Below, piece after piece: positions 1-64,000 of a stretch of DNA of 64,000 bases. How positions within the stretch are numbered: position 1 is the first letter of the stretch; each line of letters begins with the position of its first letter. This DNA is from Acidobacteriota bacterium. Its GTDB lineage: Bacteria > Acidobacteriota > Terriglobia > UBA7540. The translations under genes were made by a program, and so were the position numbers. Below the pieces are notes generated by a model. It worked only from the letters and a program-made list of their open reading frames with translations. It searched no databases and was not told the origin of the DNA. The DNA lies in NCBI GenBank assembly GCA_902812465.1, contig CADDZE010000005.1:19099-83098 (forward strand), written 5' to 3'.

Positions 1-1375
1 ATCAGTGAGTGCGTCGCGTATCAGAATCCAGGCGACAGGACTTACAAAGAGAACCACAGTGGCGATGGAATTTTGCTCGACGACACCGACCACGGCGGAA
101 TCGAGCGTTGCACCGCCTACGAAAATGGGTATGCCAATGGAAGTAGCCAGGGCGGGCCTGTGGGTATCTGGGCGGATGAGTCCAACGACGTGACTATCCA
201 GTTTTGCGAATCCTTCGGCAATCGAACCGGTGGGGCCGCCGACGGCGGCGGGTTCGACCTCGATGGCGGAGTGACGAAATTCAGTGATGTAGTATAACTA
301 CAGCCATGGCAACGACGGTGCCGGCTACCTGGTGTGGAACTACGGCGCTATCCATCCTCTGGCCCACAATGTCATTCGCTACAACATCAGCGAAAACGAC
401 GGCCGCAAGCACCATTATGCCGGGATCGGTGTCGGCACCTTGGGAACGCCCGTAGAAGATGTCGAGGTCTACAACAATAGCATCTTCACGGCACCCAGCA
501 GCACGGGAACGCCCGTGGTGGTATGGGTGGGAGGCAGAGCGGCGAATCGCGCCATTCGCTTTCGCAACAATCTGCTGATCTCGGAGGCCAGTGTGCCTTT
601 GGTGGAAATAGAACCGAACCAGCAGGATGTGCGGTTCGAAGGCAACGCCTATTGGGCGCGCAGCGGAAACTTCCTGTTTCTTGACCGGGGCAAAACCTAC
701 CACGGCCTGGATGAGTGGAGAAAAGCTACTGGACAGGAGCAGCTTGCCGGCCGGTCCACCGATATCGCGACGGCGCCCCGCCTGACGAGCCTAGGGGATG
801 GCCAAACGATGGCGGCGAAGGCCTCCCTCTCCACCCTGCAGAGTTATCGTCTTCTGCCGGATTCCCCTCTGATCGATGCCGGATTGGATTTGCCCGCCGA
901 GTTTGGTATCGACGTGGGTACCCGCGATTTCTGGGGTACACCTATTCCGCAAGGACAGCGTTTCGATATCGGCGCTTGTGAGGCTCCCACCGGCAACCCG
1001 CAACCGTCCGACCGTTCAAACAAGTCGCAGTTCATGATGCAGCTCCTCCAGCTCTGCACCCTGGGGCGGGCGGCTCGGCGCCGCGTTCTGCCGCCACGGA
1101 AGCCGGTTTCGGCCGCCGTTTGCATAGCAGCAGCGCCCTGCCGCGGTGCAAGCCTGACCGCACCGTCCTCACGGCGCCACCCAGCACGGCTCGCCTCAGG
1201 CGCTCCAGGGATTGGCCCCGGGTCCGGTCCTCAAGCGGATCGGACGCCGAGGAGGCGGCGCCAAGCTCAAGCCGTGCGTGGTCGGCCACTTCGTCTTCCT
1301 GCCCGTTGCCGTTCGTTCGCATCGGCACCTAGGCGCCCTCCCGATCCAGGCACCGCAGAACGAACTTGCGGCTGA
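1..1375 (+). pseudogene. Right-handed parallel beta-helix protein, 5'-partial and frame-disrupted
   Basis: From base 1 the first frame reads Asn/Gly-rich beta-helix repeats (GDGILLDDTDHGG, IERCTAYENGYANG, VTIQFCESFGN) up to a stop at 295-297. The homologous continuation (SHGNDGAGYLVWNYG, NVIRYNISENDG, VYNNSIF) is in the second frame from about 281. The join needs removal of one A in the AAA at 278-280, and a TAG at 290-292 also stands where a CAG would be expected in NSVMxYNYSHG. That makes two independent lesions. The domain normally ends soon after the FDIGACE motif (about 960-982). The frame then runs on to 1375 through DNA antisense to a sigma-factor remnant, so the native stop seems lost. 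Such proteins are usually secreted polysaccharide-binding or lyase-like proteins; no substrate can be assigned. A sequencing indel could explain the frameshift but not the TAG. Confidence 0.7.
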
Positions 1376-1647
1376 TCCCGTCAAGAAAGGCTGAGCGAGC
1401 CCTTTGCGGGCTCAAAGCCAGCTGTTTCCCGCATCAGGACCAGGAACACCTCGTGGCTTACCTCCTCTGCCAGTCTGGGGCTTCCGGGCATTGGCAGGGC
1501 GTCGCGATAGACGCGCCCTGAGTATCGCGGGTACAGGGCAGCGAACGACTGCTCATCGCCGGCTGCTGCCCGTCGCAACAGATCGTCGTCGCTGAAGTTT
1601 GCGCGGTCCGTCATCCGTCTCCTGTCATGGGGATCTGCCATGCCCAA
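1032..1647 (-). pseudogene. Decayed ECF sigma factor gene
   Basis: The first 88 codons (start 1647 or more likely 1614) are a good sigma-70 region 2: DDDLLRRAAAGDEQSFAALY, then RLAEEVSHEVFLVLMRE. The frame stops at 1381. Sigma-like sequence resumes in the next frame with DGISRKFVLRCLDREGA, then a TAG, and further on RTVRSGLHRGRALLL, which matches the helix-turn-helix end of region 4 (TVRSRLHRGRALL). The sequence between LERLRRAV and GGAVRTVRS is too short, so the core of region 4 appears deleted. There is therefore a frameshift, an in-frame stop and an internal deletion. It is convergent with the broken beta-helix gene and opens 346 bases from the divergent intact sigma factor. The call rests on motif matches across frames. 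Confidence 0.6.
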
Positions 1648-1959
1648 CCGTTACCATTTCGGTGGTCAGCCATGAAAAGCTCCCGAAAGTGCGGTCGGTC
1701 CGGAAATATTTACGCTCTTTGACACGCGATGGTTGATCCGTGGGTGTCCGGTTCTCTTCGATCTCGCTCGCGTCAAGGAAGTTAAGATCGCTTCCGATTT
1801 TGGCCTACTGATTGCACAGCCTCTGATTGGCCTGGCCTCCGCGGGTATCCAGCCGGCCCAACCGGTCTCCGAGGCGCCCGCGAAGAATAGCGAAGTTCTG
1901 TCGGAGGGCAGGCGCGAACGTTATGTCATGAACTCATTTGTTTCATTGGCGAGGGAATC
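1648..1959. other. Intergenic region upstream of the ECF sigma gene
   Basis: About 310 bases lie between the sigma pseudogene and the start of the intact sigma factor. An open frame from 1733 crosses most of it, but it lacks family resemblance and overlaps the sigma factor in another frame. The stretch presumably carries the sigma-factor promoter; no clear -35/-10 pair or RNA element was recognised. Confidence 0.4.
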
Positions 1960-2604
1960 ATGGCGGTCCATCGAACGGATGAACGAAAACTTTTGCGTCG
2001 GGCGCGGGCGGGCAGCACTGAATCGCTGGACGTCCTGTTTCGGCAGTATTACCGCAATATTTATCACATTGCGTTTCGCATTACGGGTAACCCGGAGGAC
2101 GCCGAGGACGTCACGCAGGACGCCCTACTCAAAGCTTACTGCAATTTTGCTCAGTTTCGCGGCAATTCCCGCTTCTACACTTGGCTCGTTCGCATTGCGG
2201 TGAACGAAGCGCTGATGAAACTCCGCCGGGCGCGCTGCCATCAGCAGGTCTCTCTAGAGGAGCATCGTGAGGCGGCCGAGACGCTGCATCCGGCTCCGCG
2301 CGAGGTGGAAGACCACAGCAGCAATCCCGAGCAGCTTTACAAGCAGTCGGAGCTCGGGCGGATTCTGCGCAAGAGCTTGCAAGGGCTGGGACCGCGCCTG
2401 AGTTCTGCCTTCGTGCTGAGAAATGTGGAGGGGCATTCGGCGATCGAGGTGGCGCAAATTCTGGGGTTGTCGTTGCCGGCGGTGAAGTCGCGCCTTCTGC
2501 GAGCGCGGCTGAAGCTGCAGCGCCGCCTGATGGTGGCTCTCCGTTGCGCTAGCCTTGCTGAGCACGATGCCGAGCGCATCGCCCTGCGGTTGCTGAGCAC
2601 CTGA
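1960..2604 (+). CDS. ECF-type RNA polymerase sigma factor
   Basis: A 214-residue sigma-70 family protein of the extracytoplasmic-function type that would direct RNA polymerase to a stress or envelope regulon. Region 2 is clear near residues 20-90 (LFRQYYRNIYHIAFRITGN, AEDVTQDALLKAY, FYTWLVRIAVNEALMKLRR). Region 4 lies near residues 130-190 (VLRNVEGHSAIEVAQILG, LPAVKSRLLRARLKLQRRL). The ATG is preceded by GAGGG. The C-terminal tail of about 25 residues is extra. No anti-sigma gene adjoins it: the next gene, ligD, converges from the other strand 38 bases away. The decayed sigma gene just upstream points to past duplication or turnover of such regulators here. Its signal and targets are not visible. 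Confidence 0.9.
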   Translation: MAVHRTDERKLLRRARAGSTESLDVLFRQYYRNIYHIAFRITGNPEDAEDVTQDALLKAYCNFAQFRGNSRFYTWLVRIAVNEALMKLRRARCHQQVSLEEHREAAETLHPAPREVEDHSSNPEQLYKQSELGRILRKSLQGLGPRLSSAFVLRNVEGHSAIEVAQILGLSLPAVKSRLLRARLKLQRRLMVALRCASLAEHDAERIALRLLST

Positions 2605-2642
2605 ACATCTAACGCCCTTCCAAAGGCAGGAAGCAGCTGCTT

Positions 2643-5300
2643 TCACCGCAGGTTGGTTTTGGCCCGCCAGGCCATCAGGCGCTCGAGGGCGTCTTCGAGC
2701 TGCTGGCGGCGGTCCCAAAATGGAGCCCAAAGGTCGCCGAGTCTTGCCAGCCGGCCGCGCACGGTTTGGATGTTAAATCGCTCCGGCCGCAAGGTGACCT
2801 TTAACTCGGCTGGCCGGATGGGAGTCGAGACGGGCGCCCCGGGAAACGCGCGCACGCTGTAAACGGAGGCGAGTGGCCGGCCCAGCGCGTTCTGGGCGAC
2901 GTCGATCAAGACCGTCCCAGGCTTACGCTTGCTGACCGAGCGCTCCAGCGTCACCTTTTGGGGCTCCTCGTGCGCCACCGACCTGCCCACGATCTCGGCG
3001 AAGGTGCGCACCTGCTGGTAGCTGTAGCCGGGCGCGACGGGCACGTAGAAGTGCAAGCCCGTGGCTCCGGAAGTCTTGATGAAGACCTCGAGCCCCAGCG
3101 CCCGCAGCTGGCGCAGCACAGCTCGTCCGATCTGCACTACCACATCAAATTTGGTTCCCGCGCTGGGATCCAGATCGAAGAACAGGTAGTCGGGATGCTC
3201 GAGATCGGACGCGCGACTCGACCAAGGGTTATGGTCGATGCAGCCCAGATTGGTGAGATAGAGCAGATCGGTGCGATCGTTGGCCAGGAAATACCGGATG
3301 GTTCGCGGTGAACCCGACGCGCGTTTTTCTTCTGACTCGATTTCTACCGTGGGAATCCAAGGCGGAATCGACTCGGGCGCATCTTTTTGAAAGAAAGAAG
3401 GGCCATGGATTCCGTCCGGATAGCGCCTGAGGACTAGCGGCCGCTCACGGAGGAACGGCAGAATGTACTTTGCGTGAAGGTAATAAAAATTGAGAAGATC
3501 TCGCTTGGTGTATCCCGACTCGGGAAAGTACATCTTGTTCAGATTGGTCAGCTGCAACTGCTTGCCCTCTAATTCCAAGGTTAGGTTGTCCGTCCGGCCT
3601 TCCTTGAGCTCGCGCGCGATGTCGTTCTCCCGCCGGAGCACCCGGCTGGCCAGTACCGGGCCCGGGGGAGCCGGAGGCGGATCGGCATTCGCCTTGTGAG
3701 GTGACGGCGCCTGGGTGTCGAACCGGCAGTCCTTGGGATTCCGGTCAGGCCGAAGCCCCAAAAAGACGGGTGCGCGCAGATGCCTTTCGCGCGTCCAGTT
3801 GCTGTACTTCACCCGCACCACCAACTTGGGCTTCACCCAGAAAGCTTTCTCCCTGGTCGCGGGAACGGGGTCAAACGGGCAGCGTGGGGATGACAGGCGC
3901 TGCAGTTCATCGTGTAGCTGCTTTTGGCTCTGGCCGTTGAAGCCGGTTCCGACGCCACCGACCAAGCGGAGCCTTCCCTGATCGTCATAGAGTCCCACGA
4001 GCAGGGCGCCGAAGAACTCGCGTGAACCCCGGGGCGCCGTCCATCCCCCGACGACGGCATCAAGATCGTTTACCACTTTCAGCTTCAGCCAGGAATTCGT
4101 CCGCCCGCTCTTGTAAGGACTCCGCGCATGCTTGGCGATGATTCCTTCCAGACCTTGCTTGCGCGCCAGCTCAAAGAGCTCGCGCCCTTTCTCCTCGACA
4201 TGATCGGCGTAGCGGAAGGAACCTCCGGGTTCCAGCAGCGCCCGCAACAAGCGCTTACGCTCGATGAGGGAGGCCTGGCGAAGGTCGTAGCCGTCGCAAT
4301 AAAGCAGATCAAACAGGTAGTAGACAACCGGGGCCTGGCGCTGCAAAGCCGCCGGCGGCCGGTCAACATTCATACGCTGCTGCAAGCGCTCGAAGTCGCT
4401 GCGGCCCTGTTCGTCCAGCACGACGATTTCACCATCCAGGATCGCTTTCGAAGCCAGCACGTGCTGTGGCAACTCGGCCAGCTCCGGATAGTAACTGGTG
4501 ATGCTGCGCCCGGTGCGCGCCTGAAGCCGAAGCTTCCCCTCGTCGACCCAGGCCAGGGCGCGCACACCATCCCATTTGATCTCGAAGAGCCAGTCGGGGT
4601 GGGAGAACGGCTTATCGAAGGCCGTGGCCAACATGGGCTCGACTCGTTCGAGCATGGCCGCGCGGCGCGCACCCTGGAGGCCCGCGGGGCGCAGAGTGGC
4701 CGCGGGGGGAGCGTCGGAAGGCGACACCCCTTCCTCAATCTCCTTCATCCGGCGCCCGCTCAGCACCGAGCCGTCATGCTCCTCGATGTTCCAGTGTGGG
4801 TCCGCCGCGGCGTCCCGGTGCTTGATGAGCAGCCACGCGTTGCCCTTCCCCTTTTCCGCCGCCTGGCGCAGTTTCACCAAGGTCCAGCTTCCCCGCAGCT
4901 TGTGGCCGTGCAGCACAAACTTAATTTCCCCTCGCTCGAGCTGCTGGCGGGGCGCCAGGGTGCCTTCCGTCTCGAACGTGCCCGCATCCCACACCATGAC
5001 GGGACCAGCGCCGTAATGCCCGTCGGGAATAACACCCTCGAAGGTGGCATACTCGAGCGGGTGATCCTCGGTTTGTATCGCCAGGCGCTTGTCAGCGGGA
5101 TTCATGGATGGGCCTTTGGGGACGGCCCAGGATTTCAGTACGCCGTCGATTTCGAGGCGAAAGTCGTAGTGCAGGCGCGCGGCGTCGTGCTTCTGAACGA
5201 CAAAGCGATGGCCGCCGAAAGGACGTGGTGCGGTGTCGCCAGCCGGCTCCGGCGTCTGATCCAAACGGCGCTTGCGGCGATATTCCTGAAGCGCATTCAT
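2643..5300 (-). CDS. ligD: Multifunctional DNA ligase D (phosphoesterase-ligase-polymerase)
   Basis: ATP-dependent DNA ligase of bacterial non-homologous end joining, about 885 residues. Domain order is phosphoesterase, ligase, primase/polymerase, as in Pseudomonas LigD. The phosphoesterase domain (residues about 27-140) has the His/His/Asp pattern in VVQKHDAARLHYDFRLEI. The ligase domain has the adenylated lysine in FEIKWDGVRA (Lys242), followed by an OB fold. The C-terminal polymerase domain (about residue 585 onward) has the metal-binding FFDLDPS and SGATGLHFYVP motifs. The start chosen is the ATG at 5300 (MNALQEYRRKRRL), which fits the family N-terminus. An in-frame ATG at 5327 would add nine residues unlike homologues. 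The partner Ku is not in the window. Confidence 0.95.
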   Translation of the reverse strand: MNALQEYRRKRRLDQTPEPAGDTAPRPFGGHRFVVQKHDAARLHYDFRLEIDGVLKSWAVPKGPSMNPADKRLAIQTEDHPLEYATFEGVIPDGHYGAGPVMVWDAGTFETEGTLAPRQQLERGEIKFVLHGHKLRGSWTLVKLRQAAEKGKGNAWLLIKHRDAAADPHWNIEEHDGSVLSGRRMKEIEEGVSPSDAPPAATLRPAGLQGARRAAMLERVEPMLATAFDKPFSHPDWLFEIKWDGVRALAWVDEGKLRLQARTGRSITSYYPELAELPQHVLASKAILDGEIVVLDEQGRSDFERLQQRMNVDRPPAALQRQAPVVYYLFDLLYCDGYDLRQASLIERKRLLRALLEPGGSFRYADHVEEKGRELFELARKQGLEGIIAKHARSPYKSGRTNSWLKLKVVNDLDAVVGGWTAPRGSREFFGALLVGLYDDQGRLRLVGGVGTGFNGQSQKQLHDELQRLSSPRCPFDPVPATREKAFWVKPKLVVRVKYSNWTRERHLRAPVFLGLRPDRNPKDCRFDTQAPSPHKANADPPPAPPGPVLASRVLRRENDIARELKEGRTDNLTLELEGKQLQLTNLNKMYFPESGYTKRDLLNFYYLHAKYILPFLRERPLVLRRYPDGIHGPSFFQKDAPESIPPWIPTVEIESEEKRASGSPRTIRYFLANDRTDLLYLTNLGCIDHNPWSSRASDLEHPDYLFFDLDPSAGTKFDVVVQIGRAVLRQLRALGLEVFIKTSGATGLHFYVPVAPGYSYQQVRTFAEIVGRSVAHEEPQKVTLERSVSKRKPGTVLIDVAQNALGRPLASVYSVRAFPGAPVSTPIRPAELKVTLRPERFNIQTVRGRLARLGDLWAPFWDRRQQLEDALERLMAWRAKTNLR

Positions 5301-5418
5301 AACGAAGGCTGCTACGAATGATCGCATGACGGCGGTTCCCGTGCCATCCTCCCCCTCTGGGCGGGCAAATTGCGACCAATCGCGCCTCCAGCCAGCGCCC
5401 GGCGGCCACAGGCGATCC

Positions 5419-5448
5419 TTGTTTTAAGCGGAGGGCGTCCTGTATGAT
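5419..5448 (+). promoter_or_regulatory. Candidate sigma-70 promoter of citrate synthase
   Basis: TTGTTT at 5419-5424 and TATGAT at 5443-5448 are separated by 18 bases, with the -10 box matching the consensus at five of six positions. It lies 50 bases before the citrate synthase ATG in a divergent intergenic gap. This is a consensus match only. Confidence 0.45.
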
Positions 5449-5498
5449 GGGGACTAACGCAGCCGGCCGGTCGGTGTTCCGGCTGAGGGAGACTTCGC

Positions 5499-6620
5499 AT
5501 GGCCGAGGTGAAGGTAGGGCTCCAGGATGTGGTGGTCGCCACGTCCAGCATCTGCTCGATTGACGGGCAGCGAGGGATTCTCACCTACCGCGGCTATGAT
5601 ATTCACGACCTCGCTGAGCATGCCACCTTCGAAGAGGTCGTTTACTTGCTTTGGTACGGCCGCCTGCCCCGCCAACACGAGTTAGATGAACTGATCCAGC
5701 AGTTGGCGGAGAACCGGCCCATCTTGCCGGAAATTATCGACCTGCTGAAGCGCTTGCCGCCGCCTCAGCATCCTATGGAAACCTTGCGAACCGCGGTGTC
5801 TGCGCTTTCGCTTTACGATGCGGAAGCGGAGGACATGTCCGAGGAGGCGAACCGCCGCAAGGCCTTGCGCCTGACAGGGCAAATGGGAACACTGGTGGCG
5901 GCATTCGGACGCATCCGTGAAGGCAAGGAGCCGGTTCCCCCCGACCCCAAACTGGGCCACGCCGCCAATTTCCTTTACATGCTGAAGGGGGAACGTCCCG
6001 ACCCTGAGGACGCCCACTGGTTTGATGTAGCGCTGATCTTGCACGCCGACCACAGCTACAATGCCTCGACCTTCTGCGCCCGCGTGACCGCCTCCACCCT
6101 CTCGGACATGCATTCGTGTATCACCTCGGCCATTGGTGCGCTGAAGGGGCCTTTGCACGGCGGTGCCAACGAGCAGGTGATGCGGATGCTGCTCGAGATC
6201 CAGACCCCGGAAAACGTGGCGCCGTACATCCACAACCTGCTGGCGCAAAAGAAGAAAGTGATGGGCTTCGGCCACCGCGTTTACCACACCGAGGATCCGC
6301 GGGCCACCGTGCTGCGGCGGATGTCCGAAGCTTTGGGGAAGCGCACCGGGCAGACGAAGTGGTTTGAAATGTCCAAGCAGATTGAAGACCTAATGATCCG
6401 CGAGAAGAAGATCAATGCCAACGTGGATTTCTATTCGGCTTCGTCGTATTACGTGCTGGGCATTCCCGTCGATCTCTACCCGCTGGTTTTCGCAGTCAGC
6501 CGCATTTCCGGATGGACGGCGCACGTGCTCGAGCAGTATGCCAACAACAAATTAATTCGCCCCCTCGCCGAATACGTCGGACCCACTAACCAAAAGTACG
6601 TACCCATCAGCCAACGGTAG
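5499..6620 (+). CDS. gltA: Citrate synthase
   Basis: Condenses acetyl-CoA with oxaloacetate to citrate, the entry step of the TCA cycle. The 373-residue length fits the short Gram-positive/archaeal-type enzymes. The catalytic triad is visible: first His in LKGPLHGGANE, second His in MGFGHRVYH, and Asp in ANVDFYSA. The N-terminus IDGQRGILTYRGYDIHDLA is typical of the family. A GGGAG ribosome-binding site precedes the ATG. It is transcribed alone, divergent from ligD and convergent with the flavin reductase gene. Methylcitrate synthase activity cannot be excluded from sequence, but no prp genes adjoin. Confidence 0.95.
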   Translation: MAEVKVGLQDVVVATSSICSIDGQRGILTYRGYDIHDLAEHATFEEVVYLLWYGRLPRQHELDELIQQLAENRPILPEIIDLLKRLPPPQHPMETLRTAVSALSLYDAEAEDMSEEANRRKALRLTGQMGTLVAAFGRIREGKEPVPPDPKLGHAANFLYMLKGERPDPEDAHWFDVALILHADHSYNASTFCARVTASTLSDMHSCITSAIGALKGPLHGGANEQVMRMLLEIQTPENVAPYIHNLLAQKKKVMGFGHRVYHTEDPRATVLRRMSEALGKRTGQTKWFEMSKQIEDLMIREKKINANVDFYSASSYYVLGIPVDLYPLVFAVSRISGWTAHVLEQYANNKLIRPLAEYVGPTNQKYVPISQR

Positions 6621-6691
6621 CAGTAAAGCGAGCTTCGAGTTTCGTCCGAAACGCTTGCTCCGCCTCCCCTCTTTTTGTTCCTGACCGCGGA

Positions 6692-7420
6692 TCAATCGTA
6701 CTTCTCGTAGCTGAGCGCCGAGGCGGGATATCCCATGCCTTCGAGCTGCCGCCGCACGTCATCCACCATCTTCTTCAGGCCGCAGATATAAGCGTGGAAT
6801 CCGCTCTTTTGGCCGAGGTGGTGGACGATCTGCTGCTGGACGTAGCCGGTGGCACCGCGCCAGCCCGGCCCGGGGCGGCTGAGCGTGGGAACGAAGCGGA
6901 AGTTGGCGTGCTCGCGCGCGAGCTGCTCGAACTCCTCGCGGTAAAGGATATCCGCCTCACTGCGTACGCCGAAGATCAGCCATACTTCGTGGCTGGCCGC
7001 GGCCGGTCCGCCTTCCCGGAAGGCGTATTGCAGCATGGCGCGGATCGGTGCGATCCCTGTTCCGGTAGCGATGAAGGCGGACACCGGGTCCATCGGCTCG
7101 CGCAGGATGAAAGACCCCCACGGGCCGGTGAACTCGATCTGGTCGCCCGGCTTCAGGTGGAAGAGCCAGGGCGACACGACGCCATCGGGCACAATGTTCA
7201 GGCACAAGTCGAAGCGGTGATCGTGGTGCGGGGAGGAAGCCAGGGAGTAGGAACGCAGAACCTCGCGGCCATCCACGATGACATCCATGGAGATAAACTG
7301 CCCGGGAAGATAGTCAAAGGGCTGGCCATCGCCAATCTCAAACTCGAAATGCTTGGTGCGATCGTTGGTGTACCATGCGCGCCGAAGCGTCGCCGTATAG
7401 AAGTGTTTTTTCACCGCCAC
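6692..7420 (-). CDS. Ferredoxin/flavodoxin-NADP+ reductase-like FAD oxidoreductase
   Basis: A 242-residue protein of the ferredoxin-NADP reductase superfamily. It moves electrons between NAD(P)H and a protein carrier through FAD. The FAD-binding motif is RSYSLASSP (about residue 56). The pyridine nucleotide domain shows ATGTGIAPIRAML and a YICGLKKMVDDVR segment. The C-terminal SYEKYD is typical of the bacterial Fpr class. No ferredoxin domain is fused. The start is a GTG with an upstream GAGGAAAG. It lies 24 bases downstream of the ROK kinase gene on the same strand, probably co-transcribed, although no pathway link is evident. The electron partner is unknown. Confidence 0.85.
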   Translation of the reverse strand: MAVKKHFYTATLRRAWYTNDRTKHFEFEIGDGQPFDYLPGQFISMDVIVDGREVLRSYSLASSPHHDHRFDLCLNIVPDGVVSPWLFHLKPGDQIEFTGPWGSFILREPMDPVSAFIATGTGIAPIRAMLQYAFREGGPAAASHEVWLIFGVRSEADILYREEFEQLAREHANFRFVPTLSRPGPGWRGATGYVQQQIVHHLGQKSGFHAYICGLKKMVDDVRRQLEGMGYPASALSYEKYD

Positions 7421-7444
7421 GCTGGGTTCTTTCCTCGCTTTGGT

Positions 7445-8527
7445 CTAGGCGCTGGTTCCTGAGTTCAGCGCTCGCAAGCCCCTGCGTCCCGTTAGGTGCG
7501 CGTCGCAGGGTTTGGGTTTTGGCAGCGGACCACCGGTCCACGATCCTTCGACCTCTTCGCCCGCCGGCAGCAAGAGAGCGGCGGCGCCGAACACGCCGAC
7601 GTTCTCCTGCAGCTTCGCCGGCAGGATAGGCGTTTTGACGGCAAAATCGCGGTTGATGGTGTAGGCCGGAATCGTCTCGCGAATCTTGTCGAACAGAGGC
7701 TTGCCGATACGGGAAACGCCTCCTCCGATCACGATGGCCTCCGGGTCGAGCAGGGTGATCATGCCAGCCAGCCAGACGCCAAGGAAGAACCCGGTTTCAT
7801 CCAAGATGATCCGGGCAACCTCGTCGCCCTGGCCGGCTGCCTCGGCAATCATCTCCGGCGTAATCCGCTCGGGATGGCCGCCGCTCATGGTGCGCAGCAG
7901 GCTGGGCTTGGTGTGCTCCTGCTCGAGCAGCACCCGGGCGCGACGGGCCATGGCCGGGCCAGCCGCCAGCGCCTCGATGCACCCCAGCGTCCCGCAACCA
8001 CAACGGTAGGGCGAGCGGTAGTCGATGGAAACGTGTCCGCCCTCCGCCGCCACTCCGTTTTTGCCGTGATAGACGCGCCGATTGATGATGATGCCCGTGC
8101 CGATGCCGGTGCTGACCGTCACATAGAAGACGTGGCGATAGCCGCAAGCTGCCCCAAACAGGGCCTCTGCCAGGCCAGCCGCGTTGGCGTCATTCTCCAC
8201 TTTGGCCGGGAGGCCGAAGCGTTCGGCGATCTTCCGCTCCAGCGGGAAGTCTTTCCAGCCTGGCAGATTGGGCGGATTGATCACCGTCCCGGTCTTGGGG
8301 TTCACCGGACCCGGAGCGCACAGCCCGATGCCAGCGAGGTTCTGCTTGCCGCCAGCAGCACGGATGAGGCGATCAATCACCTTAAGTATCTGGGAGTAGC
8401 TTGTGCGGACGCCTTCCTGGGCCCGGGTGGGAACAAAGACGTCCTTCAGCAGCCGGCCCGTTCCATCCACCAAGCCACCGGCCACCTTGGTACCTCCGAT
8501 GTCGATGCCTGCAATCAATTGCCGCAT
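7445..8527 (-). CDS. ROK family sugar kinase (glucokinase-like)
   Basis: About 360 residues. The N-terminal phosphate loop GIDIGGTKVAGGLVDG and the zinc-binding ROK signature RCGCGTLGCIEALAAG identify an ROK-family kinase. Glucokinase is the most common function in free-living bacteria. The catalytic Asp lies in VENDANAAGLAEALFG, and the GTGIIINRRVYHG segment is also typical. The ATG at 8527 is chosen because the next in-frame upstream start (8617) adds 30 residues before the phosphate loop. No DNA-binding domain is present, so this is an enzyme, not a ROK repressor. The C-terminal 35 residues are Pro/Arg-rich and unlike the family. Substrate could be glucose, fructose or N-acetyl sugars. Confidence 0.88.
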   Translation of the reverse strand: MRQLIAGIDIGGTKVAGGLVDGTGRLLKDVFVPTRAQEGVRTSYSQILKVIDRLIRAAGGKQNLAGIGLCAPGPVNPKTGTVINPPNLPGWKDFPLERKIAERFGLPAKVENDANAAGLAEALFGAACGYRHVFYVTVSTGIGTGIIINRRVYHGKNGVAAEGGHVSIDYRSPYRCGCGTLGCIEALAAGPAMARRARVLLEQEHTKPSLLRTMSGGHPERITPEMIAEAAGQGDEVARIILDETGFFLGVWLAGMITLLDPEAIVIGGGVSRIGKPLFDKIRETIPAYTINRDFAVKTPILPAKLQENVGVFGAAALLLPAGEEVEGSWTGGPLPKPKPCDAHLTGRRGLRALNSGTSA

Positions 8528-8670
8528 GTGAAGCCGCTTCTCTGGCCCGGGCGCGATCGCTCGCCAAGCTCGCACACAGAGGGAGCGTACGCCTGAAGCC
8601 GATTCAGTATAGCCCAACGATCAGCTGAGAGCCGCCGCAGGAAATGAAGCACCCACGGCGGGGAGGCGTT

Positions 8671-9138
8671 TCACGGACCCGGTGCAGCCGCAGACGTGTG
8701 GTCCTGGATAATGCGCCAGCCTTCGGGGAGCCGCCGCAGGATCAGGGTGAAGAAACCGTGCCGGTGATCCTGGGCGCGCTCGAGGTCGAAGCGTCCGATC
8801 GCCAGGGCGATGCGGGGGCAAAGAAGGCGAACCTCGAGGTCCGAAAAGCGGAGCTTTCCCATCGCCTGACGGTCAGGATAAGTCCGGCGGTAGCGCTCCA
8901 GCAAGGCTGACCATCCTCGGCGCATGCCGTCCTCGCTGACAAACGCCGTGTGCGGCGAATTCCAGTATCCGTGCATAAACCGCTCGAGGTCACCCCGGTT
9001 CCATGCCTCCACCTGGGCGTTCAGCACGGCGCGGATCCCTGCCACGTTGCGAACCGGCGGCGTAGGAGTCTCTTGCGCGAAAGACCGGCAGAGGGCGGAA
9101 AACAACAGGACGATGGCCGTCGCGGTTGGCAATCTCAC
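8671..9138 (-). CDS. Secreted SnoaL/DUF4440-like protein
   Basis: A 155-residue protein with an N-terminal signal peptide (hydrophobic AIVLLFSALCRSFAQ, cleavage probably after AQ). It is followed by an NTF2-like cone fold of the DUF4440/SgcJ type: AVLNAQVEAWNRGDLERFM, then FTLILRRLPEGWRIIQDHTS. Members bind small ligands or act as accessory domains; no specific function is known. The GTG start overlaps the stop of the upstream permease gene (GTGA) and has an AAGGAGGTG ribosome-binding site inside that gene. The two are therefore translationally coupled. Confidence 0.8.
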   Translation of the reverse strand: MRLPTATAIVLLFSALCRSFAQETPTPPVRNVAGIRAVLNAQVEAWNRGDLERFMHGYWNSPHTAFVSEDGMRRGWSALLERYRRTYPDRQAMGKLRFSDLEVRLLCPRIALAIGRFDLERAQDHRHGFFTLILRRLPEGWRIIQDHTSAAAPGP

Positions 9139-10367
9139 GCTTGCACCTCCTTCTGACTGAAAGCGACGCCCTTAGCCTCCGGGCCGGCGGCGATCACGGT
9201 GGCGCCAATCAAAAGCACACCGGCCGCCAGCACGCCCATGGACTGAGTGTAGCTGAGATGCTGGGCCAGCACCGCTTCCACGTAGGCGATCGAAGAAGCG
9301 ATGAGGACGCCTAATTGGTAGGCGAAACCGGGAAAGAAACCGCGCAGTTCGTTCGGGGAGAGCTCGTTGATATGCGCCGGGATGACTCCCCACGCACCCT
9401 GAACCATGAATTGCATCAGGAAGGCTCCGGCAGTGATAAGGAACGCCGAAGGGGCCAGGAGCCATAGCGGAACGAGCGCCGCAGCGAGCAGCACGGCAGT
9501 CACCATGGCTTTGCGGCGCCCCTGGCGGTCCGACCAGAGGCCGAATACCAAACCCCCGGCAATAGCGCCCACCATGGAGACCGCGGTGATGGCTGCTGTG
9601 GCATGGGTGCTGAATCCGCGCTGCCGTTCCAGAAAGGTGGGATAGAGGTCCTGGGTGCCGTGGGAGATGAAGTTCATCATGGCCATGAGCGCCACAAGAT
9701 AAGCAAACAGGCGCGCATGGCGGCGGATGCTGGCCGCGTATTCCTGCCAGGTCGTGCGCGACTGGCGCCAGACCTCGGTCTCCTTCACCCGCGCGCGAAT
9801 GAAGAGCGTCAGCAGGGCGGGCAGTCCGCCGACAAAGAACAGCGGCCGCCATCCCCATCGGGGAAAGATCGCGTAGTAGGCCAGCGCGGCGAGCAGGTTG
9901 CCCAGGGCATATCCTTCCTGCAGCAAGCCCGAGAGGACGCCGCGCCATCGTGCCGGGACGGACTCCATCACCAACGACGCCCCGACGCCCCATTCCCCTC
10001 CCATCCCGATACCGTAGAGCAGACGCAGCACGAAGAAGACGTGGTAGCTGCGGGCCAAGCCGGACAGGATCTCGATCCCGGAGTAGAACAGGACATCGAC
10101 CATCAGTGGCAGGCGGCGGCCGTAACGGTCCGCCAGGAGGCCGAACACCAGCGCACCCACCGGGCGCATCGCCAGGGTGGCCGTAAGGGTGAGGGCAATA
10201 TCCGGCAGGGAGCGGTGAAACTCGGCCGCGACCGGAGCCAGAACGAAGGTCAGGACAAAGAAGTCGAAAGCATCCAGCGTCCAGCCGAGGAACCCGACGA
10301 TGAGGGCATTGCGCTGATTGGCGCGTTCTTCCCGGGCCGCGGTGGGCAGTTCGCCGTGAAGGGTCAC
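9135..10367 (-). CDS. MFS permease, sialate/lactate:H+ symporter-like
   Basis: A 410-residue major facilitator with 12 predicted membrane segments. The opening ALIVGFLGWTLDAFDFFVL, the loop GLLADRYGRRLPLM and the second-half copy GLWSDRQGRRKAM are characteristic. The FDFFVL start and GIGMGGEWGVGASLVME segment resemble the SHS (sialate/lactate) and metabolite:H+ symporter groups, so an organic acid substrate is plausible but not proven. It starts with GTG just after AGGGAG. The DUF4440 gene follows with a 4-base overlap. Confidence 0.85.
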   Translation of the reverse strand: MTLHGELPTAAREERANQRNALIVGFLGWTLDAFDFFVLTFVLAPVAAEFHRSLPDIALTLTATLAMRPVGALVFGLLADRYGRRLPLMVDVLFYSGIEILSGLARSYHVFFVLRLLYGIGMGGEWGVGASLVMESVPARWRGVLSGLLQEGYALGNLLAALAYYAIFPRWGWRPLFFVGGLPALLTLFIRARVKETEVWRQSRTTWQEYAASIRRHARLFAYLVALMAMMNFISHGTQDLYPTFLERQRGFSTHATAAITAVSMVGAIAGGLVFGLWSDRQGRRKAMVTAVLLAAALVPLWLLAPSAFLITAGAFLMQFMVQGAWGVIPAHINELSPNELRGFFPGFAYQLGVLIASSIAYVEAVLAQHLSYTQSMGVLAAGVLLIGATVIAAGPEAKGVAFSQKEVQA

Positions 10368-10493
10368 GACTCCCTGCCGGGGGCCGGGCGTCGCACCCCA
10401 GAAGGATCAAGGGTTGAGGAGCCCGTTGGGCCAGGACTAGCTAGGATCATCTCGGTGTGGGCGGGCGCGGGCGAGGGCCCTTATCGCCGGCAT

Positions 10494-10952
10494 TTAGGAA
10501 GTGGCAGCCACGGATTCCGGCTGGGCGGCTGCCTCGCCGCAGAACCGTTCGAAGGCGTTGCGCAACTCTTCGGCGATGGCATAGGCGTCGCGGCTCTCGA
10601 TATCGCGGCGCTCCATCATAAACACCAGTTGACCATCCCGCAGCAGAGCAATCGAGGGCGATGAAGGGCCGTAGCCGGTGAAGTAACTGCGCGCGCGAGC
10701 GGTCGCCTCCGCGTCCTGTCCGGCAAAAACCGTGGCCAGCACTTCCGGGCGAACCCGGCCTGCCAGCGCCATCGCTACCGCCGGCCGGGCCTTGCCGGCC
10801 GCACAGCCACAGATCGAGTTGACCACCACTAACGTGGTGCCCTTGGCGCGCCCGAGCACCCGGTCCACTTCCTCCGGCGTCCTCAGATCGAGAAAGCCCA
10901 GGCGCGTCAGCTCTTCGCGCATGGGTGTCACCATTTCTTCGGGATACATCAT
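10494..10952 (-). CDS. brxB: Bacilliredoxin of the BrxA/BrxB (YphP/YqiW) family
   Basis: A 152-residue thioredoxin-fold protein. The conserved CGC motif appears in VVNSICGCAAGKARPA, and the N-terminus MYPEEMVTPMREELTRLGF is the family hallmark. In Bacillus these proteins remove bacillithiol from oxidised protein thiols; in other phyla the thiol partner may differ. Two ATG codons stand in tandem (10952 and 10949), and the second fits homologues and the AAGGA site better. It is divergent from ftsY with 96 bases between start codons. Confidence 0.9.
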   Translation of the reverse strand: MMYPEEMVTPMREELTRLGFLDLRTPEEVDRVLGRAKGTTLVVVNSICGCAAGKARPAVAMALAGRVRPEVLATVFAGQDAEATARARSYFTGYGPSSPSIALLRDGQLVFMMERRDIESRDAYAIAEELRNAFERFCGEAAAQPESVAATS

Positions 10953-11048
10953 TCCTTGCCTCCGCCCATTCTCAGAATCCAGTGGCAGTATAACACGGGC
11001 CGTTTTGGGCGTGCGGGATGCAGCCGGTTCACGATAGAATCGAAGCGC

Positions 11049-12020
11049 ATGCCAATGACCTTATTGGGCGCGTCCGAGAAGGGCGAGAAAAAGGCAGGTC
11101 TGTTTGACCGGCTCAGGCAGGCGGTGGCGTCCACCAAGGCGCAGTTGGTGGAGCGCATCGAGCAGATCGTCGAAGGCCGCGAGGCCATCGACCGCCAGGT
11201 GCTGGATGACTTGGAAGCCGTGCTGATCGGGGCCGACCTGGGGGTGAAGACGACCACGGAGATCCTCGACCACCTCCGGAATCAGGTTGACCGCCGCCAG
11301 ATTCGCGACCCCCAGCAACTCCGCAGCGCCCTCGAGCGGGAGATCCTGGCTATTCTGGAAAAGCCCGCCGCCTCTGCGGCTGCCCGCCAGCAGCCGCCAG
11401 CGGGACAGCCGGAGGTGATTTTTGCCGTGGGCGTCAACGGTGTCGGCAAGACCACCAGCATCGCCAAGCTGGCCAACTTCTACCTGCAGCAGGGCCGGCG
11501 TCCGCTGCTGTGCGCGGCAGATACCTTTCGCGCTGCTGCCATCGAGCAGCTAGAAGTCTGGGCGCGCCGCCTGGGCGTAGAGATCGTGAAGCAGAAGGCG
11601 GGAGCCGATCCCTCCGCCGTTCTCTTTGACGGGCTGGCGGCCGCCCGACGCCATCACGCTGATCCGGTGATTGTCGATACGGCGGGCCGGCTGCACACGA
11701 AATATAACTTGATGGCGGAGCTTGAGAAGATGTGCCGCATCGCCGGGCGCGAGGTCGCTGGCGCTCCCCATCAGGTCTTCTTGGTCATCGACGCCACCAC
11801 CGGCCAGAATGGGTTGCAGCAGGCGCGCCAGTTCCTGGAGCACGCCGGCGCCACCGGGATCATCCTGGCTAAACTCGACGGTACCGCCAAGGGTGGCGTG
11901 GTCGTTGCCATCGCCCGCGAGCTCGGCCTGCCGATCCAGTTTGTGGGTGTGGGCGAAAAGCTCGACGATCTCCTGCCTTTCAATCCCCGCGAGTTTGTCG
12001 CTTCGCTGTTTGAGGCGTGA
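11049..12020 (+). CDS. ftsY: Signal recognition particle receptor FtsY
   Basis: SRP receptor GTPase that docks ribosome-nascent chain complexes at the inner membrane. A short N-terminal region is followed by the NG domain. G1 is [15 protein letters not shown] (residues 128-142), then [12 protein letters not shown]3 DTAGR, and [10 protein letters not shown] with the closing loop [12 protein letters not shown]. It lacks the long acidic A domain of the E. coli protein; the amphipathic helix near [10 protein letters not shown] is the likely membrane-targeting element. The ATG at 11049 fits this N-terminus. An in-frame ATG at 10956 would add an unlikely 31-residue leader overlapping the brxB promoter region. 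Confidence 0.95.
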
Positions 12021-12147
12021 TGAAAGAGTGGGCCATTCCGCTCTGCCTGCCCGGCCCTTCGGCCGGACCCGCGTCCAAAGCCGGGGAACGAGAAAGGTGT
12101 GGCTCAACTCCAGAAAGGGGGCGAAGCGAGGCGCTGAGCCGCCCCGG

Positions 12148-13185
12148 TCATTCGGGAAAGGTGAACGTCAGCTCGCGCCCGATGCGGAAGGCCGGTTTTT
12201 TGCGCTGGCGGAGCAGCTGGACGTCCTCGGAGAGTGCGGTCACCAGGAGGGGCATGGCGATGGTAGAGTCGCAGTAGACATCGATCATCGCCGCGTCGTG
12301 GGCGATCTTGCCCCAGCTTTGGGACTCGGAAAACGTGCAGCCGGAGAGGCCGCCCCAGTGCGGCGGATCGGTACACACCTGGATGGCGTACTTGTGGCCC
12401 CGGTGGTCGTCGCGCGTGAACCGGGCCGTCACTTCTGTCTGGTTTACGAAGTTCTTGGGCGTTCCCCCGCCGAAGTAGATGACACCCGTGGCCGGCGACT
12501 CGGCGGCCAGCCTGGCTGTCTCCAGCACATCGCCAATCACGTCGAACATGAACCGGTTCTTGCCCACGAAACGGTTCTCGGCGATCCCAATGCCAATCGA
12601 AGAATCGCCGATGGCCGGACAATAGAGCGGGACGTGGGCTTTGGCGGCCGCCGTGACGATGCCGTCTTCCTTGGCGCGGGGGATGAGGTGCTGGCCCAAC
12701 AGGTAGAGGAATTCCCGCGTGGTATAGGGGCGGGACTGGTCCAGCGAGGCGGCAAAGGCGCCGATCATCTCGTCGGCCTCGCGGAACTCCTCCTCGTCGG
12801 CCAGCACGTCATACATGCGGTCGATGAGGTTTTTCTGCAGGGCGACGTCGTCGACCTGGGGCGAGCACTGGAAGTGATAGCGGCCGAGGGTCTCGTGGAT
12901 GTCGTGGAAGAAATTGGCGCCCGTCGAGACCAGGCAGTCAATAAGCCGGTTTTTAATCATGTAGACAACGAGACGCCGCATCCCGGCCGGCACCATGGCG
13001 CCGGCCATGCCCATCATGATCGTCACCCGATCCCCCAGCATGCGTCGCCAGATGTGATAGGCCGTGGCCAGACTGCGCCCCTGGAAGGAGATACCCTGCA
13101 TCTTCTCCAGCAGAGCCGCGGCGTTCTTTCGGCGGTCAATCTGAAATGGGCGAGTAGGAGTGGAAAGGAGCTCTTTCTTCTTCAT
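12148..13185 (-). CDS. Deoxyhypusine synthase-like protein, probable homospermidine synthase type
   Basis: A 345-residue member of the deoxyhypusine synthase fold. The active-site lysine segment is conserved as SWGKIAHDAA (Lys293), as are STGANFFHDIHETLG and YFGGGTPKNFVNQ. In eukaryotes and archaea this enzyme modifies eIF5A using spermidine. Bacteria have no eIF5A, and characterised bacterial relatives (SpeY type) make polyamines such as homospermidine. The upstream gene on the same strand, 72 bases away, is a pyruvoyl arginine decarboxylase, which supports a polyamine role. The start (13185) gives MKKKELLSTPTRPF; an upstream ATG at 13254 adds 23 low-complexity residues. The substrate is inferred. 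Confidence 0.82.
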   Translation of the reverse strand: MKKKELLSTPTRPFQIDRRKNAAALLEKMQGISFQGRSLATAYHIWRRMLGDRVTIMMGMAGAMVPAGMRRLVVYMIKNRLIDCLVSTGANFFHDIHETLGRYHFQCSPQVDDVALQKNLIDRMYDVLADEEEFREADEMIGAFAASLDQSRPYTTREFLYLLGQHLIPRAKEDGIVTAAAKAHVPLYCPAIGDSSIGIGIAENRFVGKNRFMFDVIGDVLETARLAAESPATGVIYFGGGTPKNFVNQTEVTARFTRDDHRGHKYAIQVCTDPPHWGGLSGCTFSESQSWGKIAHDAAMIDVYCDSTIAMPLLVTALSEDVQLLRQRKKPAFRIGRELTFTFPE

Positions 13186-13257
13186 CTCTCGAAGCCTTCC
13201 GCCGTCGACGTCTGGGCGGCTGTCGTCAAACGCACCGGCCGCCAGCCCCGGCACGCT

Positions 13258-13812
13258 TTACTCATCGACTCCCAGCAGGATGGAAGCGGCCAGCACCGTG
13301 GTCCACAGGCCGCGTTTATCGCCGACCGCCGACTGGGTTATGTTGAGCGTGCGCACAATCTTGTTCGAAATCCGGTAGATTTCCTTCTTTTCGTCCCAAC
13401 TCTGATCGGGGTCGAACTCGACTCCTAAAGTGGTGGCCAGCATCTCCGCCGCCAGCTCTTCGGCGTATTCACCCGCCACTTCTTCGGTTTGCCCGAAGGA
13501 GTGGTGCTCGGAGAGGTAGCCAAAGGTGTTGCGGTCGGCCGGCATCGCCACACCCACGGAGGCCGCAATGAGGCGGTGCGGCTCGCGCGTGGAATTTTCG
13601 CTCAGCACCACGAACGTCACCTGGCCGGGTTTCAATTCCTTGATGCCTGCCGCCCGGGAGATCATTTTACAGCGAGGCGGGAAGATGCTCGACACACGCA
13701 CCAGGTTGCAGGCCGCAATGCCGGCGGAGCGCAGCGCCAGCTCAAAACTGGTCAGCTTCTCACGGTGCTTGCCCACTCCCTTGGTCAGGAACATCCGTTT
13801 AGGTACGAACAT
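13258..13812 (-). CDS. Pyruvoyl-dependent arginine decarboxylase
   Basis: A 184-residue PvlArgDC. It self-cleaves at a Ser-Ser bond to form the pyruvoyl cofactor and converts arginine to agmatine. The cleavage site is visible in [11 protein letters not shown] (Ser41-Ser42). The rest, including [20 protein letters not shown] and [16 protein letters not shown], fits the family. AGGTGA lies 9 bases before the ATG. It heads a two-gene minus-strand operon with the deoxyhypusine synthase-like gene. No agmatinase, agmatine deiminase or S-adenosylmethionine decarboxylase is present nearby. Confidence 0.88.
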
Positions 13813-14457
13813 TTTGCCGTATCACCTGCAGTGGCTCGGGTGCGACCTGGTTCGGGGCTGGCTGGGACGCACGCACTGGGGCAGAGTCAGGCCCCCCTCC
13901 GCCGCGATGCGGCGAACCAAGAATCGCGACGTAACGTAGCAAAAACGCCGGAAGAGTGTCAACGAATTTCTGCCCGGCCCCGGGCTCGCCCCTTTCTTTA
14001 CCTCCCGGGCTGGGCAGGAGGAGCAACCGGCGGTGGCGGATAGTCCCGAGCTGCGTCCTGAGGGCGGGGTGTCAGCGCAGGATCGGCAATCTTTGTCCGT
14101 GCGCTACGCGGCGCTCAAACGTCAAAATAGCGGCGGAGGTCCAGAAATCGGTGGCGAGGCGAGCAGCGCGGGGTCCGGCTTCGATTTTTCAACAACCTAT
14201 CCGGTTCGTTTCGTCAAAAATATCGCTGCACGCGCCCAGGCGCGGGTGGACGACAGGCGTCGCTACGTTCCTTTCAACGTTTACGACGCTTACCGCGTGC
14301 ACAACGCTTACCTGCGGGTGGTTTGTCTTAACCACTCCCGCGGTGCGATAGGCACGCTGGAGGGTTTCGGCAGAATGGCGGACACCCCGGTCTGCCGCGG
14401 GTGGGCCATCGGACGGGCCCAGCCCCGCTTCGGCAGACCGGGAGGCTGGAGGGACCT
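13813..14457. other. 645-base intergenic region
   Basis: Open frames here on both strands are low in family resemblance and look like chance high-GC frames. The part next to 13812 must contain the leader and promoter of the arginine decarboxylase operon. No tRNA, riboswitch or mobile element was recognised. The segment around 14240-14320 has repeated AACG(T/C)TTAC words but no regular array. Confidence 0.4.
13933..13962 (-). promoter_or_regulatory. Candidate sigma-70 promoter of the arginine decarboxylase operon
   Basis: On the minus strand a perfect TTGACA (13962-13957) is followed after 18 bases by TACGTT (13938-13933). The ATG is about 120 bases further on, leaving a fairly long leader. 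The -10 match is weak, so the site is tentative. Confidence 0.4.
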
Positions 14458-15474
14458 TCACAGCGTGGCGGTCGCCACGGCGGCTTCCCGCAGGAAGCGG
14501 GCTGACTCTTCCGGCGGAGTGGGATTGATGTAAAAGCCGGTGCCCCATTCGAAGCCGGCCACCTTGGTCAGCTTAGGCATGATCTCCAGGTGCCAATGGT
14601 AGTAATCATTGGAGACGTCGGGGAAGGGTGAGGTGTGAATGATGAAGTTATAGGCGGGATACTCCAGCACCTTATCCAGCCGCATCAGCATGTCCTTGAG
14701 GATGGGAGCCAGGTTGGCAAACTCGTGCCTTTGCGATTCCTCGAAGGCGGAGCGGTGAGCCTGGGGGAAGATTGCCATCTCGAAGGGAAAACGCGGCGCA
14801 AACGGCGAAAGCACGATGAAGTCAGGGTTTTCGGCGATCACGCGGATGCCGGTTTCCTTTTCCTGCGCAATCATGTCGCAGAAAAGGCAGCGTTCCTTGT
14901 AGTGGTAGTAGTCCTGCGAGCCGGTGACTTCCTCGAGGACGCGCTTGGGAACGACGGGGAGGGCGATGAGCTGCGAGTGGGTGTGTTCGAGCGAGGCGCC
15001 CGCGGCCTCGCCATGGTTCTTGAAGATGAGGATGTACTTAAAGCGCCGGTCCTTTTTCAGGTCGAGAATGCGATCGCGATAGGCCCAGAGCACCGCTTCA
15101 ACCTTGTCGACGGGCATGGTGGCCAGAGTCAGGTTATGATCGGGCGTTTCGATGATGACCTCGTGGGCGCCGATGCCATTCATCTTGTCATACAGGCCCT
15201 CGCCTTGCCGATTGAGCGATCCCTCAATGCCCAGGGCGGGGAACTTGTTGGGAACCACGCGCAAGCTCCAGCCGGGCGTGTCGCGCGCTGAGCCGTCGCT
15301 CCGATAAGCCAGGATCTCCGGCGGCGTCTTGGACTCATTGCCATAGCAGAAGGGACAGAAACCCGATCCGCGGATTTGCACGTGCTCGCGGACAAAATCC
15401 GTAGGCCGCTTCGCGCGGTCGGTGGCGATGATCACCCAGCGGCCGGTGACGGGGTCTTTCCGCAGTTCAGGCAA
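14458..15474 (-). CDS. galT: Galactose-1-phosphate uridylyltransferase
   Basis: Exchanges UDP-glucose and galactose-1-phosphate in the Leloir pathway. About 338 residues of the HIT superfamily. The catalytic histidine motif appears in SLEHTHSQLIALP, and zinc-binding cysteines are in SGFCPFCYGNE and ERCLFCDM. Other family motifs are MPELRKDPVTGRWVIIATDR and SNDYYHWHLEIMP. The start chosen is TTG at 15474, seven bases after a clear AAGGAGG; a TTG two codons upstream is too close to that site. It follows yraN on the same strand. No galK or galE adjoins. Confidence 0.93.
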   Translation of the reverse strand: MPELRKDPVTGRWVIIATDRAKRPTDFVREHVQIRGSGFCPFCYGNESKTPPEILAYRSDGSARDTPGWSLRVVPNKFPALGIEGSLNRQGEGLYDKMNGIGAHEVIIETPDHNLTLATMPVDKVEAVLWAYRDRILDLKKDRRFKYILIFKNHGEAAGASLEHTHSQLIALPVVPKRVLEEVTGSQDYYHYKERCLFCDMIAQEKETGIRVIAENPDFIVLSPFAPRFPFEMAIFPQAHRSAFEESQRHEFANLAPILKDMLMRLDKVLEYPAYNFIIHTSPFPDVSNDYYHWHLEIMPKLTKVAGFEWGTGFYINPTPPEESARFLREAAVATATL

Positions 15475-15496
15475 GGCCAAACCTCCTTAGTGGAAT

Positions 15497-15970
15497 TCAT
15501 CCCTTGAACGCATCCTTGATCAGCCGCACCTGATAGCCGGCCTCCTCGTCCCAGGAGACACTAGCGATGTCGAAGCGATAGGGCACCGCCTTTCTTCCCA
15601 GTTGCTGAAGGTATCGCTTCGCCGCCCGGGCGATGCGCTGGCGCTGCTGGCGGCTGACCGCTGCCTCCGGCGGGCCCGCCTGATCGGAGGCGCGCGTCTT
15701 CACCTCGATGAAGGCCAGCACTGGGCCGTCCCAGCCCACCAGGTCTACCTCTCCCGCGCCGGCTCGGCCGGGCCGGTTACGTGCCACAATGGTATATCCC
15801 GCCTGCCGCAGGTACCAGTAGGCCAGCGTCTCGCCGCGCCGTCCCGTGTCCAGATGCGCCGCGGTGCTCCCTCTTGGATCCGAGGGCCCGGCGAGGCGGG
15901 AGGCTGCCCGGGCCCGCTGGCGTTCCTTCCACACCAGCGATCGGTACATCAGCCGCGCCAGGAGAGACAT
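15497..15970 (-). CDS. yraN: YraN family (UPF0102) predicted endonuclease
   Basis: A 157-residue protein with a restriction-endonuclease-like fold. The nuclease core is GRRGETLAYWYLRQAGYTIV, then GEVDLVGWDGPVLAFIEVKTR, giving the E-x(n)-D-x(n)-E-x-K pattern. The function of YraN is not settled; a role in DNA repair or recombination is presumed from the fold. It carries an N-terminal extension of about 40 basic residues before the usual start. It lies between the aminotransferase (54 bases upstream) and galT on the same strand. Confidence 0.88.
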   Translation of the reverse strand: MSLLARLMYRSLVWKERQRARAASRLAGPSDPRGSTAAHLDTGRRGETLAYWYLRQAGYTIVARNRPGRAGAGEVDLVGWDGPVLAFIEVKTRASDQAGPPEAAVSRQQRQRIARAAKRYLQQLGRKAVPYRFDIASVSWDEEAGYQVRLIKDAFKG

Positions 15971-16024
15971 CTTTACACGACGGGGATTCGCCCCTCGTAT
16001 CGGCCAAGAGCCGAACCCCAGCGC

Positions 16025-17359
16025 TCAGTTCTCGGCTTCGGCAATGCAGGCCTCGAGCACGTCGAGGGCAAAGTCGGCCTGTTCTGGCTCGACAATGAGG
16101 GGCGGCATCAAGCGGATGGTGCTCTCGCCGCAGCCCAGTATCAGCAAGCCGCGCTCGAAAGCGCTGCGGATCACCTGTTGCCGCGCTGCCTCATGCGGCT
16201 CCTTCGTCTGCTGATTCTGCACCAGCTCGATCCCGATCATCAGCCCCTTGCCGCGCACGTTGCCCACGATGCGATGTTTTTGGGGCCAGTCCTGCAGGCG
16301 GCTCAGCAGGTACTCGCCCATACGGGCGGCGTTCGCGATGTACTTCTCCTCCAGCAGGCGGATGGTGGTCAGCGCCGCGGCACAGCACAAGGGATTGCCC
16401 CCGAAAGTCGAAGCGTGGGCGCCGGGCTCCCATTTCATGATATCGGCGCGCGCGATGGTAACTCCCAGCGGCATGCCGGAAGCGATGCCCTTGGCGGTAA
16501 TCAGAATGTCCGGGACAGCGTCGAAGTGTTCGCAGGCCCACATCCTGCCCGTCCGGCCCATGCCGCACTGAACTTCGTCGAAAATCAGCAGGATGCCGTA
16601 ACGATCGGCCAGCTCCCGCAGCCGCTTGAGGAAGGGAGCCGGGGGCACCACATAGCCGCCCTCACCCTGAATGGGCTCAATCACAATCGCCGCCACCTCT
16701 TCGGCCGGGGCCACGGTCTTGAACTGGCGCTCGAGATAGTCCAAGCAGGCACACGCGCAGTCGCAGGCTTCGGCGGGATAGCCAAGCGGGCAGCGGTACG
16801 GATTGGGATAAGGGACGTGCGTGACGCCCGGCAGCAGCGGTCCAAATCCCCGGCGCTGCGCCGCCTTGCTGGCGGTGAGCGAGAGGGCGCCCAACGTGCG
16901 GCCGTGGAATCCGTTCTGAAAGGCAATGAACCGGTGGCGCCGGGTGTGATAGCGAGCTAGCTTGAGCGCCGCCTCCATGGCCTCGGCGCCCGAGTTGCCG
17001 AACGCCACGCGCTTGGGCGAGTCGCCGGGAGCAAGGGCCGCCAGCTTTTCCGCCAGCTCGGCCAGCAGGGGATAGTAAAAGTCCGTGCCCGACATGTGGA
17101 TGAGCTGGGCCGCCTGTTCCTGGATGGCGCGGACTACCTCCGGATGGCAGTGGCCGGTGGAGACGACGGCGATGCCAGCGCTGAAATCCAAGAAGCGGTT
17201 CCCATCCACGTCCTCCACAATCATCCCTTCACCGCGCCGCGCCACCAGCGGATAGTCGCGCGTGTAGGAAGGCGAAACGAACTGGTGATCCAGCGCCAGG
17301 ACCTTCTGCGCCTCCGGGCCGGGCAGCCGTGTTTGAATGTGCGGGAGCTTCTTCTCCAT
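16025..17359 (-). CDS. Class III PLP aminotransferase (acetylornithine/GABA aminotransferase family)
   Basis: About 444 residues. The PLP lysine is in ILITAKGIASGMPLG, the cofactor-binding acidic motif in LLIFDEVQCGMGRTG, and the phosphate-binding segment in AFGNSGAEAMEAALKLAR. The N-terminus (PSYTRDYPLVARRGEG, then GHCHPEVVRAIQEQA) and the Cys-rich insert CPLGYPAEACDCACACLDY resemble archaeal-type broad-specificity members of the family. Substrate could be acetylornithine, 4-aminobutyrate or another omega-amino acid. AAGGAG lies six bases before the ATG at 17359. No arg cluster is adjacent. Confidence 0.85.
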   Translation of the reverse strand: MEKKLPHIQTRLPGPEAQKVLALDHQFVSPSYTRDYPLVARRGEGMIVEDVDGNRFLDFSAGIAVVSTGHCHPEVVRAIQEQAAQLIHMSGTDFYYPLLAELAEKLAALAPGDSPKRVAFGNSGAEAMEAALKLARYHTRRHRFIAFQNGFHGRTLGALSLTASKAAQRRGFGPLLPGVTHVPYPNPYRCPLGYPAEACDCACACLDYLERQFKTVAPAEEVAAIVIEPIQGEGGYVVPPAPFLKRLRELADRYGILLIFDEVQCGMGRTGRMWACEHFDAVPDILITAKGIASGMPLGVTIARADIMKWEPGAHASTFGGNPLCCAAALTTIRLLEEKYIANAARMGEYLLSRLQDWPQKHRIVGNVRGKGLMIGIELVQNQQTKEPHEAARQQVIRSAFERGLLILGCGESTIRLMPPLIVEPEQADFALDVLEACIAEAEN

Positions 17360-17516
17360 GATGATTCTCCTTGGGCCTGGGTCGCAGGCAACTTGCGATG
17401 AGGATACCGGGGAAGGAGAATCTAGTCGCCACCAAACAGGCTGGGGCGGGCCACGCAAGGCAGTCGGAGACTTGGGGGGTCCGGGGTCCGGCGTCCGAAG
17501 TCAAAAGCTTGACAGC

Positions 17517-19025
17517 CTATTTTCGCTTCCATCGCGTCCCTGCCTTAGTATCTTCCAGGATCACGCCGGCCCGCAAGAGCTCCTGGCGGATCTGGTCAGC
17601 GCGGGCGAAGTCGCGGCGCTGGCGTGCGGCGTTGCGTTCTGCAATCCGCTGTTCGATCTCGGCGTCGGTCAGTACCTCCGCCAGGGCGGCGCCGGCGTCG
17701 TGATCGCCGTCAAACGCCGCGGGGGCGCGCCCGGCAGCCGCCGCGTCCGGCTTGGCCTCGCGCAGCAAGCCAAACCGCCGCAGCCTTTCGTAATCCCGGT
17801 CTTCGAGGACGGCAAAGATGCGGTCCCAGCGCCGTAGAACATCCTGGAAACTAGCGCGCTGCGCCTCGCGGAAGTCACCGCCGTCCATGGCCGTATTGCC
17901 TTCGCGCACCAGCTCGAAGATAGCGGCCAGCGCCTCGGCCGTGTTAAGGTTGTCGTCCAGCGCCGCTTCAAATGCCTGGGCCGCCGCGGCGGCTCGCGCC
18001 TCGAGCGCCGCGTTACTGCCCGCCGCGAACGCTTCGTGCTCCAGGCGGTAACGGAAGTTGCGCAGGCGCTCGACCGACTGCTCCGCCTGGCGCAAGGCCT
18101 CGAAGGTGAAGTTCAGCGGCTTGCGGAAGTGTACCGATGCCAGCAGGTAGCGAATGGGCGTGGGCTTGTGTCCGCGGCCAATCAGGTCGCGCAAGGTGTA
18201 GAAGTTGCCCTTCGATTTCGACATCTTCTCGCCGTTCACCATAAGGTGTTCGGCGTGCAGCCAGTAGCGGACAAAGGGCTTGCCAGTGGCCGCTTCGCTC
18301 TGCGCAATCTCATTCTCGTGATGGGGGAAGATCAAGTCGCTGCCGCCCGAGTGAATGTCGAAGGTGGGGCCCAGGTACTTCATGGCCATGACGGAGCACT
18401 CGATGTGCCAGCCCGGGCGCCCGCGGCCGAGGGGCGTCTCCCAGGCTTCCTCGCCCTCCTTGGCTGCCTTCCACAGGGCGAAGTCACGCACGTCGTCCTT
18501 TTCATACTCGTCCGAATCCACGCGGGCTCCCGGGCGGTTGCCGGCCAGCTTCATCCCGGAAAGCTTGCCGTAGTCCTTGAAAGCCTCGACGCGGAAATAG
18601 ATCGAGCCTTCGCTGCGGTAGGCATACCCTTTCTCCACGAGCGTCTGAATCAGCTGGACCATGTCCGGGATATGGTCCGTGGCCCGCACCACCACCTCGG
18701 GAGTCTCCAGGCTGAGCAGTTCGCGGTCGACTTCGAAGGCGCGGATGAACCGGGCGGCGTAGTCGCGAATCGAAAGGCCAGCGGCGCGCGCCTCGCGGAT
18801 AATCTTGTCATCCACGTCGGTGAGGTTCATCACCTGGCGAACGCGGTAGCCGCGATACTTCAGAAAGCGGCGCAGGACGTCCTGGAAGACAAAGGTGCGG
18901 TAATTGCCAATGTGCGCGTAGTCGTAGACGGTCGGGCCGCACGTGTACATCCCCACCTGGCCCGGTTCGAGCGGAACAAACTCTTCCACCCGCCCCGAAA
19001 GCGTGTTGTAAAAGCGCAGCGCCAT
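17517..19025 (-). CDS. cysS: Cysteinyl-tRNA synthetase
   Basis: Charges tRNA-Cys. 502 residues, class I synthetase. The HIGH signature is YAHIGNYRT, KMSKS is in GEKMSKSKGNFYTL, and the zinc site comprises MYTCGPTVYDYAHIG, RPGWHIECSVM and FPHHENEIAQSE. The anticodon-binding C-terminal region is present and ends in AGVILEDTKAGTRWKRK. It is the first gene of a minus-strand run; the aminotransferase begins 157 bases downstream, so co-transcription is uncertain. Confidence 0.96.
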   Translation of the reverse strand: MALRFYNTLSGRVEEFVPLEPGQVGMYTCGPTVYDYAHIGNYRTFVFQDVLRRFLKYRGYRVRQVMNLTDVDDKIIREARAAGLSIRDYAARFIRAFEVDRELLSLETPEVVVRATDHIPDMVQLIQTLVEKGYAYRSEGSIYFRVEAFKDYGKLSGMKLAGNRPGARVDSDEYEKDDVRDFALWKAAKEGEEAWETPLGRGRPGWHIECSVMAMKYLGPTFDIHSGGSDLIFPHHENEIAQSEAATGKPFVRYWLHAEHLMVNGEKMSKSKGNFYTLRDLIGRGHKPTPIRYLLASVHFRKPLNFTFEALRQAEQSVERLRNFRYRLEHEAFAAGSNAALEARAAAAAQAFEAALDDNLNTAEALAAIFELVREGNTAMDGGDFREAQRASFQDVLRRWDRIFAVLEDRDYERLRRFGLLREAKPDAAAAGRAPAAFDGDHDAGAALAEVLTDAEIEQRIAERNAARQRRDFARADQIRQELLRAGVILEDTKAGTRWKRK

Positions 19026-19089
19026 AAGGCGTTCAAACCTTGGGAGATTTTAATGGCGGCCGTCGCGGCCCGTCAACGAACTGTAGTCG

Positions 19090-19340
19090 TTAAGGCTGCG
19101 GCGGAGCAGGCGTCCCTTTATTCGGATCGCTCTCGAAGCCGGGACATTGAAGCAGGGGTAGGCGCGGGTAGGGGGCCAAGCGCGGATCAGTGCGGGCGCG
19201 CTCGCATAGAAGAGGGAGCCCCGGTCGGAGCGCACGCGGCGCACATGGTGGCACACCGAACACAGGCCCACGTCCGGGTCCGGCGTCAGGCTCTGGCTTG
19301 ACGCACTCGTTCCCGCCAACTTATACTCCTTGCCATGCAC
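19090..19340 (-). pseudogene. Small CxxC protein gene, apparently frameshifted
   Basis: From a GTG at 19340 the frame reads into DVGLCSVCHHVRRVRSDRGS and then LFY. After that the sensible continuation is two frames over: RARTDPRLAPYPRLPLLQ, then CPGFESDPNKGTPAPPQP and a stop at 19090. Joining the halves implies loss of about four bases near 19205-19210, probably removing an Arg-Cys pair. The intact protein would be about 84 residues with a CxxC pair and two further cysteines, a likely zinc-ribbon protein. The function is unknown. The reading is inferred from coherence of the two halves. Confidence 0.4.
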
Positions 19341-19742
19341 GGGCTATTCATGAGGCACAGGGGGCAGAGCCTGGGCACGGGACGGGCAGCGGTACTCGTG
19401 CTGGTGCTCCTGGGCGTATCCGGTAGCTCCCTTCTTTGCCCGGAGCTGTGTACCTCGCGGTTTTGCTCCTCATCCAGTCCAGCCAGCGGCTGCCATCAAC
19501 GTTCGACTTCCTCGCACCGGCTTCCGGCTCCTGCCCCGGCAGACTGTTGGACTCACCGGCAGGTGGCTGTTAGTTTCATGCGCGCGCCACAGAGCCTGTT
19601 CCCCCTGCAGGGCAGCCAGACGGTGAACCTGGCCGCGCCCGCGCTAGCGTCGGCATTTAAGGTGGCGCCGGTCCCGCAGCCTCCGCCAGGATTTACCAGC
19701 GGCCGGCGCATCTGTTCCAAGAACACCCTCCTCCGAGTGTAA
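19335..19742 (+). CDS. Exported Cys-rich small protein, unknown function
   Basis: 135 residues beginning with a hydrophobic signal-like segment (GRAAVLVLVLLGVSGSSLL), then a Cys cluster CPELCTSRFCSSSSPASGCH and a Pro/Ala-rich tail. It resembles in layout the gene at 49797-50213: signal, Cys/His cluster, then a hydrophobic strand-like segment (NLAAPALASAFKV here, FKLASALAWF there). It lies 109 bases upstream of an outer-membrane-type protein on the same strand. A metal-binding role is a guess from Cys content and context. The start could also be the ATG at 19350. Confidence 0.5.
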   Translation: MHGLFMRHRGQSLGTGRAAVLVLVLLGVSGSSLLCPELCTSRFCSSSSPASGCHQRSTSSHRLPAPAPADCWTHRQVAVSFMRAPQSLFPLQGSQTVNLAAPALASAFKVAPVPQPPPGFTSGRRICSKNTLLRV

Positions 19743-19851
19743 GCCTCGTTCCTCCGCTTGCCTTGGCGTCCACAACGCTAACCGGTGAGCGCTGGCCCCT
19801 GGCCCCCAGCGCCAGACCGCTGCTGCGGGATTTGCCCGCCGGAGAGGCTTC

Positions 19852-21231
19852 ATGCGAATCCAGTCCGCTGGTCCGCCGATCCTGATGATCGTCCTGTCGT
19901 GGCCGGCAGGTGCCACTCCCCTTTTGCAGGCCCGAATCCTGCCGGAGGAACCGTTAGCCAAGCGGGCCACCTATGGCGCCCGGCCTGCTCCCACCAAAGG
20001 AGCCCTAAGCAACCGGCAGCACGAAATGCCGAATCATCCGATGCCCGTTCACGGCTCGACGTTCATCGAGGCGATCGTGCGCCACAATACATCCGGCACC
20101 AGCGCCGAGCCCGATTCGACACCGCACCCCATGCTGACGGGCATGAAAGGCGATTGGATGGTGATGTTTCACGGCGCGGGCTTCGTGGCGGATGTGCAGC
20201 AAAGCGGCCCGAGGGGTCGCGACAAGCTCTTTGGCCTGAGTTGGTGGATGCCGATGGCTCAGCGCCAGCTGGGCCCTGGCACCCTGACGCTGCGCACCAT
20301 GATCAGTCTGGACCCCACCGTCACCGGCCACCGCTATCCTGAGCTCTTTCAGCTGGGCGAAACCGCGCTCGGCCGGCCGATCGTGGATGGGCAGCATCCC
20401 CACGACTTCTTCATGGAGTTGGCAATCCTCTACGATCTGCGGGTGGGGGACCGGGGGCTGATCTCCTTCTATGCCGCACCGGTGGGCGACCCTGCTCTCG
20501 GACCGCCAGCGTTTCCGCATCGCGCCTCGGCCAATGAGAATCCGTTGGCGCCCTTGGGCCATCATCTGCAGGATTCGACTCATATTGCGAATGACGTGCT
20601 GACCCTGGGTTTCGCTTACAAGACCATGCGATGGGAGTTTTCAGGCTTTCACGGCCGGGAGCCGGACGAATACCGCTGGGACATCGACTCCGGCCGCATC
20701 GATTCCTGGTCCGCCCGCCTCACCCTGAATCCCCGCCCCAATTGGAGTGCGCAGTACTCGATAGGCCGGCTGAAGAGTCCGGAGCAGCAAAACCCTTCCG
20801 AGGATACACTGCGCATGACCGCCTCCCTTATGTACAATCGGCCCCTGGCGGGCGGCAACTGGGCATCCCTGCTGGTTTGGGGCCGCAACTTGAACCTGCC
20901 GGGAAGCGAAGTGTTCAATAGCTACCTGGCGGAGTCGACGCTGCGGTTTCGGGGCCACGGCGTTTGGGGACGAATCGAAAATGTCGACCGAACCAACGAG
21001 TTGTTGCTTGGCGGGAGGACGGAACCACCCGGGTTCCAGGAGCACTTTTTGGCGCGTGTTCAGGCTTACACGGCGGGCTATGATCGCGAGTTTCGCGCCA
21101 TTGCCCGCCTCGCGACAGCTCTCGGTGGCCAGGTGACACTTTACGGTACGCCGGCCCTTTTGAAGCCGGTCTATGGATCGCACCCGGCCGGGGTGGCATT
21201 GTTCCTGCGTTTTAATCCATCGCCCCGGTAA
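19852..21231 (+). CDS. Predicted outer-membrane beta-barrel protein of unknown function
   Basis: 459 residues with a short hydrophobic leader (PPILMIVLSWPAGATPLL) and a Met/His-rich segment (RQHEMPNHPMPVHGS). A long region of alternating polar and aromatic residues follows, typical of porin-like strands (MRWEFSGFHGREPDEY, NWSAQYSIGRLKSPEQQN). It ends in an aromatic/hydrophobic strand GVALFLRFNPSPR. A conserved-looking HPHDFFMELAILYDLRVGD segment lies near residue 180. GGAGAGGC precedes the ATG. The His/Met-rich N-terminus and the Cys-rich neighbour make metal handling, possibly copper, a reasonable hypothesis only. Confidence 0.65.
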   Translation: MRIQSAGPPILMIVLSWPAGATPLLQARILPEEPLAKRATYGARPAPTKGALSNRQHEMPNHPMPVHGSTFIEAIVRHNTSGTSAEPDSTPHPMLTGMKGDWMVMFHGAGFVADVQQSGPRGRDKLFGLSWWMPMAQRQLGPGTLTLRTMISLDPTVTGHRYPELFQLGETALGRPIVDGQHPHDFFMELAILYDLRVGDRGLISFYAAPVGDPALGPPAFPHRASANENPLAPLGHHLQDSTHIANDVLTLGFAYKTMRWEFSGFHGREPDEYRWDIDSGRIDSWSARLTLNPRPNWSAQYSIGRLKSPEQQNPSEDTLRMTASLMYNRPLAGGNWASLLVWGRNLNLPGSEVFNSYLAESTLRFRGHGVWGRIENVDRTNELLLGGRTEPPGFQEHFLARVQAYTAGYDREFRAIARLATALGGQVTLYGTPALLKPVYGSHPAGVALFLRFNPSPR

Positions 21232-21262
21232 GCTTGCGCTGCAACAGAATGGGAGGCTGGCT

Positions 21263-22015
21263 ATGTTCGAGGGACAGGTCGCTCTTATCACCGGCGCTTC
21301 GAGCGGCATTGGCGCCGCTACGGCGGAGGCCTTTGGCCGCCAGGGCGCGCGGGTGGCAGTGGGCTACCACCAGAACCGGTCCGGCGCCGAGAGCGTGGTC
21401 GAAGCCATTCGGCAGGCCGGCGCCGAAGCGATAGCGCTGCGCGCGGACGTCACCTCCAGCCATGACGTCGGTGCCATGGTGAAGTCGGTGCGCGATCTAT
21501 GGGGCCGCATCGACATCTTGGTGAACAACGCCGGTGACCTCTTGGCAAGGCGTACGCTCGCCGATATGACAGAAGATTACTGGGACGCGGTGATGGCGCT
21601 GAACCTCAAGAGCGCCTTTCTCGGCGTGAAGGCCGTCTGGGAACAAATGGCGGAGCGCCGATCGGGCTGTATTATCAACGTCAGTTCCATCGCCGGACGA
21701 AATGGTGGCGGCCCGGGAGCCGCGGCTTATGCGGCGGCCAAGGGAGGGCTCATCACCTACACCAAGGCGCTGGCCAAGGAGCTGGCGCCGCAGGGCATCC
21801 GGGTGAACGCCGTGGCCCCGGGCGTCATCGCTACCCGGTACCATGAACGGTACAGTCCGCCCGATTTGCTTCAGCGAATGATCAGCACAATTCCCTTGGG
21901 ACGCGCAGGAACCGCAGCCGAAGTTGCTGAGGTGATCGTCTTTCTGGCCTCACCAGGGGCTCGCTATATTACGGGCGAGACGGTCGAAGTGAATGGCGGG
22001 ATGTGGATGGATTGA
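21263..22015 (+). CDS. Short-chain dehydrogenase/reductase (FabG-like)
   Basis: A 250-residue classical SDR. The cofactor motif TGASSGIGAATAEAFG, the NNAG motif, the catalytic Ser in INVSSIAG and the YxxxK pair in AAYAAAKGGLITYTK are all present. The C-terminus ends GETVEVNGGMWMD. It is closest in pattern to 3-oxoacyl-ACP reductase or glucose dehydrogenase-like SDRs, so the substrate is not assignable. GGGAGG lies six bases before the ATG at 21263. The longer upstream frame is overlap with the previous gene. It may be co-transcribed with the barrel protein (31-base gap). Confidence 0.88.
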   Translation: MFEGQVALITGASSGIGAATAEAFGRQGARVAVGYHQNRSGAESVVEAIRQAGAEAIALRADVTSSHDVGAMVKSVRDLWGRIDILVNNAGDLLARRTLADMTEDYWDAVMALNLKSAFLGVKAVWEQMAERRSGCIINVSSIAGRNGGGPGAAAYAAAKGGLITYTKALAKELAPQGIRVNAVAPGVIATRYHERYSPPDLLQRMISTIPLGRAGTAAEVAEVIVFLASPGARYITGETVEVNGGMWMD

Positions 22016-22017
22016 AG

Positions 22018-22509
22018 CTAGGCCGCGGCTCGATTCTGAAGCATCGCTCCAGGAAGCGGCGTGTGTTCCGGCCGGGGCGAAGCGACGGCGATCGGGCTGC
22101 CAAACGTCAGCCTGGTCGCCCGCTCCGCTGCCGGCCGAAAAAGGATCGGCCCTTCCTGAATGTGTCGCCAGTGTGCGGAAACACGAGCGCGAATGATCCC
22201 CAGCCACCTCGATAGCTTAACGCTCACGATTTCCAAGCAGTTAAACTTAGCTGCCTCCTCGCTCCTTAGCAGACGGCGGATAGCCTTGCGAACCGCCGCT
22301 TCTTCCTCTCGTGCGAAGGCGGCTGCGCCGCATTCAGCAGCCATGTAGAATAAAGTCCATCCCGCTGCTTGCAAGCGCCGGTCCAGTTCCGCAGGGGTCA
22401 AGTTCGCTACTCGGTCCCACCCCTCCGCGTAGCGGACGCTCTCGATGGTGACTCCTGAGGGTGTTTCGGTGCCTTCTTTCAGCAAGATCGTTTCGGTTTG
22501 GATGGTCAT
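22018..22509 (-). CDS. Hypothetical protein, last gene of the Hsp20-linked run
   Basis: 163 residues, soluble. No catalytic motif was recognised. Segments such as GVTIESVRYAEGWDRVANLT, LDRRLQAAGWTLFYMAAECG and NCLEIVSVKLSRWLGI have the look of a conserved domain, and the protein resembles unknown proteins often seen in acidobacterial genomes. GGAGGG stands just before the ATG at 22509. It starts just inside the end of the zinc-ribbon gene neighbourhood on the same strand and runs convergent to the SDR, ending three bases from its stop. Confidence 0.6.
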   Translation of the reverse strand: MTIQTETILLKEGTETPSGVTIESVRYAEGWDRVANLTPAELDRRLQAAGWTLFYMAAECGAAAFAREEEAAVRKAIRRLLRSEEAAKFNCLEIVSVKLSRWLGIIRARVSAHWRHIQEGPILFRPAAERATRLTFGSPIAVASPRPEHTPLPGAMLQNRAAA

Positions 22510-22534
22510 CTTACCCTCCGCGCTTGAGCCTCCG

Positions 22535-22795
22535 TCACTTACATCCGGACCGCCGTCCTGCCTTCCTCCGGGCGGCGGAGACCCCAGGCCGGGTTTCCTC
22601 GTCTTCCACAATCACGGTCATCGGGCGGGCTGCCACCCTTCCCAAGAAGGTCAGGTCGGCATCGGAGAAATAGCTGACCGGACCCTTGCACCTGGGACAT
22701 TGGCTCAGCGTCTTGTCGAAAACGAGCTCACCGCATTTGATACAGGAAGTGTGCCGGCCAAGACGCGTTGTCCGTGCATGGTTAGAGTACCGCAT
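22535..22795 (-). CDS. Small zinc-ribbon protein
   Basis: 86 residues. Two CxxC knuckles are visible: SCIKCGELVFD and SQCPRCKGPVS, spaced as in a zinc ribbon. The C-terminus is strongly basic (AARRKAGRRSGCK). The gene overlaps the end of the upstream membrane protein by 14 bases and lies 25 bases before the next gene, so the three form one transcription unit. Possible roles include nucleic-acid binding or a metal-sensing adaptor; neither is shown. Confidence 0.6.
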   Translation of the reverse strand: MRYSNHARTTRLGRHTSCIKCGELVFDKTLSQCPRCKGPVSYFSDADLTFLGRVAARPMTVIVEDEETRPGVSAARRKAGRRSGCK

Positions 22796-23135
22796 GAGTC
22801 GATCGTCCCCTCGCTGTCGGGGAGCTGGTGGTCGGGCTGCGTGACGCCTTCGCCTCCGCCATGACAGGTGAGGGGTGCTGTGCGAGACGCGCCACCGGCT
22901 GCTTCAGGCTCGTACTTTGACCCCGAAACGCGCTCCAGACCTCTTGGATCTCGCCCTTGTGAAGCGCCCATCCCACGTTGAACAAAAGAAACGTTCCGAC
23001 GGTGAAAGCAATCAGAGCCAGGGCTAACCCGTCCATGGTTAGCATTTGGCCGGTAACGGCCAGCCAAAGGGCTGCACCCCAGCTCCCCAAACCCAGGAGG
23101 ATGCATAACACCCAGAGAACCACCAGCTCCGTCAT
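22782..23135 (-). CDS. Small membrane protein, unknown function
   Basis: 117 residues with two hydrophobic membrane segments: VVLWVLCILLGLGSWGAALW and ALALIAFTVGTFLLFNVGWA. They are followed by a soluble basic, Ser/Pro-rich tail. AAGGAG immediately precedes the ATG at 23135; an ATG 14 codons upstream lacks such a site. It lies between the Hsp20 genes and the zinc-ribbon gene on the same strand. No family was recognised. Confidence 0.6.
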   Translation of the reverse strand: MTELVVLWVLCILLGLGSWGAALWLAVTGQMLTMDGLALALIAFTVGTFLLFNVGWALHKGEIQEVWSAFRGQSTSLKQPVARLAQHPSPVMAEAKASRSPTTSSPTARGRSTHAVL

Positions 23136-23218
23136 ATCTCCTTCTCCTGCGCTCGTGACCTTACGGTCCTCAAGCAATTGGTTTCAGCTCGGCAGAAGGG
23201 CCCAGCCCCTCACTCGGC

Positions 23219-23443
23219 CTACTGGGTTGGTGACTGCTCTGCCGCTGTCGCCGGATACGCCTTGAAGCCGAAAGCGGACTGGGCCTGCGCCGAGAGAGCC
23301 CGCAAGCTCTGGCTGAGATGTGGGTAACACAGTTGTAGGCCTGCTCGCGCCAGAATGAAAGCCACACCGGCGGCGAAACAAACTAGCGCCATCAGACAGG
23401 CTAAACCGATGATTACCAGATATTCTTCGATCACGTATAACAC
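23219..23443 (-). CDS. Small single-pass membrane protein, unknown function
   Basis: 74 residues starting with GTG after AAGGT. One long hydrophobic segment (YLVIIGLACLMALVCFAAGV) is followed by a Gln/Ser/Ala-rich tail. It lies 218 bases downstream of the first Hsp20 gene on the same strand. A valine codon three residues in (GTG) could also start it. Coding status rests on the membrane segment and context. Confidence 0.45.
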   Translation of the reverse strand: MLYVIEEYLVIIGLACLMALVCFAAGVAFILARAGLQLCYPHLSQSLRALSAQAQSAFGFKAYPATAAEQSPTQ

Positions 23444-23661
23444 TGGCTGTTACCTTCAAAGCTTCCTTTCTACGCCGTGTTTGGTTGGTGTGCCGCGGCG
23501 TCCGGCCTTTCAAAAACTCGTTGCTGAAGTGAAACTTCAAAGGTCTGCCTGAGGGCAGGCATACGGGTATGGCAAAAAGGTGGCAAGGACCTCGGCCCGG
23601 CTCGCCGCGACCCGTCGAACCGAGGCCCCTGCCCAAAAAACGACGGTAAAGTGGCCGCCGA

Positions 23662-24117
23662 TTAGTTCTTGCTGGCAAGGATCTTGATTGTCTTCGCCTT
23701 AGCCTCTTCCTTCTTGGCCATGGTCAGGGTAAGCACGCCGTGGTTGTACTCGGCGGTTACCTTATCAGGATCAACCGAGGCTGGAAGAGTGAAGGACCGA
23801 GAGAACGGCCCATAGATGCGCTCCAGGCGGTAGTACTGGTCCTCTTTGATGTTGCTGTCCAGCTTCCGCTCGCCCTTAAGGTAAAGCGTGTTCCCCTCGA
23901 TGCGCACGTCCACATCCTTGGGGTCCACGCCTGGCAGCTCCGCGGTCAGGACCACGTTGTCATCGGTTTCATAAATGTCTACCGCTGGCACCCAGGCTTG
24001 GGTCGTGCTAAGGCCTTCGTCGGCGAAGAAGCTCGCAAACGCCTCATTAAACAGGCGATTAAACCGATCTTGAGCGGTAATCAGATCGCGGAAGGGCTCC
24101 CAGCGAACCATCGTCAT
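23662..24117 (-). CDS. Small heat-shock protein Hsp20 (alpha-crystallin family)
   Basis: A 151-residue ATP-independent chaperone that holds unfolding proteins. The alpha-crystallin domain spans about residues 45-140: PAVDIYETDDNVVLTAELPG, then GNTLYLKGERK, and the closing VTAEYNHGVLTLTMAK with the conserved GVL. AGGAGGTGA precedes the ATG. It follows a second hsp20 gene 87 bases upstream, and the intergenic leader can fold so that the start codon is paired. Heat control at the RNA level is therefore possible. Confidence 0.95.
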   Translation of the reverse strand: MTMVRWEPFRDLITAQDRFNRLFNEAFASFFADEGLSTTQAWVPAVDIYETDDNVVLTAELPGVDPKDVDVRIEGNTLYLKGERKLDSNIKEDQYYRLERIYGPFSRSFTLPASVDPDKVTAEYNHGVLTLTMAKKEEAKAKTIKILASKN

Positions 24118-24199
24118 AGCTGCTCACCTCCTTTGCATGAGAATGGTGCCCAGCTTTTTCCTTACCGGAAAACACTGGGCTCTGGCATCCCAGCAGCTA
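24117..24199 (-). promoter_or_regulatory. Structured leader of the downstream hsp20 gene
   Basis: On the minus strand TAGCTGCT (24199-24192) is the exact complement of AGCAGCTA (24124-24117), whose last A is the first base of the hsp20 ATG. The intervening bases contain a strong hairpin, CCCAG-TG-TTTTCC-GGTAA-GGAAAA-AG-CTGGG. The ribosome-binding site would sit beside the closing 8-bp stem. This geometry suits translational control such as an RNA thermometer. It is not a named family match. Confidence 0.4.
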
Positions 24200-24204
24200 A
24201 CGCC

Positions 24205-24750
24205 CTAGGCGTGGGCTGCTGCCGTCTGCGTGGGCTGCTCTTCAACTTGGATACGGATGGTCTTGGGCTTAGCAGCCTCACGCTTGGCCACCCTGAGCGT
24301 CAGCACGCCATGGCGGTACTCCGCCTGGACGTTGTCGGGATCCACCGAACTCGGTAGCGTGAAGGAGAGTGCAAAAGGACCGTAGGTGCGCTCAGCCAGG
24401 TAGTAGTCCTTCGCTTTCCCTTCGCGCTTGCGAGTGCCCTTAAGGAAGAGCGTCCGACCCTCGACCCGAGCGGTCACGTCCTGTGGATCCACCCCGGCCA
24501 GGTCGACGGCGATGACCACGTCGTTATCGGTTTGGTAGATGTCGGCAGGCGGGGACCATGTGGCCCGGCGAGCAAAGAAGCGCCCACCATCCCACAGGCT
24601 GGACAACGCCCGGTCCAAAAGGCGGTCGAACCGCCGTTGGCTGCGGATCAACTCAGCCAGCGGCCGCCATTCCTGCAGCGTCCGGCGCTGCCGGCGTCCC
24701 CCTCGGCCCCGCGACCGCAGCTGCAGAGGATGCCACCGAGTGATTGCCAT
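24205..24750 (-). CDS. Small heat-shock protein Hsp20 (second copy)
   Basis: 181 residues, alpha-crystallin family. An Arg-rich N-terminal extension (RSRGRGGRRQRRT) precedes the usual start-like FDRLLDRALSSLW. The core domain runs PPADIYQTDNDVVIAVDLAG, GRTLFLKGTRK, and VQAEYRHGVLTLRVAKRE. AAGGAGGTGA stands before the ATG. It is clearly a paralogue of the next gene, and the pair probably forms mixed oligomers or serves different clients. The basic N-terminal arm distinguishes it. Confidence 0.95.
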   Translation of the reverse strand: MAITRWHPLQLRSRGRGGRRQRRTLQEWRPLAELIRSQRRFDRLLDRALSSLWDGGRFFARRATWSPPADIYQTDNDVVIAVDLAGVDPQDVTARVEGRTLFLKGTRKREGKAKDYYLAERTYGPFALSFTLPSSVDPDNVQAEYRHGVLTLRVAKREAAKPKTIRIQVEEQPTQTAAAHA

Positions 24751-24953
24751 CCTCCCTCACCTCCTTCCAGGCGCCCCCGCTGCTTCCGGCACCCAGGGCC
24801 GGCCGCGGGGAGCGAAGGTTTCGATCCCACACGATTCCTGAGCCCCTCCTGTCCGAGGAAAGATGTCCAGAAACCAAGCTGTGAAGGAGGAGAGAACTTG
24901 GCCCCGTGCCTCGGCAGGAAAGGCTCAGGGACCCGACTCACCGGGGCAGGAGT

Positions 24954-25082
24954 CTAAGGCTTGCTGCCCTCCATGCTCCGGCCACAGCCGGGCGCTTGCC
25001 TCAGACGGAAGGTGCGCGCCCGGCAGCTGACTGGTTTCCACACGGTGCTGAGCATCGAGTGGATCTTGCGAAGCAGTGCCAT
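24954..25082 (-). CDS. Possible 42-residue protein with a very strong ribosome-binding site
   Basis: AAGGAGGTGA lies six bases before an ATG at 25082 that opens a 42-codon frame: MALLRKIHSMLSTVWKPVSC, then a basic Arg/Gly-rich stretch ending in MEGSKP. The site is the same near-perfect form seen before both hsp20 genes downstream. The peptide is small, basic and amphipathic. No family was recognised. It could be a short leader gene of the heat-shock run or a decayed gene start. Confidence 0.35.
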   Translation of the reverse strand: MALLRKIHSMLSTVWKPVSCRARTFRLRQAPGCGRSMEGSKP

Positions 25083-25248
25083 AGCACGTCACCTCCTTTC
25101 GTCGGCTTTTTGGTTTTTCCACCCCAACGGGATGCGGCTGATCAAATATGAGTTGCCTGCTGTCAATCTTCTCGTACTCACCGCATTCCCAAGGATTTGG
25201 ACGTTTGCTGGCCCTGACTACACGAACCGGAAGCCCTGGGGGAGGGCT

Positions 25249-26031
25249 TCAAAGGCTAGACCCGCGTAGGTACCGCTGGATGGCCTGCAGCACCTCCCGC
25301 AGCATTTCTGGGGTTAGCCTCCCGGTCTGAGTGTTTTGCTGGCTAGGGTGGTAGGAAGCAAACAGGCGCGGCAGGCCGTTTCCCAGGTCGTAACTGGCCC
25401 CGTGCGAGAATTTGAGTGCCGAGCGGGGAGGCAGGGGCAGGTTCACCTTTCGCCTTGCGGGCAGGGTTGCTGCCGTGAGCCGGGCGGCAGCTCTCGAAGC
25501 GTGGTTCGCACGCGGCTGATAGAGGGCACGGAGGTAGCTTTCAAAGGCGATCCGTCCCAGTGCCAGGACGGCGCGGACGTTCTTCAGCAGCTCCAGCTCC
25601 CTTTCCAGGTAACGCTGGCAGTTGCGCAACTCCCCGGGCAGTGGCTTGTTTTTGGGCGGCGCGCAGCGCAGCGCGGCGGTGATATAGCAGTTCTTCAACG
25701 CGAGCCCGTCGCCGCGGTGGCGTGACCATGGCTGGTTGGCAAAGCCGGCCTCGTACAACGCCCGGTAGAGGAAATCTCCTGAGCGGTCACCGGTGAACAT
25801 GCGCCCGGTGCGGTTCCCGCCGTGCGCCGCGGGCGCCAGGCCCACGACGAGCAACTCGGCCTCAGGATCGCCGAAGCTGGGCACTGGCCGTCCCCAGTAT
25901 TCTTCTCCGCGGTACATGCGGCGCTTCTCGCGCGCCACCTGCCGGCAGTAGCGGACCAGCCGCGGGCACAGCCGGCAGGCAATCACCCGCCGCTGCAGCT
26001 TCTCGATTTCGTCACTTCGTACCGTGCGCAC
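25249..26031 (-). CDS. Family 5 (UdgB-type) uracil-DNA glycosylase
   Basis: A 260-residue base-excision repair enzyme. The [4Fe-4S] cluster cysteines are in ACRLCPRL and in CYITAALRC plus NCQRYL. The active-site motif is GLAPAAHGGNRTGRMFTGD and the second motif is ASYHPSQQNTQTGRLT, both typical of family 5, which removes uracil and deaminated purines. The start is GTG at 26031 with no obvious ribosome-binding site, so the exact start is uncertain. Length matches the family. Confidence 0.9.
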   Translation of the reverse strand: MRTVRSDEIEKLQRRVIACRLCPRLVRYCRQVAREKRRMYRGEEYWGRPVPSFGDPEAELLVVGLAPAAHGGNRTGRMFTGDRSGDFLYRALYEAGFANQPWSRHRGDGLALKNCYITAALRCAPPKNKPLPGELRNCQRYLERELELLKNVRAVLALGRIAFESYLRALYQPRANHASRAAARLTAATLPARRKVNLPLPPRSALKFSHGASYDLGNGLPRLFASYHPSQQNTQTGRLTPEMLREVLQAIQRYLRGSSL

Positions 26032-26313
26032 GCGTGTTCGATTACGGCGGTGGCCCAGCCACCCCAGGTTTTCTGCCGTCTTGGGCGAGCGTCGCCTGGC
26101 CGGCGACTGTAGGCCTTGTCACGCTTGTTTCCCTTGTCGCGAAACGTGCCGATTGTCGGGTAAAGCGCCCAGCGGCTCGCAGGGCCGCGCCTTGCCGCCG
26201 GGTGGTACCCAGAGGCCTGGGAGTGCAACACGCTTCTGCAGCGTTGTTACACGCTTCTACGGGCCATTCCAGAAGCGCGCCGAAGCGCGGACGTCCGCCA
26301 GGAGGCGAGCGCC
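26032..26313. other. Intergenic region between the S9 peptidase and the glycosylase
   Basis: About 280 bases. Overlapping open frames on both strands lack family resemblance. It must hold the promoter of the uracil-DNA glycosylase. No RNA gene or terminator hairpin with a T-run was recognised. Confidence 0.4.
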
Positions 26314-28341
26314 TCAAGGCGTCAGGTAGTGGTCCAGCCATTCGAGCACCGTCTGGTACCACAGCTCGCTGTTCCGAGGCTTGAGCACCCAGTGGCCCTC
26401 GTCCGGGAAGTAGAGCAGCCGCGAAGGCACGCCGCGGCGCTGCAGGGCGGTAAACAACTGCAACCCCTGGCCGACGGGAACGCGGAAGTCTTGCTCGCCT
26501 TGCACAATCAGCATGGGGGTGCGGATGTTCTGAACGAAGTTCGAAGGCGACCACTTCTCGTAGAGGGAAGACTTCTCCCACGGCGTGCCGCGCAGCTCGA
26601 ACTCGGGGAACCACAGCTCCTCCGTGGTGCCGTACATACTGCGATTGTCATAGACGCCGTCATGCGAGACCAGCGCCTTAAAGCGATCGGTGTGCCCGGC
26701 CATCCAGTTAATCATGTATCCGCCGAAGCTGGCGCCGGCCGCGCCGATGCGGCTGCGGTCGACGTAGGGCAGGGACGCCAGGTAATCCGCCGCCTTCATC
26801 AGGTCCTCGTAGGCTGCCCCGCCCCAGTCGCCGGAAATTTCCTCGACAAACTTCTGCCCGTAGCCTGTCGAGCCGTGGAAATTGGTCATCATCACCACGT
26901 AGCCGTGCGAAGCAAACAGTTGGGCATTCCAGCGGTAGCCCCAGGCGTTGTCCCAGGCGCCCTGGGGTCCGCCATGGATCAGCATCAGCCCGGGATACTT
27001 GCGGTCCGGCTGGAACCCCGGAGGCTTCACCAGCAGGCTTTGAATCTTCGCTCCCAGGGCGCCTTCGGTGGTCACCCGCTCGGCGGGCTGAAGGTCCAGT
27101 TCGGCCAGCCATGCATCGTTGACATGGGTGACGGCCGTGGGCTGGCCCCCGGTGACGCTGGCGCGGTAGATTTCCGCCGGCTGGGTAAGCGTTGTCCCCG
27201 TGAAGACCAGCGTTTTGCCCGTCACCTGAAGTTGGTCGAAGTGTCCTTCCAGGACTCTCGCAACGCCCGGATGGCTGACCGACGTTTTAAACACCGGATG
27301 CTCGGTGTGATCGGGCGCGACAAAGTAGATGGTGTCGCTGTCAGGAGCCCAGGCGAAGCCCTCGACCCATTGATCGAATCCGGTGGTCAGGTCCTTAATC
27401 GTGTGGGTCTGGCGGTCATAGACGCGCAACCGGAAGAGGTCGGACTCGTAGCCGTTCCGCGCCTGGGAGGTGTAGGCGATGTATCGCCCATCCGGGGAGT
27501 ACTGCGGTGCCGCGTCGGACCCAGGATTCTCCCGCGTGATGTTGAGCGCCTGGCCGCCCGAGGCGGGGACGAGATAGAGGTCGTTATTGGTGGTCCAGGC
27601 GACGGCGCTCGGCGGCACAGCCCGGTTGGAGGTGTAGCAGACTTCGCTCCCGTCGGGCGAGATGGCGTATCCGTCAGGCGCCCCGAGGAAGAAGGTGGGG
27701 GCGTCGTAGGCGCCGGGCGTCAGGTCGCGCGGAGTGCCACCCTGGGCCGAGACGGCGAAGAGGTGGGTGTACCGGCCATCGCGCCACTGGAGCCAGTGGC
27801 GAAACAGGAGTTGGTCAATCAGCCGGGCTTTCACCGGGCTTTCGGCCGCGGCGTTCAGGCGCCGCTGGTTGCAGGCATCGTCCGGGCAATCGGGATAGAT
27901 CTGGGACGTGAAGAGCAGGGTATCTCCCTTGCCCGCCCAGGTCACGCCCTCGGCCTCGGTCGAGATATTCGTCAGCGGGTGCGCTTCGCCGCCGTTCATC
28001 GGCAGAATCCAGATCTGGGACTTACCGCCGCGATTCGAGAGGAAGGCCAAGGATTGCCCGTCCGGCGACCAGCGCGGCCGCGTGTCGGAGGCGCCGCCCT
28101 GCGTCAACTGGCGGGGGGTCCCGCCTTCAACCGGCACCAGCCACAGGTGAGTGGTCTGTTTGTTGGCCGCCAGATCGACGCTCGTCTGCTGGTAAGCGAT
28201 CCAGCGCCCGTCCGGCGACACTTGCGGATCAGCTATCCGCTGAATCTTCATCAGGTCTTGGAAGGTGATCGGCCTCTTCCCCGCGGCCGGCACACAGGCC
28301 ATGACGAGGGCCAGAAGCCCAGAGAGCCACATCTTTTGCAT
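26314..28341 (-). CDS. Secreted S9 family prolyl oligopeptidase-like peptidase
   Basis: About 675 residues. A signal peptide (MQKMWLSGLLALVMACVPAA) is followed by a beta-propeller of repeated SPDGRWIAY / SPDGQSLAF / SPDGRYIAYTS blades (about residues 25-400). The C-terminal alpha/beta hydrolase carries the catalytic Ser in GAAGASFGGYMINW, Asp in VQGEQDFRVP and His in PDEGHWVLKP. It belongs to the acylaminoacyl-peptidase/dipeptidyl-peptidase-like S9C group that cleaves short peptides in the periplasm. The ATG at 28341 fits the signal peptide; an ATG six codons earlier is an alternative. It is divergent from an amino acid permease, which fits peptide use. Confidence 0.9.
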   Translation of the reverse strand: MQKMWLSGLLALVMACVPAAGKRPITFQDLMKIQRIADPQVSPDGRWIAYQQTSVDLAANKQTTHLWLVPVEGGTPRQLTQGGASDTRPRWSPDGQSLAFLSNRGGKSQIWILPMNGGEAHPLTNISTEAEGVTWAGKGDTLLFTSQIYPDCPDDACNQRRLNAAAESPVKARLIDQLLFRHWLQWRDGRYTHLFAVSAQGGTPRDLTPGAYDAPTFFLGAPDGYAISPDGSEVCYTSNRAVPPSAVAWTTNNDLYLVPASGGQALNITRENPGSDAAPQYSPDGRYIAYTSQARNGYESDLFRLRVYDRQTHTIKDLTTGFDQWVEGFAWAPDSDTIYFVAPDHTEHPVFKTSVSHPGVARVLEGHFDQLQVTGKTLVFTGTTLTQPAEIYRASVTGGQPTAVTHVNDAWLAELDLQPAERVTTEGALGAKIQSLLVKPPGFQPDRKYPGLMLIHGGPQGAWDNAWGYRWNAQLFASHGYVVMMTNFHGSTGYGQKFVEEISGDWGGAAYEDLMKAADYLASLPYVDRSRIGAAGASFGGYMINWMAGHTDRFKALVSHDGVYDNRSMYGTTEELWFPEFELRGTPWEKSSLYEKWSPSNFVQNIRTPMLIVQGEQDFRVPVGQGLQLFTALQRRGVPSRLLYFPDEGHWVLKPRNSELWYQTVLEWLDHYLTP

Positions 28342-28557
28342 GGACTGTCTCCCTCCCATTGCTGGGTTTCTTTCACGAAATGAGCTGACTGGCGCAGCCA
28401 AGGATTTATACCAGATTCGGCGGAGCCGGCGCGGTCTTCCCTGAGAGCACCGAGTCAGCAAGCATAGTAGACGGCTCTGCTGGAAGAGTGAGCGCCACCG
28501 CCGGGTGGAGCCCTCCGCTGATGCGGATTAAATTTCGCTTGCGCGCGCCGAAGAAAC

Positions 28558-30039
28558 TTGTATCCTGCAAATGGCGCAGGACCGCAAGGACCGAGGCCGC
28601 ACGGCCCAAGGAGGGTGAATAAGAGAGAATTGAGCACGCTGTGGCCACGCGCCCCTTTCTCATCTCGAGCCCCGTCCAAAACCCGCCGAAGCTTTGCCAA
28701 GCTGACCCTATGGCCGCTGATCGCTGCCACCTTTTTCATGGTATCGGGGGGAACTTACGGCACGGAAGACATTGTGCACGGCGCCGGCTACGGCCGGGCG
28801 ATCCTGATCCTGGTGCTGACCCCGCTCTTCTGGAGCTTACCCACGGCGCTGATGATCGGCGAACTGGCCAGCGCCCTTCCGGCCGAAGGCGGATACTACG
28901 CCTGGGTGCGGCGCGGCATGGGCGATTTCTGGGGTTTTCAGGAGGCATGGCTTTCGCTGGTAGCCAGCATCTTCGATATGGCGATCTACCCGACGCTGTT
29001 CGTCGCCTACCTGGTACGGCTGGTACCCTGGTTCGCCAGGGGGCACCGCGGGCTGGTCGCCGCGCTAGGGGTGGTGTTAACCTGTTCGGCACTGAACCTG
29101 GCAGGGATTCATACGGTTGGCATGACTTCCCTGTGGCTCTTCTTCCTGCTCTCCGCGCCTTTCGCTCTCATCGTCCTTCTGTCGCCTTTTAAGGCGGGAG
29201 CGCTGGCCCATTCTGCTACGGCGCCAGTCACCTCGACGGTCGGACTGCTGGGCGGCACACTGATCGCCATGTGGAACTACATGGGCTGGGATAACGCCTC
29301 CACCATTGCGCTCGAGGTGGAGCGTCCGCAGCGGACCTATCCTCGAGCTATGATCACCGCCGTCATCCTGGTTTCTCTGAGCTATATCCTGCCCGTCCTG
29401 GCCATGCGCCTCACTGGTGTGCCAGCCGCGGCGTTTGAAACCGGGTCCTGGGTTGACCTGGCCGGATTGCTGGCGGGCCGGTGGCTTCGCATTGCCCTGG
29501 TTCTGGGCGGCATGGTGAGCGGCTTCGGCATGTTCAATGCGCTGGTGATGAGCTACTCTCGCCTTCCCCTCGCCATGGCTCAAGATGGCATGCTGCCGCG
29601 CGTCTTTACACGTTTGCACCCTAAGACGCGCGCGCCCTGGGTGGCCATCCTGGTTTGCGCAACGGGATGGGCGCTGTGTCTTGGCCTCGGATTCGAGCGG
29701 CTGGTCACGCTGGATATCATGCTGTACGGTGGGAGCCTTTGCCTCGAGTTTGTTACGCTCATCGCTTTGCGGCTGCGTGAGCCAGGCCTCCACCGCAGCT
29801 TTCGCGTGCCCGGGGGGTTGGCCGGCGCCGTCCTGGTGGGAGTGTGCCCGATGGTCCTTCTCAGCCTTTCCGTCATACACAGCCAACAGGAGGAGGTCTT
29901 GGGGATCAATGGGCTGTTTTTCGGACTTCTGCTGATCCTGGCGGGCTTCGGCATGTACTATGCGATGGCCCCGCTGCGCAAGCTGCAGCGGCAGACGGCG
30001 CCCCGGGCGGAAGAGGCCGCCATCTGCGCTCCCCAGTAG
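28558..30039 (+). CDS. APC superfamily amino acid permease
   Basis: 493 residues with about 12 membrane segments. Typical features are FFMVSGGTYGTEDIVHGAG in segment 1, the amphipathic GELASALPAEGGYYAWVRR, and GWDNASTIALEVERPQRTYP between segments 6 and 7. It imports or exchanges amino acids or polyamines across the inner membrane; the substrate is not readable. The true start is uncertain: the ATG at 28558 gives a Pro-rich leader, and an in-frame GTG at 28615 abuts AAGGAGG. It is divergent from the S9 peptidase. Confidence 0.88.
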   Translation: MYPANGAGPQGPRPHGPRRVNKRELSTLWPRAPFSSRAPSKTRRSFAKLTLWPLIAATFFMVSGGTYGTEDIVHGAGYGRAILILVLTPLFWSLPTALMIGELASALPAEGGYYAWVRRGMGDFWGFQEAWLSLVASIFDMAIYPTLFVAYLVRLVPWFARGHRGLVAALGVVLTCSALNLAGIHTVGMTSLWLFFLLSAPFALIVLLSPFKAGALAHSATAPVTSTVGLLGGTLIAMWNYMGWDNASTIALEVERPQRTYPRAMITAVILVSLSYILPVLAMRLTGVPAAAFETGSWVDLAGLLAGRWLRIALVLGGMVSGFGMFNALVMSYSRLPLAMAQDGMLPRVFTRLHPKTRAPWVAILVCATGWALCLGLGFERLVTLDIMLYGGSLCLEFVTLIALRLREPGLHRSFRVPGGLAGAVLVGVCPMVLLSLSVIHSQQEEVLGINGLFFGLLLILAGFGMYYAMAPLRKLQRQTAPRAEEAAICAPQ

Positions 30040-30273
30040 AAGCGCCTTTAAGCCCGGCGAAAGGTTGGAGCAGTGCCGGGGTCGGTTGCGCGTTCGAGAA
30101 CGGCAGGCCAGCCATCACGGGCGGGCGCTCGCTCCTGCTCCTCTCCCGTCTAGCGTGGAGAACCAGCCGCCGCGCCGGGCATCATAGACGTGTGGCGGGC
30201 GCCACACCGGTTTATCATAAGCGGGACGTCCAAAAAGGAAACTGACCGGAACGGTAACAAAAGGGGAACTGGC

Positions 30274-31302
30274 GTGCAAATCGGAATGATCGGCCTCGGA
30301 AGAATGGGCGGGAACATGGTCCGCCGCCTGATGCGGGGCGGGCACACCTGCGTGGTGTTTGACCACCAGACGCAGACGGTGCGCCAGTTTGCTGCCGAAG
30401 GAGCGACCGGTGCGTCGTCGCTGGCGGACCTGGCGACCAAGCTGGTGAAGCCTCGGGTCGCTTGGCTGATGGTCCCCGCCGCCGGGGTCGACCCGACCAT
30501 TCAGGAGCTGGCGGGAAGCCTGGAGCCGGGAGACATCCTCATCGATGGTGGCAACTCCTACTACGTGGATGACATCCGGCGTGGCCGCGAACTGAAGTCG
30601 CGGGGGATCCACTATGTCGACGTGGGCACCAGCGGCGGCGTCTGGGGACTGGAGCGTGGCTACTGCCTGATGATTGGCGGCGAGCCCGAAGTCGTGAAGC
30701 ACCTCGACCCCATCTTTGCCACCCTCGCGCCCCCCATCGAGTCGGCGCCGCGCACGCCGGGACGCGAGAAGCGAGGCGGCACCGCGGAACATGGCTACCT
30801 GCACTGCGGCCCGAGCGGGGCCGGCCATTTCGTCAAGATGGTGCACAACGGCATCGAGTACGGCATGATGGCGGCCTACGCCGAGGGGCTCAACATCCTG
30901 AGGCACGCCAACGTTGGCAAGCGGCCGCAGGCCGCGGACGCCGAAACCACTCCCCTGCGCGACCCGGAAGCCTATCAGTACGACCTCAACTTGGCCGACA
31001 TTGCCGAGGTCTGGCGGCGCGGAAGCGTCATCGCCTCCTGGCTCCTGGACCTGACGGCGGCGGCGCTGGCCGACGACCCCGAAATGACCAAGTTTTCCGG
31101 CCGCGTTTCTGACTCCGGCGAGGGCCGCTGGACGATCAAGGCGGCTATCGACGAAGCCGTCCCGGCTCAGGTGCTCACCGCCGCCTTGTACGAGCGCTTC
31201 AGCTCGCGCGGCGAAGCGGATTTTGCCGATAAGCTCCTTTCCGCGATGCGCTTTCAGTTTGGCGGCCATCGCGAGCAGGCCGCGGAATCGTCCAGCCATT
31301 GA
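30274..31302 (+). CDS. gnd: 6-phosphogluconate dehydrogenase, decarboxylating (short type)
   Basis: Oxidises 6-phosphogluconate to ribulose 5-phosphate and CO2. The Rossmann motif [20 protein letters not shown] opens the protein, then [31 protein letters not shown], and the catalytic Lys in [15 protein letters not shown]. About 342 residues, matching the short (GndA/YqeC-like) class rather than the 470-residue E. coli enzyme. The start is taken as GTG at 30274 with AAGGGGAA seven bases upstream; an upstream in-frame ATG adds 28 residues before the fold. It is the first gene of the pentose phosphate operon. Confidence 0.92.
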
Positions 31303-32856
31303 ATGATCGATCGGCTCATGACTGGCTCACCCGATCATAGGACGGGCTGGCAGGACGGCAGGCCCGCTGAACCCTGCACGATGGTGATCTTTGGTGCGGG
31401 CGGAGACCTGACCAAGCGTAAACTCATGCCCGCCCTCTACCACCTGGCGAAAGGCAAGCTGCTCTCCCCGAACTTTGCCGTGGTGGGCTTTGCCAAAGAG
31501 GAGTTCGACACCGAATCCTTCCGCGGCAGGATGACTGAAGCCGTCCAGCAGTTTGCCGGCGAGCCGGTGGAGGAAACCGCCTGGAAGGATCTTTGCCAGC
31601 GCCTCTATTACATGCAGGGTGACTTTCAGGACGCAAACGCCTTCCAAGCTTTGAAGCAGCTGCTAGCGAAGGTGGAGCAGGATCATGGCACACGCGGGAG
31701 CTGCCTCTATTACCTGGCCACGCTGCCGAAGTTCTTCGCTGAAGTGGTCCGGCAGCTGGGGTCGGCTGGGATGGTCTGTGAAGAAGCGGGCGGGCGCTGG
31801 TGTCGGGTGGTCTTTGAGAAGCCCTTCGGCCACGACCTGGATTCGGCGCGCGCCCTGGACAAAGAGATCGCCAAGATTCTTTCCGAACGGCAGATTTACC
31901 GCATTGACCATTACCTCGGCAAAGAAACGGTCCAGAATATCCTCGCTTTCCGCTTCGCCAACGGCATCTTCGAGCCGGTCTGGAACCGCCGCTATATCGA
32001 CCACGTGCAGATCACCGTGGCGGAAACCGTGGGGGTCGAACGGCGCGGCGCTTACTACGACGAGGCGGGGGCGCTGCGCGACATGGTTCCCAACCACCTG
32101 TTCCAGCTCATGACCCTGACGGCCATGGAACCCCCTATCTCCTTCCAAGCGGATGCCGTGCGCGACGAGCAAGCCAAGATTCTTCGCGCCGTCCAGCCTC
32201 TGAGCCCGGAAGACGTACTGCACCGAACCGTGCGCGGCCAGTACGGCGCCGGCATGATCGACGGCCAGCACGTCCCCGCCTATCGGAGCGAGCCCTCGGT
32301 TTCACCCACGTCCAATACCGAAACCTTCGTCGCCCTCAAGCTGCTCATCGACAACTGGCGCTGGGCGGACATACCCTTCTACTTGCGCACGGGCAAGCGA
32401 TTGAAGCAGCGAGTCACGGAGATTGCCATCCAATTCAAGCGCGCGCCTTATGTGCTGTTTCGCGAGACCCCGGTGCAGAGCCTCGCTCAGAACCTTCTGG
32501 TGCTGCACATCCAGCCCGATGAGGGCATCTCCCTCCGCTTCGAAGCGAAGGTACCCGGGCCGGTGCTGCGCCTCGGCGACGTCAAAATGGACTTTAAATA
32601 CCAGGACTATTTTGGAACTTCGCCGACTACTGGCTACGAGACTCTGCTTTACGATGCCATGATCGGCGATGCCACCCTCTTCCAGCGGGCCGACATGGTC
32701 GAGACCGGATGGTTCGTGGTGATGCCCATCCTGGATGTGTGGAAGGCCCTGCCCCCGCGCAATTTTCCCAACTATGCTGCGGGAAGCTGGGGGCCTAAAG
32801 AGGCCCAGGAACTCATGGAGCGCGACGGCCGGTCCTGGCGTGAGTGCGGAACCTGA
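31303..32856 (+). CDS. zwf: Glucose-6-phosphate 1-dehydrogenase (first copy)
   Basis: 517 residues. It oxidises glucose 6-phosphate to 6-phosphogluconolactone with NADP+. The coenzyme loop is [19 protein letters not shown] and the substrate-binding and catalytic motif is [33 protein letters not shown] and [15 protein letters not shown] are also diagnostic. The ATG directly follows the gnd stop (no spacer), so the genes are translationally linked. It is a diverged paralogue of the gene at 35189. Confidence 0.95.
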
Positions 32857-32932
32857 CCGCGGGGAGCGAGAGACCGGGATTAGGAGTACAAGAGTCTTGA
32901 GTTCCAAATCTCAGCCTGGATGAGGAGTCGTC

Positions 32933-34987
32933 GTGACTGCAGAAACTGGAATTGTGCCGCAAAAGCTGCCCCTAGACCAGGCAGCTCTGGACGAGCTTTG
33001 CATCAACACCATTCGCTGCCTGGCCATGGACGCCGTCGAGAAAGCCAAATCCGGCCATCCCGGGCTTCCCATGGGCGCGGCGGCAATGGCTTACGTTCTG
33101 TGGACGCGCTTCCTGCGTCACAACCCGCGAAACCCGCACTGGCCTAACCGCGACCGCTTCGTCCTCTCCGCCGGACACGGATGCATGCTGCTCTATGCCC
33201 TCTTGCACCTTACCGGATATGACCTCTCGCTGGAGGACATCAAGCAGTTTCGCCAGTGGGGCAGCAAAACGCCCGGCCATCCCGAATACCACCTGGCACC
33301 CGGCATTGAGACTACCACCGGACCGCTAGGGCAGGGCTTTGGCAACGGCGTGGGGATGGCGATCGCCCAGAAGTACCTCGCCTCCCGCTTCAACCGCCCA
33401 GGCCATCCGCTGGTGGATTACAAGATTTACGCCCTGTGCAGCGACGGCGACTTGATGGAAGGCGTCTCCTCGGAGGCCGCGTCGCTGGCCGGCTTCCTGC
33501 GCCTGGATAACCTGATCTACCTTTACGACAACAACCACATCACCATCGAAGGCCCCACGGAACTGACCTTCGCCGAGGATGTCGGCAAGCGATTTGAAGC
33601 CTACGGCTGGTTTGTTCAGGACCTGCCTGATGGCAATGACCTGGCCGCGGTGGAGAACGCCCTCCGCCGGGCGCTGGAAGAGACGCACCGGCCTTCACTG
33701 ATCATCGCGCGCACCCATATCGCCTATGGCAGCCCCAACAAGCAGGACACCGCTGCCGCCCACGGCGCACCGCTGGGCGAAGAGGAAGTGAACCTCACCA
33801 AGCAGAAGTTCGGCTGGCCTCTCGAACCCAAGTTCTATATCCCGGAGGCAGCGCTGGCCCACTTTCGCCAGGCCATCGATCGCGGTGCCCGTTTGGAAGC
33901 GGACTGGCAGAAGCTTTGGAGCGGCTACCAGGTGAATTTCCCCGAGCTAGCTGCCGAGTGGGAGCGCGACCGGCGGGACGAGTTGCCCGAAGGGTGGAAG
34001 TCGAAGCTGCCGCTCTTCAGCTCCGCCGAGAAGCCCATGGCGACGCGCCAGGCGTCCGGCAAGGTGCTGAACGCGATCGCCCCCGCGCTGCCCCGCCTGA
34101 TCGGAGGTTCGGCGGATCTGGCCCCCTCCACCGATACCTACCTGAAAGGACTGGGCGAGTTCGGCCCGACCCACTACGGGGGGCGCAACCTGCACTTCGG
34201 CGTGCGTGAACACGCCATGGGTGCCATCCTGAACGGCATGGCGCTCAGCGGACTGATCCCCTACGGCGGCACCTTCCTGATCTTCTCGGACTATTGCCGC
34301 CCCACCATCCGGCTGGCAGCGCTCATGGGCGCTCATTCGATTTTCGTCTTCACCCATGACAGCATCTTTCTCGGCGAAGACGGCCCCACTCACCAGCCGA
34401 TTGAGCACTTGGCGGCGCTGCGGGCCATCCCAAATTTGTGCCTCATCCGCCCCGCTGACGCCAATGAAACCGCGGTCGCCTGGCGCATCGCCCTCGAGCG
34501 GCGCGGCGGCCCAGTGGCCCTGATCCTGACGCGGCAGCCCCTGCCGGTGATCGATCGCACGAAGTATGCCTCTGCCGAGGGGGTCGAGCGGGGCGCCTAC
34601 ATTCTCGCGGAGGCGCCCGAAGCCAAGCCCCGGCTCCTGTTGATCGCTTCCGGCTCGGAAGTATCCCTGGCGCTGGAGGCCTGGGAACAGCTCGCGCAAC
34701 AGGGCGTGCCGGCGCGCGTCGTCAGCATGCCGAGCTGGGACCTGTTTGAAGGGCAGCCGCAGGCCTATCGCGACGAAGTACTGCCGCCCACTGTTACGGC
34801 ACGGCTGGCGATCGAAGCCGCCAACCCTCTTGGCTGGGAGCGCTACGTGGGCCAGGGAGGCGCCGTGATCGGCATCAGGCGCTTCGGTGCGTCGGCGCCT
34901 TACAAGGTGCTGGCGGAAAAGTTCGGCTTCACGCCGGACAACGTGGTCCGCCGCGCGCAGGAGTTGCTAGCAGGCGGGCCGGTTTGA
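32933..34987 (+). CDS. tkt: Transketolase
   Basis: 684 residues, thiamine-diphosphate enzyme of the non-oxidative pentose phosphate pathway. Motifs in order: [19 protein letters not shown], the TPP motif [19 protein letters not shown] with [10 protein letters not shown], and the pyrimidine-domain [30 protein letters not shown] and [20 protein letters not shown]. The start is GTG at 32933, six bases after GAGGAG. It lies between the two zwf genes in the same operon. Confidence 0.95.
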
Positions 34988-35188
34988 GGTCCGCAAGTGG
35001 GGCACACTCACTTCAGCCGGGTGAAGTTGAATGGAGCCCGCAAATGTGGGAGCATCGAGGGCGGGCTCAAGCGGACTCCGGCGATGATCCGAAGCGTGCG
35101 CTGGCCAGAGACCGGCGCTAGGGGTGTTTCGGATGGCAGCGGCGCTCTCCGGCCGCCGCTACCCGTGGAGGCCTGAAGGCCGCTGTGT

Positions 35189-36745
35189 ATGAACAAAGTG
35201 GTTGAGATACCCCGTGCCGCGGAAACCCCGCCACCCACCCCCACGCGCCGCGTGCCGGATCCCTGCGCCATGGTCATTTTTGGCGCCTCCGGCGACCTGA
35301 CCGAAAGAAAGCTGGTCCCGGCCCTTTACTATCTCTTCCGCCAGCACATGCTGCCGGAAGGGTTTTCGGTAGTCGGCTGCGCGCGAACCCCCTATACGCA
35401 CGAGCGGTTCCGCGAAAAGATGCAGGCAGCCCTGAAGAAATACCTTAAGGTTCCAGCGGAAGATGGCAGTTTCCTCGAAAGCTTCCTCAACGGCCTCTTC
35501 TATATCGCGGACGACTTCAGTGACCCTAAGGCCTACCAGGTGCTGAGCCAGCTCCTCGAGCCGCTCGACGCGGAACGCGGCACGGCGGGCCGTCGGCTCT
35601 TCTACATGGCCACACCGCCCAGCTTCTTTCCGGTAATCGTTGCGCATCTGGGAAGCGCCGGGCTGGCCAAGCCGAAAATTCCAGGGAAGAGTTGGACACG
35701 GCTGGTGGTCGAGAAGCCTTTCGGCCGCGACCGGGAAAGCGCGCGCGAGCTCAATCGCGTCATCACCAGCGTGTTCGATGAGAAGCAGGTCTACCGCATC
35801 GACCACTACCTGGGAAAAGAGACGGTACAGAACCTCCTTGTGCTGCGCTTTGCCAACGGCATTTTTGAGCCCATCTGGAACCGGCGCTACATCGACCACG
35901 TCCAAATCGCCGTGGCCGAGGACCTGGGTATTGAGAACCGCGGTGCGTATTACGAGGAGGTTGGCCTGACGCGCGACATGATCCAGAACCACGTCCTGTC
36001 GGTGCTCAGCCTGGTGGCCATGGAACCGCCGGCTAATTTCGAGGCCACCGCGGTGCGCGACGAAAAGGCCAAAGTGATGCGGGCCATCCGCCCCTTTCCC
36101 CTCGACCGCCTCCACGAATACGCCGTCCGCGGCCAGTACGTCGAGGGCTGGGCGGGCGATCAGAGGTTGCCTGCGTATCGCGCCGAGCCCAAAGTCTCTC
36201 CGCAGTCCACCACCGAGACCTTCGCCGCCCTGAAGCTTAACATCGACAATTGGCGCTGGGCGGACGTCCCTTTTTACCTCCGCTCCGGCAAGCGGCTCCC
36301 CAAGCGCGTTTCCGAGGTCACCATCCAGTTCCGGCGGGCGCCTCACTTGCTCTTCCGGGGCACCGCCACCGAGGCCATTGAGCCCAACCTGCTGGCCGTG
36401 CGCATCCAGCCGGATGAGGGCATCTCCCTCAGCTTCAACGCCAAAATCCCCGACACGACGATGCAGATCCGGCCCGTGAAGATGGATTTCCGCTATGACG
36501 AAGTCTTCACCGCCTCGCCACCCACGGCTTATGAAACCCTCCTCCTCGACTGTATGCTAGGGGATCCGATGCTGTTCACGCGCGACGACTTCGTCGATTT
36601 GGCGTGGGAACTCCTCGACCCTGTCCTCAACCGCTGGAAGGAAGACGGACGCAAGGGGCTCTTCTTCTATGAAGCGGGGACCTGGGGACCGCCCGAGGCC
36701 GACGCGTTCATTGAGCGCGACGGACGGAAGTGGCAGATTCTGTAA
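35189..36745 (+). CDS. zwf: Glucose-6-phosphate 1-dehydrogenase (second copy)
   Basis: 518 residues. It has the same diagnostic motifs as the first copy: [53 protein letters not shown] and FYLRSGKRLPKRVSE. Both keep the catalytic His-Asp environment, so both should be active. The N-terminal 25 residues differ, and the region between residues 55 and 110 is clearly diverged. The 201-base gap after tkt may hold an internal promoter. The lactonase gene follows after 12 bases, tying this copy to that step. Confidence 0.95.
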   Translation: MNKVVEIPRAAETPPPTPTRRVPDPCAMVIFGASGDLTERKLVPALYYLFRQHMLPEGFSVVGCARTPYTHERFREKMQAALKKYLKVPAEDGSFLESFLNGLFYIADDFSDPKAYQVLSQLLEPLDAERGTAGRRLFYMATPPSFFPVIVAHLGSAGLAKPKIPGKSWTRLVVEKPFGRDRESARELNRVITSVFDEKQVYRIDHYLGKETVQNLLVLRFANGIFEPIWNRRYIDHVQIAVAEDLGIENRGAYYEEVGLTRDMIQNHVLSVLSLVAMEPPANFEATAVRDEKAKVMRAIRPFPLDRLHEYAVRGQYVEGWAGDQRLPAYRAEPKVSPQSTTETFAALKLNIDNWRWADVPFYLRSGKRLPKRVSEVTIQFRRAPHLLFRGTATEAIEPNLLAVRIQPDEGISLSFNAKIPDTTMQIRPVKMDFRYDEVFTASPPTAYETLLLDCMLGDPMLFTRDDFVDLAWELLDPVLNRWKEDGRKGLFFYEAGTWGPPEADAFIERDGRKWQIL

Positions 36746-36757
36746 GGCAGCGGCCGG

Positions 36758-37510
36758 ATGCCTTCTCCCACCGTCCAAACGTTCCCTGATCTCGAGGATC
36801 TCAGCCGGCGTGCGGCGGAGGCGGTGGCGCAACGGGCGATGCGCAAGGCGGCGCTCGGCGGCACCTTCACCCTGGCGCTTTCCGGCGGCTCGACTCCGAA
36901 GCGCTTGTGCGAATTGCTGGCAAGCCCGGAATTCTCGGCTAAGGTTCCGTGGGACGGGGTGGAAATTTTCCAGGTCGACGAGCGCTGTGTGCCGCCGGAC
37001 CATCCCGAAAGCAACTACCGCATGATTCGCCAGGCGCTGCTCGAACGGGTTCCCACCGCGCAGCAACACTTCCACCGTATGCCAGCCGAAAGGGCGGACC
37101 TCGATGAGGCGGCTCGGGAGTATGCGCGGGAGATCGCGGAGCACGTCGAAGTCACCTCGGACTGGCCGCGCTTTGACCTGATCCTGCTCGGCATGGGAAC
37201 CGATGGGCACACGGCCTCCCTCTTTCCTGGATCGCCCGCCTTGGCGGAACAGCGGCTGTGGGTGCGCCCGAATTACGTCGACAAGCTCAAGGCCCATCGT
37301 CTTACCCTCACCCTGCCGGTGCTTAACGCGGCGGCCGAAGTCATCTTTCTGGTAACGGGCGAGGACAAGGCGGGGACCCTGCAGCAGGTGCTGGAAGGCC
37401 CGCCGGGGAGGTTCCCGGCCCAGGACGTCAGGCCAAGGGATGGCCAGTTATGGTGGTACGTGGACCAAGCGGCAGCGAGCCGCCTCAGCCCCGCCACGCT
37501 CGACGCGTAG
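36758..37510 (+). CDS. pgl: 6-phosphogluconolactonase
   Basis: 250 residues of the DevB/glucosamine-6-phosphate isomerase-like family. It hydrolyses 6-phosphogluconolactone. Motifs: FTLALSGGSTPKRLCELLA, IFQVDERCVPPDHPESNYRM and ILLGMGTDGHTASLFPGSPAL. Only 12 bases separate it from zwf, so it directly follows the enzyme that makes its substrate. Length and motif order are normal. Confidence 0.94.
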   Translation: MPSPTVQTFPDLEDLSRRAAEAVAQRAMRKAALGGTFTLALSGGSTPKRLCELLASPEFSAKVPWDGVEIFQVDERCVPPDHPESNYRMIRQALLERVPTAQQHFHRMPAERADLDEAAREYAREIAEHVEVTSDWPRFDLILLGMGTDGHTASLFPGSPALAEQRLWVRPNYVDKLKAHRLTLTLPVLNAAAEVIFLVTGEDKAGTLQQVLEGPPGRFPAQDVRPRDGQLWWYVDQAAASRLSPATLDA

Positions 37511-37680
37511 GGGAGCTTGCGAACTGCCAGGAGTTGCTGCGGAAGACGCCACCGGGCGCACGAGCAGCGTTGCGGGGCCTGTCACCGGGCCTATGCATCC
37601 CGGTCGACCGGCGACTCTAAGCCCGCTCGACGGCCGCGCCCGTCTCTGGCTCGCACCCCAACCGGAGTGAGGTCCGACCC

Positions 37681-38358
37681 TTGATCAAGATTGCCCCTTC
37701 GATTCTCTCCGCCGATTTCATGCACCTCGGCGGGCAAGTCAAGGCGGTCGAGGTACCCGGCGTCGACCGCATCCAGATCGATGTGATGGATGGAAGATTC
37801 GTGCCCAATATTACCTTCGGCCCAGCGGTGGTGCGAGCTCTGCGTCCGCTTACGGCGCTTGCGCTCGAAGTCCATTTAATGGTGGAGCCGCCCGAGGAAT
37901 TTATTGATCGGTTTGTCGAGGCCGGCGCTGACACCCTCATCGTGCATCAGGAATCGACGCCCCACTTGCACCGCGCCCTGCAGCACATTCACTCGCTGGG
38001 AAAGAAGGCAGGTGTGGCCATTAATCCTTCCACGCCGGTGAGTCAGCTCGGCGAGGTCCTGGACATGCTGCAACTCATTCTGGTCATGACCGTGAATCCT
38101 GGATTTGGCGGACAAGAGTTCATCCCCCGGACACTCAACAAGCTGGAAGCGGTACGGGAGGAGTTGATACGCCGGCGCCTGGAGATCGACGTGGAAGTGG
38201 ACGGCGGCATCACGCCGGCCACCGCGCCGCGCGTGGTCGCCGCCGGCGCCAATGTCCTCGTGGCCGGCTCCTCGGTGTTCGATGTCGGCGTGAGTCCGGG
38301 TGAAGCGGTTCGCAGGCTGCTCGAGGCAGCCCTGTCCGCGGCGCCTCCTAGGGGCTGA
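37681..38358 (+). CDS. rpe: Ribulose-phosphate 3-epimerase
   Basis: 225 residues, TIM barrel. It interconverts ribulose 5-phosphate and xylulose 5-phosphate. Motifs: IAPSILSADFMHLGGQV, IQIDVMDGRFVPNITFGP, LEVHLMVEPPEEFID, MTVNPGFGGQEFIP and VDGGITPATAPRVVAAGAN. The metal ligands (His and Asp in these motifs) are present. The start is TTG at 37681, after GGAGTGAGG. It is the last gene of the operon; two tandem hairpins follow its stop. Confidence 0.95.
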   Translation: MIKIAPSILSADFMHLGGQVKAVEVPGVDRIQIDVMDGRFVPNITFGPAVVRALRPLTALALEVHLMVEPPEEFIDRFVEAGADTLIVHQESTPHLHRALQHIHSLGKKAGVAINPSTPVSQLGEVLDMLQLILVMTVNPGFGGQEFIPRTLNKLEAVREELIRRRLEIDVEVDGGITPATAPRVVAAGANVLVAGSSVFDVGVSPGEAVRRLLEAALSAAPPRG

Positions 38359-38421
38359 GGCGCATCCCGGCTGGCACAGCTCGGCTGGATATCAGCGGGA
38401 AAAGCCAACCACAAGGAAGGG

Positions 38422-38492
38422 CCAACCCCGGCCGCGATTGCTCACGACCGGGGTTGGGGCTGAGTCGCTCGGAGGGGGTTGAACGACTCAGC
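38422..38492. terminator. Two tandem perfect hairpins between rpe and the Dps-like gene
   Basis: Hairpin one has arms CCAACCCCGG (38422-38431) and CCGGGGTTGG (38448-38457). Hairpin two has arms GCTGAGTCG (38459-38467) and CGACTCAGC (38484-38492), starting one base later. They lie between convergent genes and most likely form a bidirectional terminator. Neither is followed by a T-run, so this is not a classic intrinsic terminator. Confidence 0.55.
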
Positions 38493-38504
38493 AGGGGGGA
38501 GAAC

Positions 38505-39071
38505 TCAATGCGGCAAGAACTTCTGTAAGTAAGGCGAGTTCCGCTCCGAGCCCACTCCCGAACGCCGGTAGTGCCCTGAGGGACCCTCGCCGAGAAATTC
38601 CGAAAACCAGGCTTCGTGCTCGACCTCCTCGTGCAGGATAGCTAGAGCCAGATCATATGTACGATGATCCTTGCCCGCCGTATAGTTGCATATGGCGGAG
38701 TAACCGCCGATGGCACAACGCTCCGCCGCTACCAGAACCTGCAGCATCGCATTGATATCGCGCGGATTCTCTGGCAGCCGGGCCGGAGGGCAGGCCGAAA
38801 TGTCATGAAAAGCGTTCATATTATCGGGCAGCTTACCACCGAGCTCGTAAATACGCGGAACCAGCGCCTCAAAATGGTTGCGATCCTCGATCCGCGCGTC
38901 TTCCGTAATCTCTTTCAACCCTTCGCCGTCCAGGCCGATCAGGTTCACTCTCAGAATGGTATAGTAATAGTAAGTGGTCAACTCGGCCGAAGCATTGCGC
39001 AACAACATATCCAGCAGCTTGTCGACGTCAATGCCAGCCTTTTGAATGACTTCTCGGGCAACGCGACCCAT
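38505..39071 (-). CDS. Dps-like ferritin (DPSL/thioferritin type)
   Basis: 188 residues, four-helix ferritin-like protein. The iron ligands are suggested by Glu30 (NASAELTTYYYY), EDRNHF, AAERC and HEEVEHEAW. Cysteines 94, 119 and 128 (ISACPP, AERCAIGGYSAIC) fit the DPSL subclass, in which a cysteine pair sits beside the di-iron site and the cage detoxifies peroxide. AAGGAGG precedes the ATG at 39071; the longer upstream frame (to 39185) would run through the operator region. It is divergent from an OxyR-type regulator with 148 bases between the starts, so peroxide induction is expected. Confidence 0.85.
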   Translation of the reverse strand: MGRVAREVIQKAGIDVDKLLDMLLRNASAELTTYYYYTILRVNLIGLDGEGLKEITEDARIEDRNHFEALVPRIYELGGKLPDNMNAFHDISACPPARLPENPRDINAMLQVLVAAERCAIGGYSAICNYTAGKDHRTYDLALAILHEEVEHEAWFSEFLGEGPSGHYRRSGVGSERNSPYLQKFLPH

Positions 39072-39184
39072 CTCATCCTCCTTTGTAACAAAGATTTCAT
39101 CGCTTGTCGAGTCCGAATAATTTCTGATGAAAAAAATTCGGGCTCGCAGCGAGCAAGTGTCTCTTGCGCGCTCTGATAGGTCCA

Positions 39185-39221
39185 ATATATAGTTCCTATT
39201 CGACCCATAGGTATCAACGAT
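39185..39221 (+). promoter_or_regulatory. Predicted OxyR operator overlapping the oxyR start
   Basis: Four quarter-sites with exact 7-base spacing are present: ATAT (39185), CTAT (39196), ATAG (39207) and CGAT (39218). Against the OxyR pattern ATAG-N7-CTAT-N7-ATAG-N7-CTAT, the inner two match fully and the outer two at three of four bases. The site reaches the oxyR start codon, as expected for autorepression, and lies upstream of the divergent Dps-like gene. Confidence 0.6.
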
Positions 39222-40149
39222 GGAAATCCACCAGCTTCGCTATTTTCTGGCCGTGGCGCGGCTGCGTTCCTTCACACGAGCCGCTGAGCGGGAGCACGTG
39301 GCCCAGCCTTCCCTCAGCCAGCAGATTCGCAAGCTCGAGGACGAATTGGGAGCGCGGCTGTTTAACCGGCTGGGAAGAAAGGTCACCCTCACCCCCTTCG
39401 GTGAGCGGTTCGAACAGCATGCATGCCGCGCCCTGGCGGAGTTAGAGGGGGCCAAGCAGGAGCTGGCAGCGCTCACCGGATTGCGGACCGGAAATGTGTC
39501 GGTGGGTGTCATTCCTTCGGTGGCGCCGTACGTTCTGCCCGGTGTTTTGACGGCCTTCGCCAGCCGGCACCCGGCCGTTAAGGTGAACGTCCGGGAGGAC
39601 CTCACGAACTCGCTGGTGGCTCAGCTCGAGGAGGGAACGCTGGATTTGGCCATCCTCAGCCTTCCCGTCCGCCGCGCCGACCTGTTGAGCGAAACCTTGA
39701 TCGAGGATCCCTTGCTGCTGGCCGTGCCCGCCACCCACCGCCTGGCGCGGCTCGGCGTCAAGCGCGTCTCTTTTGGCGACGTGGCTGCCGAGCCTTTTCT
39801 TCTGCTCAAAGACGGCCACTGCTTTCGCGATGATGTGCTGGGCCTTTGCCGCCGGGCCCGGCTCAAACCCAACGTGGTCTTCGAAGGAGGCCAGCTGGAT
39901 ACGCTGGTCGCCATGGTGGTGGCTGAGACGGGCGTGACCCTGCTGCCACAAATGGCCCGTCAGCACTACCGCGATGCTAACCTGAAACTCTTAGAATTCT
40001 ATCCTCCGCCTCCCGCGCGCCAGGTGGGTGTAGTGCGACTGCGCGGGAGGTTTGTTACGCCAGCCGCTGCCGCATTCCTGGAGACGATGCGGAGTGTGAT
40101 CACCGGACACGATGGAGGAGCAGAAAGGATTTCGAGCTGGGACGCCTAG
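39220..40149 (+). CDS. oxyR: OxyR-type peroxide-sensing LysR regulator
   Basis: 309 residues. The N-terminal winged helix-turn-helix is LysR-like (LRYFLAVARLRSFTRAAERE, QPSLSQQIRKLEDELGARLF). The effector domain carries LLKDGHCFRDDVLGLC, with Cys201 and Cys210 at exactly the spacing of the redox pair Cys199/Cys208 of E. coli OxyR. It should form a disulfide with hydrogen peroxide and activate defence genes. The divergent neighbour is a Dps-like peroxide-detoxifying ferritin, the classic target type. A candidate operator lies between them. Confidence 0.9.
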   Translation: MEIHQLRYFLAVARLRSFTRAAEREHVAQPSLSQQIRKLEDELGARLFNRLGRKVTLTPFGERFEQHACRALAELEGAKQELAALTGLRTGNVSVGVIPSVAPYVLPGVLTAFASRHPAVKVNVREDLTNSLVAQLEEGTLDLAILSLPVRRADLLSETLIEDPLLLAVPATHRLARLGVKRVSFGDVAAEPFLLLKDGHCFRDDVLGLCRRARLKPNVVFEGGQLDTLVAMVVAETGVTLLPQMARQHYRDANLKLLEFYPPPPARQVGVVRLRGRFVTPAAAAFLETMRSVITGHDGGAERISSWDA

Positions 40150-40305
40150 GATCGGCGGTAAGCATGGCCGCTGGCTGGGTTCAATCCCTCGGTTCGGCAG
40201 GGGCGCACCCGCCTGCAGGGAATGATTCTGCCGCGAAGGTCAGCGGGCTGGATTCCCGGGTAGGACCGTGCGTGCCGCAAGCCAGCCGTAGCCGGAGCAC
40301 TTGTT

Positions 40306-41223
40306 TTGACCACCACTCACTCCATCTTGATCACGGGCGGCCGCGGCTTTATTGGCACCCACGTCATCGATGAGCTGCGCGCGCGCGGATACGCTAAGAT
40401 AACTGTTCTTGACGCGCACCCGCATGAAATCCCTCGCGACCAGAGCCAGGGGCAGTTGGAGCAGTGGCAATTGGACATCAATGATCCGAAGCTGGATAGA
40501 GCTTTTGCGGCAGGAAGATTCACGGCGGTCATTCATCTCGCAGCTCTTCACCACATCCCTTACTGCAACCGGCATCCTTGCGAAACCTGGCGTGTCAACG
40601 TGGGCGGCACGCAAGCCGTGCTCGGCGCCTGCGTCCGTTACAAGGTGCCGCACGTGTTCGTGGCATCCAGCGCAGTCGTTTATCGCAGCTCCAGCCAGCC
40701 GCATCGCGAGAGCGACAGTCTCGAGGCGCGGGACATTTACAGCCTGACGAAACTCGTCAACGAGCATCAGGCTCGGGACTGCGCATCCGCGGGCGTGAGA
40801 CGGTTGGTGGTTGGCCGTATCTTCAACGCCGTGGGGCGTCACGATAGGAATCCTCACTTGGTTCCGGAACTGGTTCGGCGCTTGCGCCAATCCGATTGCA
40901 TCGAAGTGGGGGATGCCGACTCGCGGCGCGACTACGTTGACGCCCGGGACATCGCGCGGGCCATTGTGCAGTTGACCTTCAGCGGTCCGCCCGGGCTGCA
41001 CACGTTTAACATTGGGACCGGAAGAGCGTACAGCGTCAGAGAAGTGGCTGAGACGCTGGCGCGCCTGGCAGGTAGGCAGGTTAAACTGGTTGCTTCGGAG
41101 CGCCTGCGACGGCCTACCGATCGGCCCGCCCTGGTAGCAGATCGGGAGAGGGTGCGGCGCGAGTGCGGGTGGGAGCCAGTGTACAGCCTGGAGGACTCCT
41201 TAAGGGCAGCCCTTGAGGATTAG
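40306..41223 (+). CDS. NAD-dependent nucleotide-sugar epimerase/dehydratase
   Basis: 305 residues, extended SDR family. The Rossmann motif is ITGGRGFIGTHVIDEL, the catalytic region is VASSAVVYRSSS, and the active-site Tyr/Lys is in RDIYSLTKLVNEHQ. The binding loops VVGRIFNAVGRHDRNPHLV and VGDADSRRDYVDARDIA are typical of UDP-sugar enzymes. It starts with TTG at 40306 after GGAG. It opens the polysaccharide cluster. Possible activities include UDP-glucose 4-epimerase or GDP-mannose dehydratase-like; none is certain. Confidence 0.82.
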   Translation: MTTTHSILITGGRGFIGTHVIDELRARGYAKITVLDAHPHEIPRDQSQGQLEQWQLDINDPKLDRAFAAGRFTAVIHLAALHHIPYCNRHPCETWRVNVGGTQAVLGACVRYKVPHVFVASSAVVYRSSSQPHRESDSLEARDIYSLTKLVNEHQARDCASAGVRRLVVGRIFNAVGRHDRNPHLVPELVRRLRQSDCIEVGDADSRRDYVDARDIARAIVQLTFSGPPGLHTFNIGTGRAYSVREVAETLARLAGRQVKLVASERLRRPTDRPALVADRERVRRECGWEPVYSLEDSLRAALED

Positions 41224-41345
41224 CGCCCCATGCGGCTGCGGGCTTCACCACGGCCAGCGGCGAGGGAACCAGCGCTGCAAGGTCGAGGCTGAAGCGGTGG
41301 CAAGGCAGGATCGTCACTCGGCGCCAGTTGGAGATAAGGAGGCGG

Positions 41346-41984
41346 ATGAATTTCTTCCATCGTTACCTCAGGGAACTGCAGGAAATCCAGGCGCGGCTGC
41401 CGCTGGACCGCGTCGAAGAGATTTGTGGTGTGATCCACCGCGCGTATCAGAATGATCGGACGGTTTTTCTTTTTGGCAACGGCGGCAGCGCGGCCCTTGC
41501 TTCTCACCTGGCGTGCGATCTGGGAAAAGGGGTTCACTGGCCGGCGAAGTGTGGGGCTGACGGAGGGCCTGTGAAGCCTCTCAAGGTGCTCTCGGTTACG
41601 GACAATGTTCCTATGATCACGGCGTGGGCTAACGACGCCACCTACGACGAGATCTTTGCGCGCCAGATCGAAAACTTCATTCAGCCCGGCGACGTGGCCT
41701 TTGCCATCAGCGGCAGCGGTAATTCGCCGAACGTGCTGAAGGCCCTGGCCCTGGCACGAGAAAAGGGGGCCGTCACCGTCGGCTTGACCGGGTTTCAGGG
41801 AGGCAAGATGCTCGCCCTCCTGGACCACGGCATCGTCGTCCCCAGCAACAGCATGCAGCAGATTGAAGATATGCATCTCGTCCTGGCGCACATGATTTTC
41901 CTGAGCGTCTGTCAGCGCATCGCGGCTGCCACAGACGCGGGGGTGGGTGAAGAGCGAAGCCGAGTATTCCAACGCGTTCCTTAA
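41346..41984 (+). CDS. SIS-domain sugar isomerase (GmhA-like)
   Basis: 212 residues. The SIS fold is shown by VFLFGNGGSAALASHLACDLGK and FAISGSGNSPNVLKAL, with ATYDEIFARQIENF and the C-terminal MQQIEDMHLVLAHMI. These match phosphoheptose isomerase, which makes the heptose precursor for surface polysaccharide. AAGGAGG directly precedes the ATG at 41346. It sits among glycosyltransferase genes, four bases before a GT4 gene. No hldE-type gene is seen in the window. Confidence 0.85.
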   Translation: MNFFHRYLRELQEIQARLPLDRVEEICGVIHRAYQNDRTVFLFGNGGSAALASHLACDLGKGVHWPAKCGADGGPVKPLKVLSVTDNVPMITAWANDATYDEIFARQIENFIQPGDVAFAISGSGNSPNVLKALALAREKGAVTVGLTGFQGGKMLALLDHGIVVPSNSMQQIEDMHLVLAHMIFLSVCQRIAAATDAGVGEERSRVFQRVP

Positions 41985-41987
41985 GCC

Positions 41988-43100
41988 ATGGGTTCACAAC
42001 CGCTTGTCACCCTGGATGCCCGCATGCTGGGTTCCTCGGGTATCGGGACCTACTTGTTCGGCCTCCTCGAGATGTATGCGCGGCTGGAGCATGGGCTCCG
42101 CTTTCGCGTGCTTTGCCGCGAGCCGGGTCGGGTAGGATTGCCATCCTCGGACCGGTTCGATTTGGTCCGAGCCACAGCACCCATCTACAGTCTTCGCGAA
42201 CATTGGGAAATTTACCATCTGGCGCAAGGGAGCCAGCTCCTTCACTGCCCACACTACAACGCCCCTTGCTTCTGGCGGGGACGGCTTGTCGTCACCATCC
42301 ACGACCTGACGCATTTGACCTGGCGAAACTTGTTTTCTAATCCCTTGGCCTATCCCTATGCACGCTGGATGCTTGCCTCTGTGACGGCCCGGGCAACCAG
42401 GATCATCACCGGTTCGGCGTTCTCGAAGCTCGCGATCCAGACGGCCTTTGCCGTTCCGGACGGCAGAATTCGAGTCGTACCATACGGGTTGCGCTCGGAC
42501 CTCTATCCGGCATCGCCCAAGGATTCCCCCAACCGTCTACCACCGGGTGTCACAAAGCCCTACGTGCTGTTCGTCGGTCGGCTAAAGGCCCACAAGAATG
42601 TGCAGGGGTTGATTCGGGCCTTCGCTCTCCTTTCGCCAGTCAGACGGCAGTCATGGCAACTGGTGATTGCGGGTCCGAAAGACAACTATGGTGGGCAGCT
42701 TCAGCGGCTGACCCGAGAGCTCGGGCTGGCGCACCGCGTTCTATTCTGCGGTGAGGTAAGTGCGGCGGACCTGCGATCGCTGTACGCCGAGGCTGAGCTC
42801 TTTGTGCTACCCTCGTTCAACGAGGGATTCGGGCTCCCCGCCCTGGAGGCGATGGCGCACGGAGTTCCGGTAATCGCGGCGAACAACTCCTCACTGCCGG
42901 AGGTCGTCGGTCCGGCAGGGCTGCTCGTCGACCCTCATGATGTCCAAGCGCTCTCTGCCGCTCTGGAGCAATTAATCGCTGACGAGAGCCTGCGGCATAG
43001 GTTGGGTGAGCTAGGACGCGAAAGGGCCCAAGCGTTTTCGCTGGAGGCATTCGCGCGGCGGCACTTAGACGTCTATCGCGAGGCATTAAAGTCATCGTAG
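41988..43100 (+). CDS. GT4 family glycosyltransferase
   Basis: 370 residues. The C-terminal donor domain has [19 protein letters not shown] and the GT4 signature [21 protein letters not shown], with the nucleotide-binding Glu residues. The N-terminal acceptor half begins [20 protein letters not shown]. It would transfer a sugar from a nucleotide or GDP donor during polysaccharide assembly. It starts three bases after the isomerase stop. Sugar specificity cannot be read. Confidence 0.88.
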
Positions 43101-43149
43101 CTGATGGCAGCGAAATCCGGAGGTGGGCATTGAGGGCGAAGTGGCGCGA

Positions 43150-43934
43150 ATCTAAACCCTCGGTTAAGGCTGGCGGACCGATACCTCGGCATTCCGCTGT
43201 TCGCTCATAGCGATTGGGGATACGGTTCTCTTGAGCGGTCTCATCGCCGACATGAAGAAACGATTCCCGGGAGCACGGATTATCCTTTGCGCAATCGACG
43301 CCAACTTCGAGGTCGCTCGCTTGGTTGAGAGCTTGGACGAAGTTGTCCGGCTGCCGGCGTCACCCCTACCCCGAGGCGCTCAGCCTCGCATTGCCCTGGT
43401 GCCGGGGGTTCGCGCAATATCCTCCGGGATGACCCGCTGCGCCGATGGCCGCTCGCTCATTACCGGGAGCGGGCGTCTGCGCTGCTGGACCAGGGATGGG
43501 AAGTCGTCCTGGCCGGTGGTCCTCAGGATCTCTGGACCCTGAAGGGTTTTGAAGGTCTGGCGGTGAAAAATCTGATTGGCCAGTTGAGCCTTGTGGAGTC
43601 CATCGCGCTCTTCAACAGTTGCGATCTTTTGATTTTCCATGACACCTGCCCGTTTCACCTAGCCCTGCTGACCTCGGCGTCTGTGCTGGGCCTCTTCGGC
43701 CCGACTGATCCGCGTTCTCGTTTGCCGGACTTGCCCCGGGTGCGGGTCATCTGGGGGGGCGAGCATTTAGCGTGCAGGCCCTGCTACGACGGAAAGAATT
43801 ACGCCCCGTGCCCCGACAATCGTTGCCTGAAGGAGGTCTCGCCAGCCCAGGTTTTGGACGTGGCTGGAGAAATGGTTAGTGCGGCAAGGGCATCGCCAAA
43901 TGGCGTAGTTCAGTTCAGTCAGACCAGCGGCTAA
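43150..43934 (+). pseudogene. GT9 (heptosyltransferase family) gene with frameshifts
   Basis: The N-terminal part reads LIAIGDTVLLSGLIADMKKR and then FPGARIILCAIDANFEVARL in one frame, up to IALVPG near 43405. The C-terminal half is one frame over: RNILRDDPLRRWPLAHYRER, then NLIGQLSLVESIALFNSCDL, FHLALLTSASVLGLFGPTDP and the end at 43934. Adding one G to the GGGGG at 43403-43407 restores a continuous PGGSRNILRDD reading. A start-like LRLADRYLGIPLF near 43175 lies in a third frame, so the beginning also looks damaged. A homopolymer sequencing error could explain the middle lesion only. Confidence 0.65.
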
Positions 43935-44026
43935 GCGGAACCGTGCCCCTCGTCCGGAAAGAACGTGAGGGTGCGCGGCTGCCGCGGGCTAGTCCCCTAG
44001 CCCAACCCTCTTGCAAGGAAGCTGCG

Positions 44027-45304
44027 ATGCAAGAAAGCAATTCGCCGGCCGAAGTTCGATCTCAAGAACCAACCTATTGCCAGAGCAATCTTCGTGTTGC
44101 CATCGTGCATTATTGGTTCACCAATTTCGGCGGCGGCGACCGCGTGGTTGAAGAGCTCGCCGAACTCTTCCCCCAAGCAGATTTGTTCACGCTATTTCTG
44201 GACCCGGACCAACTACCCCCCAAACTCCGCTCGCGGCCCGTCCGCTGTTCATTCTTGCAAAAAGTTCCGGGCATCCTGCGCCACTACCCCAAGCTCCTTC
44301 CCATCTTCCCGGTCATCCTCGAACAGTTTCAGCTAGATGACTACGATCTCATCATCAGCTCCGAATCGGGACCGGCCAAAGGTGTCCTGACGCGTGCCGG
44401 ATCGTACCATATCTGCTACTGCGAAACGCCGATGCGCTATCTCTGGGACATGTATCATCTTTACCGTAAGCCCGGCCAGAGGAATACGCTATCCGCTGTG
44501 TTGCTAGCTTTGGGAGCGCACTATCTCCGGCTGTGGGACCTTGCCACTGCGGCACGCGTGGACTGCTTTGTCGCCAACTCGTTCAACGTCGCGGCGCGCA
44601 TTCAAAAGCACTACCGCCGCGATGCCACAGTCATCTACCCACCCGTTGCGGTTGCTTCGGGCTACATTGCCGATCAGGTTGAAGATTACTACCTGGTGGT
44701 CAGCAGGCTGGTGGACTACAAGCGAGTGGATCTCGCGATCGAAGCGTGTAACCGGCTAAAGCGGCCGCTTCGCGTGGTTGGCGACGGCGTGGAGTACAAG
44801 CGGCTCCGCCGCCTCGCCGGCCCGACGGTGAGCTTCCTAGGATTTCTGCCTGACGAGGAACTGCACCGGCAATACGCACACTGCCGCGCTCTGCTGTTCC
44901 CCGGTGAGGAAGACTTTGGCATAGTTCCCGTTGAGGCCCAGTCCTTCGGCCGCCCGGTGATCGCTTATGGCCGTGGGGGGGCACTGGAAACGATCGACGG
45001 CGTGTTCCCCGGGCAACCGATGGACGGTCGGACGTGGACGGGTATCTTTTTTCCCGAGCAGTCTGTTGAGTCCCTGGTGCACGCCATGCAGAGGTTTGAG
45101 GCAGCCGAGGCCTGTTTTTCGCCGTCCTTCATCCAGTCCCGCACGAAAAGATTCGGTCGTGAGCGCTTCCAGAGAGCGATGCGCGCCCTGATCTCCGAAA
45201 AAGTGGCCGCTTTTCGTGCGCAGCCGAGACTGGCGGCCGGGCCCAACACGGATCGAATGCCCGCAGATCCGCCTCAAGCCGAGCGAACCAAGTCGGCCGT
45301 TTAA
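44027..45304 (+). CDS. GT4 family glycosyltransferase (WbaZ-like)
   Basis: About 425 residues. The N-terminal domain (VAIVHYWFTNFGGGDRVVEE, then SGPAKGVLTRAGSYHICYCE and TPMRYLWDMYHLYRKPGQRN) resembles WbaZ-type mannosyltransferases of O-antigen clusters. The donor domain has YLVVSRLVDYKRVDLAIEAC and the ALLFPGEEDFGIVPVEAQSF signature with Glu pair. The ATG at 44027 has AAGGAA upstream and removes a 28-residue leader unlike the family. The acceptor and sugar are inferred only as surface glycan. Confidence 0.88.
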   Translation: MQESNSPAEVRSQEPTYCQSNLRVAIVHYWFTNFGGGDRVVEELAELFPQADLFTLFLDPDQLPPKLRSRPVRCSFLQKVPGILRHYPKLLPIFPVILEQFQLDDYDLIISSESGPAKGVLTRAGSYHICYCETPMRYLWDMYHLYRKPGQRNTLSAVLLALGAHYLRLWDLATAARVDCFVANSFNVAARIQKHYRRDATVIYPPVAVASGYIADQVEDYYLVVSRLVDYKRVDLAIEACNRLKRPLRVVGDGVEYKRLRRLAGPTVSFLGFLPDEELHRQYAHCRALLFPGEEDFGIVPVEAQSFGRPVIAYGRGGALETIDGVFPGQPMDGRTWTGIFFPEQSVESLVHAMQRFEAAEACFSPSFIQSRTKRFGRERFQRAMRALISEKVAAFRAQPRLAAGPNTDRMPADPPQAERTKSAV

Positions 45305-45337
45305 CGGCCCAGCCGGGCAGAGAGGTGCGAGTCGAGC

Positions 45338-46093
45338 ATGTTCACGTCAACACCGGAGAGTGGAAAGGTCATCAGTGCCGGCAATTCCGACGCGGCCACC
45401 ACCATGCCGAAGGCTTTCCCGGCCGGCGCGCGCGAAGCCTCTGACATGCGGTATGCCCTCGGTGGCCTTGCTGACCCGCATTACCTGCCGCACCATCGCG
45501 CAGCGAAGAGGCTGCTGGATGTCGTGGGTTCAGGTCTCGCTCTTGTCGTTCTCTCGCCCCTTTACTTGGTGATTTCGATCCTAATCAAAGCAACGAGCCG
45601 CGGGCCTGTCTTCTACCGCTGGAAGGTGGTCGGAGAGGGCGGCCGTTATATTACTAGCTACAAGTTTCGCAGCATGATCGAGAACGCGGATCAATTAAAG
45701 CATTTGCTGCAGGAACAGAACGAGATGAAGGGTCCAGTCTTCAAGCTTCGCAACGATCCACGGGTAACGCCCATCGGCCGCTTTCTGCGCAAGTTTAGCC
45801 TTGACGAACTTCCTCAACTCTGGAGTGTCCTGAAGGGCGACCTAAGCCTGGTAGGACCCCGCCCGCCTTTGCAGACCGAATGGGTTCGCTTTACCGACAG
45901 GCAAAAACTCAAGCTCTCTGTGAAGCCGGGGTTGACTTGTCTTTGGCAGATCAGCGGGCGAAACAAGATCCAGGATTTTGACGAATGGGTGAATTTGGAC
46001 CTGGAGTACATCCGGCGTTGGAATTTTTGGCTGGACCTCAAGATTCTCTTTCAAACAGTTCCAGCTATTCTGACCGGGCGAGGTGCCTCCTGA
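45338..46093 (+). CDS. Undecaprenyl-phosphate sugar-1-phosphate transferase
   Basis: 251 residues of the monotopic bacterial sugar transferase family (WcaJ/PglC C-terminal domain). One membrane segment (VVGSGLALVVLSPLYLVISI) is followed by the catalytic core: GPVFYRWKVVGEGGRYITSY, KFRSMIENAD, LRKFSLDELPQLWSVLKGDL and SLVGPRPPLQTEW. It lacks the long N-terminal membrane domain of WcaJ. It would start repeat-unit assembly on the lipid carrier at the inner membrane. It overlaps the next gene's longest frame, but that gene's likely start is downstream. Confidence 0.92.
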   Translation: MFTSTPESGKVISAGNSDAATTMPKAFPAGAREASDMRYALGGLADPHYLPHHRAAKRLLDVVGSGLALVVLSPLYLVISILIKATSRGPVFYRWKVVGEGGRYITSYKFRSMIENADQLKHLLQEQNEMKGPVFKLRNDPRVTPIGRFLRKFSLDELPQLWSVLKGDLSLVGPRPPLQTEWVRFTDRQKLKLSVKPGLTCLWQISGRNKIQDFDEWVNLDLEYIRRWNFWLDLKILFQTVPAILTGRGAS

Positions 46094-46169
46094 TTTCGAT
46101 ACTTCTCAGAAGGTGGACACCCTGAGGTACGGCCCGGGGGGCGAGGGTCCCAATCGAGGTGAACAAAAC

Positions 46170-47285
46170 ATGCGGGCATTGGTCACAGGAGGCTGCGGGT
46201 TCATCGGATCGCACTTGGCCGACCGCTTGGTCGCGGAAGGGATCACCGTACGCATCTTGGACTCCTTGCAACCGCGCGTCCATCCCCGGGGACTGCCTGC
46301 CTGGGTCAACCCACGGGCCGAGGTCGTGCTGGGCAGCGTTACCCATCCGCCTACGGTGCGGCAGGCGCTTGAGGGCGTCGACGTGGTTTTCCACCAGGCC
46401 GCGTACCAGGACTATACGCTCGATTTTAGCCAGTATTCGGCGGTCAACGTCACAGGCGTCGCGCTCTTATATGAAACGATCCTTCGCGACCACGTCCCCG
46501 TCCAGAAAGTGATCCTGGCGTCCTCGCAGGCGGTTTACGGCGAGGGTCAGTATGACTGCCCGGAGCATGGTTTCACGCTTCCCCAGCCTCGAAGCCGCAC
46601 GCAGCTTCAGCGGGGCGACTGGGAAGTTCAGTGCCCGGTGTGCTCGAGGCCGCTCGAGCCGCGGCTACTGGACGAGGCTTATCCGAATCCCTTCAATCAG
46701 TACGCCGTCTCGAAGTATGCCGGGGAGCGTTTGGCCCTTGGCCTCGGCTGGCTTCACGGCATTCCCACTGTTGCCCTCCGATACTCGATCACCCAGGGGC
46801 CGCGCCAGTCCCTCTTCAACCACTACTCGGGGGTTTGCCGCATCTTTGTGAGCCGGTTGCGGAAGGGTTTGCAGCCCATCCTCTACGAGGATGGACGGCA
46901 GACGCGCGACTTCGTCCATGTTTCCGATGTGGTGGAAGCTAACTGGACCGTTTTGGTTCAAGAAGCGGCGGATTTCCAGGCGTTCAACGTAGGTAGCGGC
47001 GTCGCCGTCAGCATCAACGATTACGCTCAGCGGCTTTGCCAGGCGATGCAAATGGACTTCCGGCCGATCAGAAGGGGTGAATACCGCGTCGGCGACAACC
47101 GCCACAGCGTCTCCAGCATTGAAAAGCTGCAGCGGCTCGGTTGGAAGCCCAAGGGGACACTCGATGATATTTTCGCCGATTTCCTGAACTGGGTGGATTC
47201 GCTCGGCGGAATCCCCGAGGAGGCTTTTGCGGCCGAGGCGGCCATGCGCGAGGCGGGCGTGGTTCAGCAAGCGGCACACTCCTGA
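46170..47285 (+). CDS. NDP-sugar 4-epimerase with zinc-knuckle insertion (dTDP-L-rhamnose 4-epimerase-like)
   Basis: 371 residues, extended SDR. The cofactor motif is VTGGCGFIGSHLADRL, the catalytic region is LASSQAVYGEGQYDCPEHGF, and the Tyr/Lys pair is in NPFNQYAVSKYAGERLA. Between these lies an insert with CPEHG and CPVCSRPLEP, a likely Cys/His zinc knuckle, found in WbiB/Tll-type dTDP-L-rhamnose 4-epimerases. GAGGTGA precedes the ATG at 46170. It closes the plus-strand polysaccharide cluster. The substrate is inferred from that insert. Confidence 0.82.
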   Translation: MRALVTGGCGFIGSHLADRLVAEGITVRILDSLQPRVHPRGLPAWVNPRAEVVLGSVTHPPTVRQALEGVDVVFHQAAYQDYTLDFSQYSAVNVTGVALLYETILRDHVPVQKVILASSQAVYGEGQYDCPEHGFTLPQPRSRTQLQRGDWEVQCPVCSRPLEPRLLDEAYPNPFNQYAVSKYAGERLALGLGWLHGIPTVALRYSITQGPRQSLFNHYSGVCRIFVSRLRKGLQPILYEDGRQTRDFVHVSDVVEANWTVLVQEAADFQAFNVGSGVAVSINDYAQRLCQAMQMDFRPIRRGEYRVGDNRHSVSSIEKLQRLGWKPKGTLDDIFADFLNWVDSLGGIPEEAFAAEAAMREAGVVQQAAHS

Positions 47286-47401
47286 GAGGACTATAACAAC
47301 CGCGCCGATTGAGCGGCAGCTCTTCACGGCTGCCGTCAAGCTTCGAAGGAGGACCTGCGAGTCAAGTGACCGGCCACTAACCCAGTCTCGCCGGCCTGCA
47401 G

Positions 47402-49606
47402 CTAGTAGTGGAAGCGATAACGAATTTCGACGAACAGCTGCCTGGGATAGGCGTAGTGCGTGCCGCCGAAGGTGTTGCTGTTATCGATGAGAAAACGCCG
47501 GTTGGCGAGGTTCAGCGCCGTCAGGGCGATGGACCAGTCTTCGCCCAGCGCTTTTCCTACTGAGAGATCCACCGTGGTATGAGCCGGCAAGTGGCCTGGA
47601 CCATTACCATCTAAAAATCCGGAGCCGTACTGAACGGCGGCGGTCGACCAGGAACCCCAAGGTAGCCTCAGGCGGAGCACGCCGCTGAGGGTATGACGCT
47701 GGTCGTGGTCCAGGAAGAAGTAACAGCAGGGGGGAGGAGAGAAGTCCGTGAGGCCGCCGGTGACGGCACCCTTCCCCTCGGCGTATTGGTGTGCGAAGGC
47801 CAGGTGAAGGTCCGCTCGCCGGAGGACTTGGGGTGTGCGCAGCACAGCCTCCCAGCCGCGGAGGCGCGCCTCTTGGATGGTTAGCGGCAAGAAGAGATTG
47901 GAATTGCCGAGTACGTCGTGGTCAAAGAAGTTGCGGGCGCCCGTGCGGAAGTTGTCGATATCCAGGTTCCAGCCGCGCCACGGGACCGTCAAGCCAAAAT
48001 CGTGCTGCTCATCACGCTCGCCGTGCAGCGGCAGGAATCCGAAGCCCTCCTGGACGGCCAGCTCCAGAAGCGGACCGGAAACCGTGTCGAGCGGCGGTGG
48101 CTGGTAGTAGCGGGCGTAATAGCCGCGCAGCACCCAGTGCAGCCGTGGGATCAGGATCGCTGCCCCGACTCGAGGGTCGGCGTGATGCTCGGTCAGCAGG
48201 CCGGCGAAGCGCGTCAGCCGGAGGCCGCCGTTGAGCGTCAGCCAAGAGGCCGGCCGGAATTCATCTTCGAGGAAGAGTACTTCCTCGTTGCCCGAGGCAT
48301 TTTGCTGCTGGCTTAAGGAGAGATTGCCAGACTGAAGCCCGAATCTCGTGTGGTCGCGCTGGCCAAAGACCTGGAATCCACCCCGGGCGTTGTGCCTCCC
48401 AGCCACGGCTGAAAGCGTGCCCTGCAGGCCGAAGTAGCTCGAGGCTCGGTTGTCGTTGGTGACGATGGGATCACCCGGCCAGCCCGCGAAGTCGGCCCGG
48501 TTGAAGTGATAGAAGGGTGACACGCGGAGCGCGGTGGCGGGGCTGAAGGTGTGCACCCAGGAGACGTTGGCGAAGGCGTCGCTTTCGCGATCGAGGTCGC
48601 GAAAGCCAGCGGCCTGGTCTTCGGGCGTATTAGGAATCTGGTAGTGGTCCTTGCGCAAAGACATCACGAAACGCAACTGGTCAGAAGGCGTGGCGTTGTA
48701 AATCAGTGACCCGAATCCGCCCACACCACTCGCCAGGTCATGTATGACGGAGCTGGAAGGCGTTGCGAGCCCGAGATCGGTGCGGCTGGCGTTGACGCTG
48801 CCATAGTAAGCCCAGCGCTCGGTGTGACTGCCGAAGCTGAGTTGATCGTTGCTCTCGTTAAAGTTGCCGTAGCTCGTTACCAGCTCCGCTTCGTTGTTGC
48901 GCTCGAAGCCGGTGCGCGGCACGATGTTGAACACGCCATACGTGCGGTCGCCGTATTCCGCCGAGTAGCCTCCCGACTGCATCTCGATGTAGTCGATGTC
49001 CTTAGGGTCGAATTGGGGGCCGACATTGCTGGCGATATTCGTGTTAGGAACGGGGACGCCGTCCACCAGCCAGCTGACCTGATGCCCGCCGCGAACGTGC
49101 AATTGGTCGTGAACCATCACCGCGCCCGGCAGGTAATCGGTGATCAGGGCCAGGCTGTTGGTGCGATCGGCGCCGGGCGTCTCGCTAATATCCTTTCGGC
49201 TGAGAGTCGTGGCGGGCGCAGAGGCGACCGAATTGGCAGATCCGGCGGGGGCGATAACCTCCACTTTCTCGGTCTGGGTTGCCAGCGCCAGGAGAAAGTG
49301 CAGGACCGGAGCCGAACCAGCGGTCACCTCGACTGTCTGCTCGAGCACCTGGAAGCCAGGAGCGCTGGCGGTCACGGTGTATTGGCCGAGAGGCACACTG
49401 CTGAACTGAAATTCTCCGCTGGCGTCGGTTTGAGCATGGCGCGACCAAGCAGATGCTAACGCGTGAATGGTTACCTCCGCGCCCGAAATCGGCCGATGCT
49501 GCGGGTCATGAACGATGCCGCGCACGTTGCCGAAGATCGTGGCCCACCCCAGCCGAGTGAAGACCAGAAAAGCGAGCAAACTGATACACGCACGCCTGAG
49601 TCTCAT
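47402..49606 (-). CDS. TonB-dependent outer-membrane receptor with CarboxypepD-regulatory domain
   Basis: About 734 residues. A signal peptide (RRACISLLAFLVFTRLGWA) is followed by a CarboxypepD_reg-like domain (GNVRGIVHDPQHRPISGAEV, GEFQFSSVPLGQYTVTASA). Then come a plug domain (LHVRGGHQVSWLVDGVPVPN, MQSGGYSAEYGDRTYGVFNI) and a beta-barrel ending in the aromatic strand PRQLFVEIRYRFHY. This Oar-like layout is widespread in Acidobacteriota. GGAGGAGAGG precedes the ATG at 49606. A Cys-rich exported protein lies upstream on the same strand. The ligand is unknown; metal or oligosaccharide uptake are possibilities. Confidence 0.9.
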   Translation of the reverse strand: MRLRRACISLLAFLVFTRLGWATIFGNVRGIVHDPQHRPISGAEVTIHALASAWSRHAQTDASGEFQFSSVPLGQYTVTASAPGFQVLEQTVEVTAGSAPVLHFLLALATQTEKVEVIAPAGSANSVASAPATTLSRKDISETPGADRTNSLALITDYLPGAVMVHDQLHVRGGHQVSWLVDGVPVPNTNIASNVGPQFDPKDIDYIEMQSGGYSAEYGDRTYGVFNIVPRTGFERNNEAELVTSYGNFNESNDQLSFGSHTERWAYYGSVNASRTDLGLATPSSSVIHDLASGVGGFGSLIYNATPSDQLRFVMSLRKDHYQIPNTPEDQAAGFRDLDRESDAFANVSWVHTFSPATALRVSPFYHFNRADFAGWPGDPIVTNDNRASSYFGLQGTLSAVAGRHNARGGFQVFGQRDHTRFGLQSGNLSLSQQQNASGNEEVLFLEDEFRPASWLTLNGGLRLTRFAGLLTEHHADPRVGAAILIPRLHWVLRGYYARYYQPPPLDTVSGPLLELAVQEGFGFLPLHGERDEQHDFGLTVPWRGWNLDIDNFRTGARNFFDHDVLGNSNLFLPLTIQEARLRGWEAVLRTPQVLRRADLHLAFAHQYAEGKGAVTGGLTDFSPPPCCYFFLDHDQRHTLSGVLRLRLPWGSWSTAAVQYGSGFLDGNGPGHLPAHTTVDLSVGKALGEDWSIALTALNLANRRFLIDNSNTFGGTHYAYPRQLFVEIRYRFHY

Positions 49607-49796
49607 GATGCCTCTCCTCCCAAGTTCATAGGTGCGAATGCCTCTTGGCTCGCTGGCACGCGTCCGCAGCGCTGCTGTCGTCACCGCAACATCGGTGATG
49701 CGAGCGCTGCCGGAGTCGGGTAAAAGCCATCCGCCGGCCGGGTCGATCAACGTGCATGCCCCAGCGGGCAAGCGGCTCTGAGAACAACTTCGCCCG

Positions 49797-50213
49797 TTAC
49801 AGGCTGAGGAGAGACTGCGGAGGGTGATCGAGCTTGGGGACGTAGCCCGCCAGGGCGGGAGGCCGCAGGACGTCAGGCTGAAAGGCGCCTGTCGGTGGCC
49901 TGAACCATGCCAGGGCGGAAGCCAGCTTAAATCGCAGGTCGGCTTTTACCCCGGGCAGCGGAGCACTACCGCGCGACAGGTGGCAGGAGCAGTGCATCTG
50001 CTCAGCTGGCGAAGCACCGTGATGCATTGCCGTTTCCCTGCCGCAGGCGTGCGGCGCCGTCCGCTGCGCTGCTGACATCGGACAATGCTTGCCGCAGCAT
50101 GAGGGTGCTGAAGGGCCAGCGGCCAAAGGTTCGCACCAGCCCGGGAGAAGGCTGGACAGGCTGAGAAGCCCCAGCGAGACCAGCAGGAAGCAAGCCTGAA
50201 TCTTGCGCAGCAC
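49797..50213 (-). CDS. Exported Cys/His-rich small protein, likely metal-linked
   Basis: 138 residues from a GTG. A signal peptide (ACFLLVSLGLLSLSSLLPGW) is followed by Cys/His/Met clusters: SCCGKHCPMSAAQRT, ACGRETAMHHG and QMHCSCHLSRG. The tail has a hydrophobic strand FKLASALAWF and a Pro-rich end. This layout recalls secreted copper-linked proteins such as CopL, but there is no firm family match. It lies 190 bases upstream of the TonB receptor, same strand. It is probably a paralogue of the gene at 19335. Confidence 0.6.
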   Translation of the reverse strand: MLRKIQACFLLVSLGLLSLSSLLPGWCEPLAAGPSAPSCCGKHCPMSAAQRTAPHACGRETAMHHGASPAEQMHCSCHLSRGSAPLPGVKADLRFKLASALAWFRPPTGAFQPDVLRPPALAGYVPKLDHPPQSLLSL

Positions 50214-50337
50214 GCTGGCTATGTTACTACGCCCCCGCTCGGACGGTCAACCGAGCCCCCGGCCCCTCTCTCTCTCTGCCTAGAGGGATCAGCCTTCCCC
50301 TGCCGGCTGTGCGAGGGTTCGAGTACTATAGGGAACG

Positions 50338-53157
50338 ATGGGGATGCGCGACCACTTTCAGGGTGTCAACGAAGCGTGGGTTCTCGACCTGTATGAGCGC
50401 TACCAAGCGGACCCCGCCTCGGTCGACGAGGGCATACGAGCCTTCTTTCGCCAGTGGAAGCCCCCGGAAGGCTGGCTGGTAACCGAGGCGGACGCGACGC
50501 TCCCGCGAACAGCAGAGTCGGCTCGCACGTATGGCAAGGTCGTTGCCGCAGTCAATCTGGCGGAGTCGATCCGCAAATTCGGCCACTTGGCTGCTCAGCT
50601 TGATCCCTTGGGCAGTGACCCGCCGGGCGACCCGTCGCTTGACCCGGCGTTTCATGGGATCACGGAGGCCGAGCTCGCAGAATTGCCGGCCAGCCTGATC
50701 GTCGGGCCGATCGCTCAGGACAAGCGGAACGCCCTCGAGGTGATTCAGGAGCTGCGCCGCGTCTATTCGTCGGTGAGTGGCTGGGACTGGGCCCACCTGC
50801 GCGTCCCCGAGGAGCGCGAGTGGCTGCAGACGGCAGTGGAGCGCGGGCTCTACCGCCCCCCCGCCGATCCTATCGACGAGGTGGCGTTGCTGGACCGCTT
50901 GACGCAGGAGGGCGTCTTCGAGCTCTTCCTGCACCGCACGTTTCCCGGCAAGACTCGGTTCTCCATCGAAGGGCTGGGCATGCTGATCCCCATGCTCGAC
51001 GAGATCATCAGCGACGCGGCCGACGCCGGGATCCGCAACGTGCTGATTGGCATGGCGCACCGCGCGCGTTTGAATGTCCTGGCGCATGTGCTGAACAAGC
51101 CGTACGCGCAGATCATTGCGGAGTTCAAGGACCCGGCGCGTGCCAGCCGGCTTCGCGGTGATCTGGGATGGACCGGGGACGTGAAGTATCACGCAGGTTT
51201 CCGCCGCGCCGTGCGGGACGGGCACGAGGTGAACATGGTGGTCTCGCTGGCCCCCAACCCGAGCCACCTCGAGGCGGTTGACCCGGTAGTGGAGGGCATG
51301 GCCCGGGCGGCTGGAACCTTCGTCGACCGCGGCGGGCCGCCACGGTTCGATCCGACGCGGACTCTGCCCCTCCTCATTCACGGCGATGCTGCGTTTCCCG
51401 GCCAGGGTGTCGTAGCCGAGACGCTGAACCTCTATCGTTTGCCCGGCTACACCACCGGTGGCACCATTCATATCATCGCCAACAACCAGCTCGGCTTCAC
51501 GACCGAGCCAGAGGATGGTCGCAGCACCATCTACGCCAGCGACCTGGCGCGCGGCTTCCGCATTCCCATCGTGCGCGTCAACGCCGACTATCCGGAAGCG
51601 TGTATTGAGGCCGCCCGGGTGGCCCTGGCTTACCGCGTCCGCTTTCAGAAGGACTTTGTGATTGACCTCGTGGGCTACCGACGTTATGGCCACAACGAGG
51701 GCGATGAGCCTAGCTTCACCCAGCCGCTGATGTACCAGAAGATCGCTGCCCATCCCACAGTGCGGCAGCGGTGGGCTAAGACTCTGCTCGAACGCGGCGT
51801 AATCCAGGAGGGTGAGGCGGACGCCTTGGTCCGCAAGCACATGGATTATATCCAAGAAGTGCTGAAGACGGTGGAGCCCGAACGCCAACTGGTTGAACCC
51901 GAGCCCGCGCCGCCGCCGCCGGGGGCGGCTCGCCAGGCTCACACGGCCGTCGACGCCGAGAGGCTACGCCAGCTGAACGCCGCCCTGCTCAACCTGCCCC
52001 CGGGTTTCAACCTCAATCGCAAGCTGGAGCGTCCGCGAGCGCGAAGGCGAGAGATGCTGGCGGACCCGGAGGCCCGGACCATCGACTGGGCAGCCGCCGA
52101 GGAACTCGCGCTGGCATCGATCCTTGAGGACGGCATCGCCATCCGCCTGACCGGGCAGGATACCGAGCGCGGCACCTTCAGCCAGCGCCATGCTGTCCTC
52201 TTCGACGTGAAGACGGGCGAGCGCTTCGTGCCGCTCCAGGCCCTCCCCCAGGCGCGCGCCGCCTTCGAGGTTCACAACAGTCCGCTGACCGAGAATGCCG
52301 CCCTGGCTTTCGAATACGGTTACAACGTCCAGGAGCCGGGACGCCTCGTGATCTGGGAGGCGCAGTACGGCGACTTCATCAACGGCGCGCAAACGGTGGT
52401 GGATGAATTCATCGTGTCCGCGCGCGCCAAATGGGGGCTCACGCCTTCGCTGGTGCTCCTGCTGCCCCACGGTCTCGAGGGCCAAGGGCCGGACCATGCC
52501 AGTGCGCGTCCCGAGCGCTTCCTGCAACTGGCGGCGGCCATCAACCTGCGCCTGGCCAATTGCACTACCGCTGCGCAGTACTTCCACCTGCTGCGTCTGC
52601 AGGCGAGCCTTTTAAAGACGGACCCGCTGCCCCTGATTATCCTGACGCCCAAGAGCCTGCTGCGGCATCCGCGGGTGGCTTCGTCGTTGCGCGAGCTGGC
52701 CGAAGGACGCTTCCAGCGCGTGATCGACGACGCGCAAGCCGACCGCCAACGCGTGCGCCGGCTCATCCTCTGCTCGGGCAAGGTGTATGTAGACTTGGTG
52801 ACCTGCGGGCGGCGAGAGCAAACGCCCGAGGTGGCGATTGCTCGCCTTGAGCAGCTCTATCCCTTCCCGGGGGACGACTTGCGCCCTGTTCTGCAAGGTT
52901 ATCCCCGGCTGGAGGAGGTGGTATGGATGCAAGAGGAGCCGCGGAATATGGGGGCGTGGGAATTCCTGCGCCTTCAGCTCGCCCGCCTCATTGACGGTCG
53001 CTGGCCGCTGCACTACATCGGGCGGCCGCGCAGCTCGAGCCCGGCCGAAGGCTCGGCAGCTTGGCACACGCAGAACCAGGAGGCGCTGCTGCGCAATGCC
53101 TTTGACCTCGCCGAGATTCGTGCCGAGGAGAGCGTGTTGCTGAAGGGTCGCGCCTAG
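50338..53157 (+). CDS. sucA: 2-oxoglutarate dehydrogenase E1 component
   Basis: 939 residues, thiamine-diphosphate dehydrogenase that decarboxylates 2-oxoglutarate and transfers succinyl to the E2 lipoyl group. Motifs: FEL-type core FSIEGLGMLIPMLDEII, GMAHRARLNVLAHVLNKP, LAPNPSHLEAVDPVVEGMAR, the TPP-binding HGDAAFPGQGVVAETLNLYR, and the C-terminal QEEPRNMGAWEFLR. The N-terminal DHFQGVNEAWVLDLYERYQA is the E2-binding helix region. Length is normal. sucB follows at 53284; the E3 gene is not in the window. The leader before 50338 is short and contains TACTATAG. Confidence 0.95.
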   Translation: MGMRDHFQGVNEAWVLDLYERYQADPASVDEGIRAFFRQWKPPEGWLVTEADATLPRTAESARTYGKVVAAVNLAESIRKFGHLAAQLDPLGSDPPGDPSLDPAFHGITEAELAELPASLIVGPIAQDKRNALEVIQELRRVYSSVSGWDWAHLRVPEEREWLQTAVERGLYRPPADPIDEVALLDRLTQEGVFELFLHRTFPGKTRFSIEGLGMLIPMLDEIISDAADAGIRNVLIGMAHRARLNVLAHVLNKPYAQIIAEFKDPARASRLRGDLGWTGDVKYHAGFRRAVRDGHEVNMVVSLAPNPSHLEAVDPVVEGMARAAGTFVDRGGPPRFDPTRTLPLLIHGDAAFPGQGVVAETLNLYRLPGYTTGGTIHIIANNQLGFTTEPEDGRSTIYASDLARGFRIPIVRVNADYPEACIEAARVALAYRVRFQKDFVIDLVGYRRYGHNEGDEPSFTQPLMYQKIAAHPTVRQRWAKTLLERGVIQEGEADALVRKHMDYIQEVLKTVEPERQLVEPEPAPPPPGAARQAHTAVDAERLRQLNAALLNLPPGFNLNRKLERPRARRREMLADPEARTIDWAAAEELALASILEDGIAIRLTGQDTERGTFSQRHAVLFDVKTGERFVPLQALPQARAAFEVHNSPLTENAALAFEYGYNVQEPGRLVIWEAQYGDFINGAQTVVDEFIVSARAKWGLTPSLVLLLPHGLEGQGPDHASARPERFLQLAAAINLRLANCTTAAQYFHLLRLQASLLKTDPLPLIILTPKSLLRHPRVASSLRELAEGRFQRVIDDAQADRQRVRRLILCSGKVYVDLVTCGRREQTPEVAIARLEQLYPFPGDDLRPVLQGYPRLEEVVWMQEEPRNMGAWEFLRLQLARLIDGRWPLHYIGRPRSSSPAEGSAAWHTQNQEALLRNAFDLAEIRAEESVLLKGRA

Positions 53158-53283
53158 CGGACGGCTTTCCGAGTGCGCCAAGCTTTCGGCTTGGTGTCTG
53201 GGCTCTTTGCTTTCGATTCTGTCTCTGCTTGGCTCTCCGTTCCCACACGGAAAGGGCGAATTTCAAACGCGAGGATCGCCTCC

Positions 53284-54591
53284 ATGGCTACGAAAGTGGT
53301 GGTGCCCGAGCTGGGTGAGTCGGTGCTGGAAGCCACGGTCGGGAAATGGCTGAAGAAGGAGGGTGATTGGGTCAATCCCGGCGACGTACTGGTCACCCTG
53401 GAAACCGACAAGGTGGACCTGGAGGTGGGCGCGGAGCGGGGCGGCGTGCTGGCGCGCATTGAGCGGCAAACGGGCGAGGACGTGAAGATCGGTGAGGAGC
53501 TGGCGATCATCGAGGAAGTAGCGCCCGCCTTGGCCGAAGGGCAGGAAGCAAAGGGGACCGGACTCGAAGCGAAGGCGCCCGAGGTTCGTGAGCAAAAGGC
53601 TGCCGTGCCCGCTCCCCCTCAAGCGGGGACGCCCCCCTCCGAAGAAAAGGCTGTCCCACCAGGCAAGACCCAACCGGCCGCTTCGGAGCCTCCCATTCCT
53701 TTTCGGCCCACCCCCTCGGCGCGCCGTTACGCGCGCGAACACGGTCTAGGTGCATGGCCAGGCGGGACTATGCCGAGCCCATCGGGCCCCAGCCTTCAGA
53801 CTCCTTCATCGGCGACCTCCGGTCTGGTGGAAATGCCGCGGGGACGGGGTGAAGCTGAGGGAAGCGTGGCTGTATCAGCCCCAAGGGAAGCGCCGCGCGA
53901 GGAACGCATCCGCATGTCGCGCCGGCGTCTGACGATTGCCCGGCGGCTCGTCGAGGCCCAGCGCACGGCGGCCATGCTCACGACGTTCAACGAAGTCGAT
54001 ATGACGGCGGTCATGGAGCTGCGGGCGCGCCACAAGGACTCGTTCAAGCAGAAGTACGGCGTGGGGCTGGGAATCGTCTCTTTCTTTGTGAAGGCGTGCA
54101 TTGGCGCCCTGCGCGAGTTTCCCCGCCTCAACGCGGAAATCGACGGCGAGGAAATGGTGCTCAAATATTATTACGATATCGGCGTGGCGATTGGGGCTCC
54201 TGAAGGGCTGGTGGTGCCCGTGCTGCGCGATGCCGATCGCATGTCGCTGGCCGAAATCGAGCTGGCCGTGAAGGAGTTTGTGCGCAAGTCCGAGGAGGGC
54301 AAGCTTTCGCTGGACGACTTGCGAGGCGGTACATTCACCATTTCCAACGGCGGCGTCTATGGTTCACTTATGAGCACGCCCATCCTCAATCCGCCGCAGG
54401 TAGGCATCCTGGGGCTGCACAAGATCCAGGAACGGCCGGTGACCGTGGGAGGTCAGATGGTGAGCCGGCCCATGATGTATGTGGCCCTCAGTTACGACCA
54501 TCGCATTGTCGACGGTTCCGAAGCGGTGCGCTTCTTAGTGCGGGTGAAAGAATTGGTGGAGGACCCCGCCAGTCTGCTGTTCGCTACCTAG
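53284..54591 (+). CDS. sucB: 2-oxoglutarate dehydrogenase E2, dihydrolipoyl succinyltransferase
   Basis: 435 residues. The N-terminal lipoyl domain has the lipoylated Lys43 in [15 protein letters not shown] Pro/Ala/Glu-rich linker follows. The peripheral subunit-binding domain starts normally ([13 protein letters not shown]) but then loses the usual G-T-G-x-G-G-R-I-T-x-x-D-V part. The C-terminal catalytic domain is complete, with His and Asp in [16 protein letters not shown] and the trimer core [20 protein letters not shown]. The ATG at 53284 gives the family start [13 protein letters not shown]. The altered binding domain could change how E1/E3 attach. Confidence 0.93.
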
Positions 54592-54654
54592 AGCCTCCTC
54601 CCCCGCAGGGCAGGAAGGACAACGTCGTGGCGCGGCCCGCCCAGGGGACGGCGG

Positions 54655-54684
54655 TTGACAGTTTTGGCTGAATCTGGTTAGGCT
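54655..54684 (+). promoter_or_regulatory. Candidate promoter of tRNA-Glu
   Basis: A perfect TTGACA (54655-54660) is followed after 18 bases by TAGGCT (54679-54684), a weak -10 box. The tRNA begins 48 bases later. The match is suggestive only. Confidence 0.4.
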
Positions 54685-54732
54685 GTCGTCGGTGACGGGA
54701 CTGGCTGCCGCGCCTCAATCGCGGGCCTTCAC

Positions 54733-54804
54733 GGCGCTATCGTCTAGGGGTTAGGACGTGAGATTCTCAATCTCAAAACCCGGGTTCGATTCCCGGTAGC
54801 GCTA
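54733..54804 (+). tRNA. tRNA-Glu (anticodon CTC)
   Basis: A cloverleaf is readable. The acceptor GGCGCTA pairs with TAGCGCT (G1-U72 wobble), and the D-arm TCGTCTAGGGG is typical of Glu tRNAs. The anticodon stem TGAGA/TCTCA encloses the loop TTCTCAA (anticodon CTC), and the T-arm is CCGGGTTCGATTCCCGG. CCA is not encoded. It stands alone between sucB and merR. Confidence 0.93.
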
Positions 54805-54934
54805 CCCACCCAGGTTGCCCTGCTCCATCCTCCAAGGCCAGGCGATGTCTCAGGAAGCAAGCCGGAGCCGGTGCCCCTTCCATGAACCTCGACCCTGCTC
54901 TAGGGTGTATGATGGGCCCGGGAGGTGAGCCCCG

Positions 54935-55423
54935 ATGGCCGAGACCTTCTACATCGGCCGCGTGGCGGCCGAGACCGGCCTCAGCGTTCATGCCATACGT
55001 TTCTACGAGCGCCAAGGGCTTCTGAAGGTGCCGATCCGCAGCCCGGGACGCTTCCGCATTTTCAGCGGCCAGGAAGTGCGCGACTTGAAGTTTATCCGCC
55101 GGGCCCAGGAGCTGGGGTTCTCGCTGACCGAGATTCGGGAGCTGCTGGTTCTGCGGCGCACCCGCCCGCAAGCTTGCGCGCACGTGCGGGACCTGCTGAT
55201 GAAAGCCCTCGGGCGCGTCGAGGAAAAGGTTGCAGACTTGGCGCGGTTGCGGCGTGAGCTCAGGAACAGTCTGCAGAAATGCGAGCGCGATCGGAAGCGT
55301 TCGCCAGCCAGAGCCGAGAGAACCTGTCCCGTGCTCGAACAACTCGATGGGACCGAGCCGGTGAAATCCCAGCCCTCCATCCCTTGCTCTCCTCTGGAGA
55401 AGCGGTCACCCAAAAGCTCTTGA
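54935..55423 (+). CDS. merR: MerR family regulator, mercury-sensor type
   Basis: 162 residues. The N-terminal winged helix is typical (YIGRVAAETGLSVHAIRFYE, RQGLLKVPIRSPGRFRIFSG), followed by the long dimer helix. The three metal-binding cysteines are Cys81 (RPQACAHV), Cys116 (SLQKCERD) and Cys131 (RTCPVLEQL), close to Cys82/117/126 of the Tn501 mercury sensor. GGAGGTGA precedes the ATG. It is transcribed in the same direction as the downstream metal genes, and a MerR-type operator lies just after its stop. A TATGAT box and a half-site-like TCTAGGGTG lie upstream of merR, suggesting self-control. The tail after residue 140 is extra. Confidence 0.88.
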   Translation: MAETFYIGRVAAETGLSVHAIRFYERQGLLKVPIRSPGRFRIFSGQEVRDLKFIRRAQELGFSLTEIRELLVLRRTRPQACAHVRDLLMKALGRVEEKVADLARLRRELRNSLQKCERDRKRSPARAERTCPVLEQLDGTEPVKSQPSIPCSPLEKRSPKSS

Positions 55424-55451
55424 ATCTAGACTCGTGTCTAGGGTGCATCCT
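55420..55451 (+). promoter_or_regulatory. MerR-type operator/promoter
   Basis: TTGAAT (-35, 55420-55425) is followed directly by the dyad CTAGAC-TCGT-GTCTAG (55426-55441), with CATCCT as -10 after a 20-base spacer (55446-55451). A 6+4+6 dyad abutting the -35 box and an over-long spacer are exactly the geometry of the Tn501 mer promoter. The -35 overlaps the merR stop codon. The 9-mer TCTAGGGTG recurs upstream of merR (54899-54907). Confidence 0.75.
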
Positions 55452-55504
55452 ATGGGTGGCCGGGAGAAGCGGCCGGCCCAACCCAGGGCCACGGTAGGTT
55501 CGGC

Positions 55505-55858
55505 ATGACGCAAAACAGCCCTAGCTCAGCCACCAAGAGCACCTTACTCGCTGGTCTGGCGGCCCTCGGCGGCGTGATCCTGGCATCGAGCTGCTGCCTG
55601 CCGCTCTTGCCTTTCTTATTCGGCGCCGGGGCTGCAGGAAGTTCACTCCTCTTGGTCCGGCTGAGGCCTTTCCTGATGGCCGCCTCCGTCATCTCCGTAG
55701 CCTTCGGTTTCTACCAAGCCTGGCGGGCGAAGAAGTGCCATTGCCGGCCCAGTGTGCTGAGTACCATCCTGCTTTGGTTTTCTCTCGCGGTGGTGCTGGT
55801 CTTTCTTTTGTTTCCGCAAGCCATCGCCAATCTCTTGGCGAATATTTTGGCGGGCTGA
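55505..55858 (+). CDS. merT: MerT-like mercuric ion transporter
   Basis: 117 residues with three membrane segments. The first carries a vicinal cysteine pair (LASSCCLPLLPFL, Cys30-Cys31), and the loop between segments 2 and 3 has KKCHCRP (Cys78, Cys80). That is the cysteine layout of MerT, which passes Hg(II) from the periplasm to the cytoplasm. Length matches Tn501 MerT (116). It lies directly behind the MerR operator. No MerP or MerA is in the window. The next gene, 15 bases on, is the proposed selenoprotein. Confidence 0.85.
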   Translation: MTQNSPSSATKSTLLAGLAALGGVILASSCCLPLLPFLFGAGAAGSSLLLVRLRPFLMAASVISVAFGFYQAWRAKKCHCRPSVLSTILLWFSLAVVLVFLLFPQAIANLLANILAG

Positions 55859-55873
55859 CACGCGAGGAGCTTC

Positions 55874-56512
55874 ATGAAGCGCAAGACCCTTCCCCTCCTA
55901 GCCGCGGCGCTGGCGCTGCTGGGGTTACTGCTGGTCTACCAGTTTTATGGTGGAAGCGACGTTCCGGCGGGACAAGCACCACTGGTCCGGCTCGACGATT
56001 CCAATCTCTCCGCCCTGAGGGACGGCTTCAATCAGTCGGCCAATGCGGTGCGGCTGCTGATTCTGCTCTCGCCCACTTGAATCATTTGCTTGCAGGGGGC
56101 CTCTGCAATCGAGAAGGTTCTGGGCAGCCAACCCAGCCCCAAGATCCGCGTGTTTGTGGTGTGGGAACCCGTCTTGCCTACGGACCTCTCGGCTCCCTCG
56201 ACGGCCACTTTGAAGCGTCTCCGGGATCACCGGGTCTCCCAATATTGGGATAAGGGACGTTTGGTGTCACGTCTGTTGGGTGAGCGGGACCACCGCTCGA
56301 TCGTGTGGGATTACGTAGCCGTGTATCCGCCCGGGGCGCTTTGGAAGGAGGCACCTCCTGAGCCGCTCTACGCGCATACGCCCGTGGTCAAGTCCATCGA
56401 CGGCACGAAGGAGGCCATCCGCCAGGCCTTCCAGCGGTTGACGGACGCCTTCTTTCCCATGTACCTCCCGGGGGTCCGGTCCAGCGAGGCGGCTCCCCTC
56501 GCCGGAGGCTAA
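55874..56512 (+). CDS. Thioredoxin-like selenoprotein with UxxC motif (TGA at 56078-56080 read as Sec)
   Basis: Two open segments, 55874-56077 and 56081-56512, lie in the same frame and are separated by one TGA. Read through, they give a 212-residue protein: a membrane anchor or signal (LPLLAAALALLGLLLVYQFY), then NAVRLLILLSPT-U-IICLQG, with Sec69 and Cys72 forming UxxC after a beta strand, as in thioredoxin folds. The downstream half (RVFVVWEPVLPTDLSAPSTA, then VSQYWDKGRLVSRLL) has sustained protein character, unlike 3' junk. A hairpin placed as bacterial SECIS elements are follows the TGA. GAGGAG precedes the ATG. It sits between merT and a CopZ-like gene, so a redox step on a soft metal or metal-bound thiol is likely. 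Selenocysteine machinery is not in the window. A nonsense-mutated Cys gene is the alternative. Confidence 0.85.
56085..56113 (+). other. Candidate bacterial SECIS element
   Basis: Starting nine bases after the TGA, the stem TTGCAG (56090-56095) and CTGCAA (56103-56108) closes a seven-base G-rich loop GGGGCCT. A lower helix may continue past one mismatch (56085-56088 with 56110-56113). The loop begins 15 bases after the TGA. The TTGCAGG apex resembles the SelB-binding apex of the E. coli fdhF element (TTGCAGGTCTGCA). Confidence 0.7.
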
Positions 56513-56542
56513 AGTTCGAGAGGGACGCACGGGAACCATCGT

Positions 56543-57022
56543 ATGGCAACCTGTTGCGACGGCTCATCGCCACCTGCTCCGCCCACGATGGCCTGCCCTA
56601 GTTCCGGCACGCCCTCGAAGCAGGTCGGCCTGGTTACAGTGAAAAGCCTGGTTCGGCAGCTTCCTTTTGGGATGCCGCGTACCCAGTATTTCTTCTGCGA
56701 CTCCCCGGCCTGCGACATTGTTTACTTTCCCCTGGATACCAGCGCGCCGGTGTTCCGCTGCCGTGACCTGCTGGTGCCGGTTGGCGCCAAGCAACCAAGC
56801 GCATCCGGCTTGCTGTGCTACTGCTTCGGTGTCACCCGCGGGCAGGTTGAAGAGGAACTTCGGAAAGACGGCAAGTGCACCGTGCTGGAGCGAATCAGGG
56901 CAGAGGTCAAGGCTGGAAACTGCGCGTGCGAGTGGAAAAATCCATCGGGTAAGTGCTGCCTGGGCAGTATCGCCAGGGCGATCCATGACTTTAATCGCAA
57001 GAGTGGCCTTGTCCCGGGGTAG
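56543..57022 (+). CDS. CopZ N-terminal domain-like [2Fe-2S]/zinc protein
   Basis: 159 residues resembling the N-terminal domain of Archaeoglobus CopZ, a copper chaperone that binds zinc and a [2Fe-2S] cluster. Diagnostic parts: TVKSLVRQLPFGMPRTQYFF, CDSPACDIVYF, LLCYCFGVTRGQVEEEL, then CTVLERIRAEVKAGNCACEW and NPSGKCCLGSI. The C-terminal heavy-metal-associated domain of CopZ is absent. The usual N-terminal CPxCG knuckle reads CPSSG here, so the zinc site may be altered; an extra CC pair lies at residues 4-5. It is the last gene of the mer-like operon, 30 bases after the selenoprotein, and probably carries metal or electrons for it. Confidence 0.8.
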   Translation: MATCCDGSSPPAPPTMACPSSGTPSKQVGLVTVKSLVRQLPFGMPRTQYFFCDSPACDIVYFPLDTSAPVFRCRDLLVPVGAKQPSASGLLCYCFGVTRGQVEEELRKDGKCTVLERIRAEVKAGNCACEWKNPSGKCCLGSIARAIHDFNRKSGLVPG

Positions 57023-57147
57023 ACGCCGGCATACCAGGGGCGAGATTCGCCGTTGGAGAGCGGCTTTTGGCGGTTGGTCGCCCTCTGGCCGGCTCTCGGA
57101 CGTGAAGTGCTGGGGGCGACGCTTTGCAATGCCCGGCGGTGCGGGTC

Positions 57148-57858
57148 CTACACGCCAAGTGCGGGTTCGTCGGCGTTGGCGATAGCCGAGGCCTGCGGTT
57201 GGCCAACAAGATCCACAAAGGCAAACTGGTCGCGGACCACCGTCTCCCCCACCACCACCGGAACCATCGCCTCCAGCATCGGACCTGCGTAGACAAAGGA
57301 GTGGAATTCGCCCCGCTCGCCACAAGGATCCACGCCCTCCGGCAAATCTGCGAGAAACGCCTCATCGAACTCCCGGCCAGCAAAAGACGCGTCGAGTTTC
57401 CGCAGGTCGATGCAGGTCAACTTCGCTTTGAGTCCGGAGGCAATCATCTCCTCGGCCAGCTCCCGGGTTGGACGTCCCCATAAGGGAAAGATCGGGTCCA
57501 ATCCCGTGCCTTTCATCCGTCTTTCCCGATAGGCGCGCACATCCTCCAGGAACAGATCGCCAAAGGCAATGCCTTCGATGCCCCGGGCTACCGCCAGAGC
57601 GCACGCTTGAGCCATCAGCCTCTCGTATTGTTCATTGGGGCAGGGCCAGGGCAGAGGAACGGTCCAGAGCGCGATGCCAGCCGCCGCCGCTTGTCTCTCC
57701 ACCAGCTGGCGGCGGACCCCATGCATGGCGACGCGCTGAAACGCTTGGTTCAAGGTGGTCAGCAATCCGACCACCTCATAGGCCGGATCTTTGCGAAGAA
57801 CGTGGAGAGCCCACGCACTGTCTTTGCCGCTGCTCCAGGAAAGGAGGATGCGCGTCAT
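57148..57858 (-). CDS. DUF71 (diphthine-ammonia ligase-like) ATPase linked to B12
   Basis: 236 residues of the PP-loop ATPase superfamily (COG2102). The ATP motif is ILLSWSSGKDSAWALHVL and the second family region is GIEGIAFGDLFLEDVRAYRE, followed by GLDPIFPLWGRPTRELAEEM. In eukaryotes and archaea the family makes diphthamide. Bacteria lack diphthamide, and comparative genomics has predicted that a bacterial subgroup serves B12 salvage. Here it overlaps the BtuF-like gene (ATGA) in an operon behind a cobalamin riboswitch, which supports that role. The reaction is unknown. Confidence 0.82.
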   Translation of the reverse strand: MTRILLSWSSGKDSAWALHVLRKDPAYEVVGLLTTLNQAFQRVAMHGVRRQLVERQAAAAGIALWTVPLPWPCPNEQYERLMAQACALAVARGIEGIAFGDLFLEDVRAYRERRMKGTGLDPIFPLWGRPTRELAEEMIASGLKAKLTCIDLRKLDASFAGREFDEAFLADLPEGVDPCGERGEFHSFVYAGPMLEAMVPVVVGETVVRDQFAFVDLVGQPQASAIANADEPALGV

Positions 57859-58772
57859 GGCTGCTGGACCGGCTCGGCACCTGCCACCTCGGAGCGTGCC
57901 GACTGGGCTCCCTTGTGGTGGCGGAACAGTTCAGCCATGACCTGAATTCCCTCCCCGATCCTGGGTCCTGGGCGCGAGAAGTAGCTGCTGGCATCCATGG
58001 CCACCACGTGGCCCTCGCGTACGGCTCGCAGAGCGTGCCATTCCGGGGGAAAAGGCACTTTCCTCAGCTCCTCCTCCACTTCTGCAGCGTGGTAGCCGCA
58101 GGGCATGGCCAGAATCATGTCCGGGTCGCTCTCCAGCACCGTCTGCCAGCTGACCTCGTAGCCTGGCTCTCCAGGCTTCCCCAGCACGTCGACGCCCCCC
58201 GCCAGGGCCACCATTTCCGGTACCCAATGGCCGGCGACGAAGGGAGGATCAAGCCATTCCAGGCAGAGAACTCGCGGCGGTTCGCCAGCCGGCTGACTCG
58301 CCACGGACGAGACCTGTGCCGTGAGGCGCGCCACGAGGTCACGCGCCTCCACCGCTTTCCCGGTGGCGTCGCCCACTTCCAGGATGTTGTCCCACACATC
58401 GGCAACGGTTCGAGGGCTGAGGGCCAACACTTTCGGTTCGGAAGGGAGGCGCGCCAGCACAGCGCCGAAGTCGTTTGGGGAAGCCGCGCAAACCCGGCAC
58501 AAGTCTTGAGTGATGATGAGATCGGGTCGAATCCGCTGCAGTTTCTCTTCGTCTAAGCCATAGAGGCTCTGGCCGGCTGGCAAGGACTCCTTGACGCGAT
58601 GGTCGATCTCTTGCTGCGAGAGACCAGGTGGGAGCCGGCTGTAGACCACCACGGGCTTGTTACGCGCCTCGGCCGGATAGTCGCACTCGTAGGTGACGCC
58701 CAGGACCGAATCACCCAGGCCCAGGGCAAACAATATTTCCGTGCCTGACGGCAGGAAGGAGCAGATCCTCAT
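57855..58772 (-). CDS. btuF: BtuF-like cobalamin-binding protein
   Basis: 305 residues of the helical-backbone periplasmic metal-receptor family. It starts MRICSFLPSGTEILFALGLG and shows VLGVTYECDYPAEARNKPVV, LDEEKLQRIRPDLIITQDLC and SSYFSRPGPRIGEGIQVM, typical of cobalamin-binding members. No signal peptide is seen at the chosen ATG (58772), as in many proteins annotated this way; the longer upstream frame runs into the preceding gene. It lies 44 bases after the DUF6580 gene and overlaps the DUF71 gene. BtuC/BtuD are not in the window. Confidence 0.85.
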   Translation of the reverse strand: MRICSFLPSGTEILFALGLGDSVLGVTYECDYPAEARNKPVVVYSRLPPGLSQQEIDHRVKESLPAGQSLYGLDEEKLQRIRPDLIITQDLCRVCAASPNDFGAVLARLPSEPKVLALSPRTVADVWDNILEVGDATGKAVEARDLVARLTAQVSSVASQPAGEPPRVLCLEWLDPPFVAGHWVPEMVALAGGVDVLGKPGEPGYEVSWQTVLESDPDMILAMPCGYHAAEVEEELRKVPFPPEWHALRAVREGHVVAMDASSYFSRPGPRIGEGIQVMAELFRHHKGAQSARSEVAGAEPVQQP

Positions 58773-58816
58773 CCCCTGGGTTCCGCCTTTGAAGGAAGGC
58801 CGATGACCTGCCTTCC

Positions 58817-59344
58817 TCAGCTGATTCCAGCTTGCGCGCGCAGCTGCTGGGTGCGCTTGGCCTGGTAAAGCTCGTGGAGTCCGAACAGCACGCCCCCGAA
58901 CACAAAGGTGGAGGCGAGGGAATACCCGTAAAAGGGGATGCCGGCTACATAACACTCCATCAGGCCTGCCCAACTTGCCGGATACGCACGCCAGCCTAGC
59001 CACACGCCAAAATTACTGATCAAGTAAAAGGCTGTCGGCGCGGCAGCACACGCCAACGCTAATCTGCTTAGCGTGACCTTGGAACGCAGCAGCCACCCTA
59101 TCATGGCAACGGCGGCAAAGGCTGCCATCTGGATGCCCTCTCCCCAGCCGATCCGCATGTGGTAAACCAGCTCGGTGAGGACGAAGTCGCTGGCCCCCAA
59201 AAGGACGAGCGGAAACCAGATGGAATCACGTTTCCTCAGATAGGCTCCGCCAAACAGCAAAGCGCCGTACACCGGCGAAAAGTTGGGGACGTGGGGAATA
59301 AAGCGGGCCAGAACGGCCAGCGCCACAATCAGGTAGATGTACAT
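58817..59344 (-). CDS. DUF6580 membrane protein, candidate ECF-type vitamin B12 transporter component
   Basis: 175 residues with five or six membrane segments: YIYLIVALAVLARFIPHVPN, NFSPVYGALLFGGAYLRKRD, IWFPLVLLGASDFVLTELVY, MAAFAAVAMIGWLLRSK and further ones. The fold resembles S-components of energy-coupling-factor transporters. The ATG at 59344 follows AGGAGG. It is the first gene after a cobalamin riboswitch and shares the operon with a BtuF-like protein, so B12, cobinamide or cobalt transport is the best inference. No ECF ATPase adjoins. Confidence 0.8.
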   Translation of the reverse strand: MYIYLIVALAVLARFIPHVPNFSPVYGALLFGGAYLRKRDSIWFPLVLLGASDFVLTELVYHMRIGWGEGIQMAAFAAVAMIGWLLRSKVTLSRLALACAAAPTAFYLISNFGVWLGWRAYPASWAGLMECYVAGIPFYGYSLASTFVFGGVLFGLHELYQAKRTQQLRAQAGIS

Positions 59345-59503
59345 GAGTTCCTCCTGTTTCCTCTCTGAAGGCAGGTGGTGGAAGCGACGCCTTGGCGGGG
59401 TACGTACGAGAGACGGAGCAAACCGCAGAACTGCGATCGACCTGAAAGACGATCGGTTAGCCGGGTTCTCACTGCTTACCTTCCCGCGAAGGCTCACCAT
59501 CCA

Positions 59504-59663
59504 GCTTCTGGCAGGTCTCCTGACTCTCGCCTCCACGGATTGGCCGCCTTCCCAACCTTTCCGGGTCAGTGGCTGCCTGGCCAATCCTCCGCGATCACAG
59601 TGGCGGGGCCGTGCCGGATTCTCACCGGCTTCCCTTTTCAGCTCTCAACCTAGCACCAGAAGC
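59504..59663 (-). promoter_or_regulatory. Cobalamin riboswitch
   Basis: Read on the minus strand it has the closing helix GCTTCTGG/CCAGAAGC, the core GGGAAGCCGGTGAGAATCCG, and the diagnostic GCCACTG (59604-59598). It ends in GAGTCAGGAGACCTGCC. It sits 160 bases before the DUF6580 ATG, leaving room for an expression platform. Binding of adenosylcobalamin should repress the three-gene operon. Confidence 0.95.
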
Positions 59664-59775
59664 AGCCTACCATCTCATTTACGCCGGCCAGTGAGAAAAG
59701 TCAAGCCGTGCTTCGCGCTAGATCCGCCATTGCCCTCCCAGAGTTGCTCTCCCAGACTACAATGGGCGATTGGCC

Positions 59776-61869
59776 ATGTGGCGTTGGTGTGAGAATCGCG
59801 CGGAATCGAGGGCCCGTGCAACGCTGGCAAGGCTTCGTCTGCCGGCTCGGGTGCTGGCCATCGGGCTGGCCGTGGTGTTGACGGCCGCCGCGGCGTTCCC
59901 CGAGGCAGGCCCCGCCACCGCCCGCGTGGTCACCGACCGGATCAGCTACAACGCGGGATCGCTGGTTCGCGTGAAGCTGGTGGGAAAGCTGCCCGCCTCC
60001 GGCAAGCTGGCAACCTATCGGGCGCTGATCCGTTATGCTGGTTCCGAAGGAGCCGTTGCCCGAGTGGCGATTCCCGCCCCCTTTGCTCCGCTGCAAGGTG
60101 ACGGGCCTTACGTTCCCCTGTGGAAGATACCAGCCACGGCCGCTACCGGCCGCTATGAGATCGAAATCCGGCGAGAAGATTCACCCCTTTCGAATGCACC
60201 GGCTGGAGGCTCCGCGCCCCTGACCGCCTCCTTCGTAGTGCACCGCAAACTGGTGCGCGTGGAAGATATCCGGTTGGACAAAACCTTCTATGTGCCCGGC
60301 GATTTCGTCGGCTGCCGCGTGCTGGTGAGGAACATCAGCGGCCGTTCGCTGCGTGGACTCCGCGTCGAGTTTTCGGATCGCTACTGGCCCTGGATCGCGG
60401 GCCCGGCGCAAAAGGCGCAGGTCAGCATGGTCGTGCTCGCCGACAAGCTGGACCTGCCCGCGGGCGCCAGCCGCGAGCTGCGCAACGATTACGCTGCCCG
60501 CGCGGCTGCGGTCCAGGAACCGTCCACCCATCAGTATGCGGTCAGCGTTTGGGACGCCGCCCACCAGAACGTTCTCGACATCGCTTTCAGTCCCCTTACG
60601 TTCGTGCGCCCGGCGGGATCCGACGCGCCCCGGCCTTACCCTTCCTATTACGTGTATCCGAATCTCGGTGCATTCAAAATCGCGGCTTACCGCCACTTCT
60701 ATCCGCCCACTGCCTCTCCGGCAATCCAGTTTGACACCAGCCGGACCATGTTCACGCCGGGCGCCGACGCCGAGCTGCATTTCTCCGTGGCGAATCCCAC
60801 AGCGGCCGCCTGGCGGGGAGTGGCAGTTCGGGCCCGGCTGCTCCGGCCGGATGGTTCGGAAGCGGCCCGCGGGTCCGTCTTCGAATCGCTGAATCTCCCT
60901 CCGGGCCACCCCCCTGCGCTGCATCACGCCCGATTCAAACTTCCGCCGCAACCGGCTGGGATCTACCGCGCCGAGGTGGACCTAGTTGGGCCGGACGGCA
61001 CCCTCCTGGCATCGAATGCCTTGGAGCTCGGCGTAAACCCGCTGCCCCAGTCCCTCATGATCTTTTGCGCCCACGAAGACGATGAAGGCGGGTACACTGG
61101 TCTGGCGCGCGCCGCGGTGGAAAACCACGTCCCCCTCCATTACGTCTATTTCACAAGTGGCGACGCTGGCTCCTGTGACATATATTTCGGACGCTCCTGT
61201 GGCCCGGCGGAGGCCCTGGATTTCGGCGGCTTGCGCATGGATGAAACGCGGGCCGCGCTCGGGCACTTGGGCGTGCCCCCGGATGCGATCTTCTTTTTGG
61301 GGCTGCCGGACGGCGGCAGTGGCCAGATTTGGTACCATCACCGCGGCTCTTCTGCTCCCTTCCTGGACGTCCTCCTGGCCACGGACCATGCGCCGTTCGC
61401 CGGTCTGGTGCATCCCAACTTGCCTTATGCGCGCGACGCGGTGGTGGACGCCGTCAAAGAGCTCGTCCGCCGCTTCCACCCAGAGATGATCTGCACGGCG
61501 CACCCGCAAAACGTCAGCCACATCGACCACATTGTGAACAACTATTTCGTGGTCCGGGCCTTGCAAGAGCTGGTGCGCGAAGGCACGCTGTCACCCGCTC
61601 TCACCCTCCTGGTGGATAAGGTCAGGGATCCCCAACAGCAGCCCCTCACCCCTTACCGTTACCAGGAACAGAAGTTTTTCGTCTCGGGCGAAGTAGCGGC
61701 GCTGGCACAGGAAGCAGGATGGTTTTATCAGTCGCAGGGCGGCAATCGCGCCCAAGGTGACCTGCAGCCCTTTGGCAAGCTGGAACGCCAGGAGACCTTC
61801 CGGCAGATCCTCGACTGGAACGAACATCAGGGCTGGAATGAAAACAATGATCCGTACCGCCACCCGTGA
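59776..61869 (+). CDS. Secreted PIG-L family deacetylase with large N-terminal region
   Basis: About 697 residues. A hydrophobic leader (ARVLAIGLAVVLTAAAAF) is followed by about 380 residues of beta-rich, Ig-like modules (TDRISYNAGSLVRVKLVGKL, LDKTFYVPGDFVGCRVLV). The C-terminal LmbE/PIG-L domain has the zinc motif MIFCAHEDDEGGY near residue 432 and the distal HPQNVSHIDHIVNN. The usual AHPDDE is AHEDDE here. The enzyme should remove N-acetyl groups from amino sugars or glycoconjugates outside the cytoplasm. A TTG two codons earlier is another start. The next gene overlaps by four bases. Confidence 0.82.
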   Translation: MWRWCENRAESRARATLARLRLPARVLAIGLAVVLTAAAAFPEAGPATARVVTDRISYNAGSLVRVKLVGKLPASGKLATYRALIRYAGSEGAVARVAIPAPFAPLQGDGPYVPLWKIPATAATGRYEIEIRREDSPLSNAPAGGSAPLTASFVVHRKLVRVEDIRLDKTFYVPGDFVGCRVLVRNISGRSLRGLRVEFSDRYWPWIAGPAQKAQVSMVVLADKLDLPAGASRELRNDYAARAAAVQEPSTHQYAVSVWDAAHQNVLDIAFSPLTFVRPAGSDAPRPYPSYYVYPNLGAFKIAAYRHFYPPTASPAIQFDTSRTMFTPGADAELHFSVANPTAAAWRGVAVRARLLRPDGSEAARGSVFESLNLPPGHPPALHHARFKLPPQPAGIYRAEVDLVGPDGTLLASNALELGVNPLPQSLMIFCAHEDDEGGYTGLARAAVENHVPLHYVYFTSGDAGSCDIYFGRSCGPAEALDFGGLRMDETRAALGHLGVPPDAIFFLGLPDGGSGQIWYHHRGSSAPFLDVLLATDHAPFAGLVHPNLPYARDAVVDAVKELVRRFHPEMICTAHPQNVSHIDHIVNNYFVVRALQELVREGTLSPALTLLVDKVRDPQQQPLTPYRYQEQKFFVSGEVAALAQEAGWFYQSQGGNRAQGDLQPFGKLERQETFRQILDWNEHQGWNENNDPYRHP

Positions 61870-62477
61870 TTGAGCGTCCTATGGCCCAGGAAACACCCAT
61901 CTCGCGCACCCCCGCGCCAGACAAGGCTGGGGTCGAATATCCCACCGAGCCGTTTGCCTGCCCCAACTGCGGGCAGATGCTCGGACCCTCCTGCCGCGTC
62001 TGCGTGGCCTGCCACGTACCCATTGACTTCAGCCGCGTTCGCCCCTCCGAATCCCCCGCGAAGCCCTCCTTCCAACCGGCCTTCGAACTGCCCGTCCGTT
62101 TCTCCTGGTCCCTGTTCTTCTATGTCCTGATTGTTTATTTGGTGGTGGCCGAGATCGCTTACCACTACCTCGGGCCGACGAAAGTTCAGGAGTTCGTGGC
62201 GGGGGCGCAGGTTTCGCAGGTGGTGATGTCGCTGTGGGTGCTAGCCGACGCGCGCCGGAGAGGAGTGCCCAAGCCGCTACGCTGGGCGCTGGCTTCTCTG
62301 CTCTTTTGGCTGATCTTTTTCCCTTGGTACCTCGAGCGGCGTAGGCGTCCCCGCGCTCCCTGCCCCTTCGTCGAGAGCCAGCCGGGTCCAGTGACCCGTT
62401 TCATTCTTTTGTTGCTCCTGGTCATGGTACTGGCTGCTTTGGCGATGTTCCTAATCAATGCCACGCTGCCCAAATAG
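61866..62477 (+). CDS. Zinc-ribbon membrane protein, unknown function
   Basis: 203 residues from GTG at 61866 (GTGA overlap with the deacetylase stop), or 198 from ATG at 61881. A zinc ribbon CPNCGQMLGPSCRVCVACHVP lies near residue 32, then three hydrophobic segments (SLFFYVLIVYLVVAEIAYHY, LASLLFWLIFFPWYL, FILLLLLVMVLAALAMFLIN). The overlap implies co-translation with the deacetylase. No function is known. Confidence 0.7.
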   Translation: MIERPMAQETPISRTPAPDKAGVEYPTEPFACPNCGQMLGPSCRVCVACHVPIDFSRVRPSESPAKPSFQPAFELPVRFSWSLFFYVLIVYLVVAEIAYHYLGPTKVQEFVAGAQVSQVVMSLWVLADARRRGVPKPLRWALASLLFWLIFFPWYLERRRRPRAPCPFVESQPGPVTRFILLLLLVMVLAALAMFLINATLPK

Positions 62478-62519
62478 CCCTTGCCTGGCGGCGTTGCCCT
62501 CCAAGGGCGGAGAGGACCT

Positions 62520-63719
62520 CTACCGCGACACCCGGCGTTCCCAGGCGCGGGTGGCAACGATCTCCTCCGCCTGGCTGAGCGCGAAATCGATTTCCTCCTC
62601 GTGGTTGTAGAAATGGGGCGATAGCCGGATGCCTGCCCCGGGACGGTAATCCACCAGGATGTTCCGAGCCACCAGTTCCTGCGCCACCTCGCGCGCGTGG
62701 GGAAGGTCGATGGAGACCGTTCCGCCGCGCTCCGCGGGCTGCCGCGGAGTATTCACCGTCCAGCCCCGAGCCAGGGCACCCTCGATCAGGCGCTCTGTCA
62801 GGTGGAGCGAGCGCTGGCGAATCCGCTCGACCCCCGCCTGGCGGATCACCTCGAGCCCTGGCTGGCAGGCGTAGAGTGCAGGAAGGTTCGGCGTGCCATT
62901 CAGGAAGCGGAAGCCGTCTTCACGGCGATCGATGGGCCCAGCCTCGAAAGCAAACGGACGCTTATGGGCTAGCCAGCCGGTAATCGCGGGCGCGAGCCGG
63001 TTGCGGAGATCATGCCGCACGTAAAGGTACGCCACGCCTGCCCCGCCGCATAGCCACTTCAGCACGCCGCCCACCGCGAAGTCCACTGCCAGCGCCCGCA
63101 GGTCCAGCGGTACCGTACCCGCCGCTTGAAACACATCCAAAACCACGAGCGCACCCACGCGGTGGGCCCGTTCGATGATGGCCCGGGCGTCCATGAGGTA
63201 AGCGCTGCGGAAGAGGACGAGGGAGAGGGGCACCAGAAGGGTTTCTTCATCGATGGCCTTGAGTAGCCTGTCCAGGGGGACGCCGATCCCGTCCTCGCTC
63301 TTCACGATCTCTACGCGGGCGCCGCGCCGCCGTTGTTCGAGGTAGAAATAGAGGATCGAGGGAAACTCCATATCTACCATCACCACCTTGTTGCGCGGCG
63401 GAGCGAAGTCAAAACAGGAGGCGATAACCGCCTGCGTGAGCGTGACATTCTGGTGAAGGGAGATATCGCCAGGACCGGCTCCCACAAGACCGCCAAGGCG
63501 ATCGGCCACCACCGACGCCAGCTCCCACCATCCCTCTTCCCAGGCGCGGACGCCGCGTTCCTCCCAGGTGCGGGCGTACTCCGCGAGGCTTTGATGGACC
63601 CCGCGGGGCATGGCACCGAGCGAGTTGGAGATGAGATAAGTGGTGCGGTTCAAGATGGGAAATTCGCGGCGCCACTGCAGCAGGTCCTCGTCCATAGTGC
63701 GGGTAGACATGGCGAACAT
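62520..63719 (-). CDS. Class V PLP aminotransferase (kynureninase/cysteine desulfurase-like)
   Basis: About 399 residues. The PLP lysine is in FAVGGVLKWLCGGAGVAYLY, with the cofactor Asp in VLDVFQAAGTVPLDL. The start TTYLISNSLGAMPRGVHQSL resembles kynureninase-like members. Start is ATG at 63719 or at 63710 (MSTRTMDED); neither has a strong ribosome-binding site. The substrate is not clear: the protein lacks neighbours for tryptophan breakdown or Fe-S assembly. It is convergent with the zinc-ribbon gene. Confidence 0.82.
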   Translation of the reverse strand: MFAMSTRTMDEDLLQWRREFPILNRTTYLISNSLGAMPRGVHQSLAEYARTWEERGVRAWEEGWWELASVVADRLGGLVGAGPGDISLHQNVTLTQAVIASCFDFAPPRNKVVMVDMEFPSILYFYLEQRRRGARVEIVKSEDGIGVPLDRLLKAIDEETLLVPLSLVLFRSAYLMDARAIIERAHRVGALVVLDVFQAAGTVPLDLRALAVDFAVGGVLKWLCGGAGVAYLYVRHDLRNRLAPAITGWLAHKRPFAFEAGPIDRREDGFRFLNGTPNLPALYACQPGLEVIRQAGVERIRQRSLHLTERLIEGALARGWTVNTPRQPAERGGTVSIDLPHAREVAQELVARNILVDYRPGAGIRLSPHFYNHEEEIDFALSQAEEIVATRAWERRVSR

Positions 63720-63927
63720 TATCCCAGGATTTTCGGCTGGGAGTGCGTGGCGGAGATGCAAGTGCCTCGATGCTGGTAGGTGTCGTCCGGCTGCCGGGGG
63801 TAGCGCCGCAAGCCGAGGGGAGAAGGGGAAGTACCGGGGCGGCTTGCGTATGATCTCTAATGATGATATAAAGCTAGTAACCACCGGACGGGGTTAGGGG
63901 GGCGTGGCCTTGGGGAGGAGAGAGTGG

Positions 63928-64000
63928 GTGAGAATTCTCATTGCCGAGGATGACCCGGTCTCACGGCGCATTTTGGACTCCTTTCTCAAGAAGTGGGGCT
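63928..64000 (+). CDS. Response regulator receiver domain, 3'-partial
   Basis: From GTG at 63928 the window ends after 24 codons: VRILIAEDDPVSRRILDSFL, then KKWG. The acidic pair EDD and the spacing are the start of a two-component receiver domain, whose phosphorylated Asp would lie beyond the window. GGAGGAG is just upstream. The output domain is not visible. Confidence 0.8.
   Translation, partial: MRILIAEDDPVSRRILDSFLKKWG

Follow-up and report, generated by a model that had tools for sequence, protein, structure and literature searches.

TlpA, ResA and CcmG are anchored periplasmic proteins that keep metal- or haem-binding cysteines reduced (copper and haem sites), and in mer operons the CxxC pair of MerP hands Hg(II) to the CC pair of MerT. 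That Hg(II) is held very tightly by selenolates is established chemistry. An association of selenium with mercury genes is likewise familiar, since the 119 prokaryotic selenoprotein families listed in the available part of PMC13188914 include the mercury-linked MerT family, SaoT, SaoL, HgcA and HgcB. Here we describe an operon in a 64,000-nucleotide stretch of DNA from a soil Acidobacteriota bacterium (the window), in which a very probable thioredoxin-like selenoprotein, whose gene is shared by many related bacteria of soil, is predicted to help handle mercury or a similar toxic metal.

An earlier note on this DNA had described a frame broken by a single TGA at 56078-56080, and this description holds: the frame runs from ATG 55874 to TAA 56510-56512, the TGA is its sole internal stop, and read-through gives a 212-residue protein with SPT-U-IIC. 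Judged from the sequence, it is very likely that 55874-56512 encodes a thioredoxin-like selenoprotein (the Sec protein) in which this TGA is read as selenocysteine (Sec). The features of the operon are collected in Table 1.

Table 1. Features of the predicted selenoprotein operon, in positions of the window
Feature	Position	Strand	Basis or remark
Weak MerR-type promoter site before the MerR gene (20-base spacer, 5-bp dyad)	54882..54913	+	Relaxed threshold
MerR-family regulator, candidate metal ligands C81, C116, C131	54935..55423	+	Pfam MerR families
MerR-type promoter site before the MerT-like gene (TTGAAT, 20-base spacer, 6-bp dyad, CATCCT)	55420..55451	+	
MerT-like membrane protein, CC pair and CxC pair	55505..55858	+	Sub-cut-off NCBIfam matches
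Predicted selenoprotein gene	55874..56512	+	Predicted membrane anchor and thioredoxin-like domain
Codons of N-terminal helix (residues 5-25), read as membrane anchor	55886..55948	+	Helix in structure model
TGA read as selenocysteine 69	56078..56080	+	Frame, conservation across loci
Cys72 codon, second residue of the UxxC pair	56087..56089	+	Invariant, 16-row alignment
Putative bacterial SECIS hairpin (arms 56090-56095 and 56103-56108)	56090..56108	+	bSECIS rules, covariation
CopZ-type metallochaperone, zinc and BFD-like [2Fe-2S] domains	56543..57022	+	NF047645, PF18423

Operon setting and control sites

The operon carries, in order, the MerR, MerT-like, Sec protein and CopZ-like genes. For the MerR gene the best NCBIfam model is TIGR02051 (MerR) with 104 bits against a cut-off of 151, followed by CueR with 102 bits, and the window gene thus falls outside the MerR equivalog. 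Its three candidate ligand cysteines were placed by alignment with solved MerR and CadR, and all three are Cys in 34 of 36 related MerR proteins. The MerT-like protein matches the NCBIfam models MerTP_fusion (E 9.6e-7) and PRK13751 MerT (4.8e-5), both far under their cut-offs (NCBIfam 28.6 bits, cut-off 180), and has no match to Pfam MerT, making it, on this test, a relative of the family and no member. The CopZ-type gene exceeds the cut-offs of both NF047645 (123 bits, cut-off 100) and PF18423 (48.5 bits, cut-off 28.4).

The mer-like setting that the earlier note had recognized in the window recurs among relatives. Among 28 loci from named genomes, a MerT-like gene is a neighbor in 25, MerR in 16 and CopZ in two, some of these loci being cut at contig ends, and a MerA-bearing operon surrounds the Cys-form locus L139. 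Over a larger set of 66 loci, which counts some places twice, the corresponding numbers are 57, 36, and two, with the DF family (NF049942) adjoining in 32. CopZ was rejected as a core partner, being present in only 2 of the 28 loci of relatives. The DF gene (e.g., L032:6155-6478) usually lies between the MerR and MerT-like genes; no TGA was found within the stretches of the DF genes aligned in the 32 loci, and the window has no DF copy between MerR and MerT. In L032, a small membrane protein without a Pfam or NCBIfam match (L032:6411-6908) is encoded between DF and the MerT-like gene, and similar ones occur in 6 of the 66 loci.

Control sites were scored against consensus promoter hexamers. 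The two sites of the window match these hexamers at 3/6 and 4/6 positions (54882..54913) and at 5/6 and 5/6 positions (55420..55451). Strong MerR-type promoters, with 20-base spacers and dyads, precede MerR in 18 of 27 loci versus 8 of 540 shuffles, the 27 being what is left of 36 MerR loci once repeat copies and one cut locus are set aside, and a wider scan found sites in 28 of 65 loci versus 32 of 325 shuffles. Most operators of the relatives have a 20-base spacer and read TTGACTCTGGAGT..ACTCCAG, which we take to resemble a ZntR site rather than the classic mer site. One locus, L142, has what is presumably a mer-like operator before its CopZ, MerT-like and Sec genes.

A tRNA-Glu gene (CTC, 54733-54806) directly precedes the operon, and ahead of it the ORFs 50338-53157 and 53173-54591 resemble by eye the E1 and E2 components of 2-oxoglutarate dehydrogenase. 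Genes for tRNAs are common insertion sites for mobile DNA; a search of the plasmid collection PLSDB returned no match at E <= 1e-5. Farther along the window, a cobalamin riboswitch (59493-59675, minus strand, 122 bits) stands ahead of the minus-strand ORFs 58817-59584, 57855-59003 and 57148-57858, whose products resemble by eye a membrane protein, a binding protein of BtuF type and an ATPase like diphthine-ammonia ligase; together with the riboswitch they are perhaps a B12 uptake operon.

Fold, proposed role and candidate metal

The structure model of the Sec protein (pLDDT 91.6) has a thioredoxin fold in which residue 69 stands immediately before helix 70-85. Its nearest solved folds include DsbE, ResA and CcmG (Foldseek, VIA-align, the latter examining only folds that Foldseek ranked high), and in the model the active pair sits at the start of the first helix, as in the TlpA/ResA/CcmG fold. 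At the level of sequence family, Pfam and NCBIfam returned nothing for the protein at E <= 1. Residues 5–25 probably anchor it in the membrane with the domain outward, as suggested by their hydrophobic letters and the basic N terminus. The best reading of the locus is that of a predicted TlpA/ResA-like selenol reductase, which would face the periplasm and serve a MerT-type soft-metal transporter.

The proposed mechanism begins with the operon itself, which is led by a MerR-family gene whose product has three cysteines as candidate metal ligands and which has MerR-type promoter-like sites. A soft metal, most likely Hg(II), would turn the operon on. In a predicted step that is strongly supported, the host's own selA/B/C/D would serve to insert Sec at the TGA, with SelB acting together with the hairpin 56090-56108. 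The anchor helix is predicted to tether the TlpA/ResA/CcmG-like domain outside the cell membrane, where the UxxC pair would keep the cysteine pairs of MerT (and of any MerP-like domain) reduced for metal binding and transfer, and selenium in the UxxC pair may make this exchange fast and hard to poison. To the claim in its specific form, that the Sec protein is a thioredoxin-like, inner-membrane, periplasm-facing redox partner of the adjoining MerT-like transporter, most likely for Hg(II), we give about an even chance.

Fused relatives bear on this role. L048 and L055 each encode a MerT-like domain and a Sec domain in one frame that is open except for the TGA, and an HMA (MerP-like) domain is fused to the Sec forms L069 and L076 and to the Cys form L075. 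The order in L139 is MerR, MerT/Trx (Cys form), a weakly MerP-like gene and MerA; the MerT domain fused to the Cys form just reaches the PF02411 cut-off (32.9 bits), the MerP-like gene stays under its cut-off (20.8 bits), and MerA is over its own (502.6 bits). Thioredoxin (Trx) domains in one chain with HMA or with MerT fit a reductase acting on the cysteine pairs of carriers and transporters. In another reading of the same fusions, the metal ligand would be selenium: the UxxC pair would chelate Hg(II) between its selenolate and thiolate and pass the metal to the CC pair of MerT, acting as a selenium-based substitute for MerP. We consider this rather doubtful. The fusions in L048 and L055 do have a known counterpart in the MerT/MerP fusion of model NF033556, no cluster of MerP genes recurs among the neighbors of the 28 loci, and the tightness of selenolate-Hg(II) binding would suit such a ligand; however, because HMA-Trx fusions exist in three relatives and a Trx domain occurs together with a MerP-like gene in L139, the Trx domain does not appear to be merely a replacement for MerP, and the modeled fold and the U/CxxC site are those of reductases. 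A related and broader proposal, of a selenium-dependent mercury system widespread in soil Acidobacteriota, in which a periplasmic, Sec-armed thioredoxin-like protein would bind Hg(II) as a selenolate and exchange it with the MerT-like transporter, with no mercuric reductase, seems to us unlikely.

For the metal that the predicted reductase would help to move, Hg(II) is most likely and is our best guess from the genes at hand. The relationship to MerT, the three-cysteine MerR, the MerA-bearing operon of L139 and the operator of L142, which we take to be mer-like and which precedes CopZ, MerT-like and Sec genes, all point to mercury. The same partnership of selenoprotein and transporter may instead serve another metal (Cd, Pb, Zn, Cu or Ag), a possibility that we rate as decidedly unlikely in view of the MerT relationship and these two loci. 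In its favor, most operators look ZntR-like, with 20-base spacers, the MerR gene scores almost equally on the models for Hg (104 bits) and Cu (102 bits) and aligns with CadR, the CopZ-type neighbor in the window points to copper, and MerA is usually absent. The absence of MerA, the ZntR-like operators and the CopZ gene count against specificity for Hg, and the scores of the MerR and MerT-like window genes under the NCBI cut-offs count against the mercury assignment.

The earlier note had seen no MerA in the window, and this extends to the whole draft genome, in which none exceeds the curated cut-off (best 298 bits, cut-off 454). Elsewhere, MerA over the cut-off occurs in 2 of 52 other genomes of the class sample with the TGA form and in 3 of 37 genomes of the phylum sample with that form, and across the phylum sample its enrichment is not significant (5 of 49 genomes with the family versus 15 of 347 without, p 0.09). 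The suggestion of a metal reduction system is thus the weakest part of the earlier reading, and since MerA is mostly absent, uptake without reduction is left unaccounted for.

The TGA codon, its hairpin and the selenocysteine machinery

A protein search with the read-through sequence gave 234 relatives at E <= 1e-3, of which 120 were listed and 30 fetched. Of the 30 database entries fetched, 24 are truncated at the TGA and start after the site, and the remaining six are full length with Cys aligned to the TGA. At the level of DNA, 28 loci from named genomes were compared (by title, 26 acidobacterial MAGs, one Eisenbacteria and one Archangiaceae). Of these, 26 keep TGA at the exact codon, Cys is seen in none, and the two others cannot be judged (L054 starts past the codon and L056 is interrupted). 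The family, recognized by no Pfam or NCBIfam model, was found in 49 of the 396 phylum-sample genomes, with TGA in 42 of 55 matches spread over 37 genomes, and in 63 of the 399 class-sample genomes, with TGA in 55 of 65 matches. On a 95-row tree, at least 8 changes between Sec and Cys are required, five of them forced by supported branches.

The ten stop-free matches of the class sample comprise one with Cys at the site and nine where Arg, Asp or Thr stands instead. Homologues lacking both Cys and Sec there had been named in advance as a sign against a selenoprotein, and such homologues do exist, although the nine (L123-L130 and L132, mostly from one genus of the class) also lack the second Cys and appear to be a distinct branch in which the active site has been lost. 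We read them in this way because MerR, MerT-like and DF genes were not found near them, in stretches of ~5 kb searched with a widened query set; a narrower search with a single MerT query gave the same result but overlooked the MerT-like genes in L139 and L142 too. The single class match with Cys has MerR, MerT-like and DF genes all nearby.

The genome itself, a draft assembly of 98.56% completeness and 4.16% contamination, carries the full set of selA (576 bits, cut-off 268), selB (369.9 bits, cut-off 242), tRNA-Sec (selC; 73 bits, gathering 47) and selD (383 bits, cut-off 125) on four contigs, the set for which the earlier note had advised a search. In its selD (G000:C42:3121-4047, locus L090), a TGA stands in frame within a UxxK motif, the known Sec form of SelD, and SelD itself is thus apparently a selenoprotein. 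Over the phylum sample, selB exceeds its cut-off in 254 of 396 genomes, in 35 of 37 with the TGA form versus 219 of 359 others (p 1.6e-5), the two exceptions being drafts of 72% and 90% completeness. Because selB is also present in 11 of the 12 genomes that have only non-TGA matches (two such matches being weak), this co-occurrence gives support at the level of lineages only, and the presence of selB fails to separate TGA forms from Cys forms in that sample.

Directly after the Cys72 codon, the sequence TTGCAG-GGGGCCT-CTGCAA can form a hairpin, which the earlier note had called SECIS-like and at the right distance. The bSECIS rules in the available part of PMC13188914 are an apical loop of 3–9 nt, a stem of 4–16 bp, a G within the first two positions of the loop, a distance of 16–37 nt from the TGA, and an MFE <= -7.5. 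The MFE fold of 56078-56119 lies within these limits, with an 8-bp upper stem, a 3-nt loop GGC, a distance of 17 nt from the TGA, and -11.6 kcal/mol; counting the six covarying pairs only, a 7-nt loop begins 15 nt past the TGA, one below the minimum. Across 74 distinct 42-mers drawn from 92 TGA rows, standard pairs make up 90.3% of the hairpin pair cells, and the covariation score is 0.540 versus 0.199 when shuffled and at most 0.190 when slid, with nine of the 74 rows forming fewer than the five inner pairs in this register. The codons on the two arms also go together: for the Gln/Arg residue two before Ala/Gly-Ser, Gln CAG is accompanied by Ser TCT in all 23 cases and Arg CGG by Ser TCC in all 36 (Fisher p 7e-17, uncorrected for descent). 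Since a synonymous third base here tracks a non-synonymous second base, protein constraint offers no explanation for the pairing. On the tree, the Q/R codon and the Ser codon change six times each, and the independent pairs on supported branches number only three, all agreeing but too few for the sign test to reach significance (p 0.25), so that independence of the covariation from descent is only partly shown. The folding energy of the window hairpin is ordinary (z -0.87), as is the mean over the rows against synonymous resampling (z -0.84; rank of 2 of 100 or lower in 4 of 74 rows), and because folding energy is uninformative, the argument for the hairpin is built on covariation. We regard 56090-56108 as a real hairpin and a probable bSECIS element on this comparative evidence. 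In the distant Sec forms L066, L068, L076, L078, L079 and L081, a different stretch follows the TGA, GGCGCCCGG or similar and then GTGCA, perhaps a second type of SECIS.

Three other explanations of the TGA were rejected. The first, that it is an ordinary stop and that a separate second protein starts at TTG 56090, is very improbable: the TTG is present and 24 of the 30 fetched relatives begin past the site, yet such a start would cut the modeled thioredoxin fold at its active site, the Cys relatives are single chains, the alignment has TGA at the site in 92 rows and Cys in six with TAA or TAG in none, and the hairpin covaries. The lone stop in an otherwise open frame might also have been a nonsense mutation, a pseudogene or a sequencing error at 56078-56080, but the conservation of the same TGA across genomes (the 26 named loci include phyla beyond Acidobacteriota, and the 42 phylum-sample and 55 class-sample matches agree) makes the probability of this negligible. 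Finally, TGA is not recoded genome-wide, because the neighboring MerT-like ORF 55505-55858 in the same operon terminates with TGA as an ordinary stop.

Comparison with known systems

Selenium is tied to MerT-type metal operons by the order of the genes, by fusions in frame and by one operon that includes MerA, and a link between the supply of selenium and the handling of mercury or soft metals in soil thereby becomes directly testable. An SPT-U-xxC protein beside MerT is unnamed among the 119 families of the available part of PMC13188914, the most recent such list for prokaryotes, compared by name and motif rather than by sequence. The available parts of PMC9312934 and PMC12013277 name no selenoprotein closer to the window protein, and in that of PMC8261052, a survey of mer genes, "thioredoxin" appears twice, both times in references. 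The literature consulted in part yielded no study that places a thioredoxin-like selenoprotein next to merT, the families of Haft and Gwadz 2023 and Haft and Tolstoy 2025 having been compared via Table 1 of PMC13188914.

Compared with MerT/MerP of mer operons (PF02411, NF033556 MerTP_fusion, TIGR02052 MerP), the locus is alike in its MerT-like partner with a CC pair and in the fusion of the Trx domain to MerT-like proteins (L048, L055 and, in Cys form, L139), whereas the Sec protein has a thioredoxin fold and not HMA, the MerT-like protein of the window is under the cut-offs, and the genome has no MerA over its cut-off. TlpA, ResA and CcmG (DsbE) share with it the nearest solved folds, one N-terminal helix and the two-residue spacing of the active pair, but here Sec replaces the first Cys, identity is 6–16% in the listed structure matches, and the window protein has no Redoxin, AhpC-TSA or Thioredoxin match in Pfam.

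Among selenoproteins, SaoT (NF040730) of the SAO system is likewise a UxxC thioredoxin-like protein from an operon tied to mercury-type chemistry, according to the available part of PMC13188914 (SAO reference, from the available part of PMC10418091: Haft and Gwadz 2023). It differs in that the window protein has no NCBIfam match at E <= 1 (NF040730 being assumed to be in release 20.0) and in the neighbors, which here are MerR, MerT-like, DF and CopZ, the SAO ABC transporter being absent among those that recur. The MerT-family selenoprotein (PF02411), the MerT/CopZ fusion selenoprotein (NF045683) and the UxxU metal-binding protein (NF041115) also place selenium in mer-type genes, but with Sec in the transporter or HMA domain, whereas the Sec of the window lies in a separate thioredoxin fold. 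The recurrent DF neighbor (NF049942) is itself listed as a selenoprotein family in the available parts of PMC13188914 and PMC12013277, and is a different small thioredoxin-like family. The earlier suggestion of a probable new selenoprotein is supported by the TGA at 26 of 28 named loci, the machinery present in the genome and the absence of the protein from these family lists, as far as available. By these tests, the Sec protein would represent a new selenoprotein family and a variant of the known selenium-mercury theme.
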